DNA from: a virus
IMG/VR virus record: IMGVR_UViG_3300026484_000250
Coordinates: 1 to 42,654 of that record
Direction: 5' to 3' (one strand)
DNA length: 42,654 nucleotides
The notes beneath the pieces were generated by a model. That model made no database searches. It was given only the letters and a program-made list of their open reading frames with translations, and had not been told where the DNA came from. Shown one piece after another: positions 1 through 42,654 of this stretch (within the stretch, counting starts at the first letter, position 1; each line of letters opens with the position of its first letter). A program made the position numbers and the translations under genes.

Positions 1-54
1 TTGAAATGAATATCGCTTCTATATTTAGAACTAATCAATTTCAATCTTTTTAAT

Positions 55-411
55 GGGGTCGACTTGGTATCGACTTGTGAATGAGTAAATTTTAGAACAA
101 GTAGATTGATTGACTTAAACAATCAACATAAAACTTAACTGCAAACAATACAAATTACAGCGTGGTAGTTGCTGCATAGCACCCACTATGGTCTCTTAGA
201 ACCATATTATCAAATCTAAGAAAAAAGTATTGTGGGAGCAATTCGTCGATAGAAATATCCAAAAGTTTTTCTTAACTCTTTAAAGGTTAAGATGTTTCTA
301 TATTAAAAAATATAGTTGTTAGAATTCAATAAAAATTCAACATAAAAACTTGTACAATTCTAAAATTGAAAATTTATAAAGACTGGGGTTCGACTCCCCA
401 CGACTCCACCA
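55..411 (+). ncRNA. ssrA: tmRNA (transfer-messenger RNA)
   Basis: A one-piece, non-permuted tmRNA of 357 nt including an encoded CCA, close to the usual bacterial length. The acceptor stem pairs GGGGTCG (55-61) with CGACTCC (401-407), followed by A408 and CCA. The T arm is TGGGG/CCCCA (384-388, 396-400) around a TTCGACT loop. A long helix forms between about 88-102 (AATTTTAGA then ACAAGT) and 348-367 (ACTTGT then TCTAAAATT), as expected for the P2 stem. The tag frame starts at the resume codon GCA 141 and ends at TAG 177-179. It acts with SmpB (encoded at 22829) to free ribosomes stalled on broken mRNA and to tag the product for proteolysis. Known in a few phages, uncommon overall. Confidence 0.95.
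141..179 (+). CDS. tmRNA tag-peptide reading frame
   Basis: Reading from GCA 141 gives the 12-residue tag ANNTNYSVVVAA followed by TAG. The ANN start resembles Campylobacter tags as I recall them (ANNVKFAPAYAKAA). The C-terminal part VVVAA differs from the AKAA end but keeps a small hydrophobic terminus suitable for ClpXP-type recognition. Only frame, resume codon and stop are seen; degradation of tagged products is inferred from known tmRNA biology. Confidence 0.85.
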   Translation, partial: ANNTNYSVVVAA

Positions 412-413
412 AT

Positions 414-490
414 GTCTCAGTAGCCAAGTTTGGTAAGGCAAGAAATTGCAAATTTCTGTATCGGGGGTTCAAATCCCTCCTGGGACTCCA
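414..490 (+). tRNA. tRNA-Cys (anticodon GCA)
   Basis: A full cloverleaf beginning 2 nt after the tmRNA. Acceptor GTCTCAG (414-420) pairs with CTGGGAC (480-486), followed by discriminator T487 and encoded CCA 488-490. D stem GCC/GGC (423-425, 437-439). Anticodon stem AGAAA/TTTCT (441-445, 453-457) holds loop TTGCAAA with anticodon GCA at 448-450. T stem 463-467/475-479 with loop TTCAAAT. The discriminator U73 is the Cys identity base, which supports the assignment. Probably co-transcribed and processed with the tmRNA. Confidence 0.95.
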
Positions 491-491
491 A

Positions 492-563
492 TAATTCCTT
501 TAATTTAATTATAAATTAAGGAAGTTTATAGTATAATAAATTATAATTAAATTAAAGGAATTA
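492..563. repeat. 23-bp perfect inverted repeat around a promoter
   Basis: Arms 492-514 and 541-563 are perfect reverse complements, separated by 26 nt that contain the -10 box at 532-537. The left arm lies just after the tRNA, so it could help end the tRNA transcript. The right arm contains the ribosome binding site AAAGGAA of the 566 gene, so in RNA that reads through, the site would be paired. Confidence 0.8.
513..545 (+). promoter_or_regulatory. promoter, phage consensus family (variant)
   Basis: TTAAGG, then GTTTATAG, then -10 TATAAT at 532-537. A variant of the family seen some 20 times in the window. It would drive the 566-2750 gene run. Confidence 0.65.
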
Positions 564-565
564 CT

Positions 566-715
566 ATGAAAGCTAAAAAAGTCCAAAAACCAAAGCAAAG
601 GGATTTTAATATATTACTATGTTGTAAACGAGAAATTAATTTACAAACAAGATGTAGTTCTCCGACTAAAAAATATTCAAGAAAAGAAAAACATAAAGGT
701 AAAAAATATGAGTAA
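566..715 (+). CDS. small basic protein, unknown function
   Basis: 49 residues, ATG start 5 nt after AAAGGAATT. Rich in Lys and Arg (begins MKAKKVQKPKQR, ends KEKHKGKKYE) with a CC pair in the middle. Its end overlaps the start of the 708 gene by 8 nt, a translational-coupling arrangement that supports it being real. No family recognised; it could bind nucleic acid, but only the charge suggests that. Confidence 0.6.
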   Translation: MKAKKVQKPKQRDFNILLCCKREINLQTRCSSPTKKYSRKEKHKGKKYE

Positions 716-1022
716 AATTGATTTAGATCTTCTTCAAAAAGATTTTGAGGAAAATGGTGGTCGTAAAACTTTCTCACAAGTTGTTAATTTATTTCACAAT
801 ATGGATTTAAATCCTGGTGATTATTTAGTTATTTCACCATTTAAAGTTAATTTAATAAAAAATATTATGTATTTAGATGGGTTTTTAAATATTTTTATTA
901 AACGTGAGAAAAACGATCTTTTAAGAGCTTATATAAATGGTAGAGTTTATAATCTTCATATTCATACTACTCAACAAAGAGGGTTAAAAATTCCTGAACA
1001 TAGAACTTTTGAGATAGAATAA
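708..1022 (+). CDS. hypothetical protein, 104 aa
   Basis: Begins MSKIDLDLLQKDFEENGGRK. A soluble, mixed-charge protein with no motif I recognise. Starts inside the end of the 566 gene and ends on the first base of the dCMP deaminase start, so it sits in the nucleotide-metabolism operon. Function unknown. Confidence 0.8.
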   Translation: MSKIDLDLLQKDFEENGGRKTFSQVVNLFHNMDLNPGDYLVISPFKVNLIKNIMYLDGFLNIFIKREKNDLLRAYINGRVYNLHIHTTQQRGLKIPEHRTFEIE

Positions 1023-1600
1023 TGCAGAAATTTGATAATACTTTAATGCAAACTGCTCTTGTATGGAGTAAAGAAAGTTATTGTAAGAGACTTCAAGTTG
1101 GTGCTATTATTTCAAAAGATGGAAGAATTATATCTACTGGTTATAATGGTACATTATCAAAAACAAAAAATAATTGCGAAGAATTTATCACAGATTGCGA
1201 AGAACGAGAAAAAGTTACTTGTAAAAAATGTAATGGTAAAGGTTCTTATCTTAAAACTTCATTCCCAAGTGATATACTAGAAAATTATACTTGTGAAGAA
1301 TGTGGAGGAGAGGGAAAACACTGCACAGATTTAAAAACTAATGAATTTGTTATTCACGCAGAACAAAATGCTTTACTTTTTGCGATGAAAAATGGTATTA
1401 GTACAGTTGGAGCGACGATGTATATAACTCACTCACCTTGTCCTACTTGTGCAAAGCTTATTGCTGGTGCTGGTATTATAAGAGTTTGTTATAATGAACA
1501 TTATAGAAATAATGATGGTATAGAATTCCTTGAAAAAGTAGGGGTTGAAGTTGAACAAATAGTATTCGATAGTAGAAATAAAAAATATAAAAAGGATTAA
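1022..1600 (+). CDS. cd: dCMP deaminase
   Basis: 192 residues, the same length class as T4 Cd. Deaminates dCMP to dUMP, feeding dTMP synthesis during phage DNA replication. The zinc site is visible: HAEQ at 112-115 (His ligand and catalytic Glu) and PCPTC at 139-143. Between them and the N-terminal strand is an extra insert with two CxxCxGxG knuckles (C67/C70 and C91/C94), a zinc-finger-like pair resembling DnaJ repeats. It directly precedes the ribonucleotide reductase gene, which fits its role in deoxynucleotide supply. Confidence 0.93.
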   Translation: MQKFDNTLMQTALVWSKESYCKRLQVGAIISKDGRIISTGYNGTLSKTKNNCEEFITDCEEREKVTCKKCNGKGSYLKTSFPSDILENYTCEECGGEGKHCTDLKTNEFVIHAEQNALLFAMKNGISTVGATMYITHSPCPTCAKLIAGAGIIRVCYNEHYRNNDGIEFLEKVGVEVEQIVFDSRNKKYKKD

Positions 1601-1601
1601 T

Positions 1602-2750
1602 ATGAAAGCAAATGTTTATGAAGTTGAAAAAGTAAATCTGATGAAAGAACCCTTATTTTTAGGGACATCTAGAAACACACAAAGGTATGATGAAAATAGA
1701 TATGAGTGGTTATCAAATTGTGCCCTTGAAATGCAAAGATTTTTCTGGGTTCCAGAAGAAGTAAAACTAACAAAAGATAAGGTAGACTTCACATCACTAT
1801 CAGTAGCTGAAAATTGGATTTTTACTAAGCAATTAAGTAAATTGGAATTTCTTGATAGTTATCAAGGAAGAAATCCTTTAATGACTTTTGGTCAGTTGAC
1901 TACAAATCCTGAATTAGAGGGTGTATTAATTGAACAAACTTATTTTGAGTCTAGATTACACGCAAGATCGTATAGTTATATGATTGAAAATATTTATTCA
2001 AACCCTGATGAAGTGTTTAATGATATTTGGACTAATGATTTATTAAAATCACAAGCTAGAACTGTTGTAAAGGATGGAAATGACTTGTATTTTGCTGCAA
2101 TCAATTATCTATATAAATCTCAAAATAATATTCCTATTGAAAAATCAGAAATTAGAAACCTTAAAAAATTAATTCTAGTTGGTATGGTTGGGATGAATAT
2201 TCTTGAGGGAATAAGATTTTATCTTGGGTTTGCGAGTATTTGGGCAATTACTGAATTTACAGGAAAGCTTCCTGGTAGTTCTAGAATTTTACAGTTTATT
2301 CAAAGAGATGAGAAAAAACATTTAGCATTTACTCAATGGATGTTAAATACTCTTAAAAAAGATCCTGAATACAAAGAAATCTGGGAAGAAATTAAGCCTT
2401 TAATTTATGATATGTATTTTAAAGCATCAGAAGAAGAATTTGAATGGGCTGATTATCTTTATAGTAAAGGTACTATTCTTGGAATGAATGCTGAAATTGG
2501 TAAAACTTATGTTAAGTTTTTAACAAATCAAAGATTATTAGCTATTGGATTAAAACCTATTTATCCAGAAGTAAAAGATCTAAATATAAAATGGACAACA
2601 AAATATATTAATCTACATACGACTGAAACAAGTTTACAAGAGTCAGAAGCAGTTGATTATATGACTGATCCTATTATGGAAAACGAAGAAATGCAAAAAA
2701 ATCTTCCTGAGTTTTTAGCTAAAACTCTATTATCTTTACGAGGGTGTTAA
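1602..2750 (+). CDS. nrdB: class I ribonucleotide reductase beta subunit (NrdB)
   Basis: 382 residues, ferritin-like fold, similar in length to T4 and E. coli NrdB. It houses the metal/radical cofactor that starts NDP reduction in the alpha subunit. Recognisable pieces: LLD-type helix with D85 before YQGR, the HARSY stretch (H120, Tyr124 equivalent to radical Tyr122 of E. coli), ILEGIRFY (Glu204 equivalent) and RDEKKH (Glu238/His241 equivalents). It ends RGC. Odd: the usual ExxH metal motif reads FESRLH, so the position of E. coli Glu115 is Ser117 and a Glu sits one residue earlier. NrdA is not in this window. A hairpin at the stop codon may end the transcript. Confidence 0.93.
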   Translation: MKANVYEVEKVNLMKEPLFLGTSRNTQRYDENRYEWLSNCALEMQRFFWVPEEVKLTKDKVDFTSLSVAENWIFTKQLSKLEFLDSYQGRNPLMTFGQLTTNPELEGVLIEQTYFESRLHARSYSYMIENIYSNPDEVFNDIWTNDLLKSQARTVVKDGNDLYFAAINYLYKSQNNIPIEKSEIRNLKKLILVGMVGMNILEGIRFYLGFASIWAITEFTGKLPGSSRILQFIQRDEKKHLAFTQWMLNTLKKDPEYKEIWEEIKPLIYDMYFKASEEEFEWADYLYSKGTILGMNAEIGKTYVKFLTNQRLLAIGLKPIYPEVKDLNIKWTTKYINLHTTETSLQESEAVDYMTDPIMENEEMQKNLPEFLAKTLLSLRGC

Positions 2751-2760
2751 GCCCTCTTTA
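2740..2760 (+). terminator. rho-independent terminator after nrdB
   Basis: GAGGG (2740-2744) pairs with CCCTC (2752-2756) around a 7-nt loop that contains the nrdB stop codon, followed by a short T run. The stem is among the few GC-rich segments nearby. A new promoter follows directly. Confidence 0.65.
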
Positions 2761-2790
2761 AGCAACTTTTAGGTATAATATATTATATAA
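2757..2790 (+). promoter_or_regulatory. promoter, phage consensus family
   Basis: TTAAGC, then CTTTTAGG, then TATAAT at 2774-2779 running into ATATTATATAA. Lies between the nrdB terminator and the 2807 gene. Confidence 0.8.
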
Positions 2791-2806
2791 ACTAAAGGTT
2801 GTTAAA

Positions 2807-3094
2807 ATGTCTACACTAAAACAAATTTCAAACAGAATAATCACAAAACCAGGATATAAAGTTATTGCAGTTGCATTAGTATTATATGGGATGGTAAATC
2901 TATTAAACTCAACAGATCCTTATTATAAATTACAACACGATGAAAATAGAAGTCTTGAATGTTATATGACTGATGGTATAAGAATTATTGATAAGGAAAA
3001 AGTTACAGGATTTGATGATATTACAAATACTTGGTTTTTTATTAATGGATATTCAAGTAATTGTAGAGTTTTAGGAAATACTTCAAATTTTTAA
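2807..3094 (+). CDS. predicted membrane-anchored protein, 95 aa
   Basis: One hydrophobic segment at about residues 18-34 (GYKVIAVALVLYGMVNLL) follows a basic N-terminus, so the protein is probably an inner-membrane protein with its C-terminal part (about 60 residues, two Cys) in the periplasm. No family recognised. It is alone between two promoters. Confidence 0.75.
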   Translation: MSTLKQISNRIITKPGYKVIAVALVLYGMVNLLNSTDPYYKLQHDENRSLECYMTDGIRIIDKEKVTGFDDITNTWFFINGYSSNCRVLGNTSNF

Positions 3095-3097
3095 TAA

Positions 3098-3132
3098 AAC
3101 TTTAAGTAAAAATATAGTATAATAATATCTAT
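3098..3132 (+). promoter_or_regulatory. promoter, phage consensus family (variant)
   Basis: TTTAAGT, then AATATAG, then TATAAT at 3118-3123. Upstream of the GIY-YIG and gp47/gp46 genes. Confidence 0.65.
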
Positions 3133-3143
3133 AAAGGATAAGA

Positions 3144-3593
3144 ATGAAACGATATTATAATTATATCTATTTAGATCCTTTCAAACCAGGAAAGTTTGAG
3201 TATCGTTATTTAAACTTTTGTCTCCTCTATGAACCATTTTATGTCGGAAAGGGAACAAAAGATCGATATCTTCACCATATTTCAGAATGTATTCAAAATG
3301 ATAATTTTTCAATCTATTTAAAAAGTGATAGTTTAAAATGTAAAAGAATATTTCTTATAATTAGTAAGCTTTTAAAAAAATATAATTTAGTTGAAGCTAT
3401 ACAATTATTAGGAAGTTTTATTCAAGTGTTTGCATTTACTGATAACGAAAAAATAGCATATCAGAATGAAAAAATTATGATTAATAGGATAGGAATGATT
3501 AAAAATAAGGGTACTTTAACTAACCAAAAAGATAGTGGTATAAGAATGGATATACAAAAAAGACAAACAAAGAAGTTACAAAAACTTTGGTAA
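3144..3593 (+). CDS. GIY-YIG family endonuclease (possible homing nuclease)
   Basis: 149 residues. The GIY-YIG core is seen as YNYIYLDP (5-12) and YEPFYVGKG (29-37), followed by the catalytic-type Arg41 and HH in RYLHHI; a later NEKIMI segment (E109) and a GTLTN segment (123-127) match the C-terminal half of the domain. Such proteins cut DNA and in T4-like phages are often free-standing homing nucleases. Placement between nrdB and gp47 fits a mobile insertion in a conserved early-gene order. No separate DNA-binding repeat is clear; the basic tail QKRQTKKLQKLW could contact DNA. Confidence 0.8.
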   Translation: MKRYYNYIYLDPFKPGKFEYRYLNFCLLYEPFYVGKGTKDRYLHHISECIQNDNFSIYLKSDSLKCKRIFLIISKLLKKYNLVEAIQLLGSFIQVFAFTDNEKIAYQNEKIMINRIGMIKNKGTLTNQKDSGIRMDIQKRQTKKLQKLW

Positions 3594-3602
3594 GGAGCAA
3601 AA

Positions 3603-4679
3603 TTGGAAAAAAGTGTAATTATAGGAGACTTCCATCTGGGAATAAAATCATTTGATTTAACATTTTTTGAAAATCAAAAGATATTTTTCTTAGAGCAGTT
3701 AATTCCATATATGAAAGAAAATAAAATTAAAAGAATTTATCAACTTGGTGACTTTTTTGATAATAGAAAAATTATTGATGTTAATTTTCTTTATGAAGTT
3801 ATTGAATTATTAAATGAGATGCAATCAAGACTTCCTAATCTTGAAATGATTATTTTACTAGGAAACCACGATATATATTTTAGAGACAGTCTAAAAGTAT
3901 CAATGATAAAAATGTTAGCTGAACAATTTGATTTTATAAAAATTATTGAAGAACCTACAATGATTGGAAATATACAACTATTTCCGTGGTTGGTTGAAAA
4001 TAAGCTTAATAAAGAAGATATTAAGGGTGATATTATTATGGGGCATTTTGAAATTAAAGATTTTGATATGGTTCGTGGACATCAATGTGAAGATGGAATT
4101 GATGGTAATATTTTCGAGGGAAAAATAGTTCTTTCGGGACATTTTCATTTAAAGGGTAATAGGTCAAATATTCATTATATTGGTACTCCTTATCAATTAA
4201 CTTGGGGTGATTTTGGTGATAGAAGAGGGTTCTATGTTATAAATGGAACTGATTTAGAGTTTATACAAAATGATTTATCTAGAATATTTGTAAAAATCAT
4301 TTTTAATTCCAAAGAAAGTATCATTATTAAATTTTATGATGATTATGAACTTCAATTAGATATAGAAGATTTTATTGAATTCGTTGATAAAAATTCAGAA
4401 GAATTAAAAAGATTTTTCTTAAAAATTATCGTATTCTCGGATGGATTTGAAGATTTACTAGAAACTATAAAAGAAAAAAATATTTTATTTAATTTTGTTA
4501 ATAATATAGAATTGAAAGAAATGAAAAATCAAGCAAAAGATGCTGATGTTAATATGGTAAATTCTGTTAATGCTAATGAATTTATTGAAGAATATATTTC
4601 AAAATCTAATGTAAATGATAAAGATAGATTAAAGAAAAAGCTGAAAGAACTATTCAGTATATTAAAGGAAAAAAATTAA
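3603..4679 (+). CDS. 47: recombination nuclease subunit gp47 (SbcD/Mre11-like)
   Basis: 358 residues, starts at TTG 3603 preceded by TAAGGAG at a good distance. Calcineurin-like phosphoesterase with all metal motifs: GDFHLG (D9, H11), LGDFFDNR (D50), LGNHDIY (N88-H89-D90), GHFEIKD near 147 and SGHFHLKG near 177. Partner of gp46 directly downstream, whose ATG overlaps this stop codon by one base. In T4 the pair resects DNA ends for recombination-dependent replication and host DNA breakdown. C-terminal 120 residues are the partner-binding and capping region. Confidence 0.93.
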   Translation: MEKSVIIGDFHLGIKSFDLTFFENQKIFFLEQLIPYMKENKIKRIYQLGDFFDNRKIIDVNFLYEVIELLNEMQSRLPNLEMIILLGNHDIYFRDSLKVSMIKMLAEQFDFIKIIEEPTMIGNIQLFPWLVENKLNKEDIKGDIIMGHFEIKDFDMVRGHQCEDGIDGNIFEGKIVLSGHFHLKGNRSNIHYIGTPYQLTWGDFGDRRGFYVINGTDLEFIQNDLSRIFVKIIFNSKESIIIKFYDDYELQLDIEDFIEFVDKNSEELKRFFLKIIVFSDGFEDLLETIKEKNILFNFVNNIELKEMKNQAKDADVNMVNSVNANEFIEEYISKSNVNDKDRLKKKLKELFSILKEKN

Positions 4680-6397
4680 TGTATATAGAATTTAAAAAAA
4701 TCTCCTTTAAAAATATTGGAGGTTATGGAGAAGATGAACAAACTATTCATTTTGAAAAAGGGCTTAGTTTAATTATCGGAAAAAATGGTCAAGGAAAATC
4801 AACTATAATTCAAGCATTAAATTATGTGCTTTATGGAAAACCATTCGCAAAGATAAAATTAGCATCTTTAAAAAATAAGTATAGTGATGGAGCGATGTTA
4901 GTAACTTTAGAATTAGAAGTTAATGGGGATCTTTATATTATTGAAAGAGGTTTAAAACCTACTAAATTTAATATTTATAAAAATAAAGAATTAATTCCAT
5001 TTACTACAGTTAAAGATTATCAAGCTATGTTAGAGAATGATATTTTAAGAATGTCAGAAAATATTTTTAAACAATTAGTAGCTTTAGGTGCAAATGTTGA
5101 AAATGCGAAACATTTTATGGAATTAAATCAAAAAGAGAAAGAAGAAATCCTTCAAATTCTTACAGATACAAGAATTTTTAGTATGCTGATTGAAGAAATA
5201 AGACTATTAAAATCTGATATTAAAGGGAAATTAACAACTAAATTGATTGAAGTTAATACTAAAAAAGAAAGCTTAGTAAAGACAAAAAGACTTCTTGAGG
5301 ATTTAACAGTACAAAATGAAAATGTTAAAGAAAATAGAGACCAGAGAATAAGTGAATTATTAGAAAAATTGGAAGACCTTAATAATATTGTTGAAGCATT
5401 TAAGACATATTCAGAAAAATTTCAGACTTTAAAAGAAAGGTTCGAACCATATTTTAGCGATTATAATAAAATTGTGAATGAATATAATGTAAATGTTCAA
5501 AAGAAAAATCATCTCTTAGGTGAACTTTCTTCTTTTAATAATTCAGATGAAGTTACTTGTCCTGAGTGTGGTGCAAATTTTAAAGAAATCCAGCTAAAGA
5601 AAACAGTTGAAGTTGAAAAAATAAAAAAAGATCTCGAAGACATAGAAAAAGTTATTCAAAATCATTCGGTTGAAATGCAAAGATTGAAAGAAATTATTGA
5701 AAAATATAAGAGTAAAGAAATTGATTTTAATTCAGAATTAGCAAAGTCAAGACAAGCTGAAAATAATATTATTTTTATAAAAAATGAAATTAATACCCTT
5801 GAAAATCAGCACGAGATCTCAACGATAGAGACTGAAAAACAAATAGATGAACTTTCGGTTGACATTGAAAAAGAAAGTGCTCTAGTTGCCTTATACGAGC
5901 GAGATATGAATGATTATGCTATGCTTGAAAATATTCTTTCTATTAAGAATATTACTGGGAAAATCATAAGTACCCAAATACCACTTTTGAATACTTTTAT
6001 AAATGAGTATTTAGAAAAATTTGAAGTTGATTATCAGTTCTTTCTTTCTAAAGATTTAAAAGAGTCTATAACAAGAAGAGATGAGGAATTTGAATATTAT
6101 TCATTAAGTAATGGAGAAAAACAAAGAATTGTTTTGTCAATATTGTTTAGTTTTTTAAAGCTTATAGAAATGTCTGTAAAGATTAATATTTTATTCCTTG
6201 ATGAATTTTTAGATAGTAGTCTAGATGAAGAGGGGACATCGTTGGTACTTGAAATTTTAAAAGAAGATTTCAAGGAAAAGAATGTGTTTATTATATCACA
6301 TAAACAAGAAGTAAAATCAATAGATGATGTTGCAAAATCAGTTTATAAGGTTAGTAAAGATGATAGAAACAAATATAGTAAAATTGAAAAGGTATAG
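4679..6397 (+). CDS. 46: recombination nuclease ATPase subunit gp46 (SbcC/Rad50-like)
   Basis: 572 residues, a compact Rad50 ABC-type ATPase. Walker A GKNGQGKS at 34-41, coiled coil either side of a zinc hook CPEC (C294, C297), signature SNGEKQR near 476 and Walker B ILFLDEFLD near 502, followed by a D-loop SSLDEEG. The size and zinc hook match T4 gp46. Forms the end-resection complex with gp47. Confidence 0.95.
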   Translation: MYIEFKKISFKNIGGYGEDEQTIHFEKGLSLIIGKNGQGKSTIIQALNYVLYGKPFAKIKLASLKNKYSDGAMLVTLELEVNGDLYIIERGLKPTKFNIYKNKELIPFTTVKDYQAMLENDILRMSENIFKQLVALGANVENAKHFMELNQKEKEEILQILTDTRIFSMLIEEIRLLKSDIKGKLTTKLIEVNTKKESLVKTKRLLEDLTVQNENVKENRDQRISELLEKLEDLNNIVEAFKTYSEKFQTLKERFEPYFSDYNKIVNEYNVNVQKKNHLLGELSSFNNSDEVTCPECGANFKEIQLKKTVEVEKIKKDLEDIEKVIQNHSVEMQRLKEIIEKYKSKEIDFNSELAKSRQAENNIIFIKNEINTLENQHEISTIETEKQIDELSVDIEKESALVALYERDMNDYAMLENILSIKNITGKIISTQIPLLNTFINEYLEKFEVDYQFFLSKDLKESITRRDEEFEYYSLSNGEKQRIVLSILFSFLKLIEMSVKINILFLDEFLDSSLDEEGTSLVLEILKEDFKEKNVFIISHKQEVKSIDDVAKSVYKVSKDDRNKYSKIEKV

Positions 6398-6400
6398 AAG

Positions 6401-6646
6401 ATGTTATTAGGTGATATGGCAAAAGATATTATAGAGTTCAGTAAAGTAAATGGTCTTGATGAATTTACAATGTTAGAAAGAATTCTAATTTATTGCGAAG
6501 AGAAAGGGTTTGATATAATGGAAGTTGGAGATCAGCTCAAATCTGATAAATTTTTTAAATCTATTTTAGCAGATGATTTAAAGGCAAATCATTATATCAA
6601 GAAAGAAAAAGATGCAGTTAAGACTGCTGATTTAAGCGATTGGTAA
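6401..6646 (+). CDS. possible late-transcription coactivator (gp33-like)
   Basis: 81 residues. The central part (LERILIYCEEKGFDIMEVGD) followed by a short helix and ADDLKANHYIKKEK resembles the small T4 gp33-type coactivators, which bridge RNA polymerase and the sliding clamp at late promoters. The pattern 'helix with YCE then LK..A..NHYI' is from memory of cyanophage homologues, not a database match. It follows gp46 after 3 nt. It could also be an unrelated small helical protein. Confidence 0.5.
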   Translation: MLLGDMAKDIIEFSKVNGLDEFTMLERILIYCEEKGFDIMEVGDQLKSDKFFKSILADDLKANHYIKKEKDAVKTADLSDW

Positions 6647-6670
6647 GGAAACTTATAGTATAATTAGCAA
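6643..6670 (+). promoter_or_regulatory. promoter, phage consensus family (variant)
   Basis: AACTTATAG then TATAAT at 6659-6664, just after the 6401 gene and 16 nt before the ATG of the 6680 gene. Confidence 0.55.
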
Positions 6671-6679
6671 AGGAAAAAT

Positions 6680-7228
6680 ATGCTAACTAAACAAGATCAA
6701 TATTCAATAGCGATGGGAATTATTCAAACATATAAGAATGATTTACCATCTCCAATAAAAGCTAAAGGTATGTCGAAGCAATTTGATATGATGTTTAATT
6801 ATGAGAGATTTTCTTCATATACAAGAAGTAGATTTATGCTCGTATGTATTTTCTTAGTTTATAAGAATGATATAACTAATATAAGTGAATTTATAACAAT
6901 CTCAAGAAATTTCTCAGAACTTCAAAAAGAATATGAAACATTCATAGAGGATATTAAATTCTATAAAATGAAAATGGAAAAAGATATAAATTATCTTTAT
7001 AAAAGAGGAAACCTTAATGATTTTTTCATTGAAGCTTTAAATGATTATCAAAATGGTAATATTCATTTCTTTTCTTTATATTTTGTTGTTCTTTTAGGTA
7101 AACATCAACATATAATGGAACAACGAATTTATAGAAGACATTGGAAACAAATGAAATTCTTAATGAAATTCTTTAGTTTTGATATAGAATTTATTAAGCT
7201 ACTTATTAATCCAAAGTTAGGAAACTGA
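6680..7228 (+). CDS. hypothetical protein, 182 aa
   Basis: Largely helical and rich in aromatic residues, with two hydrophobic stretches (FMLVCIFLVYKND near 54 and IHFFSLYFVVLLG near 127) that are more likely buried helices than membrane spans. Basic C-terminal half. It sits among replication genes, where T4 has helicase-loader and clamp genes, but I see no match to either. Confidence 0.75.
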   Translation: MLTKQDQYSIAMGIIQTYKNDLPSPIKAKGMSKQFDMMFNYERFSSYTRSRFMLVCIFLVYKNDITNISEFITISRNFSELQKEYETFIEDIKFYKMKMEKDINYLYKRGNLNDFFIEALNDYQNGNIHFFSLYFVVLLGKHQHIMEQRIYRRHWKQMKFLMKFFSFDIEFIKLLINPKLGN

Positions 7229-7229
7229 A

Positions 7230-7412
7230 ATGAAGTCAATACAAGAGTTGAAAGAGAGTTTTGATATTGATGGTTATAAAGCAATTTTAAAACTTATGGA
7301 TAGGGATAATGGCGATATTCATTTTTGCTTAACTAAACAAAATGAAGAAGAAGCAAAAAAGTCGTATGAATTTCATACAATGATAAAACTTAAAAAATAT
7401 ATTAAGATTTAA
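7230..7412 (+). CDS. hypothetical protein, 60 aa
   Basis: Begins MKSIQELKESFDIDGYKAIL, starts 2 nt after the preceding stop within reach of the AGGAAACTGAA site. No motif seen. Co-transcribed with the 6680 gene. Confidence 0.6.
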   Translation: MKSIQELKESFDIDGYKAILKLMDRDNGDIHFCLTKQNEEEAKKSYEFHTMIKLKKYIKI

Positions 7413-7414
7413 TC

Positions 7415-7450
7415 AAATATTAAGTTAAAATAGGGTATAATATACTTATA
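7415..7450 (+). promoter_or_regulatory. promoter, phage consensus family
   Basis: ATTAAGTT, then AATAGGG, then TATAAT at 7436-7441. Drives the 7469 gene and probably the clamp-loader genes if the hairpin at 8323 is read through. Confidence 0.75.
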
Positions 7451-7468
7451 AAAAATAAAGGATAAAAG

Positions 7469-8329
7469 ATGGAACAACCAAACTTAGAACAAATTATTCA
7501 ACAATTAATTGATGAAGAAATGGGGAGAAATAAAGGTTTTGAGGATAAGATGAAAAATAATTTCAATATGAACCAAATGGGTGTAGAAGCAATTAAAGCA
7601 AAATTTAAAAGGGAAATTTCAAATCTTGAAGATGGTGAAGAATATTCGATAACTTTTAATTTAAAGGGTGTAACTGATAATGTAAAAGCTAAAGAAGTTC
7701 TTTTTGATATCTATTCAGGATTTTTAACTCTTGGTGATGATTTAGCGAATGATGGTTCGATTGCAAGAGTTTTAGTTGAAGTTGAATCTAAGACTGATAA
7801 AGAAGAAATGGATACTGAGTCTAAAGAAGAAATGGGTACTGAGTCTAAAGAAGAGAAAATTGACCATTATGAAGATAAAATCTCACAATTAGTTAAAGCC
7901 AATGCTGAAAAAATTGAGGGTCTTCAAGAAGACCTTGATTATGAAGAAGTTGAAGAACAATTTACATTACCTAAAAGATTGCAACATATGTCAAAACCAT
8001 ATAATGCTGAACTAGAGAACTTATTAGAAACTGTTCAAAAAGCGAGAAGCGATATTAGTCAAGGGGCAAATCCTTATAAAATTCTTAAAAATGTTTTAAT
8101 TACAGAAGATATTCATACATATCATACTATTATTGAAACAGGTGAGACAGTAGCTTTATTCGCACTTCCACATCTAAGTGCTCTTTTCAATGAACAAGAT
8201 ATTGAAGATGGAACTGCTTGTATGGGTTTTATTTTATGTACAAGTTCTAAAGATTTAGAGATTGTTAGAATTGATCCAGAAGATTTCCATATTATTGCTC
8301 AAATGCCAATTATAGAAAAATTGAAGTAG
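7469..8329 (+). CDS. hypothetical acidic protein, 286 aa
   Basis: Three parts: an N-terminal helical/strand domain (1-110), an acidic linker with a repeated ESKEEM-type unit (about 111-140), and a C-terminal domain (about 185-286, IDPEDFHIIAQMP near the end). It lies directly before gp44, where T4 carries the sliding clamp, but the sequence does not look like a clamp to me. The linker repeat (two near-copies of MDTESKEE) suggests a flexible tether. Confidence 0.75.
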   Translation: MEQPNLEQIIQQLIDEEMGRNKGFEDKMKNNFNMNQMGVEAIKAKFKREISNLEDGEEYSITFNLKGVTDNVKAKEVLFDIYSGFLTLGDDLANDGSIARVLVEVESKTDKEEMDTESKEEMGTESKEEKIDHYEDKISQLVKANAEKIEGLQEDLDYEEVEEQFTLPKRLQHMSKPYNAELENLLETVQKARSDISQGANPYKILKNVLITEDIHTYHTIIETGETVALFALPHLSALFNEQDIEDGTACMGFILCTSSKDLEIVRIDPEDFHIIAQMPIIEKLK

Positions 8330-8343
8330 GAATTTCCTACTTC
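8323..8343 (+). terminator. hairpin between the 7469 gene and gp44 (terminator or attenuator)
   Basis: GAAGTAGG (8323-8330) pairs perfectly with CCTACTTC (8336-8343) around 5 nt; the TAG is the stop codon of the 7469 gene. The T run afterwards is weak (TTAAACC), so it may only reduce read-through or set RNA stability before gp44. Confidence 0.5.
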
Positions 8344-8362
8344 TTAAACCAAAAGGAAGACT

Positions 8363-9304
8363 ATGAAGAAAATAGATACAAGTGAATATTTGTGGATTGA
8401 AAGATATAGACCACAAACAGTTGATGATATTATTATGCCTGAAACAACAAAAGCAATCTTTAGAAAATGGGTAGAAGAAGATGAAATCCCAAATCTTGGG
8501 TTTTTTGGTTCTCCTGGTTTAGGAAAGGGTTCTACATATAATGCTCTTATGAAAGATATGAATAATCATTATGTTGAAATAAATGGTTCTAAAGATAATG
8601 GTATTGATATGCTTAGAACTACTATTACAAAATTTGCATCAAGTAAGAGTATGGAAAATACAGTTAAAATTATTGTTCTTGATGAAAGTGATCATTTATC
8701 TCCAGCAGCACAAGCTGGTTTAAGAAATGATATTGAAGCTTTTAGTAAAAATGCGAGATTTATCTTAACTGGAAATTATAAAGATAAAATAATTCCAGCA
8801 GTTATTAATAGACTTCAAGTTTATGATTTAGATAGAATTTTTGCTGAAAATAAAGCTGAATTAGGAAAGCAAATCTTAGAAAGATTAAAATTTATTCTTG
8901 AAAATGAAAAAATTGAATATGAAATGGCTGATATTGCTGAAGTAGTAAAACAATTTTACCCATCAACAAGGGCAATGATTGGTTTTTTACAACAACATTC
9001 AAATAGTGGGAAATTTGTTTTAGGTAAAGCTGAAACATTAACATATAAAGGTATAATTGAAAAAATTAAACTTAAAGATTTTAAGGGTACTAGAGAAGCA
9101 GTTAAAGAAATAACACTTCCTGATACATTTTATACCTGGATGTGGAAAAATATTGACAATATTGTTGAAATGCAAAGTCAACCAGAAATCATACCTAAAA
9201 TGGCTGAATATCAGGATATGAGTACAAGAGCAATTAATAAGGAAATACCATTAATGGCATTTTTAGTTACTTTGATGCAAAGTAACACAATACAATGGAA
9301 ATAA
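8363..9304 (+). CDS. 44: clamp loader ATPase large subunit gp44
   Basis: 313 residues, AAA+ protein with the RFC-type N-terminus LWIERYRPQTVDDII. It loads the DNA polymerase sliding clamp as a complex with the gp62-like protein. Walker B is VLDESDH near 112, sensor 1 LTGNYKDKIIPAVINR near 153-168, then a helical collar domain. Odd: Walker A reads GSPGLGKGST, so the residue after the catalytic Lys is Gly instead of the usual Thr/Ser, with Ser-Thr following one place later. The RFC-type SRC box is NRL here. Confidence 0.9.
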   Translation: MKKIDTSEYLWIERYRPQTVDDIIMPETTKAIFRKWVEEDEIPNLGFFGSPGLGKGSTYNALMKDMNNHYVEINGSKDNGIDMLRTTITKFASSKSMENTVKIIVLDESDHLSPAAQAGLRNDIEAFSKNARFILTGNYKDKIIPAVINRLQVYDLDRIFAENKAELGKQILERLKFILENEKIEYEMADIAEVVKQFYPSTRAMIGFLQQHSNSGKFVLGKAETLTYKGIIEKIKLKDFKGTREAVKEITLPDTFYTWMWKNIDNIVEMQSQPEIIPKMAEYQDMSTRAINKEIPLMAFLVTLMQSNTIQWK

Positions 9305-9313
9305 AGGAATAAA

Positions 9314-9580
9314 ATGTTTTATGTAACACCATTTTCAAATATTGAGTTAAGAAAAGATACGAAAATAAGTTTTATTTTAGAAAAATTAGTAGTTTCAGTT
9401 GTAAATGGAAATGAAAAAATAACATTTTTATTTGACTGTAAAGAAAATCTTATATTATTTGTAGATGAAATAAACTTTTGTCTTGAATCTCTTTATTCTA
9501 AAAATATTACTGAAGTGGAAGTTACTGATACTGATAAAATCATAGAAGATTTTATCAGCCATTTTGGAGGAGAAAAATGA
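9314..9580 (+). CDS. hypothetical protein, 88 aa
   Basis: Lies between the two clamp-loader genes; its last codon overlaps the ATG of the gp62-like gene. Mostly beta-strand-like N-terminus followed by an acidic tail (EVEVTDTDKIIEDF). No family recognised. The location suggests a replication-linked role, but nothing in the sequence proves it. Confidence 0.7.
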   Translation: MFYVTPFSNIELRKDTKISFILEKLVVSVVNGNEKITFLFDCKENLILFVDEINFCLESLYSKNITEVEVTDTDKIIEDFISHFGGEK

Positions 9581-10023
9581 GTTTTTTAGAAGAATTTGGT
9601 ATTACACCAATAATTGAAAATGAAGAAGAAATTAAAAAAGAAAAATTTAATATGTTTGAAGTTATGACAACTTGTATGAATAAGAAACGAGTTCCCTCTG
9701 ATGAAGAACTATCAAAACTTAGTCCCTTTTTATTCCATAACCTATTATCAGGAGATGTAAATACCCTTATGATGGGATTATTTTTAGACAGATATTCAGC
9801 TATTATTCCTGTTGAAAATCAGTGGAAATTTGTAAATGCTTTAGTTCCAAAATATTATGTTCCTTATCCAAAAGGTTTAAAGGAAGATAAAGAAAGTATT
9901 GAGTTTTTACAAGAAATTTATTGCATTAATAAAAATACTGCAAAAGAATATTTAAAAATGCTACCGAAAGCTGAATTAAAAAAGCTTAAAGAAAAACATA
10001 AAATTACAGAGGGAAAAAGATGA
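9577..10023 (+). CDS. 62: clamp loader small subunit, gp62-like
   Basis: 148 residues, somewhat shorter than T4 gp62 (about 187). Helical throughout. The segment WKFVNALVPKYYVPYPKG followed by an Asn-rich turn (YCINKNTAKEYLKML) matches the pattern I recall in T4 gp62 (a YLMAAVPRG.RYGKW segment followed by a NTNDAINYKSIL segment). Closeness to gp44 supports this. Overlaps the 9314 gene by 4 nt and the DHH gene by 4 nt. Confidence 0.65.
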   Translation: MSFLEEFGITPIIENEEEIKKEKFNMFEVMTTCMNKKRVPSDEELSKLSPFLFHNLLSGDVNTLMMGLFLDRYSAIIPVENQWKFVNALVPKYYVPYPKGLKEDKESIEFLQEIYCINKNTAKEYLKMLPKAELKKLKEKHKITEGKR

Positions 10024-10976
10024 AAATAAAACAAATTAGTCATACAGATTTAGATGGGATTGGTGCTTGTATTCCAGTTAAAATATTCGCATATAAAAAA
10101 CAAATAGATTATTCATATATTAATATTAGTTATGATGAAATCACAAATTCAATAGGTAGCTTTGAATTTGGAGATATAAACTATATCACTGACTTAAATT
10201 TTCAAGAAAATGATATTAAATTATTTTTAAAAGTTGTGAAAGAAAATCCTACAAAGAAATTCTTCTATTTTGATCACCACCAATATACAGATATGGAATT
10301 AGCTCTTTTTTCTGCTGCTCAAGAAAAATTCGTAAATTTTAATTATATTATTGATACAACTATTTGTGCTGCTCAGATAACATATAATTATTTTGAAAAG
10401 GTTTGTGGTGATGTAAATTTAAAGAGTTTAATAAATTTAATTAATATTTATGATACTTGGAAAACTGACAATCCTCTATTTAATGAAGCATTTCTTCTTG
10501 ATAAAGTTTTTTGGTATGTTATAAGTAATGGGGGCTTCCACGAATTTATTTTTAGATTAGAAAGAAATAATTGGCTTCTTCCTGAAGACTTTAAACTAGC
10601 TCAACAAAGAATGATACAAAACAAGTTGAATGATTATAAGATGTTTGAAGAAAATGGTATGATTATAAGAGGGGAACATATTTTTGTAATACCTACTGTT
10701 GAATGGATTAATGATACAAGGTTTGATTATCCAGATTTTAAAGCATATTTTGGTTTTAATCCTAAGAAAAATAAGATCTCAATTAGAGTAGATGATGATT
10801 ATCCTGAAGTAAAACAATTTGTAATTGACCTATTATCTACAAGAAATGATGATCAACTTATTTCTTGTGGTGGACATAACTTTGCATTTGGTATAACTCT
10901 AAAAAGTAATGAACTTCTTCTTGATTATGTACAATTTGTTTCTACTAGGGTTGAAGACTTTTTAAGCAAGAATTAA
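10020..10976 (+). CDS. DHH family phosphoesterase
   Basis: 318 residues. Motifs: HTDLDGIG (8-15), ITDLNF near 57, FDHHQ near 85 (the DHH signature) and a DHHA1-type SCGGHNFAFGI near 281. Family members (NrnA, RecJ, archaeal oligoribonucleases) are metal-dependent exonucleases or break down short oligonucleotides or cyclic dinucleotides. In this operon it may recycle nanoRNA or act in recombination. A role against cyclic-nucleotide defence signalling is possible but unproven. Confidence 0.85.
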   Translation: MKIKQISHTDLDGIGACIPVKIFAYKKQIDYSYINISYDEITNSIGSFEFGDINYITDLNFQENDIKLFLKVVKENPTKKFFYFDHHQYTDMELALFSAAQEKFVNFNYIIDTTICAAQITYNYFEKVCGDVNLKSLINLINIYDTWKTDNPLFNEAFLLDKVFWYVISNGGFHEFIFRLERNNWLLPEDFKLAQQRMIQNKLNDYKMFEENGMIIRGEHIFVIPTVEWINDTRFDYPDFKAYFGFNPKKNKISIRVDDDYPEVKQFVIDLLSTRNDDQLISCGGHNFAFGITLKSNELLLDYVQFVSTRVEDFLSKN

Positions 10977-11003
10977 GTATTTTTTAGTTATAATATTATA
11001 TAA
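10970..11003 (+). promoter_or_regulatory. promoter, phage consensus family
   Basis: ATTAAGT, then TTTTTTAGT, then TATAAT at 10989-10994 followed by ATTATATAAC. Starts the 11022-13395 run ending with the helicase. Confidence 0.8.
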
Positions 11004-11021
11004 CAAATAAAAAGGGTATTT

Positions 11022-11450
11022 ATGACATTAGAACAAGTAAGAGTATTTGATGAGTTTTTCGCAGAGGGAAATGTAATGGTATATGATAATGATATATTTA
11101 TAGATTTTTGCGAGGACTCTAGGTGTTTCTATTCAATTTTTTCAGGTGAAGAAGTAGAATTTAAAGATGTAGATATTGATGATATTGATTTATATGAGAC
11201 ATTCTTTAACAATATTCCAGATGATATCTTTGAACTTGTAAAAACCCTTAAAAAATTAAGTAAAGATCTTGAAAAATTCGAAAGAAGAGGGAATTCTTTC
11301 AACTTATTAAGAGAAGAATGTAACTATATTACAACTCAAGAAAGTTTAGATGATTATAATTCAATAGAATATCTAGAAAAATATGGGGAAAGTATAGTAA
11401 CCTTTAAAAAGATTAAAAAGGAAAAATATGAGATTAAAGAAAATAGTTGA
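11022..11450 (+). CDS. hypothetical acidic protein, 142 aa
   Basis: Strongly acidic, with an Asp-rich stretch (VDIDDIDLYE) near 48-58 and a likely coiled coil near 80-95 (LVKTLKKLSKDLEKFER). No catalytic motif. It could be a DNA mimic or an inhibitor, but charge alone is weak evidence. Confidence 0.75.
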   Translation: MTLEQVRVFDEFFAEGNVMVYDNDIFIDFCEDSRCFYSIFSGEEVEFKDVDIDDIDLYETFFNNIPDDIFELVKTLKKLSKDLEKFERRGNSFNLLREECNYITTQESLDDYNSIEYLEKYGESIVTFKKIKKEKYEIKENS

Positions 11451-11646
11451 ATTTGAACCGAATGAAATTGTGAAAACTATTGGAACTAAACAATGGCGAA
11501 TAGAAAATTATACTGAAAAATATATAGTTGAAGTAAAATTTGATGATTTTGGGGAATATATAAGACCATTTACAATAGTAAGCGACCACGGTGTTGACTT
11601 TGATGCTGGTACATTTAAGATATACTTGGAAGAATTAGGACTTTAA
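11428..11646 (+). CDS. hypothetical protein, 72 aa
   Basis: Starts at ATG 11428 after AAAAAGGAAAAAT, overlapping the upstream gene by 23 nt. Predicted mostly beta (QWRIENYTEKYIVEVKFDDF). No family recognised. Confidence 0.65.
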   Translation: MRLKKIVEFEPNEIVKTIGTKQWRIENYTEKYIVEVKFDDFGEYIRPFTIVSDHGVDFDAGTFKIYLEELGL

Positions 11647-11647
11647 A

Positions 11648-12007
11648 ATGAATGAAACGGAAAAATTAGTATCAGATTATTTTAAAATTCCGTTTGGTTC
11701 TTTAGGGTATGATGACTATACAATTTTAGATACTTTAAAAGATAGCTTAAATCTTTTTTCTTTTAAATTTTTATATTTTTATTTTAAAATGAGTAAATAT
11801 TCTTATATAAATTTTGCTAGGTTTAAAAGTTTAAAGCATCTTAAAAAATATTTCTTTACTTATAAGATTTTAAATTGTATGAAATTTAATCAAATTTGGA
11901 AAGAACAAAAATTTGAAAAATGTTTTAATGTAGCAAAATACTGGGGGAATGGTTGGCATCACCCAACTATTACAAAAGTAATAACAAGAGAAAGAAATAG
12001 AGTATAA
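11648..12007 (+). CDS. hypothetical basic protein, 119 aa
   Basis: Rich in Phe, Tyr and Lys; the basic C-terminal half (YWGNGWHHPTITKVITRERN) contains an HH pair. Starts 1 nt after the upstream stop. No family recognised. Confidence 0.65.
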   Translation: MNETEKLVSDYFKIPFGSLGYDDYTILDTLKDSLNLFSFKFLYFYFKMSKYSYINFARFKSLKHLKKYFFTYKILNCMKFNQIWKEQKFEKCFNVAKYWGNGWHHPTITKVITRERNRV

Positions 12008-12018
12008 GGGAGAAAATT

Positions 12019-13395
12019 ATGAATATGGAAGAAATTTTAGAACAGCAAATTCTAAAAGAACTTTTTGTAAATGAGACATTTTTTGGTAAAGTATATGGTC
12101 TTCTAAAACCTACTCATTTCAATAGAATTGAACAACAAGAGCTTTTTAAAGCTATAAACTCTTTTGTTACAAAATATGATAAACATCCAGCACCAAAAGA
12201 TTTTATATTATTTCTGCAAAATTATAATATATCAAATCAAGAAATGTTTGAAAAAGTTAAAATGGAATTAAAAGCTATACTTTTAAATTCAGAAAGAATA
12301 GATGAAAAAGTATTAGAAAAAGAAGCAGAAGAATATATTCAAAAAGTTGAATTAAGAGATGCTATTTTAGACTCTGTTGATATTATTCAAAGTAACGAAG
12401 ATTTTTCAATAATTCTCGGTAAAATTGAACAAGCTTTAAGTATTAAAATTGACTCTGATCTTGGATTATCCGTTATGGATTTAGAACATAAGTTTGAATA
12501 TTATACACAGAAGTTTCAGGGGTATCTTACAGGAATTTCTTCTATTGATGAAACTTTAGGAGGTGGATTTAGAGAAAAAACACTATCAGTAGCTTTAGCA
12601 CCATCACACGGAGGTAAATCAACACTTCTTATGAGTTTAGGTGGGAATTATTGTTTAAGGAAAGAAGATGTTCTTTATTTTACTCTTGAAATGCCAGAAG
12701 AAGAAATTGGTAGAAGAATTGATGCTAATTTAATAAATGTTCCTGCTAATGATATTAAAGATCTTTCTTTTGAAGAATATAAATCAAAATTCCCAAAAGA
12801 TTTGGGTACTTTATATATGAAAGAATATAGTGCTGGGAATTTATCAGTAATGGGTATAAAATCATATTTAAAAGAACTTTATGCCCAGACTGGTAAAACT
12901 CCAAAGATAATTATTATTGATTATTTAGCACTTATGAAATCAGATAGAATTACTTTGGGGAAAGCTGGTGGTTATCTTTATTATAAAAGTATCGCTGAAG
13001 AATTACACGGAATGGCAAAAGATCTAGGAGTTGCTGTAATTACTGCTCAACAACTTGGAAGACAAGCTTTTGATAACTTAGAAGCTGGGGCTGATGATGT
13101 TTCAGACTCTATTGGGGTTATTCAAACTGCCGATGTTGCTTTTGGTCTTTTAAGTACAGAAATGTTAAGAAACGAAAATAAAGTTCTAATAAATTTCTGG
13201 AAAAATAGATACACTGGAAAGCTTGATAAATATACTTTAAATGTTGATTATGGAAGAGCAATGTATTGGGCAGATGAAAATAATGATATGGGTGCAACTC
13301 CTTTACATAACCCAATTTCAACCTCTCAACAAAATGTTTCAACTGGAGCTGATGCTGGAATAGGATTTGGCAACTTTAATTTTGGAAATATCTAA
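12019..13395 (+). CDS. 41: replicative DNA helicase gp41 (DnaB family)
   Basis: 458 residues, start ATG 12019 after AAGGGAGAAAATT. RecA-type core from about residue 170: GISSIDETLGGGF, Walker A APSHGGKST at 194-202, LYFTLEMPEEEIGRRIDAN, Walker B KIIIIDYLALMKS near 298, and a QQLGRQ switch motif near 341. The N-terminal 160 residues form the helical primase-interaction domain, which contains a conserved-type LFVNETFFGKV start. Unwinds DNA at the phage fork. The primase gp61 is not in this window. The last 30 residues are Gly/Asn-rich. Confidence 0.95.
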   Translation: MNMEEILEQQILKELFVNETFFGKVYGLLKPTHFNRIEQQELFKAINSFVTKYDKHPAPKDFILFLQNYNISNQEMFEKVKMELKAILLNSERIDEKVLEKEAEEYIQKVELRDAILDSVDIIQSNEDFSIILGKIEQALSIKIDSDLGLSVMDLEHKFEYYTQKFQGYLTGISSIDETLGGGFREKTLSVALAPSHGGKSTLLMSLGGNYCLRKEDVLYFTLEMPEEEIGRRIDANLINVPANDIKDLSFEEYKSKFPKDLGTLYMKEYSAGNLSVMGIKSYLKELYAQTGKTPKIIIIDYLALMKSDRITLGKAGGYLYYKSIAEELHGMAKDLGVAVITAQQLGRQAFDNLEAGADDVSDSIGVIQTADVAFGLLSTEMLRNENKVLINFWKNRYTGKLDKYTLNVDYGRAMYWADENNDMGATPLHNPISTSQQNVSTGADAGIGFGNFNFGNI

Positions 13396-13404
13396 AATTA
13401 AAGG

Positions 13405-13442
13405 ATCTTTAAGTATAATTTAGTTATAATATATTATATAAA
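13405..13442 (+). promoter_or_regulatory. promoter, phage consensus family
   Basis: TTTAAGTATAA, then TTTAGT, then TATAAT at 13425-13430 and ATATTATATAA. Shares TTTAAGTATAATTTAGT with the promoter at 23790. Confidence 0.8.
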
Positions 13443-13458
13443 GACTAAAGGAATAAAG

Positions 13459-13755
13459 ATGAAAATGTTCACAGCCGAAGAAATAGCTCAATTAGATAAG
13501 AGTCTAGAAATGTTAAAACAAGGTCATAAAGAAGTTAGATTAGAAGATTTAACACAAGATAACTTAGATGAACTTAAAGAATTATATGACTTAATTGTAG
13601 GAGAGTTTATTAATGTAACTGACGGAAAAGACTATGAGGGTGTAATATTTCCTCCTATTGAGAAATTAACTGCTTGTGAACTTGAGAGTATTCTAAATAC
13701 TCTTGAAAATGCATCATCAGGGCTTGTAATAATAGCTAAATCAAGAAGAATTTAA
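13459..13755 (+). CDS. hypothetical protein, 98 aa
   Basis: Helical acidic protein (FTAEEIAQLDKSLEMLKQ, then LEDLTQDNLDELKELYDL). First gene after a promoter and 18 nt before the AAA+ ATPase gene, so possibly a partner of it. No family recognised. Confidence 0.7.
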   Translation: MKMFTAEEIAQLDKSLEMLKQGHKEVRLEDLTQDNLDELKELYDLIVGEFINVTDGKDYEGVIFPPIEKLTACELESILNTLENASSGLVIIAKSRRI

Positions 13756-13773
13756 AAGATAAAAGGAAAATAA

Positions 13774-14904
13774 ATGAAAGGTTTTGTAGATAGTGGAGAT
13801 ATTGTATATCATATTTCATATGATGAAGAAAATTTAAAAGAGAAATTAACTCCAAGAGTTTATAGTGTACAATTTAATAAAATACAAGGATTTTTCTTAA
13901 AGAAAGAAAAAAATAAATTTGCATTACCAGAATTATTTGGTTCAGAAATTCAAAGAAAATCTAAGAAAGTTATAACTAAGTTTAAATCAAAAAGTACAGC
14001 AACTGGTATTTTATTAACAGGATTAAAGGGTGGAGGAAAAACTCTTTTAAGCTCATTAATTTCAAATGAGATAATTGAATTGGGGTATCCAGTAGTTTTA
14101 GTGAATGAACCATTTATTGGACAAGGTTTTATGGAATTTATAAATTCTTTAGGAACTTGTGTTGTTTTCTTTGATGAATTTGCAAAAGTTTATGTTGATA
14201 GAGAAAACAACAACAAAAGTATTCAAAATCAATTATTAACATTAATTGATGGTACTATGAAAACTAAAAAGCTTTTTATTTTTACTGAAAATGACTCGAA
14301 CACTATTGATCAATTTCTTATTGGAAGACCAGGAAGAATTCATTATCATTTCAAATTTGATAGATTAACAAAAGAAATTCAAGGTGAATATATTAGACAA
14401 TATATCAAAGATCCTAAAAAAATAGAAGAAATAGAAGATGCTCTTGACTCTGTAAAAGATTTAACATTTGATATTTTAAGTGCAGTCGTAGATGAAGTTT
14501 TACTTTTTGAAGATCAAACAGTTTTTGAGTTAATTAGTGAAATGAATATATTGATAAAAGATCAAGTAAAATTGACAGCTAGAGTGTTCTTTGGGGAAAC
14601 TGAAATTTTTAATTTTCATCCGCATCTCTCCAAAAGGGATAGTTATCTTTATATAGATGTTGATAAAGAGGGTATTCCTGTTGAAATAACTGGTGAAAAA
14701 GCTACAGAAGACTCAGCTTGTGTTGATGTTTATGATACTCATTTTGTTAAAATGCTTCCTGGAAAAAGTAAACTATATGAATGTGAAGCTTGGGGAAAAC
14801 CTTATTCAGTAATTATAACTGAAGAAACTTCTCTTTCTAATGATATGGGTAGAGCAAACGAAGTTTATGAAAAACTTATGGCAAGTGGAATTTTAACTGT
14901 TTAG
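13774..14904 (+). CDS. AAA+ ATPase, phage type
   Basis: 376 residues. Walker A GLKGGGKT at 83-90, Walker B VVFFDEFAK near 130-138 (D134, E135), sensor 1 LFIFTEND near 168, and an arginine-finger candidate in IGRPGRIHYHF. The 60-residue N-terminal part and the C-terminal domain (about 270-376, rich in beta strands and acidic) flank the AAA+ core. Substrate is unknown; such ATPases in phages often remodel DNA-protein or protein complexes. A second unrelated AAA+ protein is at 38535. Confidence 0.85.
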   Translation: MKGFVDSGDIVYHISYDEENLKEKLTPRVYSVQFNKIQGFFLKKEKNKFALPELFGSEIQRKSKKVITKFKSKSTATGILLTGLKGGGKTLLSSLISNEIIELGYPVVLVNEPFIGQGFMEFINSLGTCVVFFDEFAKVYVDRENNNKSIQNQLLTLIDGTMKTKKLFIFTENDSNTIDQFLIGRPGRIHYHFKFDRLTKEIQGEYIRQYIKDPKKIEEIEDALDSVKDLTFDILSAVVDEVLLFEDQTVFELISEMNILIKDQVKLTARVFFGETEIFNFHPHLSKRDSYLYIDVDKEGIPVEITGEKATEDSACVDVYDTHFVKMLPGKSKLYECEAWGKPYSVIITEETSLSNDMGRANEVYEKLMASGILTV

Positions 14905-14912
14905 GATAAATT

Positions 14913-15533
14913 ATGGAAAATAAAATGAATTTATTTGATGAATTGGAGAATGTTCAAAATATTTTTGAAATATCTGCAATTCCTGGAGTTGATGGGGCTT
15001 TTATTTTTGGTTCATATCTTTATGGAAATAATGATGAATACTCAGATAGAGATTTTTGTATTATTACTGAATTAGTTGATGACTATGAATTATTGGAAAG
15101 TCATAATGATTTTCATATAATGAATTTAGATTATTATAAAAAGTTATTAAAAGAACACAATGATATGGCTTTATCAATGTATTTTCAAAGAGGTAGTCTT
15201 AAGAATTTTTATGTTGAATTTAATCTCAACTTACCAACATTAAGAAAGTTCTTTTCAACTAAGGCAAATAATTCATTTGTTAAGGCGAAGAAAAAGTTTT
15301 TACAAGGTGATATAAGATTAGCTTATAAATCAATGTTTCATTCTTTAAGATTATTAAAATGGGGAATAAATATCGCAACTGGGAATGGGAATAATTATGA
15401 CTATTTAATAGATTATAATAAAATAAAAGGTGATTTTTTAAAAGCTGAAAATTGGGATATCTTAAAAGATATCTACAAACCTCAATTTAATAAATATGCG
15501 ACTAAATTTAGATTAGTTGCTCCAAAGGAATAA
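14913..15533 (+). CDS. nucleotidyltransferase-fold protein (MNT-like)
   Basis: 206 residues. Pol-beta-type active site: GS at 33-34 in FIFGSYLYGNN and paired Asp45/Asp47 in YSDRDFCII. The C-terminal half is helical and basic and resembles an HEPN/accessory helical bundle (about 110-170). Members transfer nucleotides to RNA or protein; MNT antitoxins AMPylate HEPN toxins. One of three nucleotidyltransferase-fold proteins in the window. Target unknown. ATG 14913 preceded by AGGATAAATT. Confidence 0.75.
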   Translation: MENKMNLFDELENVQNIFEISAIPGVDGAFIFGSYLYGNNDEYSDRDFCIITELVDDYELLESHNDFHIMNLDYYKKLLKEHNDMALSMYFQRGSLKNFYVEFNLNLPTLRKFFSTKANNSFVKAKKKFLQGDIRLAYKSMFHSLRLLKWGINIATGNGNNYDYLIDYNKIKGDFLKAENWDILKDIYKPQFNKYATKFRLVAPKE

Positions 15534-15535
15534 AA

Positions 15536-15997
15536 ATGGAAGATTATAAAGATTTAAAAGAAATAGTTAGTTTAAAATTATATGAAATTTTACTTGATGG
15601 GTTTATGTCAGGGTTTGAAATGAGAGTTTTTCTTCTTATTAATGAAGATTTGAGAGAACACTTACCTGAAACATTTAAAGATGCTTCAATCGTTCCTTTT
15701 GATATTGATGGGCAAAGTTTTGATGATAGTTTTATAGAAGATGATATTTTTATTTTAGTAACAGAATTAAATGGACAAATGATAGAAATTGAAATAACAC
15801 CAGAAACTTTACAAGGAATAAGAATAGAAGATAGTTTAAATCTTTTAAAACCATTTGTTGACAACCCAAAAGAAGAAAAAGAAGTGAGTATAAAATCTCA
15901 ATCAGTAAAAGAAGTTGAAAAAACCCTTGATCCAGTAGGTCTTAAAAGAAGTATGGATATGTTTAGAAAAAATAATCCACATATGTTTAAAAATTAA
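15536..15997 (+). CDS. hypothetical protein, 153 aa
   Basis: Acidic, with an N-terminal helical part and an ILVTELNGQMIEIEITPE strand region in the middle. The C-terminal 25 residues (GLKRSMDMFRKNNPHMFKN) look like a separate basic helix. Starts 2 nt after the nucleotidyltransferase stop. Unknown. Confidence 0.7.
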   Translation: MEDYKDLKEIVSLKLYEILLDGFMSGFEMRVFLLINEDLREHLPETFKDASIVPFDIDGQSFDDSFIEDDIFILVTELNGQMIEIEITPETLQGIRIEDSLNLLKPFVDNPKEEKEVSIKSQSVKEVEKTLDPVGLKRSMDMFRKNNPHMFKN

Positions 15998-16006
15998 AGG
16001 AAAAAA

Positions 16007-16204
16007 ATGTTTAGAGCAATGATGATAAATTTTATGAGTGTACTAATAACAACAATGCATATTTTGTTTATTAGTTTAGTAGCCTTTGGTGTAGGAAGTT
16101 TTGCACAATACTTGCAACCCGATATTGGTTTTGAACTTGACTATATTTTAGCTGGTGTTACATTTGTAATTAAATGGTTTACTTTTTTAGTAAGGGGTGA
16201 ATAA
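16007..16204 (+). CDS. small membrane protein, 65 aa
   Basis: Two hydrophobic segments (about 10-32 and 45-61). RBS AAAGGAAAAA. Overlaps the next gene's start by one base; the two are both 65 aa and both two-span membrane proteins, so they may be partners. Could be a lysis or superinfection-exclusion protein, but no motif decides this. Confidence 0.65.
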   Translation: MFRAMMINFMSVLITTMHILFISLVAFGVGSFAQYLQPDIGFELDYILAGVTFVIKWFTFLVRGE

Positions 16205-16401
16205 TGTATTTGATTTCTACAAAATCTTTATTTCTTCTTTTCTTAAATGTTGTAGTATTTATTTCAAATATTATGTTAATACTTCTCGCATCTTATACAA
16301 TATGGGCATTTTTCGCATTAGGGCTTAGTTCTTTTGCTATATGGCTTGAATTCCATTATCATATTGAAAGAATTGAACCTCAAACCATTACTGAAAATTA
16401 A
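16204..16401 (+). CDS. small membrane protein, 65 aa
   Basis: Two hydrophobic segments (about 8-30 and 33-50) and a charged C-terminal tail (HYHIERIEPQTITEN). Start codon overlaps the stop of the 16007 gene. Partner of the preceding protein by context only. Confidence 0.65.
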   Translation: MYLISTKSLFLLFLNVVVFISNIMLILLASYTIWAFFALGLSSFAIWLEFHYHIERIEPQTITEN

Positions 16402-16440
16402 GTGATATTTAAGCCTTTTTTAGTTATAATATATTATAAG
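16400..16440 (+). promoter_or_regulatory. promoter, phage consensus family
   Basis: TTAAGTGATATTTAAGCC, then TTTTTTAGT, then TATAAT at 16425-16430 and ATATTATAA. Upstream and downstream arms AAGCCTTT/AAAGGCTT allow a hairpin that would pair the ribosome binding site of the 16475 gene. Nearly the same cassette appears at 21740. Confidence 0.8.
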
Positions 16441-16474
16441 TTTTAAAAACTAAAATAACTTGAAAGGCTTAAAA

Positions 16475-17368
16475 ATGAACTTTGAAAAAACAGATCCAGA
16501 ACTCATCCGAGTAAACAATGTTCTTTGGGATTTATTAAAAATCCATCAATCACAAGAACTTGAACATCCAATATATAACATCCAAGATATTAAAAAAATT
16601 AGGGTAGAAGATTTTAAAACAGAAGAAGCGAAAGATATTTTTTCTGATTTAACTTATGGAACTTCAAAAAGTAAAATAAAACAAGCATTATTACAAACTC
16701 AAAAAGATCTAAGTGCTCAAATTTTTACATCAGTATTTGAGTCTGCTCCTATTGAAATCAAAGAGATTTTTAAAGCCCTAAATGAAATAGACGGAAACTT
16801 CTTTTTAGTAGGAGGAAGCGTTAGAGATGCTCTTCTAGGGAATAATATTAAAGACTTTGACCTTACAACCTCATTAGATTATAATCATCTTAAAACCATA
16901 TTAGAGGGGCAATTTGACCTTGATATAAGAGGTGAACACTTTAAAGTTCTTATAGTTAAAAATGGGAAAGAAGAAGTTGAAATTGCTCAGTTTAGAAAAG
17001 ATGGCACATACTCTGATGGTAGAAGACCTGATAGTGTTTCTGCTGGTACGATCTTTGATGATGCTGCTCGTAGAGATTTTACAATTAATGCAGGATATTG
17101 GGATATAAAAGACTTTAAACTTCTTGACCCTACTGGTGAATTTATTGATGCTATACAAAAAAGAGAATTGAAATTCATAGGAAATGCGGAAGATAGACTT
17201 CAAGAAGACCATCTAAGAGGGTTGAGATTTTATAGATTTTTAGCGACTAAAGGTTTAAAAGCTGATAAAAGATCTTTAAAAGCAGTTAGAAAAAATATGG
17301 GAATTATTCTTTCTTCTATAGATCCTCAACGAGCCACAAATGAAATAGAAAAAATAGTAGGAGTTTAA
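16475..17368 (+). CDS. tRNA nucleotidyltransferase / poly(A) polymerase family (CCA-adding type)
   Basis: 297 residues from ATG 16475 (RBS GAAAGG at 16462). Class II nucleotidyltransferase head and neck: LVGGSVRDALLG at 111-122, catalytic Asp127 and Asp129 in DFDLTT, SDGRRPD near 180-186, ARRDFTINA near 198-206, then EDHLRGLRF near 244-252. Adds or restores the 3' CCA of tRNAs, or adds A tails. The 95-residue N-terminal extension is unusual and the C-terminal body/tail domains are largely missing, so it is short. The phage tRNA and tmRNA already encode CCA, so repair of trimmed ends is a more likely role than maturation. Confidence 0.9.
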   Translation: MNFEKTDPELIRVNNVLWDLLKIHQSQELEHPIYNIQDIKKIRVEDFKTEEAKDIFSDLTYGTSKSKIKQALLQTQKDLSAQIFTSVFESAPIEIKEIFKALNEIDGNFFLVGGSVRDALLGNNIKDFDLTTSLDYNHLKTILEGQFDLDIRGEHFKVLIVKNGKEEVEIAQFRKDGTYSDGRRPDSVSAGTIFDDAARRDFTINAGYWDIKDFKLLDPTGEFIDAIQKRELKFIGNAEDRLQEDHLRGLRFYRFLATKGLKADKRSLKAVRKNMGIILSSIDPQRATNEIEKIVGV

Positions 17369-17371
17369 AAA

Positions 17372-17572
17372 ATGAAAGTAGCAATAAAAATAAATCAATT
17401 TACTATTATAGTTTATAATATATTAGTATTTCTAAAATTTAAAAGATTATCTTTTTATTATGAAAGTACATTAATAGATTATGATTATTTATTAATTAAT
17501 GGAATTTATCTAGGAATAGCTTCAAGACATTATGAAAAATTAAATCAATTTATCGTAATAGGGAAATTTTAG
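17372..17572 (+). CDS. hypothetical protein, 66 aa
   Basis: Hydrophobic/aromatic N-terminal half (FTIIVYNILVFLKF near 9-22) that could be a single membrane span. No family recognised. Starts 3 nt after the upstream stop. Confidence 0.5.
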   Translation: MKVAIKINQFTIIVYNILVFLKFKRLSFYYESTLIDYDYLLINGIYLGIASRHYEKLNQFIVIGKF

Positions 17573-17576
17573 AATT

Positions 17577-18071
17577 ATGAGTCCTAAAACAAAATATATG
17601 CGAAATATACAAACTAATATTCTTTTGGGGCAAACTCTTCTTTTAGCAACTATATTTAAAACTGGAGAAATGTATAATGGTGAATATTCTTTTATTGGAT
17701 CTTTTTTAGTCTTAGTGGTTGGAATATTTGTAGGATGGTTTTATGATATGAGATTTAACAAAAATTATAAAAGTCCTTTAATAAAAGTTCATAAAACACT
17801 AATTTTAAGATACAACGAAATGCTTAAAACTAAACAATATGAGAAAGATGGAATTCGCATATTAAAAATGTTAGAAACTTTAGAAGAAAATATTAATTCT
17901 TGGAGTGATGATAAAGTATCTCGCTGGATTGGTTATATACAATATTTTATGATTGATAATAATTTTACAACTATTGATAAAGAAAGAGACTTTTCAAGAC
18001 CCCTTTTTAGAAAGGCTTATAAGAAATTAGGTTTTTATATACCAAAAACAGTAGATTTAAGTAAAGATTAA
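17577..18071 (+). CDS. predicted membrane protein, 164 aa
   Basis: Two hydrophobic segments (about 11-26 and 37-54, the second FIGSFLVLVVGIFVGWFYD), then a soluble basic helical domain of 110 residues. Likely an inner-membrane protein with a cytoplasmic C-terminus. Unknown function. Confidence 0.7.
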   Translation: MSPKTKYMRNIQTNILLGQTLLLATIFKTGEMYNGEYSFIGSFLVLVVGIFVGWFYDMRFNKNYKSPLIKVHKTLILRYNEMLKTKQYEKDGIRILKMLETLEENINSWSDDKVSRWIGYIQYFMIDNNFTTIDKERDFSRPLFRKAYKKLGFYIPKTVDLSKD

Positions 18072-18101
18072 GCTAACTTTAGTTATAATATATTATATAA
18101 A
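18068..18101 (+). promoter_or_regulatory. promoter, phage consensus family
   Basis: TTAAGCTAACTTTAGT then TATAAT at 18084-18089 and ATATTATATAA. The same form is used at 25797, 27535 and 29810. Confidence 0.85.
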
Positions 18102-18117
18102 GATTAAAGGGTAAAAT

Positions 18118-18504
18118 ATGTTAGATATGTTAAATGAAACTCAAAGAGAACATTTAGTTGAATTAGTTGTATATAAAAGACTAAATGAAGAGAATATTCC
18201 AGAAACAACTATAAATCTTTTTAGAGAGTGTTATTATTCTTATGCTGGTGCTATTGAAATTGGTGCTGTAGATTTTGTTTTACAAATGGAAGAATTTTCT
18301 AAAAAATATGGTAGAAATTTAAAAACTGAACTTGCTGCTACAAAGAAACATTTAAGAATTTTATTTCTAGATAGAAAAACAAAAAATGAAGCTATTGATG
18401 ACATAAGAAAGTGTATAAAACCTTTAAGACAAGCATATCTAACTTTACAAAGAAACTATGATATTGCAGAAAGATTAACTGAACTTGCAGAGGAGAATTC
18501 TTAA
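18118..18504 (+). CDS. hypothetical helical protein, 128 aa
   Basis: All-helical by pattern, with charged amphipathic helices (LNETQREHLVELVVYKRL and LRQAYLTLQRNYDIAERL). No motif. First gene of the promoter at 18068. Confidence 0.7.
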   Translation: MLDMLNETQREHLVELVVYKRLNEENIPETTINLFRECYYSYAGAIEIGAVDFVLQMEEFSKKYGRNLKTELAATKKHLRILFLDRKTKNEAIDDIRKCIKPLRQAYLTLQRNYDIAERLTELAEENS

Positions 18505-18514
18505 GATGAATATA

Positions 18515-18550
18515 CTTAATATTATTGGTTATAATATTATTAGATTTTAT
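18515..18550 (+). promoter_or_regulatory. possible promoter before the 18586 gene
   Basis: TTGGT then TATAAT at 18530-18535 and ATTATTAGATTTTATATTA, in an otherwise gene-free 80-nt gap. Lacks the upstream TTAAGT element. Confidence 0.4.
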
Positions 18551-18585
18551 ATTATTAAGATTTTTAATTAGTGGAGGAATGAAAA

Positions 18586-19209
18586 ATGTTTAAGGTAGTT
18601 GGATTAAGAGTTTTGAAGAAAGCTTCAAAAGATTTAGTAGAAGAATTTAATGAACAATATAATGAAAAAATTATAGATGTATATGAATTTTTGTTAAGTG
18701 AGAATGGAAAAAAGTATATTCAAACAATTTATTTAGAGGAGGGAATGTGTTACTCTGGTTATTGTGGATCGGAGTGGTTGCATTATACAGATCCAAAAGA
18801 AGTTGAAGATTTTGGTACTATTCATTATATTCCTAAAGGTAACTTAGAATTTTATAATATTATAACTGATTTTGATGGTAATGATTTCTATACTGCATAT
18901 GAAAATGATTGTCGTTATTACCCATCAGCAAACTTAAAAATTAATTTTAATAATTGGGAAGAGACTGGGCGACAAAAAACAAAAAAGCAAATTTATATAT
19001 TTGTAGGGGCATCGTCTCTTGGGAAGAGCTATATTGCTCATAATACGACGCTAAAAGTATTTGAAACCGATGCTGAACAATTATTCGGATTAGATGAAAG
19101 TTATGATATTATCGTTGCTGGTAATAAACATAAAATTACTCTTGAAGATATTAAAAATATTCTTCCTGATGTTGAATTAATAAAAGTTAAATTTGAGGAA
19201 TTTCAATGA
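18586..19209 (+). CDS. P-loop-containing protein, 207 aa
   Basis: The C-terminal third carries a Walker A motif GASSLGKS at 141-148 after a strand IYIFV, followed by a segment with FETDAEQLF and DESYDIIVAGN. This looks like a small kinase or NTPase domain, perhaps cut short at about 65 residues. The N-terminal 130 residues (FKVVGLRVLKKASKDLVEEF at the start) have no recognisable motif. Its position among RNA-processing genes makes a polynucleotide-kinase-like role tempting, but key kinase residues cannot be assigned. Confidence 0.65.
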   Translation: MFKVVGLRVLKKASKDLVEEFNEQYNEKIIDVYEFLLSENGKKYIQTIYLEEGMCYSGYCGSEWLHYTDPKEVEDFGTIHYIPKGNLEFYNIITDFDGNDFYTAYENDCRYYPSANLKINFNNWEETGRQKTKKQIYIFVGASSLGKSYIAHNTTLKVFETDAEQLFGLDESYDIIVAGNKHKITLEDIKNILPDVELIKVKFEEFQ

Positions 19210-19415
19210 TTTATTTAATACCAACTTGTCAAGATTGTGAATATTTTTGTACTCCAACTATTGGAGATCTTGGAATTATTACTGATGGAACTCAAGATAA
19301 TTGTGAAGTTGAATGGTGTAGTTTTTATAATAGAGAAATTACAGAAAGCTTAGTTAAAAGATGTCAGGAGAAATATTATGAAAAGAAGTCTAATAGTACA
19401 GTTGAAGGACATTAG
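19206..19415 (+). CDS. small cysteine-rich protein, 69 aa
   Basis: Six Cys: CxxC at the N-terminus (TCQDCEYFC), a pair further on (NCEVEWC) and one near the end. Probably binds zinc. ATG overlaps the upstream stop by 4 nt. Function unknown. Confidence 0.65.
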   Translation: MIYLIPTCQDCEYFCTPTIGDLGIITDGTQDNCEVEWCSFYNREITESLVKRCQEKYYEKKSNSTVEGH

Positions 19416-19608
19416 AGAAATTGATACTTGGGAAGAATTCGATAAATATATTGAACGATACTTTAATGAAGAAACTGGCTTAAAGGAACTCCAAAAATAT
19501 GATGAGATTATTTTAGATCAAAATACTTGTGATGGTCGAAGATATACTTTACGAAAGGTTGATATTGCCGATGCAATAGAAATTTGGGAACAATTTTATA
19601 AGGATTAA
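19378..19608 (+). CDS. hypothetical protein, 76 aa
   Basis: Starts at ATG 19378 after AGGAGAAATATT, overlapping the preceding gene by 38 nt. Acidic, helical; ends with ADAIEIWEQFYKD. No family recognised. Confidence 0.65.
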   Translation: MKRSLIVQLKDIREIDTWEEFDKYIERYFNEETGLKELQKYDEIILDQNTCDGRRYTLRKVDIADAIEIWEQFYKD

Positions 19609-19609
19609 T

Positions 19610-19927
19610 ATGGATGAACTTGATAAGCAAATTGAAATTTTAAGAAACGAGATAGAAGAGATAGAAAAATCAAAAAACCCTCTTAAAGCTAAATTAATAG
19701 AGTTAATAAAGGAAAGAGATAAAATTTTAATTACCCCATATGTAAAACATCTCGAAGATGGAAAACCTTTAGGAATTAGATCTCATTGGTGCTCTCCTTT
19801 TTATAAAACAACAAAGAGTGACATTATTAATTCTTGGGGGTGGGAAAGTATAGAAGAATATATATTATCAGTATCTACAGATTCAAAATGGTTTACATAT
19901 GATATAACAAAAATGGAGAAATTATAA
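19610..19927 (+). CDS. hypothetical protein, 105 aa
   Basis: N-terminal coiled coil (about 1-40, EIEEIEKSKNPLKAKLIELI), then a compact C-terminal part with several Trp (SHWCSPFYKTT, NSWGWESIEEYI). Unknown. Confidence 0.65.
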   Translation: MDELDKQIEILRNEIEEIEKSKNPLKAKLIELIKERDKILITPYVKHLEDGKPLGIRSHWCSPFYKTTKSDIINSWGWESIEEYILSVSTDSKWFTYDITKMEKL

Positions 19928-20089
19928 ATGACTATGAAAATTCATAAAATAATCTATGATGAGTTATTTCAAGAGAGATATAGTAGGTTGAAAGAAACTA
20001 ATAAATACAGTAAAGATGATATGATTAAAAAGTCAAAAAATTATGCTGATAAGTATGTCGGTGTTTATATTAATAAACTCTTAAATTAG
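19928..20089 (+). CDS. hypothetical protein, 53 aa
   Basis: ATG directly follows the preceding stop (GGAGAAATTATAA upstream supplies the ribosome site). Basic and helical (begins MTMKIHKIIYDELFQERYSR). It sits right before groEL, but is not a GroES: no mobile-loop pattern and about half the length. Confidence 0.55.
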   Translation: MTMKIHKIIYDELFQERYSRLKETNKYSKDDMIKKSKNYADKYVGVYINKLLN

Positions 20090-20110
20090 TCTTAAAATAC
20101 AAAAACTTAA

Positions 20111-21706
<1,596 letters not shown>

Positions 21707-21739
21707 AATTGATGAAAGAATTATTTCAAGATATGATTT

Positions 21740-21780
21740 AAGTGATATTTAAGTCTTTTTTAGTTATAATATATTATAAA
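21740..21780 (+). promoter_or_regulatory. promoter, phage consensus family
   Basis: TTAAGTGATATTTAAGTC, then TTTTTTAGT, then TATAAT at 21765-21770 and ATATTATAA. Nearly identical to the cassette at 16400. It drives the 21801-23281 run that ends with smpB. Confidence 0.8.
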
Positions 21781-21800
21781 TTTAAAAAGAAAGGCTTAAA

Positions 21801-22568
21801 ATGTTAAAACTAAAATGGGAAAAACATAAACCAGAAATGATGTGGTTTTTGGACAATCCTGGAGGTACTGAGATTTGGGAAAATAGATTTGGAGAATGGG
21901 AATTAACTTCTACTCCATCTTTTTCCACTACTTACGATTATGCTATAAATGATATGTATGCGGATATTCGTAAAGCCTTTAAAGATGGGAAGCAAGTTAT
22001 GCTTTTAAATACATCTTATGACTCTTCTAAGCCCTTTGGAAAGTATATGTTGATTAATAGACTTTTTGATCATATACCTTTACACCACTATAAAATAGTT
22101 AATTTTAATATTGGAGATTGGGTATTTAATGATGAATACGGAGCATTTCAACTAACTAAAGATAATTTTGAAAGTTATCTACAAAATGGGTTTGAAGATA
22201 TTAAACCATTCTCACCAGTAAAACCTGGAGATTGGGTAACCATTGATAATGTAGAAACTCCACATAAATTTAAAGCTTTTTCTGGAGACTCTTCTGATTG
22301 GAATAGAACTCTTGATTATGAAAGAGCTGAGATGGTTGATGGTATGAACTATAAATTAATAAATTATGATAGATCTATCATAAAACCTTGGAAACCTGAA
22401 GTTGGAGAATGGGTTTGGTTATTTACTAATAATGGAACATCAATCCACCCAACTATTACTCAATTTAGAGAAGAATTAAGTGGTGAAATATTTGAACCAT
22501 TCTTAGGAAAGTTCCCTGAGTTTATTAAAGAAAGGATTGATGGTGGAAAATTCGTCAACTTTATTTAA
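21801..22568 (+). CDS. hypothetical protein with GDWV-type repeats, 255 aa
   Basis: Trp-rich protein. Three related units contain a Pro/Gly-Asp/Glu-Trp-Val core: FNIGDWVFNDEYG near 111, VKPGDWVTIDNVE near 140 and PEVGEWVWLFTNN near 198; each is followed by a patch with F..., then a partner Pro-rich segment. This looks like a repeat of a small beta domain. No family recognised. Confidence 0.75.
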   Translation: MLKLKWEKHKPEMMWFLDNPGGTEIWENRFGEWELTSTPSFSTTYDYAINDMYADIRKAFKDGKQVMLLNTSYDSSKPFGKYMLINRLFDHIPLHHYKIVNFNIGDWVFNDEYGAFQLTKDNFESYLQNGFEDIKPFSPVKPGDWVTIDNVETPHKFKAFSGDSSDWNRTLDYERAEMVDGMNYKLINYDRSIIKPWKPEVGEWVWLFTNNGTSIHPTITQFREELSGEIFEPFLGKFPEFIKERIDGGKFVNFI

Positions 22569-22698
22569 TATATTTTTAATAATACTTTTAGTATTGAATG
22601 CCAAAATTATTTGTGATGCTGGTGTTCTTTTAAATGGTTTAGCTATGAGTATATTATTTTCAGTACTTGTACTTGATAAAATATTAGGAGATAGATAA
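22540..22698 (+). CDS. small membrane protein, 52 aa
   Basis: Overlaps the end of the 21801 gene by 29 nt; RBS GAAAGG at 22530. Two hydrophobic segments (LFNIFLIILLVL near 8-19 and LAMSILFSVLVL near 34-45). Stop overlaps the start of the next gene by one base, which supports its reality. Confidence 0.5.
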   Translation: MVENSSTLFNIFLIILLVLNAKIICDAGVLLNGLAMSILFSVLVLDKILGDR

Positions 22699-22832
22699 TG
22701 AATAAAGATGAATTTGTTGAAGTAAGAACACACGGAACAGTTACTAAATTTAATTTAAGATGGTATTCAATAGTTGGACATTTAGTCGTTACAAAGGATG
22801 AATACTGTAAAGTTGTTGGGGAATTAAAATGA
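22698..22832 (+). CDS. hypothetical protein, 44 aa
   Basis: Begins MNKDEFVEVRTHGTVTKFN, RBS TTAGGAGATAGATA. Its TGA overlaps the smpB ATG (ATGA), so it is translationally coupled to smpB. No family recognised. Confidence 0.55.
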   Translation: MNKDEFVEVRTHGTVTKFNLRWYSIVGHLVVTKDEYCKVVGELK

Positions 22833-23281
22833 TTTTCGCTTCAAATAAGAAAGTGAACTTTGAATATGAGATTATTGAAACCTTTGAAGCTGGAATTGTT
22901 TTAAAGGGTGGTGAAGTTAAGGGAATAAGAGCAAAAACTGTTTCAATAAAAGAAAGCCATATAAAAATTATTAAAGAAGAAATGTTTATATTTGGAATAC
23001 ATATAACAGTTCCTGAATATGCTCAAAAAAGTTTTGAACCTATTACTCCTGATGGTACTCGAAAACTATTAATGAAGAAGAAAGAAATTAGAAAGATATT
23101 TCAAAAGGTTCAAGAGAAAGGATATACATTAGTTGCAAGGAAAGTATATCAACCTGAAAATAAAGGTACTATAAAAATTGAAGTTTGTCTCGTTAAAGGT
23201 AAAAAATTATATGATAAAAGAGAAACTTTAAAAAGAAAGCAACAAGATATGGACGCAAAAAGAGCCATAAAAAACTACTAG
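22829..23281 (+). CDS. smpB: SmpB, tmRNA-binding protein
   Basis: 150 residues, usual length for SmpB. Binds the tRNA-like end of tmRNA and mimics codon-anticodon pairing in the stalled ribosome. Family landmarks: NKKVNFEYEIIETFEAG near 6-22, LKGGEVKGIRA near 25-35, GTRKLLMKKKEIRKI near 74-88, and the C-terminal KGKKLYDKRETLKRKQ ending in a basic tail (MDAKRAIKNY). Paired with the tmRNA at 55-411 this gives the phage a complete trans-translation pair. Followed by a terminator. Confidence 0.96.
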   Translation: MIFASNKKVNFEYEIIETFEAGIVLKGGEVKGIRAKTVSIKESHIKIIKEEMFIFGIHITVPEYAQKSFEPITPDGTRKLLMKKKEIRKIFQKVQEKGYTLVARKVYQPENKGTIKIEVCLVKGKKLYDKRETLKRKQQDMDAKRAIKNY

Positions 23282-23305
23282 GAAGATTTTCTTTCTTCCT
23301 TTTTA
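23281..23305 (+). terminator. rho-independent terminator after smpB
   Basis: GGAAGA (23281-23286) pairs with TCTTCC (23294-23299), followed by TTTTT. Directly behind the smpB stop codon. Confidence 0.75.
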
Positions 23306-23334
23306 CTACAAACACCCTCAAAAATAAATTTTCT

Positions 23335-23448
23335 ATGTCTTGGAGATGCTATTTTATTTTCAAGAAGATCGTTATAATTACAGAACTATATTTACACTAT
23401 TAGAATACTGTTATTTTTCGTAAGTAAAAAATAGCATCTGCAGGACAT
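23335..23448. repeat. 21-bp imperfect inverted repeat
   Basis: Arms 23335-23355 and 23428-23448 are reverse complements with 2 mismatches, 72 nt apart. Each arm contains the ATCTSCARGACAT element that recurs in the array just downstream. There is no gene in between. Confidence 0.75.
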
Positions 23449-23769
23449 AAAAAAGTTTTTATTTTTAGTTTTACTATAAAAGATTAATAAAATTTTTTAC
23501 ATCTGCAAGACATTTTATTTTTTAGTTATAGTTTTATTTTAGGGTTTTTATTTTTTTAGTTTTACTATATAAGATTAATAAAAATTTTTTACATCTCCAA
23601 GACATTTTATTTTTTTAGTTTTTTAGTTTTACTTATAAGATTAATAAAAATTTTTTACATCTCCAAGACATTTTATTTTTTTAGTTTTTTAGTTTTACTT
23701 ATAAGATTAATAAAAATTTTTAGGGTTTTTATTTTTTACTTTTTACATCTCCAAGACATAAAAAAGTTT
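23427..23769. repeat. tandem AT-rich repeat array with ACATCTSCAAGACAT element
   Basis: Gene-free stretch. Two identical adjacent 66-bp units occupy 23571-23636 and 23637-23702; a third starts at 23703 and changes after about 19 bp. A diverged unit lies at 23480-23570. The 14-bp element CATCTSCARGACAT occurs at 23435, 23500, 23592, 23658 and 23746, all in the same direction. Its centre TCT-SCA-AGA has dyad symmetry, typical of a protein-binding site. Inverted relatives are at 40253-40359. Possible origin, partition or regulatory region; no unique spacers as in CRISPR. Confidence 0.85.
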
Positions 23770-23789
23770 TAATATCTCTATTATAATTT

Positions 23790-23830
23790 AAGTAAACTTT
23801 AAGTATAATTTAGTTATAATATTATATAAC
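23790..23830 (+). promoter_or_regulatory. promoter, phage consensus family
   Basis: TTTAAGTATAA, then TTTAGT, then TATAAT at 23815-23820 and ATTATATAAC. Starts the 23846-25732 operon (Thg1-like, Nudix). Confidence 0.8.
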
Positions 23831-23845
23831 AAATTAGGAGTTACT

Positions 23846-24073
23846 ATGAATATAAAATACGAAGATCTTAGAGTATTGATACTTTTCTGTTTAAACAGAG
23901 TTGATTTTAATAAGTTTAAAGAGTTGGATGCTAGAAATTTCGAAGATAATTATTACATTACACTATTTCAAGAATTTACAGGAAACCCTTTAAATTATAT
24001 AGTGACTCGAGGAGAGTCTCAGTTATTAGAAAATATAACTAAAGAAATTATTAAAACAGATTATAAAGGATAA
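23846..24073 (+). CDS. hypothetical protein, 75 aa
   Basis: RBS TTAGGAG 5 nt before the ATG. Begins MNIKYEDLRVLILFCLNRVD; helical, with no known motif. Precedes the Thg1-like gene by 3 nt, so may be co-translated. Confidence 0.65.
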   Translation: MNIKYEDLRVLILFCLNRVDFNKFKELDARNFEDNYYITLFQEFTGNPLNYIVTRGESQLLENITKEIIKTDYKG

Positions 24074-24076
24074 TAG

Positions 24077-25312
24077 ATGTCAACGATATTAAATGAAGCT
24101 TTAGCTGAAAAACAAAAAGTAACAGATGAACAAAGAAAAAATTTATATAAATTATATGATGAATTAAATTGTTTATTTGCGGAAGAAGAAGAATTACTCC
24201 CTCAAGAGGTACGAGAAAGAGGGGAAAATCTTGCAAGAAAACTAACAGAAATTGAAAATAATTTACAACGAAACTGGAACTTTGATATTAATCCTAAATT
24301 TCACACCTATGAATTTAACTTTAAAAATTGTATTTGTCCTCGCTTAGATAATTCTGAAAGATTTGGATTTGAAAAAATCTATAACTGTGGTTGCCCTATT
24401 CACTCATTTAAGTGCTTCAAAAATAAAGAAGTACAAGATGAAAATAAACCTCTTGGAATTCGTATGAAAGATTATGAAGCTGATTATGAAACTAGAATTC
24501 CTGAAGATGAACATATTATTATTAGAATTGATGGACACAAATTTTCAAAGTTTACTAAAGGGATGTTAAAGCCTTTTGACCATATTTTACTTGAGTCTAT
24601 GAATAAAACAACAATAGATTTAGTAGAACATTTTCAAGCATATACTGGGTTTACACAGTCAGATGAAATAACACTTTATATCCCATCGTTAAAGTTATTA
24701 GAAGAACAACCAAAATATGGCTGGAAACATATGCATTCAGGAAGAGTGCAAAAAATAGCTAGTTTAGTGTCTGCATACACGACTAGACAATTTAACAAAC
24801 ATTTTAGAGAAGCAGTTAAAAACCTTGAAATAACAATTCTTGATACTGAAGTTTCTGAAGAAGAAAGAAATAATATGTGGGATTATTTCTTAAAAATGAA
24901 TAATAAAGTTGGAAATGCTTGGTTTGATGCGAGAGTTTATGGAGTACCTACAAATGAAGAAGTTTTGAATTCATTTTTATGGAGAAGTAGAGATTGTGTG
25001 AAAAATAGTAAATCTATGTTTGCTCAAACATATTGTTCACATAGAGAACTTATGAATAAGACTGCTGAAGAACAAATCCAGTATTGTAAAGATAAAACTG
25101 GAAATGATTGGAATGAAATTCTTGATAGATACAAATATGGGTACTTAGTTAAAAGAAAAGAATATAGAAAGGTTGTTGAGTTGCCTGAAAAAATTAAGCC
25201 ACATATGGATGTAAAGACAGTTCTTAGAACACAAATCTTGGGATGGTCTGAAGAATTAAGTTTTGATGAAGTAACTCTTAAGAAAATTATTGGTAAATAT
25301 CTAAAGGATTAA
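24077..25312 (+). CDS. Thg1-like 3'-5' polymerase (tRNA-His guanylyltransferase family)
   Basis: 411 residues. Enzymes of this family add nucleotides to the 5' end of tRNAs in the 3'-5' direction; Thg1 adds G-1 to tRNA-His, while bacterial and phage-type relatives repair 5'-truncated tRNAs. Landmarks: RIDGHKFSKFTKGMLKPFD (150-168) with metal ligand D152, NKTTIDLVEHFQAYTGFTQSDEITL (176-200) with D196-E197, and a further HSGRVQKIASLVSAY region. The N-terminal about 125 residues are not part of the usual family start and carry five Cys (C85, C87, C104, C106, C113), a likely zinc module. Next gene is a Nudix hydrolase. Confidence 0.9.
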   Translation: MSTILNEALAEKQKVTDEQRKNLYKLYDELNCLFAEEEELLPQEVRERGENLARKLTEIENNLQRNWNFDINPKFHTYEFNFKNCICPRLDNSERFGFEKIYNCGCPIHSFKCFKNKEVQDENKPLGIRMKDYEADYETRIPEDEHIIIRIDGHKFSKFTKGMLKPFDHILLESMNKTTIDLVEHFQAYTGFTQSDEITLYIPSLKLLEEQPKYGWKHMHSGRVQKIASLVSAYTTRQFNKHFREAVKNLEITILDTEVSEEERNNMWDYFLKMNNKVGNAWFDARVYGVPTNEEVLNSFLWRSRDCVKNSKSMFAQTYCSHRELMNKTAEEQIQYCKDKTGNDWNEILDRYKYGYLVKRKEYRKVVELPEKIKPHMDVKTVLRTQILGWSEELSFDEVTLKKIIGKYLKD

Positions 25313-25315
25313 TCT

Positions 25316-25732
25316 ATGAAAGATTATAGCTATGGGGTTTGTCCTTATAAAATAGAAGAAAGAAAAATATTTCTTCTATTGAATAAAACAAGTTCAATAT
25401 CTGATTGGAACTTTTTTAAAGGTAAAATGGAACAGGACGAAACCATAGTAGAAACGGCACTAAGGGAGTTTTTTGAGGAAGCTGGTGTAATGCTACAAGA
25501 AAGAGATTTAGAGTCTTATTTTGCTTGTAAGAACCCTAAAAAAGATATTGGGATATTTTTATATTCTTATCAAAATGAGAGATTCAAATTTGATAAGAGA
25601 GAAATTTATTTAGCTGAATGGGTTGAATTATATTCTATACGAGTGTCAAAAAATCAAAGAAAGATTTTAAATGATATTATATTATACTTTAAAACTAAAC
25701 TAAAATATATTAACTTTATTATGAAAGAATAA
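25316..25732 (+). CDS. Nudix hydrolase
   Basis: 138 residues. The Nudix box GX5EX7REXXEEXGX is complete: G41 in GKMEQDE, then TIVETAL, then REFFEEAGV. Family members hydrolyse nucleoside diphosphate-linked compounds or mRNA caps. Following the Thg1-like gene by 3 nt, it could act on NTP-derived or RNA 5' ends, or clean up nucleotides. Substrate unknown. Confidence 0.9.
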   Translation: MKDYSYGVCPYKIEERKIFLLLNKTSSISDWNFFKGKMEQDETIVETALREFFEEAGVMLQERDLESYFACKNPKKDIGIFLYSYQNERFKFDKREIYLAEWVELYSIRVSKNQRKILNDIILYFKTKLKYINFIMKE

Positions 25733-25796
25733 AAAGAATTCCAGATTTTAAATGGAGTCTTTTAAAAGAAAGTAGTTATTATTCGTATTATTAAGC

Positions 25797-25834
25797 AATT
25801 GTTAAGCTAACTTTAGTTATAATATATTATATAA
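25797..25834 (+). promoter_or_regulatory. promoter, phage consensus family
   Basis: TTAAGCTAACTTTAGT then TATAAT at 25818-25823 and ATATTATATAA. The segment from about 25790 to the ATG closely matches that before the 27590 gene. Confidence 0.85.
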
Positions 25835-25851
25835 AAATTAAAGGATAGAAT

Positions 25852-26331
25852 ATGAAAATAGGTTATATTATGGAAAAAGCAAAATCGATTGCTGCCACAA
25901 GGGTTGAAGTACCCTCAGTTGTTTTTCAAAAAGACTTTACTACTAAATTATTTCAAGTTAAAGATCCAATTACTGATGAAATTTTAAAAGAATGGAGTAT
26001 GACAGAAAGGGAATTTCTTGAATTAGATAGAACAAAAAGAAATGCATTAAAACTACATAATTGTGAAACTATTTTTGATGAAGAAGCATTCTTAAAGGCT
26101 TCAAAAGAATATACTAAAAAATATGACAAATATAGTAAAATGGCTGAAAAACTCTATAATTCGTTAATTTCTGAAATTAACCCTTTAGCGATAGAAATTT
26201 TTAAAGGGGTTGTTGGTGTTATTGATGATTATGAGATGTTTGATAGTCTTGATGATGGAAGTTATGGTATATCAGAAGTTGAGAGTGTTTTAATGGAAAC
26301 TATAATTCGAAAAATTGAAAGTAGAAATTAG
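25852..26331 (+). CDS. hypothetical protein, 159 aa
   Basis: Begins MKIGYIMEKAKSIAATRVE. Helical, with a segment of Lys/Tyr-rich repeats (EYTKKYDKYSKMAEKLYNSL). No motif I recognise. RBS AAAGGATAGAAT. Confidence 0.7.
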   Translation: MKIGYIMEKAKSIAATRVEVPSVVFQKDFTTKLFQVKDPITDEILKEWSMTEREFLELDRTKRNALKLHNCETIFDEEAFLKASKEYTKKYDKYSKMAEKLYNSLISEINPLAIEIFKGVVGVIDDYEMFDSLDDGSYGISEVESVLMETIIRKIESRN

Positions 26332-26356
26332 TAAATTTGATAAAAAGGAAGTTCAT

Positions 26357-26548
26357 ATGTCAGAAAAGAAAATAGAATTAGAAAATGCGATAGAAAATGA
26401 GTTTAAAGTAACTTTTAAGTTTAAATCAGGAAGAAGTTCTCACGAAGAAATAAAAGCTTTAATTATAGCTGGGATGAAAGCTGGAGCAAGTATTGCTACA
26501 GTTAGTGATGAGAGTGAAGAATTTTGTGAAGATAATCACGATTGGTAA
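26357..26548 (+). CDS. hypothetical protein, 63 aa
   Basis: Start chosen at ATG 26357, after AAAAAGGAAGTTC. An upstream in-frame TTG at 26315 has no ribosome site. Acidic C-terminus (DESEEFCEDNHDW). A GMKAGASIATVSDE segment is a small hydrophobic stretch. Unknown. Confidence 0.6.
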   Translation: MSEKKIELENAIENEFKVTFKFKSGRSSHEEIKALIIAGMKAGASIATVSDESEEFCEDNHDW

Positions 26549-26558
26549 GGTGACAAAA

Positions 26559-27506
26559 ATGTATATAAAAGAAATGAATGTTGTAAATATGAACCCAAAC
26601 TTTACTATTGTTCTTCCAGTTTTTTGTAATGCTGGTTGTGATTTTTGTTCTTGGAGAGAGTCAAAACAAGATCAAAAAATCGGTGATAATAAAACCTTTT
26701 TACAAAATCTTAAGAAAACTCTTGAAGAACTTCCTAAAGAGTTTACTCAAATTACAATTTCAGGTGGAGAACCAACTCTTTATAAAGATCTAAATAAAGT
26801 TCTTATGATGATTGCATATCATAAAGATAAATTTAAAAAAGTTGTATTCACTACAAATGGAATAAAGCTTAAAGAATATAGTTTAAATCCTATTTTTACA
26901 GAGGTAGTAGATTTTGTGAATATCAGTAGACATCACTTTGCAGATGGTGAGAACGATAGAATTATGAAAACAAAATCAATCTCTTTTAGTGATATAAAAG
27001 AAATATCTGAAAACCTTGGATCTAGAGGTATTCCAGTAAATATAAATTGTGTCCTTAAAGAAAAAGAAAACATTTATTCTCTTGATTTTATGTCTGATTT
27101 TATAGAATATTCTAGAAATAACTATATAAATTCTATAACATTTAGAAAGGATTATATGGAGGGCTTTGGGATTAGTGAACTTGAAAAAAATGTTCAAAAG
27201 CAATATTCTCCAAAACAAGTAAGCGAATGTCCAGTTTGTCTAAAAACAAGATATATTATTAAAGGTATGGAAATAAACTTTACTACAAGTGAATTTGAAC
27301 CAAAAGATATTCTTAAAAATGATATTTATGAAGTCATACTTCAACCAAATGGTATTCTAACAAGCGATTGGGAAGGAGAAAAAGAAATTTCTTTTGTTCC
27401 AGAAGTTATGTTTAGAAAAAGTGCACCAAGACCAGCAAAAACAAAATCCATTAATCCATCATCATTTGAGGGTTGTGGATTTGGTATGATGAATGGATGT
27501 GGTTGA
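26559..27506 (+). CDS. radical SAM domain protein
   Basis: 315 residues from ATG 26559. Radical SAM [4Fe-4S] motif CNAGCDFC (C23, C27, C30), ITISGGEPTLYKD near 68-80 (GGEP), and a FTTNGIKLKEY segment near 104 (strand 4). C-terminal third holds CPVC near 224-227 and a Gly/Cys tail ending GCGFGMMNGCG. Such enzymes start radical chemistry on RNA bases, peptides or cofactors. The tail Cys residues could bind an extra cluster. Substrate cannot be read from sequence; Campylobacter phages, as I recall, also carry radical SAM genes. Confidence 0.88.
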   Translation: MYIKEMNVVNMNPNFTIVLPVFCNAGCDFCSWRESKQDQKIGDNKTFLQNLKKTLEELPKEFTQITISGGEPTLYKDLNKVLMMIAYHKDKFKKVVFTTNGIKLKEYSLNPIFTEVVDFVNISRHHFADGENDRIMKTKSISFSDIKEISENLGSRGIPVNINCVLKEKENIYSLDFMSDFIEYSRNNYINSITFRKDYMEGFGISELEKNVQKQYSPKQVSECPVCLKTRYIIKGMEINFTTSEFEPKDILKNDIYEVILQPNGILTSDWEGEKEISFVPEVMFRKSAPRPAKTKSINPSSFEGCGFGMMNGCG

Positions 27507-27534
27507 TATTCGTATAAAAGAACTAAAGTTAAGC

Positions 27535-27572
27535 AATTATTAAGCTAACTTTAGTTATAATATATTATATAA
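27535..27572 (+). promoter_or_regulatory. promoter, phage consensus family
   Basis: TTAAGCTAACTTTAGT then TATAAT at 27556-27561 and ATATTATATAA. Near copy of the 25797 promoter, including TTAAGCAAT upstream. Confidence 0.85.
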
Positions 27573-27589
27573 AGATTAAAGGATAGAAT

Positions 27590-27880
27590 ATGACAATTCA
27601 AACATTAACAAAAAACTGGAATGGTAGAGAGTTAAGTGAAGTAGTAAAGTATGGAGATAAAACTCTAAAAATTATAACTGGTTTAAGAAATGGTACTAGA
27701 AGCCATAATGTTTATATACTCGGAAATGAGGGATGGCATAATTTTATTTCAACTGATGATACTGGTATGACTTTTGATAATGGTGCGAGTTATGTTTCTG
27801 ATGAAAATAAAAGATTAGAGTGGGCTGGAGAATGTAATAAAGCTTTAAAAATCGGTATTGAAAAAATTTTAGGATTATAA
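27590..27880 (+). CDS. hypothetical protein, 96 aa
   Basis: Begins MTIQTLTKNWNGRELSEVVK. Beta-rich by pattern, with several Gly/Asn turns. No family recognised. Confidence 0.7.
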   Translation: MTIQTLTKNWNGRELSEVVKYGDKTLKIITGLRNGTRSHNVYILGNEGWHNFISTDDTGMTFDNGASYVSDENKRLEWAGECNKALKIGIEKILGL

Positions 27881-27881
27881 G

Positions 27882-28046
27882 ATGAGATACTTTATTTTAT
27901 TAACAATTTTTTCAGGGTTTTTAGGTGCTATTATTACTCCAGTTTTTGGATTTACTCTTCAAGATCCTCAGTGGTGGTATATTGATATTCCAGGAATTGC
28001 AATGATTTCATATTTATTAGAACCTTTAAGAGGAAATTATGAATAG
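27882..28046 (+). CDS. small membrane protein, 54 aa
   Basis: ATG just after the upstream stop. Hydrophobic N-terminal segment (about 3-22, ILLTIFSGFLGAIITPVFGF) and a second (about 36-45). Ends overlapping the start of the 28039 gene by 8 nt. Confidence 0.5.
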   Translation: MRYFILLTIFSGFLGAIITPVFGFTLQDPQWWYIDIPGIAMISYLLEPLRGNYE

Positions 28047-28257
28047 GGAAGAAGATTGGTTTCCTGAAGGAATTGAAGCTTGGGGAAACTCTGTGACTTC
28101 TAGTCATTATAAAATGAGTAAAAAAGAAGTAAAAGAATATGAAAAAAGAAGAACGAAAGAATATCAAGATTGGTTGAAGATGCCAGTTAATAAAAGAGAA
28201 CTTGATTTCAACTTTATTCTTCAATCGATAAAGGATGAAAATGATAATTGGAAATGA
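28039..28257 (+). CDS. hypothetical protein, 72 aa
   Basis: RBS AAGAGGAAATT. Charged, helical, with a likely coiled region (KMSKKEVKEYEKRRTKEYQ). No family recognised. Confidence 0.65.
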   Translation: MNREEDWFPEGIEAWGNSVTSSHYKMSKKEVKEYEKRRTKEYQDWLKMPVNKRELDFNFILQSIKDENDNWK

Positions 28258-28420
28258 TTTATTTGACATTGAAATTTTAAGAGATGGTGTTGGTGATATT
28301 ATGTTATATGTTTCTGTAGAAGGAATTGAGGGAACAGAGTCAGCTACAAAAGTTTTATCAAAAGAAGAATTAAGAAAGATTATAGATGATCTTGAAAAAA
28401 TTTATAAGGAAGAAAAATGA
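28241..28420 (+). CDS. hypothetical protein, 59 aa
   Basis: Start set at ATG 28241 because AAGG lies 7 nt upstream; the ATG at 28235 is too near. Begins MIIGNDLFDIEILRDGVGDI; beta-strand-like start, helical acidic end. Overlaps the 28039 gene. Unknown. Confidence 0.6.
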   Translation: MIIGNDLFDIEILRDGVGDIMLYVSVEGIEGTESATKVLSKEELRKIIDDLEKIYKEEK

Positions 28421-28884
28421 AAATTGAATTAAAGAAAAGAAAAAGTATAGTAAACTTAAACAATTTAAAACCTATGGATTTATTTGTGACTGCTATTCCT
28501 GGAGGTTTAGGTCATTATACTGCACTAGCAAAACAAACACTTTGTGTTATTTCCGAAGTAAAGGAAAATGGTGATATGGTTATTGTTCAGTTAGATAATG
28601 ATTATGCAGTTGTGAAACGAAGAGGTCCAATTTTAGTTCATAAAATTAAATGGGATATGCAACATATCTTAACTGAAGATGAAAGATATCTTAAAGAGTT
28701 TGATGTCGGTACTTCTGTGAATATTGTTGATGCTAATGGGTTAATCCCTCCAGTTAAGATAATTGTTAAAGATCCTACAAAGAAAGGTGACTTTGTATAT
28801 TTATTCAATACTGTTACTGGAAAAATTGAAGAATATTCTGGGGATGTTACAGCAAGAAAATTAGAAACTATTTTAAAGGTATAA
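28417..28884 (+). CDS. hypothetical protein, 155 aa
   Basis: ATG overlaps the previous stop (ATGA). Predicted beta-rich; contains LKPMDLFVTAIPGGLGHYTA near 17-36 and NGDMVIVQLDNDYAVV. No catalytic motif seen. Confidence 0.7.
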   Translation: MKIELKKRKSIVNLNNLKPMDLFVTAIPGGLGHYTALAKQTLCVISEVKENGDMVIVQLDNDYAVVKRRGPILVHKIKWDMQHILTEDERYLKEFDVGTSVNIVDANGLIPPVKIIVKDPTKKGDFVYLFNTVTGKIEEYSGDVTARKLETILKV

Positions 28885-28885
28885 A

Positions 28886-29116
28886 ATGTTTAAACAACGA
28901 CCAGTAACTGAAAGAGATTTTAGAAAGGAAGAATTTAAAGATGCCAATATTGAAGATTATGAATTTAGGGATGATGGAAAAATTGTTCGTAAAGATAGAT
29001 TTCAGGTTGGAATTTTTACAATAGCTAGTATTCTTGGATTTAAAGATTTTGAAGTTGAAGAAGTTGTTCAAAAAGTAAGAGAAATGAGAGATTTAAATGA
29101 AACAAATAAAAGTTGA
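28886..29116 (+). CDS. small conserved-type phage protein, 76 aa
   Basis: Begins RPVTERDFRKEEFKDANIED (after MFKQ), then YEFRDDGKIVRKDRFQVG. I recall the arrangement 'RP.TE.DFR..EF...DYEFR.DGKIVRKDR' as a small protein found in several phages and bacteria; its role is unknown. The C-terminal helix is acidic/basic mixed. Confidence 0.7.
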   Translation: MFKQRPVTERDFRKEEFKDANIEDYEFRDDGKIVRKDRFQVGIFTIASILGFKDFEVEEVVQKVREMRDLNETNKS

Positions 29117-29156
29117 ATGGACAGGTTCTTATTCAACTTTATATCCGAAATATTGA
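29097..29156 (+). pseudogene. possible TGA-interrupted remnant of a small WTGSY protein
   Basis: ATG 29097 encodes 19 residues (KQIKVEWTGSYSTLYPKY) before TGA 29154-29156. In phage proteins I recall with a VEWTGSYP start, a Trp follows at about this place, and TGA here is one base from Trp TGG. Reading on in frame gives KFKLEKWNL and then TAG. Likely a decayed gene rather than a functional one. Confidence 0.4.
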
Positions 29157-29224
29157 AAAATTTAAACTAGAAAAATGGAACTTATAGACAAAATATGATT
29201 AATTAACCTTATTTTATTTTTTAT

Positions 29225-29266
29225 AAGTAAACTTTAAGTCAACTTTAGTTATAATATATTATATAA
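29225..29266 (+). promoter_or_regulatory. promoter, phage consensus family
   Basis: TAAGTAAACTTTAAGTC, then AACTTTAGT, then TATAAT at 29250-29255 and ATATTATATAA. Upstream TTATTTTATTTTTTATAAG is T-rich. Confidence 0.8.
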
Positions 29267-29288
29267 ATTTTAAAATAAAGGTTTAAAA

Positions 29289-29441
29289 ATGGCAACAGTA
29301 ACAGAAACAATCGTTGAAAAATATACAGAAGCAGAACTTGAAGAGCAATTAAGACAATTACTTGAATGTGAGGAAGATGTTGTAATTATGGGAAATACAT
29401 TTTCAAGATTTGATATTTTTAAAAGAAATGTGTCCAAATGA
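29289..29441 (+). CDS. hypothetical protein, 50 aa
   Basis: First gene after the promoter; RBS TAAAGGTTT. Begins MATVTETIVEKYTEAELEEQ, acidic and helical. Overlaps the zinc-binding gene by 14 nt. Unknown. Confidence 0.6.
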   Translation: MATVTETIVEKYTEAELEEQLRQLLECEEDVVIMGNTFSRFDIFKRNVSK

Positions 29442-29628
29442 TTTTAAAATAGCTTGTAATGAACTACAAGAAGATATGATAGAATTTACTTGTGATAAAT
29501 GTGGATGTAATTATGATAATGACTGGGAAGCTGAAATGTGTTGCGAAGAAGAAGTTTTTGAATGTGCTCATTGTGGAACTCAATACGAGGATAAAGAAGA
29601 AGCTGAAATGTGTTGTGGAGGATTATAG
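29428..29628 (+). CDS. small zinc-binding protein with duplicated Cys unit, 66 aa
   Basis: Start set at ATG 29428. Two copies of the unit [FC]xCxxCGxxYxxxxEAEMCC: FTCDKCGCNYDNDWEAEMCC and FECAHCGTQYEDKEEAEMCC. Each should bind one zinc. Ends EMCCGGL. The near-identical halves suggest an internal duplication. Could bind nucleic acid or protein. Confidence 0.75.
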   Translation: MCPNDFKIACNELQEDMIEFTCDKCGCNYDNDWEAEMCCEEEVFECAHCGTQYEDKEEAEMCCGGL

Positions 29629-29630
29629 GA

Positions 29631-29813
29631 ATGTTAATTATAACTTTAACTTCATTAAATAGTGAAGAAAAAATTGATTTTATCATTAATGGTAATGTAG
29701 TATATTACGATAACTACCTCCAAGATGGAAACCATAATAATGGTGGTTGGAAAGTAAAAGAAACAAGAAAAGAAATTCGTATGAAAATAGATGAAGCTTT
29801 AAGTAAAATTTAA
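29631..29813 (+). CDS. hypothetical protein, 60 aa
   Basis: Start set at ATG 29631, with GGAGG 11 nt upstream; the upstream in-frame GTG at 29610 is unlikely. Begins MLIITLTSLNSEEKIDFIIN; includes NGNVVYYDNYLQDGNHNNGG. Unknown. Confidence 0.6.
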   Translation: MLIITLTSLNSEEKIDFIINGNVVYYDNYLQDGNHNNGGWKVKETRKEIRMKIDEALSKI

Positions 29814-29842
29814 GCTAACTTTAGTTATAATATATTATATAA
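29810..29842 (+). promoter_or_regulatory. promoter, phage consensus family
   Basis: TTAAGCTAACTTTAGT then TATAAT at 29826-29831 and ATATTATATAA. Overlaps the end of the 29631 gene and drives the RNA ligase. Confidence 0.85.
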
Positions 29843-29860
29843 AGATTGAAAGGATAAATA

Positions 29861-30949
29861 ATGAAAAGATTTATTAATATGGGATCAATTTCTCAATTTC
29901 GTAATGTTGTAAAAGATTTAGGACATCAAGCTAGATTTCAAGGCTTAGATGAAGATGGAAATCCAATTTATCGAGAAGTGAGTTTACCAACTTTAGAAGC
30001 TATTGGAACAGAGAAAGTACACGGGACAAATGCAGCAGTTTGTTACAGCAATCCAGATGGTTTTTGGGTACAATCAAGAAAAAATATAATTACACCAGAA
30101 AAAGATAATGCTGGTTGTGCATTTTCAGCAATGGCTGTTGAAAAAGAATGGATGGAAATTATTTCTAGTTTAGTAAATGAACATAATATTGATTTAGATA
30201 AAGAAATTATTACAGTTTACTTTGAGTGGTGTGGTGGAAATATTCAAAAGAATGCCTGTGTTTCTGGTTTAGACAAAAGAGCTATTATTTTTAGACATTT
30301 TAAAGTTTCTCCAATTGACCAACAAACAGAAGATAATAATGTCGCTGCAAGATGGTTAGAAACTAATGGTATTTGTAATGAAGAAAAAAATATTTTTAAT
30401 GTGATGAACTTCCCAACTGTTAAAGTAGAAATTGATTTTAATAATCCAGGCGAAGCTCAAAATAAGATGATAAAATTGGTTGAAGAAATGGAAGATAATT
30501 CTCCTATGGGAAAATCTTTTGGAATAGAGGGAAATATTTTAGAGGGATTTGTTTTTACTGTAGTGTTTGATGGTCAAAGATATGTATGGAAAGTAAAAGG
30601 CGAAAAACATTCTAAAGGTTCTGGGAAAGTTAAAACCCTTAAACCAATAGATACAGAAGCTGAGAAGAAAAAAGCTGATTTTGTTAATAACATAGCTTGT
30701 CAAGAATTTAGATTAGACCAAATGTTCACTGAAATCCAAAATAGTAAATATAATGGTGATGTGATGCAAATGTCAAATAAAGATATTGGTGATTATATTA
30801 GATTAGTTTTAAAAGATGTAATTAAAGAACATACTGAAGATTTAGTTGAAGCTGGATTAGAACCAAAATCTATAAATGGAATGATTAGTAAAGTTGCTAA
30901 AATCTATTTTATGGATAGACTTGATAAAGAGCAAATGGAAAATGGATAA
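29861..30949 (+). CDS. RNA ligase, Rnl2-type
   Basis: 362 residues. Nucleotidyltransferase-superfamily ligase: motif I EKVHGTN with adenylated Lys52, motif Ia QSRKNIITP (71-79), motif III VYFEWCGGN near 119-127, motif IV LEGFVF near 228 and motif V WKVKGEKHS (243-251, K244/K246). Seals nicks in RNA; T4 Rnl2 and Rnl1 relatives reverse tRNA cleavage by host anticodon nucleases. Additional C-terminal helical part (about 265-362). Together with the Thg1-like, CCA-adding and RlaP enzymes it suggests tRNA repair. Next gene starts 8 nt before its stop. Confidence 0.9.
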   Translation: MKRFINMGSISQFRNVVKDLGHQARFQGLDEDGNPIYREVSLPTLEAIGTEKVHGTNAAVCYSNPDGFWVQSRKNIITPEKDNAGCAFSAMAVEKEWMEIISSLVNEHNIDLDKEIITVYFEWCGGNIQKNACVSGLDKRAIIFRHFKVSPIDQQTEDNNVAARWLETNGICNEEKNIFNVMNFPTVKVEIDFNNPGEAQNKMIKLVEEMEDNSPMGKSFGIEGNILEGFVFTVVFDGQRYVWKVKGEKHSKGSGKVKTLKPIDTEAEKKKADFVNNIACQEFRLDQMFTEIQNSKYNGDVMQMSNKDIGDYIRLVLKDVIKEHTEDLVEAGLEPKSINGMISKVAKIYFMDRLDKEQMENG

Positions 30950-31103
30950 AGAAGAATATATTGAATTAATGGAAAAATTCATAACTCATACTAAGGAGCA
31001 CTGTCCTGAAGCATTTGAATGGGTTATAAAAGATATGGAAAGAAATGATATGTTTTTTGTGAATAGCGAAAATCACAAAGAACAATTTGAAAAAATGATA
31101 TAA
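30942..31103 (+). CDS. hypothetical protein, 53 aa
   Basis: Start set at ATG 30942 (AAATGGAAAATGG context), overlapping the ligase by 8 nt. Acidic, helical (DKEEYIELMEKFITHTKEH). Unknown. Confidence 0.55.
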   Translation: MDKEEYIELMEKFITHTKEHCPEAFEWVIKDMERNDMFFVNSENHKEQFEKMI

Positions 31104-31147
31104 AAATCAATAGAAAAAGATTGTTTTAGAAATTTAAAGGAAAGAAA

Positions 31148-31411
31148 ATGAAGAAAATTTTATTGGGAGTATTAATTTGCGGAGCGATTTTACAAGCTCA
31201 AGCAGGAAATTTATGGAGTTCTGTTCAAGGAATGACTTGGTCAGAAGAAAAAACAAATAAATACACTATTGATACTGCTGGGTTAAATCCAAGAGTATAT
31301 GAATTTATCCCACAGAGTGCAAAAGACTATATTTGTGTTATTGTATTCCCAAATGCTGATGGAAAACATACTGCTGCAGTTCCAGCGATGCAATGTTTTA
31401 AGGTAAAATAG
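31148..31411 (+). CDS. secreted protein, 87 aa
   Basis: N-terminal signal peptide: basic start MKKILLGVLICGAILQ, with predicted cleavage after AQA (residue 19). Mature protein of 68 residues with two Cys (CVIVF and MQCFKVK) likely forming a disulfide in the periplasm. RBS AAAGGAAAGAAA. Could modify the host envelope or block secondary infection. Function not proven. Confidence 0.7.
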   Translation: MKKILLGVLICGAILQAQAGNLWSSVQGMTWSEEKTNKYTIDTAGLNPRVYEFIPQSAKDYICVIVFPNADGKHTAAVPAMQCFKVK

Positions 31412-31707
31412 TGAAAAAGTTCTTTAGAGTTCTTCTAAGTAGTTTATTTGGGAAAAAATATAAACTTCAAACTATAGAATGCTTAGAAGATTCAAAAGGA
31501 AGAAAATTTGAATTATGGTATAGTGAGAGAAGATTTTTATACATTGGACATATAAAACGATTTGGTCAATTTAGCGAACCTTTGATTTTTTGCGGAGATA
31601 TAAAAGATTTTGAACACTGTGTAAGAATAGGAACTTATAATTTAGTAGATATTATAGATAAATTAGAGGAAAAACAAGCAAAAGAAGTTGGAATTTATGC
31701 GGATTGA
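31411..31707 (+). CDS. hypothetical protein, 98 aa
   Basis: GTG start at 31411 overlapping the preceding stop by one base. Basic N-terminus with a hydrophobic run (KKFFRVLLSSLFG) could be membrane-associated. Central part KFELWYSERRFLYIGHI. Unknown. Confidence 0.6.
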   Translation: MKKFFRVLLSSLFGKKYKLQTIECLEDSKGRKFELWYSERRFLYIGHIKRFGQFSEPLIFCGDIKDFEHCVRIGTYNLVDIIDKLEEKQAKEVGIYAD

Positions 31708-31923
31708 AAAAGTTTTTTCCAGATAGTTATATCTATTTTTTAGGTTACTATTCAAATTTTAATTTTAGGTATATTTTCTTTTAATATTCTTAATTTTAAT
31801 AATTTTACCAATTTTTCAGATGTTTTTATAACTGTACTAATAATAGTTTTAAATTTGGCTATTTTAGTATTTTTAATAAAAATTAAAATAATTAATAAAA
31901 AACTAAGGAGATTAAATGTATAG
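31704..31923 (+). pseudogene. possible frameshifted small membrane protein
   Basis: TTG at 31704 opens MKKFFPDSYIYFLG for 26 residues, ending at 31784. A second frame (open 31744-31923) has no ATG/GTG start but encodes a strongly hydrophobic stretch (VFITVLIIVLNLAILVFLIK) and a basic tail (KIKIINKKLRRLNV). A one-base change in the T/A runs near 31760-31780 would fuse them to a two-span protein of about 70 residues. Could be real decay, a sequencing error or chance. Confidence 0.35.
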
Positions 31924-32092
31924 AGAAAGATATTTAGAAATTGCAGCAAAAATGTTGGGAGTTAAAGTAAAAGAGATCCCTATAAAAATTAAAGAAAGAT
32001 TAGATAAAACACATAATCTGTGCGAAAGAGCAGAAGGAGCACTTGTTTCAAGGCAAGCTATTGCTCAAATAATTGCATCTTTAGATGATTAA
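31916..32092 (+). CDS. hypothetical protein, 58 aa
   Basis: RBS AAGGAG 5 nt before ATG 31916. Basic, helical (ERYLEIAAKMLGVKVKEIPI). Stop overlaps the next gene's ATG. Unknown. Confidence 0.65.
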   Translation: MYRERYLEIAAKMLGVKVKEIPIKIKERLDKTHNLCERAEGALVSRQAIAQIIASLDD

Positions 32093-32393
32093 GTTAATTT
32101 CTACAACTAATGAATATATGAAGTGTTTAGAGGGGTTAGAAATGGATATTAGTATATTTTTGACAATATCTATGAAATTTAATCCAGAGGGTCTTGAGTT
32201 TAATTTTAGACACGGAACTGCTCATACATCAAGGCTTGAGAAAATTGAATATGAAGAAATTTCTTTAGGTTGTTATAAAATCATAGCAACTACACAGAAT
32301 TCTACATATGTTTATCAGTATGGTGAAATATCTGAAAGAAAACCATTATCAAAAGAAGAAAAACAAGCATTTGCATTAGCTTGTATATTTTAA
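32085..32393 (+). CDS. hypothetical protein, 102 aa
   Basis: Begins MIKLISTTNEYMKCLEGLEM; mostly beta by pattern (STYVYQYGEIS). No motif. Overlaps the preceding gene by 8 nt. Confidence 0.65.
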   Translation: MIKLISTTNEYMKCLEGLEMDISIFLTISMKFNPEGLEFNFRHGTAHTSRLEKIEYEEISLGCYKIIATTQNSTYVYQYGEISERKPLSKEEKQAFALACIF

Positions 32394-32403
32394 AGGAAGA
32401 TTA

Positions 32404-32628
32404 ATGAATAAAACGGGAATTATTGGTATTGTAATTATTATTTGTGTGATGTTTATAGCTTTAACTCTTGAAACTACATCGCAAAGAGATATGAGAGTTA
32501 CCTTAGCTAAAACTGGTCTTGAAGAATGTCCTAAGAGTCCTGAAACTATATCTCAAACAACAATTTGGGTGAAAGATTGTTCAAAATATTTAGAAGATAG
32601 GAAAAAATTTCTTAAAGAGGTTGATTAA
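32404..32628 (+). CDS. single-span membrane protein, 74 aa
   Basis: N-terminal hydrophobic segment at about 5-22 (GIIGIVIIICVMFIALTL) with a positively charged start, then a soluble domain with two Cys (EECPKSPE and VKDCSKYLED), probably in the periplasm and disulfide-bonded. RBS AAAGGAAGATTA. Confidence 0.65.
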   Translation: MNKTGIIGIVIIICVMFIALTLETTSQRDMRVTLAKTGLEECPKSPETISQTTIWVKDCSKYLEDRKKFLKEVD

Positions 32629-32629
32629 G

Positions 32630-32737
32630 ATGAGTTATTGGTATCCAGTACCTAAAGGATCTTTTAAAGGGTCTCTTTATTCAACTCTTTTTGTACTTAT
32701 TTCTGTTTGTCTTTTAGGGTTATCTATTTATAAATAA
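32630..32737 (+). CDS. tiny membrane protein, 35 aa
   Basis: ATG overlaps nothing but lies 1 nt after the preceding stop. Aromatic N-terminus (MSYWYPVPKG) then one hydrophobic segment (STLFVLISVCLLGLSI). Possible spanin or lysis-type helper, but no motif decides this. Confidence 0.45.
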   Translation: MSYWYPVPKGSFKGSLYSTLFVLISVCLLGLSIYK

Positions 32738-32761
32738 TTACAAAATAAAAAGGAAAATAAT

Positions 32762-33289
32762 ATGGGGCAATTAGAAATAAATGTGAAACTATTAAATGAA
32801 GATGGAAATATTGAAGACTCATCAAATTTTAAATCAACTTTTGATGATTTAAAAGTTACTCTTAAAAAATGGTCAAAAGAAGCCGAAAAAAGAGGAGATG
32901 ATTATTCACTTGAAATTGAATATATTGATGGGGATATTAAATTATTTGATGAACTTTATAAATATATGATGAGTTTATCGGAAGATCTAAGCTCACTTTT
33001 ATCACAATCTATTTTAGAAGTTAAGGCGAAGAAAAAATTAAAAGTTGATCCAATGACTGGGAAAAAAGTTATTAAGTGGAAATGTCCACCAAAATCGAAA
33101 CTAGATAGTAGTACAAATCCACCAGCTTGTATTAAAATGAAACCTGATGAAATTATTGCAAAGAAAAAAGCTATGAAAAAAGCTGTGAGAACAAGAAAAC
33201 AAGGTAAAGAAATGAAAGATAAGACTGCTCAATTAAAGAGAAAAAGAACTCTTAAAATTAGAAAGTCATTAGGTCTTGATAAAAAATAA
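32762..33289 (+). CDS. Lys-rich protein, 175 aa
   Basis: Two halves: an acidic N-terminal domain (1-85, with DDYSLEIEYIDGD) and a very basic C-terminal half with VDPMTGKKVIKWKCPPKSK (CPP then PPACIKMKP, paired Cys) and a Lys/Arg helix (KKKAMKKAVRTRKQ). The TGKK..KCPP...C.KM pattern is familiar to me from phage structural or DNA-binding proteins but I cannot name the family. RBS AAAGGAAAATAAT. Confidence 0.65.
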   Translation: MGQLEINVKLLNEDGNIEDSSNFKSTFDDLKVTLKKWSKEAEKRGDDYSLEIEYIDGDIKLFDELYKYMMSLSEDLSSLLSQSILEVKAKKKLKVDPMTGKKVIKWKCPPKSKLDSSTNPPACIKMKPDEIIAKKKAMKKAVRTRKQGKEMKDKTAQLKRKRTLKIRKSLGLDKK

Positions 33290-33316
33290 CCTTATGAATT
33301 ATTAAAAGGATAAAAT

Positions 33317-33676
33317 ATGTTAGTATTTGTTTATGGGACTTTAAAAAGAAGTGAAAGAAATCATTCAGTTATTTTAGGTCTTAATGGAAAATTTATTACA
33401 ACTACTGAAACTGTTGATAAATATCCTATGGTCTTAGAAAAAGAACCATTCCCATATTTGTTCGAAGAACCAGGAACTGGTGAGAAAATAAGAGGTGAGA
33501 TATTTGATATTCCTGTTGAACATCTAAATAAATTAGATCAGTTTGAGGGTTCGCCTGATTTATATTATAGAGGAACTATTGTAGTTATATTAAATGGTGT
33601 AAATACTTTGGTTAGTGTTTATTTTGCCTCTCACAAAAGAAGAAATAAAAACTTTTTAAGGAATTATAATGGATGA
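33317..33676 (+). CDS. gamma-glutamylcyclotransferase-like (AIG2/GGCT fold) protein
   Basis: 119 residues. Begins with the family signature FVYGTLKRSERNH (4-16), and contains GEIFDIPVEHLNKLDQFEG with the LDxFEG pattern near 73-78 and YYRG near 84. Family members cyclise gamma-glutamyl groups; T4 GGCT-like and related proteins occur in phages. The exact substrate is unknown. Stop lies 5 nt past the ATG of the 33669 gene. Confidence 0.85.
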   Translation: MLVFVYGTLKRSERNHSVILGLNGKFITTTETVDKYPMVLEKEPFPYLFEEPGTGEKIRGEIFDIPVEHLNKLDQFEGSPDLYYRGTIVVILNGVNTLVSVYFASHKRRNKNFLRNYNG

Positions 33677-33818
33677 ATATTATTTTATTTATAAAAACTC
33701 TCTTGGGTATTGGTCACAGTGTACCAACCCTGTGTTTATAGCTGAACACAAATGTTGCAAGGCTTTTAAAAAAGAAACAACAAATCTACAGGAATTACTA
33801 AATTCCTTAAATAATTAA
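33669..33818 (+). CDS. hypothetical protein, 49 aa
   Basis: RBS TTAAGGAATT before ATG 33669, overlapping the GGCT-like gene by 8 nt. Cys-containing middle (SQCTN, HKCCKAF). Unknown. Confidence 0.55.
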   Translation: MDEYYFIYKNSLGYWSQCTNPVFIAEHKCCKAFKKETTNLQELLNSLNN

Positions 33819-33858
33819 GCATAAATTAAGTTTTATTTAGTTATAATATATTATGTAT
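33815..33858 (+). promoter_or_regulatory. promoter, phage consensus family (copy 1)
   Basis: ATTAAGTTTTATTTAGT then TATAAT at 33842-33847 and ATATTATG. First copy of the tandem duplication. Confidence 0.8.
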
Positions 33859-33900
33859 TAAAAGATACAATATTATAACTAAATTAAAAGGCTTAAAATG

Positions 33901-33944
33901 TTAAGCATAAATTAAGTTTTATTTAGTTATAATATATTATGTAT
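33901..33944 (+). promoter_or_regulatory. promoter, phage consensus family (copy 2)
   Basis: Identical to copy 1, with TATAAT at 33928-33933. Directly upstream of the 33984 gene. Confidence 0.8.
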
Positions 33945-33983
33945 TAAAAGATACAATATTATAACTAAATTAAAAGGCTTAAA

Positions 33984-34439
33984 ATGTTAATCACTACACA
34001 AACAAAAACTCCCGAATTTATTGTTGAAGTATCATATTCAAATCACCCTATGACACGAGAAGAGTGGCAAAAACAAGCTGAAGATAATTACTTTAATACA
34101 ATCACAATTTACTCGACTAACAAAGAATATTTAGAAGAACTTGCTTCAAAATTACCGAAATATGTAAATGCAAGATTTAGTTCTTGTTCATCTCAATTTT
34201 TTGATGAAGACGAAACAAGAAAGGTTTATTATTCTCCACAATGGTATAGTTTATTTGTTGCATTTTCAAATAACTCGAAAACAACTAAAGGAATAAACGA
34301 AACTGCTATTAAAAGATCTAAAAAGATGTTTGAACTTATTGATGAAATGAGTTTAGAAGAAAAATCTTCTTCTATTTACAAATACTTTAAAGAGAATTTA
34401 GATACTATAAAAAGAATTTCAGTATATGACAAAAATTAA
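33984..34439 (+). CDS. hypothetical protein, 151 aa
   Basis: Begins MLITTQTKTPEFIVEVSYSN. Ser- and Lys-rich. Mixed strand/helix (EEWQKQAEDNYFNTITIY near 26-43). No family recognised. Its promoter is duplicated, which may raise expression. Confidence 0.75.
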   Translation: MLITTQTKTPEFIVEVSYSNHPMTREEWQKQAEDNYFNTITIYSTNKEYLEELASKLPKYVNARFSSCSSQFFDEDETRKVYYSPQWYSLFVAFSNNSKTTKGINETAIKRSKKMFELIDEMSLEEKSSSIYKYFKENLDTIKRISVYDKN

Positions 34440-34454
34440 AAGATAAAAGGAAAA

Positions 34455-35246
34455 ATGATGAATAAGAGACAAGTAAAAAAATTTAATAAAAAAGTTGTTA
34501 ATAATATATTAGATAAGTTAGTTTTTAAAACTACTGATAGAAGATTTGGGAATGGTTATTTCTTATTTGAATTTGAGGGAAATAGTATTTGCTGGTTCTT
34601 TGTAAATGAATTACCTGATTGGAAATTTGGTATTTGGTATAATAGAGAAGCTGATACATATGAAATTTTTGGACAAACAATCACTTTAATAGATAAATTT
34701 AAACCTTATGCATCTCCTTTATGTGAAACTGATATAGAAAAATTTAATTTATGTCTCCAAGACATAAAAAATAAAAGTCCTGAGTGGAAAGAATATCTTG
34801 AGAAAACTGATCAAAGAAAACTTCAAGATAAAATAGATAATGAATATAACGAGGGTAACTTTAGAAGAATAAAAGAATATTTAGCTAAAGTTGAAGCTGA
34901 ATTTGAAGCTGGTAATGTACAAACTTATATTAAAATTGTTGATGGTAATACGAAACAATTTAAAGTATCTCCAAGATATAATTTATCAGAATATACTGAT
35001 ATTGATGGATATTTTAATAGTCAAAAGTCAAGAGAAAGAAGTATCCAGCTTTATAAAGATCTTTGTAATTGTATAGAATATTGTGGGAATTATAATGAAG
35101 ATTATACCCATTATATAGATGATGAAACATTTCTTTTTGAAGGAGAATTCTTAAGAAATCCAAAAGATTTTGAAGAAATGAGAAAAAGTTATAAACATAA
35201 AATTACAGATTTTGATGAACATTGTGGGCAAATTTTAACTTTTTAG
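34455..35246 (+). CDS. hypothetical protein, 263 aa
   Basis: Aromatic, acidic protein (FGNGYFLFEFEGNSICWFFV near 31-50). A stretch at 34751-34775 has ATGTCTCCAAGACATAAAA, a perfect dyad matching the repeat element at 23746. No family recognised. Followed by small genes. Confidence 0.75.
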   Translation: MMNKRQVKKFNKKVVNNILDKLVFKTTDRRFGNGYFLFEFEGNSICWFFVNELPDWKFGIWYNREADTYEIFGQTITLIDKFKPYASPLCETDIEKFNLCLQDIKNKSPEWKEYLEKTDQRKLQDKIDNEYNEGNFRRIKEYLAKVEAEFEAGNVQTYIKIVDGNTKQFKVSPRYNLSEYTDIDGYFNSQKSRERSIQLYKDLCNCIEYCGNYNEDYTHYIDDETFLFEGEFLRNPKDFEEMRKSYKHKITDFDEHCGQILTF

Positions 35247-35287
35247 AAAAAATAAGAAGTCTTAAAACATATATAAAGGAAATAAAA

Positions 35288-35455
35288 ATGATAAAGAGAG
35301 AATATTTTAAAGTTGGAAATATATATTTTGTACAAAGTAGAAAAACAAATGAAAGAGTTTTAGGAAGAAATTTAGGTTCTTTAAGAAAATCAAGCTTTTT
35401 AATTTCAGAGGTTCAATTTATAACTGAAGCTGATGTACCTATGAAATTTTTATAG
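35288..35455 (+). CDS. hypothetical protein, 55 aa
   Basis: Start set at ATG 35288 after AAAGGAAATAAAA. Basic N-terminus (MIKREYFKVGNIYF). No family recognised. Confidence 0.6.
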   Translation: MIKREYFKVGNIYFVQSRKTNERVLGRNLGSLRKSSFLISEVQFITEADVPMKFL

Positions 35456-35465
35456 GGGGGAAGAA

Positions 35466-35639
35466 ATGGAAACATATATAGAAAATAAAATTAATATATT
35501 AATTGATAATGGTATGAGATTGGGACAAATTTGGTCAAATATTGAAGGAATGTTAAAAACAAGAGGAATTGATATGTTCTATGCGAATGATGAACAAATT
35601 AATGAAGTTCTTGATAGCTTAATTGATTTATTAAGATAG
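35466..35639 (+). CDS. hypothetical protein, 57 aa
   Basis: RBS GGGGGGAAGAA. Begins METYIENKINILIDNGMRLG; helical, acidic. The upstream G run is the longest in the area and provides the ribosome site. Unknown. Confidence 0.6.
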   Translation: METYIENKINILIDNGMRLGQIWSNIEGMLKTRGIDMFYANDEQINEVLDSLIDLLR

Positions 35640-35673
35640 GTTTAAGTAAAGTTTAGTTATAATATATTATAAC
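35639..35673 (+). promoter_or_regulatory. promoter, phage consensus family
   Basis: TTTAAGTAAAGTTTAGT then TATAAT at 35658-35663 and ATATTATAACTTAAC. Starts the 35693 run with RlaP. Confidence 0.8.
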
Positions 35674-35692
35674 TTAACATAAAGGCTTAAAG

Positions 35693-35887
35693 ATGAAATC
35701 TTCAACAATGAAAAGAATTGAAAAAATAGTAGTAAGAGCACAAAACTTCAGATCAAATGATGAATATGGTTATTTATTGACAGATGGTGATGTAGAATTA
35801 TCAATAGAAATGATTTTAAAAGAAGAAAATGTTCAAGGAAACTTGACAAAAATGTCAGAAGATTTATTAGCTGAGTTAAAAAGATAA
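35693..35887 (+). CDS. hypothetical protein, 64 aa
   Basis: Begins MKSSTMKRIEKIVVRAQNFR; RBS AAAGGCTTAAAG. Acidic helical C-terminus. Lies 11 nt before the RlaP-like gene. Unknown. Confidence 0.65.
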   Translation: MKSSTMKRIEKIVVRAQNFRSNDEYGYLLTDGDVELSIEMILKEENVQGNLTKMSEDLLAELKR

Positions 35888-35898
35888 AAGGAAAAATT

Positions 35899-36963
35899 AT
35901 GAATAATAAAGATTTATTAAAATATGGTATAGATATTGCTAAAATTGAAAAAGAACACGACATTGAAGTTGTTTATTTAACATTATCAGGTTCAAAACTT
36001 TATGGTACAAATACTCCAACTTCTGATACAGATATTAAGGGTATATTTATCCCAAGTAAAAGATCTTTAATTTTAAAGAAAGATCCTGGGAGTATTACTT
36101 TAGATACAAATAAAACAAATATTAAAAATACTAGCAAAGATGTGGATTGTACAATTCATAATATTTATAATTTTTTCAATCAACTTAAAAAATCAGAAAC
36201 TGGTGCTGTTGATATTCTTTTTAGTATGTGGTCAAATGATACTATTGTATATGCTAATGAAAAATTTTTAAAAGTTATGAAAGAGAATTATAAAATATTT
36301 TTAAATAGAAATATGAAAAGTTTTATCGGTTATGCTTTAGGTCAAACTAAGAAATTTGGAATTAAAGGAAGAAGATATGATGAGCTTGATGATTTTATTA
36401 AGAAATTCTATGTATGGTCTGATAAATATCTTGAACAAAAATTAGATGATGGTAGAGGAAGTTGGGAAAATCTTAAAGGTTGGGTTAATGCTGGAAATTA
36501 TAAATATATAGAATTTTTAATGGCTCCAGGTCCAAAAACAAGTGGTGCTCAAAAAGATATTGAATATATCGCAGTTTTAGGTAAGATGTTCCCAAGAACA
36601 GTTAAAATTGGTTATATGTATGAAAGAATTTCTAAGTTATACGAACAATTTGGAAATAGAACAAAAACTATTGCAGCAACTGTTTCAAAAACTGATTTTA
36701 AAGCATTGTCACATAGTTTAAGAATAGCTTTGGAAGTTAAAGAACTTCTTGAAACTGGTTTTATAAAATTTCCATTAAAAGATGCTAAAAAACTTAGAGA
36801 AATAAAAGAAGGAAAATATGATTTTGAAGAAATCGTAAATGAAGTAGAAAAAACATTAACTTTAGTTGATGAAATGCTTTTAACTTCTGAATTTCCTAAA
36901 AATGCTGATAGTAAAAAAATTGAGAAGTTATATCTTGATTTTGTTGATCCAATTTTAATATAA
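35899..36963 (+). CDS. RlaP-type nucleotidyltransferase (Pol-beta superfamily)
   Basis: 354 residues. N-terminal nucleotidyltransferase site: LSGSKLYGTNTP with GS at 31-32 and TSDTDIKGIF with paired Asp43/Asp45, a pattern I associate with the 'RNA repair pathway Pol-beta' (RlaP) family, which is often near RNA ligases. The C-terminal part is helical with basic patches (RYDELDDFIKKFYVWSDKYL). Probably adds or transfers nucleotides on RNA ends. About 5 kb from the RNA ligase in the same direction. Confidence 0.8.
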   Translation: MNNKDLLKYGIDIAKIEKEHDIEVVYLTLSGSKLYGTNTPTSDTDIKGIFIPSKRSLILKKDPGSITLDTNKTNIKNTSKDVDCTIHNIYNFFNQLKKSETGAVDILFSMWSNDTIVYANEKFLKVMKENYKIFLNRNMKSFIGYALGQTKKFGIKGRRYDELDDFIKKFYVWSDKYLEQKLDDGRGSWENLKGWVNAGNYKYIEFLMAPGPKTSGAQKDIEYIAVLGKMFPRTVKIGYMYERISKLYEQFGNRTKTIAATVSKTDFKALSHSLRIALEVKELLETGFIKFPLKDAKKLREIKEGKYDFEEIVNEVEKTLTLVDEMLLTSEFPKNADSKKIEKLYLDFVDPILI

Positions 36964-36972
36964 GGAAAAATT

Positions 36973-37854
36973 ATGTTATTAGATGAAAGATTAGTACCAA
37001 CTGAATTATTAGTTGGTACGAGTGGAGATTTATGTTTCTTTACATATAAAGAAAATGGTAAAATAAATTCAGAACATTCGTGGTCAGGGTGGTCTAGTAA
37101 CTCTGACAACCCTATTGTCCTTAAGAATGAATTTAAACGAGGTTATAAAATTTCGGGTTTAAATCATAGATGGTCGAGTAGGTCAAGAAATAAAGATATT
37201 CTTTTAGTAAAACATCCAGATATTGAACAGTCATTCGAACTTTCTATGTCACAATTTTTAAAAATCTTAGAAGAATGTAATATTGTAGATAAAGAGTTTA
37301 CTATTGAATTAATAATTGATAAAAATAGATCTCTTATTACTAAGAAGATGTATGAAAAAGCTTTAAAAAATATAAACGAGAAAGAAGAAAAAGAAAATGA
37401 AAAACTAAATTTATTTGAAGCTAGAAAAATAAAACCTAAAGAACAAGTTCCAGGGAAAATTTATGTTGAGAAAAATGGTTATAGAGTTCTATTTTTAGGA
37501 TCTTGTGATATGCTTTCTAGTACAGATGGTACATTTGGTAAAAAGAGATTTTGTTATATTGACATATGGTCTAATGATAAGTTGCAACCGAAGAAAGATA
37601 ATTTACCATCATTTATCTATGAATGTGGGAATGGTTATAGAGTAAAGAATATTCGTTCAACAGTTAATAAATTAAAATTAGCAGAATGTGATGATACAAC
37701 AGAGTCATATTATAAATACTATACTGATGATGATTTTGAAAAAATTAAAATTGCATTTCAAAAATTTGATGGGTTATATGGTGGTAATATATTAAATGGT
37801 TCTAAAGAAAGACCAATACCAAGATTTAAGGAAGATTATGAAAAATTCTTATAG
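36973..37854 (+). CDS. hypothetical protein, 293 aa
   Basis: Basic-acidic mixed, with two regions of beta pattern (LVGTSGDLCFFTYKENGK near 13-30 and NGYRVLFLGSCDM near 166-178) joined by a charged helical linker (about 120-150). Starts 9 nt after the RlaP stop. No family recognised; context suggests a partner of RlaP, without proof. Confidence 0.7.
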   Translation: MLLDERLVPTELLVGTSGDLCFFTYKENGKINSEHSWSGWSSNSDNPIVLKNEFKRGYKISGLNHRWSSRSRNKDILLVKHPDIEQSFELSMSQFLKILEECNIVDKEFTIELIIDKNRSLITKKMYEKALKNINEKEEKENEKLNLFEARKIKPKEQVPGKIYVEKNGYRVLFLGSCDMLSSTDGTFGKKRFCYIDIWSNDKLQPKKDNLPSFIYECGNGYRVKNIRSTVNKLKLAECDDTTESYYKYYTDDDFEKIKIAFQKFDGLYGGNILNGSKERPIPRFKEDYEKFL

Positions 37855-38065
37855 TGAATGGTTCTCATCGTATATTTGTAATGAATGCAATAATGAATGT
37901 GGTTTAAGTACTCTTACTTGCCCAGAGTGTGGGTGTGATATTATACCTAGAAAAAATATAAGATATGTTTATGTACCACAATTTCAATTATTTGGGGTTA
38001 CTATTATTAGAAAAATAGTAGGGATAGAAACTCGGGATTATAAAGGAAATGTTTATTTATTATAA
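37838..38065 (+). CDS. small zinc-ribbon protein, 75 aa
   Basis: Start set at ATG 37838 after TAAGGAAGATT, overlapping the upstream gene by 17 nt. Zinc ribbon: CNECNNEC and CPECGCD (about 14-36). A following strand-rich part (IRYVYVPQFQLFGVTIIR). Unknown target. Confidence 0.65.
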   Translation: MKNSYSEWFSSYICNECNNECGLSTLTCPECGCDIIPRKNIRYVYVPQFQLFGVTIIRKIVGIETRDYKGNVYLL

Positions 38066-38075
38066 AGGGAGAAGT

Positions 38076-38441
38076 ATGAAAATTTTAATAATTGATGATA
38101 GTAAAACTATGAGGAGAATTGTTACAAATGTCGTTAAACAATTACTCCCAAGTGCTGAAATTACTGAAGCAGAAGATGGAGCCGAAGCTATTAAATTTTT
38201 AGCTAAAGAAAAATTTGATGTTATGCTATGTGATATTAATATGCCGAATAAAAATGGTTATGAAGTTTTAGAATTTTGTAATTCAATGAATATTAAAGAT
38301 ATGTTTAAAGCTATGATTACAACAGAGGGTGGGAAACCAGAGGTGATAAAGGCTTTAAAATTAGGAGCAAACCAATATATTATAAAACCATTTAATGCGG
38401 AAACTTTAAAAGAAAAACTTGAAACTATAATAAAAGATTAA
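38076..38441 (+). CDS. CheY-like single-domain response regulator
   Basis: 121 residues from ATG 38076 (RBS AAGGGAG). Complete receiver domain: acidic pair D7-D8, phospho-acceptor Asp53 in VMLCDINMPNKNGYE, TT at 82-83 in MITTEGGK, and Lys104 in YIIKPF. All residues needed for phosphorylation are present. In Campylobacter CheY controls flagellar rotation. Phage-encoded copies are rare. It could bind the host flagellar motor or kinase to change swimming, or be a captured host gene with a new role. No output domain, as in CheY. Confidence 0.92.
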   Translation: MKILIIDDSKTMRRIVTNVVKQLLPSAEITEAEDGAEAIKFLAKEKFDVMLCDINMPNKNGYEVLEFCNSMNIKDMFKAMITTEGGKPEVIKALKLGANQYIIKPFNAETLKEKLETIIKD

Positions 38442-38534
38442 GTGTAAAATTTATATAACTGAGAATTTTAGAGAGATAGATACACTTAGAAGAAGACTAA
38501 TAAATAACATTAAAATAAAGGTAAAGGAAATAAT

Positions 38535-39992
38535 ATGGTTAGTATTAAACAATTATCAGAGGCAGTTAGAAATGGCGAGTCAATCGTTGAAGCTAAATTT
38601 GATAAGAAAAAATTAAGAAGAGTTAGTGATTTATTAGCTTCAATCATCGGTAAGGGTGAGGGTGGAACTTATAATCTATTAGGTGCTGGTCTTGGAGAAG
38701 ATAAGTTTAAGAAAAAAGATGGTAACTCTGGATATGGGTTTAAATATATTACAAGTTCTGGAAATTTAATTAGATTTGGTTTTTATGATAAATCTAAAAA
38801 CAAATATGGAATTAATGTAGTTGACTTTTGGGATAAATCTAAAGGTGCTGGTCTTTTTACTGCTCCAACTACAACAATTGAATTATACGATTGGATGAAT
38901 ATTGTTGATGTTGTTGAAGAATTAAAAGATATCATTATTAGAGGAAAAATGGAGAATTTTTCTGAAGCTGTGATTAATGAGTGGGATGTTCCTAAAAAGA
39001 TGAAAGCATATGCCTTGACTAAAGGTATTGAATGGAATGGTGAAACTGGATCTAGATTTGAAAAAATCCTTAAAGATGCTGGTGTTTGGGATGAAGACGA
39101 ATATAAAGGTTTTAAAGTTAAAAAAGGTGTTGATGAAGAAAATAATGCAACAGTTACAGTAACAAAAGCTGAAAAAATACTTGATAAGAAAAAATATTCT
39201 GATCCAGATGTAGTTTTTGATGATATTGAAAAACTTGCAAAAGTTGTAGCTATGGGGTTACAAAATTCTCTTATTGTTTGTGGTGCTGCAGGAGTTGGGA
39301 AAACTTTCCACGTGGAAAAGTCAATGAAAACATTATTAGGAAGTCCAAATGGACCTGATGCTCAATGGAGATATAGACAAGGTGCTAAACTAAGCCCAAT
39401 GGGATTATATTTTGACTTATTTATGAATAGAGATAATATGACGATTGTCTATGATGATTCTGACTCAGTATTTTCTGATAAAGATGGTATTAATATGCTT
39501 AAATCAGCTCTTGATACTAAAAAAGAAAGAGTTTTATTTTGGAATTCACCTAAAACTCAAAATATTGAAATTTTAAGTCCTGAAGAACAAGAAGAATATT
39601 ATGCAAAATTATACGATGCGATGTTAAATAAACCTGAAGATGTTGGTACAAAAATCAAACTTCCAAATACATTTAATTTTACATCAAGAGTTATTTTTAT
39701 ATCAAATCTTCCAGGAGAAAAATTCCAAAAAGATGCAGATTTAGCAGCAATCGCATCAAGATCTTTATTTATGGATATTCAATTAACACTTGAAGATAGA
39801 GTTAGAAGAATTAAATCAATTATTGAATTCATAAGCCCTGAAATTGCTTTAGAAGAAAAACAAAAAGTTGTAGATCAATTATCTGCATCAGGAAAAGAAT
39901 TGACAATGAGAGCAGTTGTTGCTGCTATTGCAATTAAAGAGTCTGGTGAGAGTGATTGGGAAAGATTAACAAGAGAATATACGGCAGTTTAG
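38535..39992 (+). CDS. AAA+ ATPase, phage type (MoxR-like)
   Basis: 485 residues. Walker A GAAGVGKT at 250-257, Walker B MTIVYDDSDSVF near 299, sensor 1 VIFISNLPGE near 392, and a likely arginine finger near 408 (IASRSLFMDI). N-terminal 210 residues form a separate domain (about 37-120 with GFKYITSSGNLIRFGFY). Common among T4-like phage genomes but of unknown precise role; may remodel a DNA- or capsid-linked complex. Followed by a hairpin-rich gene-free stretch. Confidence 0.85.
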   Translation: MVSIKQLSEAVRNGESIVEAKFDKKKLRRVSDLLASIIGKGEGGTYNLLGAGLGEDKFKKKDGNSGYGFKYITSSGNLIRFGFYDKSKNKYGINVVDFWDKSKGAGLFTAPTTTIELYDWMNIVDVVEELKDIIIRGKMENFSEAVINEWDVPKKMKAYALTKGIEWNGETGSRFEKILKDAGVWDEDEYKGFKVKKGVDEENNATVTVTKAEKILDKKKYSDPDVVFDDIEKLAKVVAMGLQNSLIVCGAAGVGKTFHVEKSMKTLLGSPNGPDAQWRYRQGAKLSPMGLYFDLFMNRDNMTIVYDDSDSVFSDKDGINMLKSALDTKKERVLFWNSPKTQNIEILSPEEQEEYYAKLYDAMLNKPEDVGTKIKLPNTFNFTSRVIFISNLPGEKFQKDADLAAIASRSLFMDIQLTLEDRVRRIKSIIEFISPEIALEEKQKVVDQLSASGKELTMRAVVAAIAIKESGESDWERLTREYTAV

Positions 39993-39993
39993 T

Positions 39994-40025
39994 GTTGTAT
40001 ATTCAATAAAGACTAAATATACAGC
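39994..40025 (+). terminator. hairpin after the 38535 gene
   Basis: TGTATATT (39996-40003) pairs with AATATACA (40016-40023); two more pairs extend the stem. Loop of 12 nt. AT-rich and without a T run; likely a stabiliser or weak terminator. Confidence 0.4.
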
Positions 40026-40047
40026 TTGAAACAAATTTTAGAAATAA

Positions 40048-40112
40048 AGAACTTCAAATTTATTATACTATATTTCTTTATAGTAGTTTTTAAAAAAGGG
40101 AAGTTCTTTTTT
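40048..40112 (+). terminator. likely rho-independent terminator
   Basis: AGAACTTC (40049-40056) pairs with GAAGTTCT (40100-40107), followed by TTTTTT. A shorter inner stem (TACTATA with TATAGTA) sits in the loop. It ends the AAA+ ATPase transcript. Confidence 0.65.
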
Positions 40113-40252
40113 CTAATAGTTTTCCATCACAAAAATTTAATTAAATAGAAATAAAATAAGAAACTTCCTTTTTCTACACTATTCAGAACCTTATACCCTA
40201 CACTAAAGTAAATATACTTCAAATAAAAAAATACTCTCTAATAAAAAATAAA

Positions 40253-40359
40253 ATGTCTTGCAGATGTAAAAAAATTTTTATTAATCTATTATATAGTAAA
40301 ACTAAAAAATAAAAACCCTAAAAATTTTTATTAATCTATTATATAGTAAAACTAAAAAT
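40253..40359 (-). repeat. inverted relatives of the 23.5 kb repeat array
   Basis: ATGTCTTGCAGATG at 40253-40266 is the reverse complement of the 23.5 kb element, followed by two 40-bp copies at 40270-40309 and 40320-40359, 50 bp apart. An exact 35-bp match, in opposite direction, links 40280-40325 with 23704-23740. Together they flank about 17 kb of genes. The rest of 39993-40425 is AT-rich with no gene. Confidence 0.85.
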
Positions 40360-40424
40360 AACTTAACAAACTCCTTTCTAATATTATTAAAAATAAAATT
40401 TTTAAATTATTAAATTTAAGCATA

Positions 40425-40460
40425 ATTTAAGTAAACTTTAGGTATAATATATTATATATA
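40425..40460 (+). promoter_or_regulatory. promoter, phage consensus family
   Basis: TTTAAGTAAACTTTAGG then TATAAT at 40443-40448 and ATATTATATA. Drives the 40482 run and probably the DNA polymerase. Confidence 0.8.
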
Positions 40461-40481
40461 AAAAATAAAGGAACTTAAACT

Positions 40482-40754
40482 ATGGAAACAATCGAACAAA
40501 TCAAAGAAACAATCGATCAATTAAGAATTGAAGGATCTAAATTCTCTTATGAGGAATTAATGGCTGAAGAAAATGGTGCTGAAGAATTTTTAACTTTTTA
40601 TAAAGTCATTACTGAACTTTATAACGAAAACTGTAATGATACAACACAATCAGATATTCCTCTATCAGCTTTAAATGAAGAGCTTTTTGAAGTTCTTAAA
40701 GAAGCTTTAATTGAAAAATCAATTAAAATTGTAGAAACTTTATCAGAGATTTAA
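40482..40754 (+). CDS. hypothetical acidic protein, 90 aa
   Basis: Strongly acidic, helical (SYEELMAEENGAEEFLTFYK near 23-42). RBS AAAGGAACTTAAAC. No family recognised. Confidence 0.7.
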   Translation: METIEQIKETIDQLRIEGSKFSYEELMAEENGAEEFLTFYKVITELYNENCNDTTQSDIPLSALNEELFEVLKEALIEKSIKIVETLSEI

Positions 40755-40755
40755 T

Positions 40756-40965
40756 ATGTTTACTGTATATTGTAAAATAGAGGGAGGAATTCCCCTAAAG
40801 GTTGACTCATTTAATTCATTAGAAGAAGCAAAAGCTGGTTTAGAAAAAGGAGTTGAATATATGTCAAAGTCGAATATTTTTATAACTAAGAAGTTTGATG
40901 AAAAAACTGAACTTTATTTTCAAGATGGAAATATGTTTGCGACAATTTATTTAAGCGAAGAATAA
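40756..40965 (+). CDS. hypothetical protein, 69 aa
   Basis: Begins MFTVYCKIEGGIPLKVDSFN; beta start and a helix (SLEEAKAGLEKGVEYMS). Starts 1 nt after the preceding stop. Unknown. Confidence 0.65.
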   Translation: MFTVYCKIEGGIPLKVDSFNSLEEAKAGLEKGVEYMSKSNIFITKKFDEKTELYFQDGNMFATIYLSEE

Positions 40966-40985
40966 ATTTTTATAATATATTAAAG
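40960..40985 (+). promoter_or_regulatory. possible promoter, degenerate family member
   Basis: TAAGCGAAGAATAAATTTT then TATAAT at 40971-40976 and ATATTAAAGG. Just after the 40756 gene and 18 nt before the 40994 ATG; the upstream TTAAG overlaps coding sequence. Confidence 0.45.
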
Positions 40986-40993
40986 GATAAAAT

Positions 40994-41239
40994 ATGAAAG
41001 CACCATCAATAGAAGAAGTTCTTGTTCAAAAAGTTGAACAAGAAGATATTTTAAGTATCAAAGGGATTATAGAAAGACACAATCTTGATTTAACATCTGT
41101 AGAATATATTGTTAGAAATAATAGTGATTTTGATACAATTAAATTAAAGAATATTATTAGAGTTGTAGGAGATCTTTTTGTTAAAGAAGTATTAGCTCAA
41201 ATAAAAATGAAAGGATTAAGGGATGAAGATAAAGCATAA
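40994..41239 (+). CDS. hypothetical protein, 81 aa
   Basis: Begins MKAPSIEEVLVQKVEQEDIL; helical. Overlaps the 41223 gene by 17 nt. Unknown. Confidence 0.7.
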   Translation: MKAPSIEEVLVQKVEQEDILSIKGIIERHNLDLTSVEYIVRNNSDFDTIKLKNIIRVVGDLFVKEVLAQIKMKGLRDEDKA

Positions 41240-41453
41240 GAGGAAAAAAGATATTTTTGTAATTAAATGTACTCACAAAGAAGCAAAACTCCTAGAACAG
41301 GCATTAGAAAGCTTTAAATTAGATGATTTAAAAGTCTTAAATGATAGTTTATTTGATAAAGATGAATTTAGTTGCCCTGAAGAAGTTTTGCACGATTGCC
41401 TATTACTAGCAACAACTATTTCAACTAAATTAAAAGAAACAGATGTTTATTAA
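41223..41453 (+). CDS. hypothetical protein, 76 aa
   Basis: Starts at ATG 41223; RBS AAGGG about 7 nt upstream. Basic N-terminus (MKIKHKRKKDIFVIKCTHKE) and one CPEE segment. Precedes the DNA polymerase. Unknown. Confidence 0.65.
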   Translation: MKIKHKRKKDIFVIKCTHKEAKLLEQALESFKLDDLKVLNDSLFDKDEFSCPEEVLHDCLLLATTISTKLKETDVY

Positions 41454-41468
41454 AAATAAAGGATTAAA

Positions 41469-42654
41469 ATGGCAAAAACATTAGAGGGTATTTTTAGAAA
41501 GGGATGGGATCAATATGCTCGTTTGAATATTGACGGAATATCTCATTTCCAAAAAATTGATAATGTAAATTTGTTTTTTAAGGAAAATCAGAACGGAGAA
41601 TTCTTCCATTTAACTGATGAAAAAATCAGATATGATGCAGGACTTCTTTCGGCATCTGATACTAAAAAAGCAAAAGAAGAATGTGAACTTCTAAATAAAA
41701 AATTCTCAACAGTTACTGCCAAAGTTTTATATGCTCATCAATTTTGGAAACAAGGAAAACGAGCAGATATTAATATTTGGTATTTAGATATTGAAGCTAT
41801 TGATTTGAATAACCGATCATTTCCTGATACATTTAATCCAATTATACCAATTACACATATTCAAATTCTTGATAAAAAAAGTGATAGTATTATTATATTT
41901 CAAACTAAAGATATTTTAGAAGAAGAAAAACTTAAACTTAAAGAAAAATATAAAAATGATTGTTCAAAATTAGTGTTTCATCATATTGAAGATGAAACTA
42001 TTATGATGAAGACTTTTATAAAATTTCTTAAAAAAATAAACCCTACTGTTATTGTTGGGTGGAATGCGGAAACATTTGATTTTCCATATTTGACTGCAAG
42101 AGCAGAATACTTAGGAATTGACATTAATGATTTCAGTCCATTAGGGAAGACTTCTTATAAAGAAATTCATCAATTTGGTAAACGACAAAGAATGGTTGAA
42201 TGGAATGGTATTTACCTTATCGATTTAATGGAAGCTTTTAAAAAGTTCACTTTAAAAGATCAAAAATCATATAGTCTTGAGTGGATAACAAAAGTTATTC
42301 TTAAAAAAGGTCAAGGAAAAATGGATTATGGTGATGATAAATCAATTCATAATTTTTATAAGAATAATTATGTTGGGTTTGTTGATTATGCAGTTATGGA
42401 TGTTGTAGTATTAAGAAATATTGATGTGAAAGTTGGTCTATTAAGCCTTATCCAAACTATGGCTGAAATGATGGGTTGTAACTATAATGAAGTTTTTGGA
42501 ACTGTTGCTCCGTGGACTATTCTTTTAATACATTTAGCATTAGAAAAGAAAATGGTTCTTCCTCCAGAAAGCGAATATAGTGATCATCGACCGATAGAGG
42601 GTGGATTTGTTAAGCATCCTATTTTTGGTTTGTTAGAATGGTTATTTTCATATG
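41469..42654 (+). CDS. 43: DNA polymerase, family B (gp43), 5' part only
   Basis: 395 residues of the N-terminal and exonuclease regions are visible; the gene is cut by the window edge. Exo I: WYLDIEAID near 104 (Asp and Glu). Exo II: IVGWNAETFDFPYLTARAEYLG near 195-216. Exo III: VDYAVMDVVVL near 302-312 (YxxxD). Start of polymerase motif A region: EGGFVKHPIFGLLEWL near 378. RBS AAAGGATTAAA. Replicates the phage genome together with gp44/gp62 clamp loader and gp41 helicase in this window. Confidence 0.96.
   Translation, partial: MAKTLEGIFRKGWDQYARLNIDGISHFQKIDNVNLFFKENQNGEFFHLTDEKIRYDAGLLSASDTKKAKEECELLNKKFSTVTAKVLYAHQFWKQGKRADINIWYLDIEAIDLNNRSFPDTFNPIIPITHIQILDKKSDSIIIFQTKDILEEEKLKLKEKYKNDCSKLVFHHIEDETIMMKTFIKFLKKINPTVIVGWNAETFDFPYLTARAEYLGIDINDFSPLGKTSYKEIHQFGKRQRMVEWNGIYLIDLMEAFKKFTLKDQKSYSLEWITKVILKKGQGKMDYGDDKSIHNFYKNNYVGFVDYAVMDVVVLRNIDVKVGLLSLIQTMAEMMGCNYNEVFGTVAPWTILLIHLALEKKMVLPPESEYSDHRPIEGGFVKHPIFGLLEWLFSY

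What the first reader, a model, noticed from the sequence alone, without database searches (positions are those of the whole stretch)
38076..38441. Phage-encoded CheY-like response regulator
All receiver residues (D7-D8, D53, T82/T83, K104) are intact, so it could be phosphorylated by the host CheA and compete for the flagellar motor. Campylobacterota are flagellated and many of their phages need flagella or capsule, so altered swimming or adsorption is plausible.
Basis: partly seen in the sequence, partly recalled or inferred. Interest (0 to 1): 0.65.

Follow-up and report, generated by a model that had tools for sequence, protein, structure and literature searches.

The report
Phage-borne chemotaxis switch protein (CheY)
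This virus of bacteria carries its own copy of CheY, the small protein that tells a bacterial flagellum which way to turn, and a dozen other viruses of several types carry relatives of it, which suggests that these viruses interfere with how their hosts swim.

Summary
Window 38076-38441 (+) encodes a 121-aa stand-alone receiver (Pfam Response_reg, 90 bits) with all catalytic residues. It is a chemotaxis-type CheY, closest to Helicobacter pylori CheY (48% identity; top Foldseek match). The record is viral. Twelve further uncultured viral contigs encode relatives (41-53% identity). They span gp23/PhoH-type T4-like phages, RNA-polymerase-encoding phages, and a 172-kb/290-kb pair. They form one clade with H. 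pylori CheY (96/91), apart from gammaproteobacterial CheYs and ordinary receivers. The alpha4-beta5-alpha5 face, which binds CheA, FliM and CheZ, is 69% identical to H. pylori against 38% elsewhere (p=0.0016). Sister phage genes are under purifying selection (dN/dS 0.10-0.29). No CheA, CheW, CheZ or FliM/FliN is found in the records searched, so phosphate and target must come from the host. Competition for host CheA is therefore better supported than motor switching. The host phylum is inferred. No comparable gene turned up in 50,697 phage records apart from probable contaminants.

The parts
38076..38441 (+). cheY-like gene: 121-aa stand-alone receiver protein (P0001)
   Evidence: translation; Pfam Response_reg 90 bits; nearest PDB sequence H. 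pylori CheY; AlphaFold2 pLDDT 94.1, pTM 0.88; Foldseek top match H. pylori CheY 3h1f, TM 0.93
38067..38071 (+). GGGAG ribosome-binding site, 4 nt before the ATG at 38076
   Evidence: read from the sequence
38094..38099 (+). codons D7-D8: acidic pair (E. coli CheY D12-D13), Mg2+ site
   Evidence: alignment
38232..38234 (+). codon D53: predicted phosphorylation site (E. coli D57)
   Evidence: alignment
38235..38237 (+). codon I54: position of E. coli Trp58, a FliM-binding hallmark of Campylobacterota CheYs, replaced here
   Evidence: hallmark list from PMC9321776
38319..38321 (+). codon T82: switch threonine (E. coli T87)
38376..38378 (+). codon Y101: switch tyrosine (E. coli Y106)
38385..38387 (+). 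codon K104: active-site lysine (E. coli K109)
38313..38423 (+). alpha4-beta5-alpha5 output face (residues about 80-116): 69% identical to H. pylori CheY against 38% for the rest
37796..38065 (+). upstream ORF, 89 aa, four CxxC-type cysteines, ends 10 bp before cheY; context only
   Evidence: no Pfam or PHROG match
38535..39992 (+). downstream phage AAA-type ATPase-like ORF (phrog_1250); marker used to find relatives L085 and L086, in which no CheY was found; context only

Best explanation
The gene encodes a phage copy of a Campylobacterota-type chemotaxis CheY. During infection it is made as a free cytoplasmic receiver, takes phosphate from the host CheA kinase (no kinase of its own is found), and uses its conserved alpha4-beta5-alpha5 face to compete with host CheY for CheA and for the FliM motor switch. 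The result would be to uncouple the flagellar motor from the chemoreceptors, so that infected cells stop steering normally. Shown here: the gene, the predicted fold, the catalytic residues, the chemotaxis-type kinship, the preferential conservation of the binding face, recurrence in unrelated phages, purifying selection in sister genes, and absence of other chemotaxis genes in the records searched. Inferred: the host, phosphorylation by CheA, which partner is the main target, and the direction of the swimming effect. Within this explanation I put competition for CheA (expected whenever CheA phosphorylates it) ahead of active motor switching for this particular protein, because Trp58 is Ile.
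For: Receiver family and intact active site. Nearest solved sequence is H. pylori CheY at 48% identity; Foldseek top match is H. pylori CheY 3h1f (E 9.3e-12, TM 0.93). Window plus 12 phage CheYs plus H. pylori CheY form one clade, 96/91. Identity to H. pylori is 27/39 in the output face against 29/77 elsewhere, Fisher p 0.0016; the ratio 1.84 is the highest of the rows compared, while cellular CheYs and receivers outside this clade give 0.75-1.38. N59, T87, E89, K92, Y106, K109 and K119 are conserved. Exactly one receiver above cut-off in each of 11 CheY-bearing viral records, with no CheW domain (therefore no CheA), no FliM/FliN C-terminal domain and no CheZ. dN/dS 0.10-0.29 in close pairs of sister phage genes. 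Campylobacterota F3 CheYs control the flagellar motor (PMC9321776).
Against: Trp58 is Ile54; PMC9321776 reports Trp58, Lys91 and Lys119 as exclusive to the motor-binding CheYs of Campylobacterota. Ile at this site is not fatal in itself: Thermotoga CheY has it, and its crystal structure with the FliM N-terminal region is in the PDB (4iga). The window branch is long (1.11 changes per column), so function may have drifted. The contig is a fragment, so partner genes elsewhere in this phage cannot be excluded. H. pylori is the only Campylobacterota CheY in the tree, so face conservation may belong to the whole phylum rather than to the phages. No expression or interaction data.
Confidence: 0.52

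Rival explanations
1. Pure phosphate sink. The protein is phosphorylated by host CheA but does not switch the motor; it drains phosphate from host CheY and biases cells to smooth, counterclockwise swimming. In H. pylori, counterclockwise-biased mutants start biofilms more readily.
For: Catalytic residues intact but the Trp58 hallmark is lost (PMC9321776). Loss of CheA, CheW or CheV1 in H. pylori gives counterclockwise bias and more biofilm initiation (PMC11237671). The long branch fits loss of one of several contacts.
Against: K92, Y106, T87 and K119, also tied to the motor-bound state, are all kept. Nine of the 12 sister phage CheYs keep Trp58, so a sink-only role would not hold for the family.
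Confidence: 0.25
2. The receiver works outside chemotaxis: it signals to a phage or host regulator unrelated to the motor, or has become an unphosphorylated scaffold.
For: Stand-alone receivers can be re-used. One sister phage record (L103, G012) also encodes a membrane sensor histidine kinase and a weak receiver-like ORF. Long branch.
Against: Groups with motor CheY and not with other receivers. The conserved part is the face used by chemotaxis partners. The active site is intact.
Confidence: 0.15
3. Passenger: a recently captured host gene, or host DNA assembled into the contig, with no function for the phage.
For: The two nearest relatives found by the neighbouring gene lack it, so it is dispensable.
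Against: It lies, with its own ribosome-binding site, in a run of phage genes. Relatives sit inside 130-290-kb viral contigs of several kinds. Sister genes show dN/dS 0.10-0.29. It is only 48% identical to H. pylori CheY, so it is not a recent capture from a close relative of that species.
Confidence: 0.05

Closest known systems
Helicobacter pylori CheY (PDB 3gwg, 3h1f; a prototype of F3-CheY in PMC9321776)
   Same: Single receiver domain, 48% identity, same fold (TM 0.93), same active site, very similar alpha4-beta5-alpha5 face.
   Different: Encoded by a phage outside any che locus; Trp58 position is Ile; one extra residue in the alpha1-beta2 region; only 38% identity outside the output face.
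CheY of 12 uncultured phages found here (L097-L106, L136, L137)
   Same: Same clade, stand-alone; one receiver per record in those checked.
   Different: Nine keep Trp58. L106 is the sister (93/86) and shares Ile58 and the DINMPNKNGY motif. Some lie next to DNA end protector and PhoH genes, unlike the window.
Alteromonas phage V22 gp30 and A5 gp11 (CheY-like auxiliary genes; PMC7289586, PMC10579305)
   Same: Phage-encoded receiver domain proteins, proposed as auxiliary genes.
   Different: 147-149 aa, in a tail-fibre module; V22 protein 24% identical by structure comparison and not among the tblastn rows shown for the window protein. The window gene lies among replication and nucleotide-metabolism genes.
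Vibrio cholerae CheY4 and Sinorhizobium CheY2 (PDB 4hnr/4h60, 1p6q)
   Same: CheY paralogues; V. cholerae CheY4 is reported not to bind FliM (PMC3774744), a possible functional parallel.
   Different: Cellular genes and much weaker matches (59 and 57 bits against 96 for H. pylori CheY).

Membership tests
Receiver (Response_reg, PF00072) | match to the family above its curated cut-off, with Asp pair, phospho-Asp, Thr/Ser and Lys | tested here: met
   90 bits against cut-off 30.2; D7 D8 D53 T82 K104
Chemotaxis CheY | single receiver domain without an output domain | tested here: met
   121 aa, the receiver fills residues 3-115
Chemotaxis CheY | groups with CheY rather than with other receivers | tested here: met
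   tree; PDB ranking; best NCBIfam model is chemotaxis response regulator CheY (90.9 bits, but below its 189-bit equivalog cut-off)
Chemotaxis CheY | encoded with or near other che or fli genes | tested here: not met
   no CheW domain, FliM/FliN, CheZ or histidine kinase ATPase match in the 42.65-kb record; the record is a fragment
Campylobacterota motor CheY (F3 type) | clade with H. pylori CheY | tested here: met
   96/91; only one Campylobacterota reference was available
Campylobacterota motor CheY (F3 type) | Trp58, Lys91, Lys119 and the Tyr106-Thr couple (PMC9321776) | tested here: not met
   Trp58 is Ile54; the GGK lysine aligned with E. coli K92 is kept, as in H. pylori; Lys119, Tyr106 and Thr87 equivalents kept
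Campylobacterota motor CheY (F3 type) | phosphorylated by CheA and binds FliM | not testable with these tools
   biochemistry needed
Phage auxiliary (host-takeover) gene | host-type gene in a phage genome, kept under selection | tested here: met
   viral record; 12 further viral records; dN/dS 0.10-0.29 in sister genes
Phage auxiliary (host-takeover) gene | shown benefit to infection | not testable with these tools
   needs an isolated phage and host

The most novel reading that the evidence does not exclude
Unrelated lineages of large phages of flagellated Campylobacterota have repeatedly acquired or exchanged a motor-type CheY, with which they take over the direction of their host's swimming during infection: a viral control of bacterial behaviour that acts at the signalling step rather than by shutting motility genes down.
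Probability: 0.35. Interest if true: 0.8.

Novelty: new variant of a known kind. Interest (0 to 1): 0.6.

Why it matters
Phages that lower motility gene expression, and CheY-like genes in a few Alteromonas phages, are on record. A group of motor-type CheYs in several unrelated large phages, with the partner-binding face preserved, has no counterpart in the 50,697 phage records or the papers searched. If it works as proposed, it would be a direct way for a virus to steer or blind its host's swimming. The idea can be tested quickly, because CheY assays (phosphotransfer, FliM-peptide binding, tethered-cell bias) are standard.

Tried and rejected
(1) Host DNA contamination: rejected, since the gene lies in a run of phage genes with its own ribosome-binding site, and homologues sit inside long viral contigs. 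(2) Non-chemotaxis receiver: rejected by tree and PDB ranking. (3) 'Phage' hits in the public phage collection at 30-40% identity: mostly unannotated short records whose hits look like bacterial DNA (for example Listeria phage LM and Acinetobacter MD-2021a records carrying OmpR, CheA, BaeR); not counted as phage CheYs. (4) A phage-encoded CheA: HATPase_c hits in G015 and G001 are GyrB-type topoisomerase; the G012 hit is a membrane sensor kinase with no CheW domain in the record. (6) Sample origins of the IMG/VR contigs: no paper found by identifier. (7) Papers on phage CheY with auxiliary metabolic genes: only the Alteromonas phages were relevant. (8) Promoter search: only T4-late-type TATAAATA was checked; the nearest upstream plus-strand site is at 37711, not informative.

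Full report
What is there. The window is a 42,654-base virus record, G+C 26.9%. Its genes include ribonucleotide reductase small subunit, SbcCD-like nuclease, clamp loader, DnaB-type helicase, family B DNA polymerase, RNA ligase, a tRNA-His-guanylyltransferase-like protein and GroEL. At 38076-38441 (+) it encodes a 121-aa protein matching Pfam Response_reg with 90 bits. An upstream ATG at 38049 would add nine residues, but 38076 has the better ribosome-binding site and agrees with homologues.

It is a chemotaxis CheY by sequence, fold and descent. Among PDB sequences the best match is H. pylori CheY (96 bits), then V. cholerae, E. coli and Salmonella CheYs; receivers of other kinds start at 52 bits. 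Identity to H. pylori CheY is 48%. AlphaFold2 gives a confident receiver fold (pLDDT 94.1), and Foldseek's top match is H. pylori CheY 3h1f (TM 0.93). In a tree of 55 receivers, the window protein, 12 other phage CheYs and H. pylori CheY form one clade (96/91). Gammaproteobacterial CheYs, alphaproteobacterial CheYs and Bacteroidota receivers fall elsewhere.

The gene recurs in phages. A search with the window, H. pylori, E. coli and V. cholerae CheYs, then with the phage set, found 12 viral contigs (L097-L106, L136, L137). Their G+C is 26-32%. In a search of 12 records, the 11 that bear a cheY (the window included) each hold exactly one receiver above cut-off. Several kinds of phage are involved. 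L097, L098, L101, L104 and L136 share a T4-like neighbourhood, with a DNA end protector (assigned by PHROG in L104) and PhoH (assigned in L104); L101 also holds a gp23 major capsid gene. L100, L102 and L103 lie near an RNA polymerase beta-type subunit. L099 and L106 are related 172-kb and 290-kb records. The two nearest relatives of the window by its neighbouring ATPase-like gene (L085, in a 155-kb contig, and L086) have no detectable CheY, so the gene is accessory. L099 and L106 are nearly identical downstream of cheY but only 60-78% identical in its first 300 bases and unrelated just upstream, where L106 has a GIY-YIG-like ORF. That fits exchange of cheY alleles by recombination.

Anatomy. 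All phosphorylation residues are kept (D7, D8, D53, T82, K104), as are the equivalents of E. coli N59, E89, K92, Y106 and K119. The alpha4-beta5-alpha5 face, which in CheY binds the CheA P2 domain, FliM and CheZ (established knowledge; a paper on the overlap of these surfaces is in the reference list of PMC3774744), is 69% identical to H. pylori (27/39) against 38% (29/77) for the rest (Fisher p 0.0016). The ratio, 1.84, is the highest in the set. All phage CheYs of the clade have ratios of 1.32-1.84, while cellular proteins outside the clade give 0.75-1.38. This suggests that contacts with Campylobacterota-type partners are kept while the rest drifts. The reservation is that no second Campylobacterota CheY was available for comparison. 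Close pairs of sister phage genes have dN/dS 0.10-0.29.

The weak point for motor switching. PMC9321776 names Trp58, Lys91, Lys119 and the Tyr106-Thr couple as marks of the motor-binding CheYs of Campylobacterota. Trp58 is Ile54 in the window protein (also Ile in L106 and L137, His in L136, Trp in the other nine). Thermotoga CheY also has Ile there, and its structure with the FliM N-terminal region exists (4iga), so the change does not forbid motor binding, but it lowers my confidence in it.

Stand-alone. No CheW domain (hence no CheA), no FliM/FliN domain and no CheZ were found in the records searched. HATPase_c hits in G015 and G001 are GyrB-type topoisomerases. Record G012 (that of L103) encodes a membrane sensor kinase about 100 kb from its cheY, unlike CheA. 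The window's CheY must therefore be phosphorylated by a host kinase, most likely CheA, or by small phosphodonors.

Host. H. pylori CheY is the nearest cellular sequence in the tree. The best polymerase matches among named phages are Campylobacter phages, but at only 27%. The phage tmRNA tag ANNTNYSVVVAA resembles Campylobacterota tags as I remember them; that is a lead, not a test. No host genome of that phylum could be reached, and CRISPR spacers were not searched.

Mechanism. The best-supported reading is a phage CheY that enters the host's CheA-CheY-FliM pathway and uncouples swimming from sensing. It may act as a competitor or phosphate sink, as an active motor ligand, or both. For this particular protein the sink component is the safer part. 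A consequence that fits known biology: in H. pylori, mutants lacking CheA, CheW or CheV1 have counterclockwise bias and more biofilm initiation (PMC11237671). Some Campylobacter phages need rotating flagella (F341; PMC9266447), but nothing here ties cheY to adsorption. A protein made after infection could at most act on superinfecting phages or on dispersal of progeny.

Novelty. CheY-like genes have been named in Alteromonas phages V22 and A5, next to tail-fibre genes (PMC7289586, PMC10579305); the V22 protein is only 24% identical in the structure comparison. I found no isolated phage with a CheY of the present kind among 50,697 records, setting aside records that look like bacterial contamination. 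I rate it a new variant of a known kind: phage-carried signalling genes are known, while a motor-type CheY group shared by several phage types is, as far as I could search, undescribed.

Noticed in passing
window 55-411 and 414-490: The phage encodes a tmRNA (Rfam 90.6 bits) with tag peptide ANNTNYSVVVAA directly followed by tRNA-Cys. None of the other 13 records searched has a tmRNA above cut-off.
   Followed up: partly
window 20120-21706: Full-length phage GroEL (phrog_5725, 552 bits; Cpn60_TCP1), found in 286 of 50,697 phage records.
   Followed up: partly
window 24077-25312, 35899-36963, 29861-30949, 16460-17368: A set of RNA-repair-like genes: Thg1-type tRNA-His guanylyltransferase, RlaP-like nucleotidyltransferase, RNA ligase and a tRNA nucleotidyltransferase / poly-A-polymerase head protein; perhaps counter-defence against tRNA cleavage.
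   Followed up: no
L099 4700-5900 and L106 4000-5900: Two otherwise closely related phage records carry diverged cheY alleles: sequence identity rises from about 0.6 to 1.0 along the gene, and L106 has a GIY-YIG-like ORF just upstream. This suggests homing or recombination exchange of cheY.
   Followed up: partly
L150 (G012 147100-167008), about 6433-10206: The CheY-bearing phage of L103 also encodes a membrane sensor histidine kinase beside a weak receiver-like ORF and a DUF3373 protein, a possible phage two-component pair; a host segment in the contig is not excluded.
   Followed up: partly
L136 4240-5001 and neighbours 6212-7783: Proteins next to cheY begin with or contain N-terminal peptides (MIKFSDFINE, MKSFREIIKKE) that recall the capsid-targeting peptides of T4 internal head proteins; perhaps packaged proteins (from memory, untested).
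   Followed up: no
L108 and L109 (contigs of 78 and 137 kb, G+C 0.56): A second, unrelated group of viral CheY-like proteins (154 aa, identical in two samples) with a cysteine-containing C-terminal tail.
   Followed up: no
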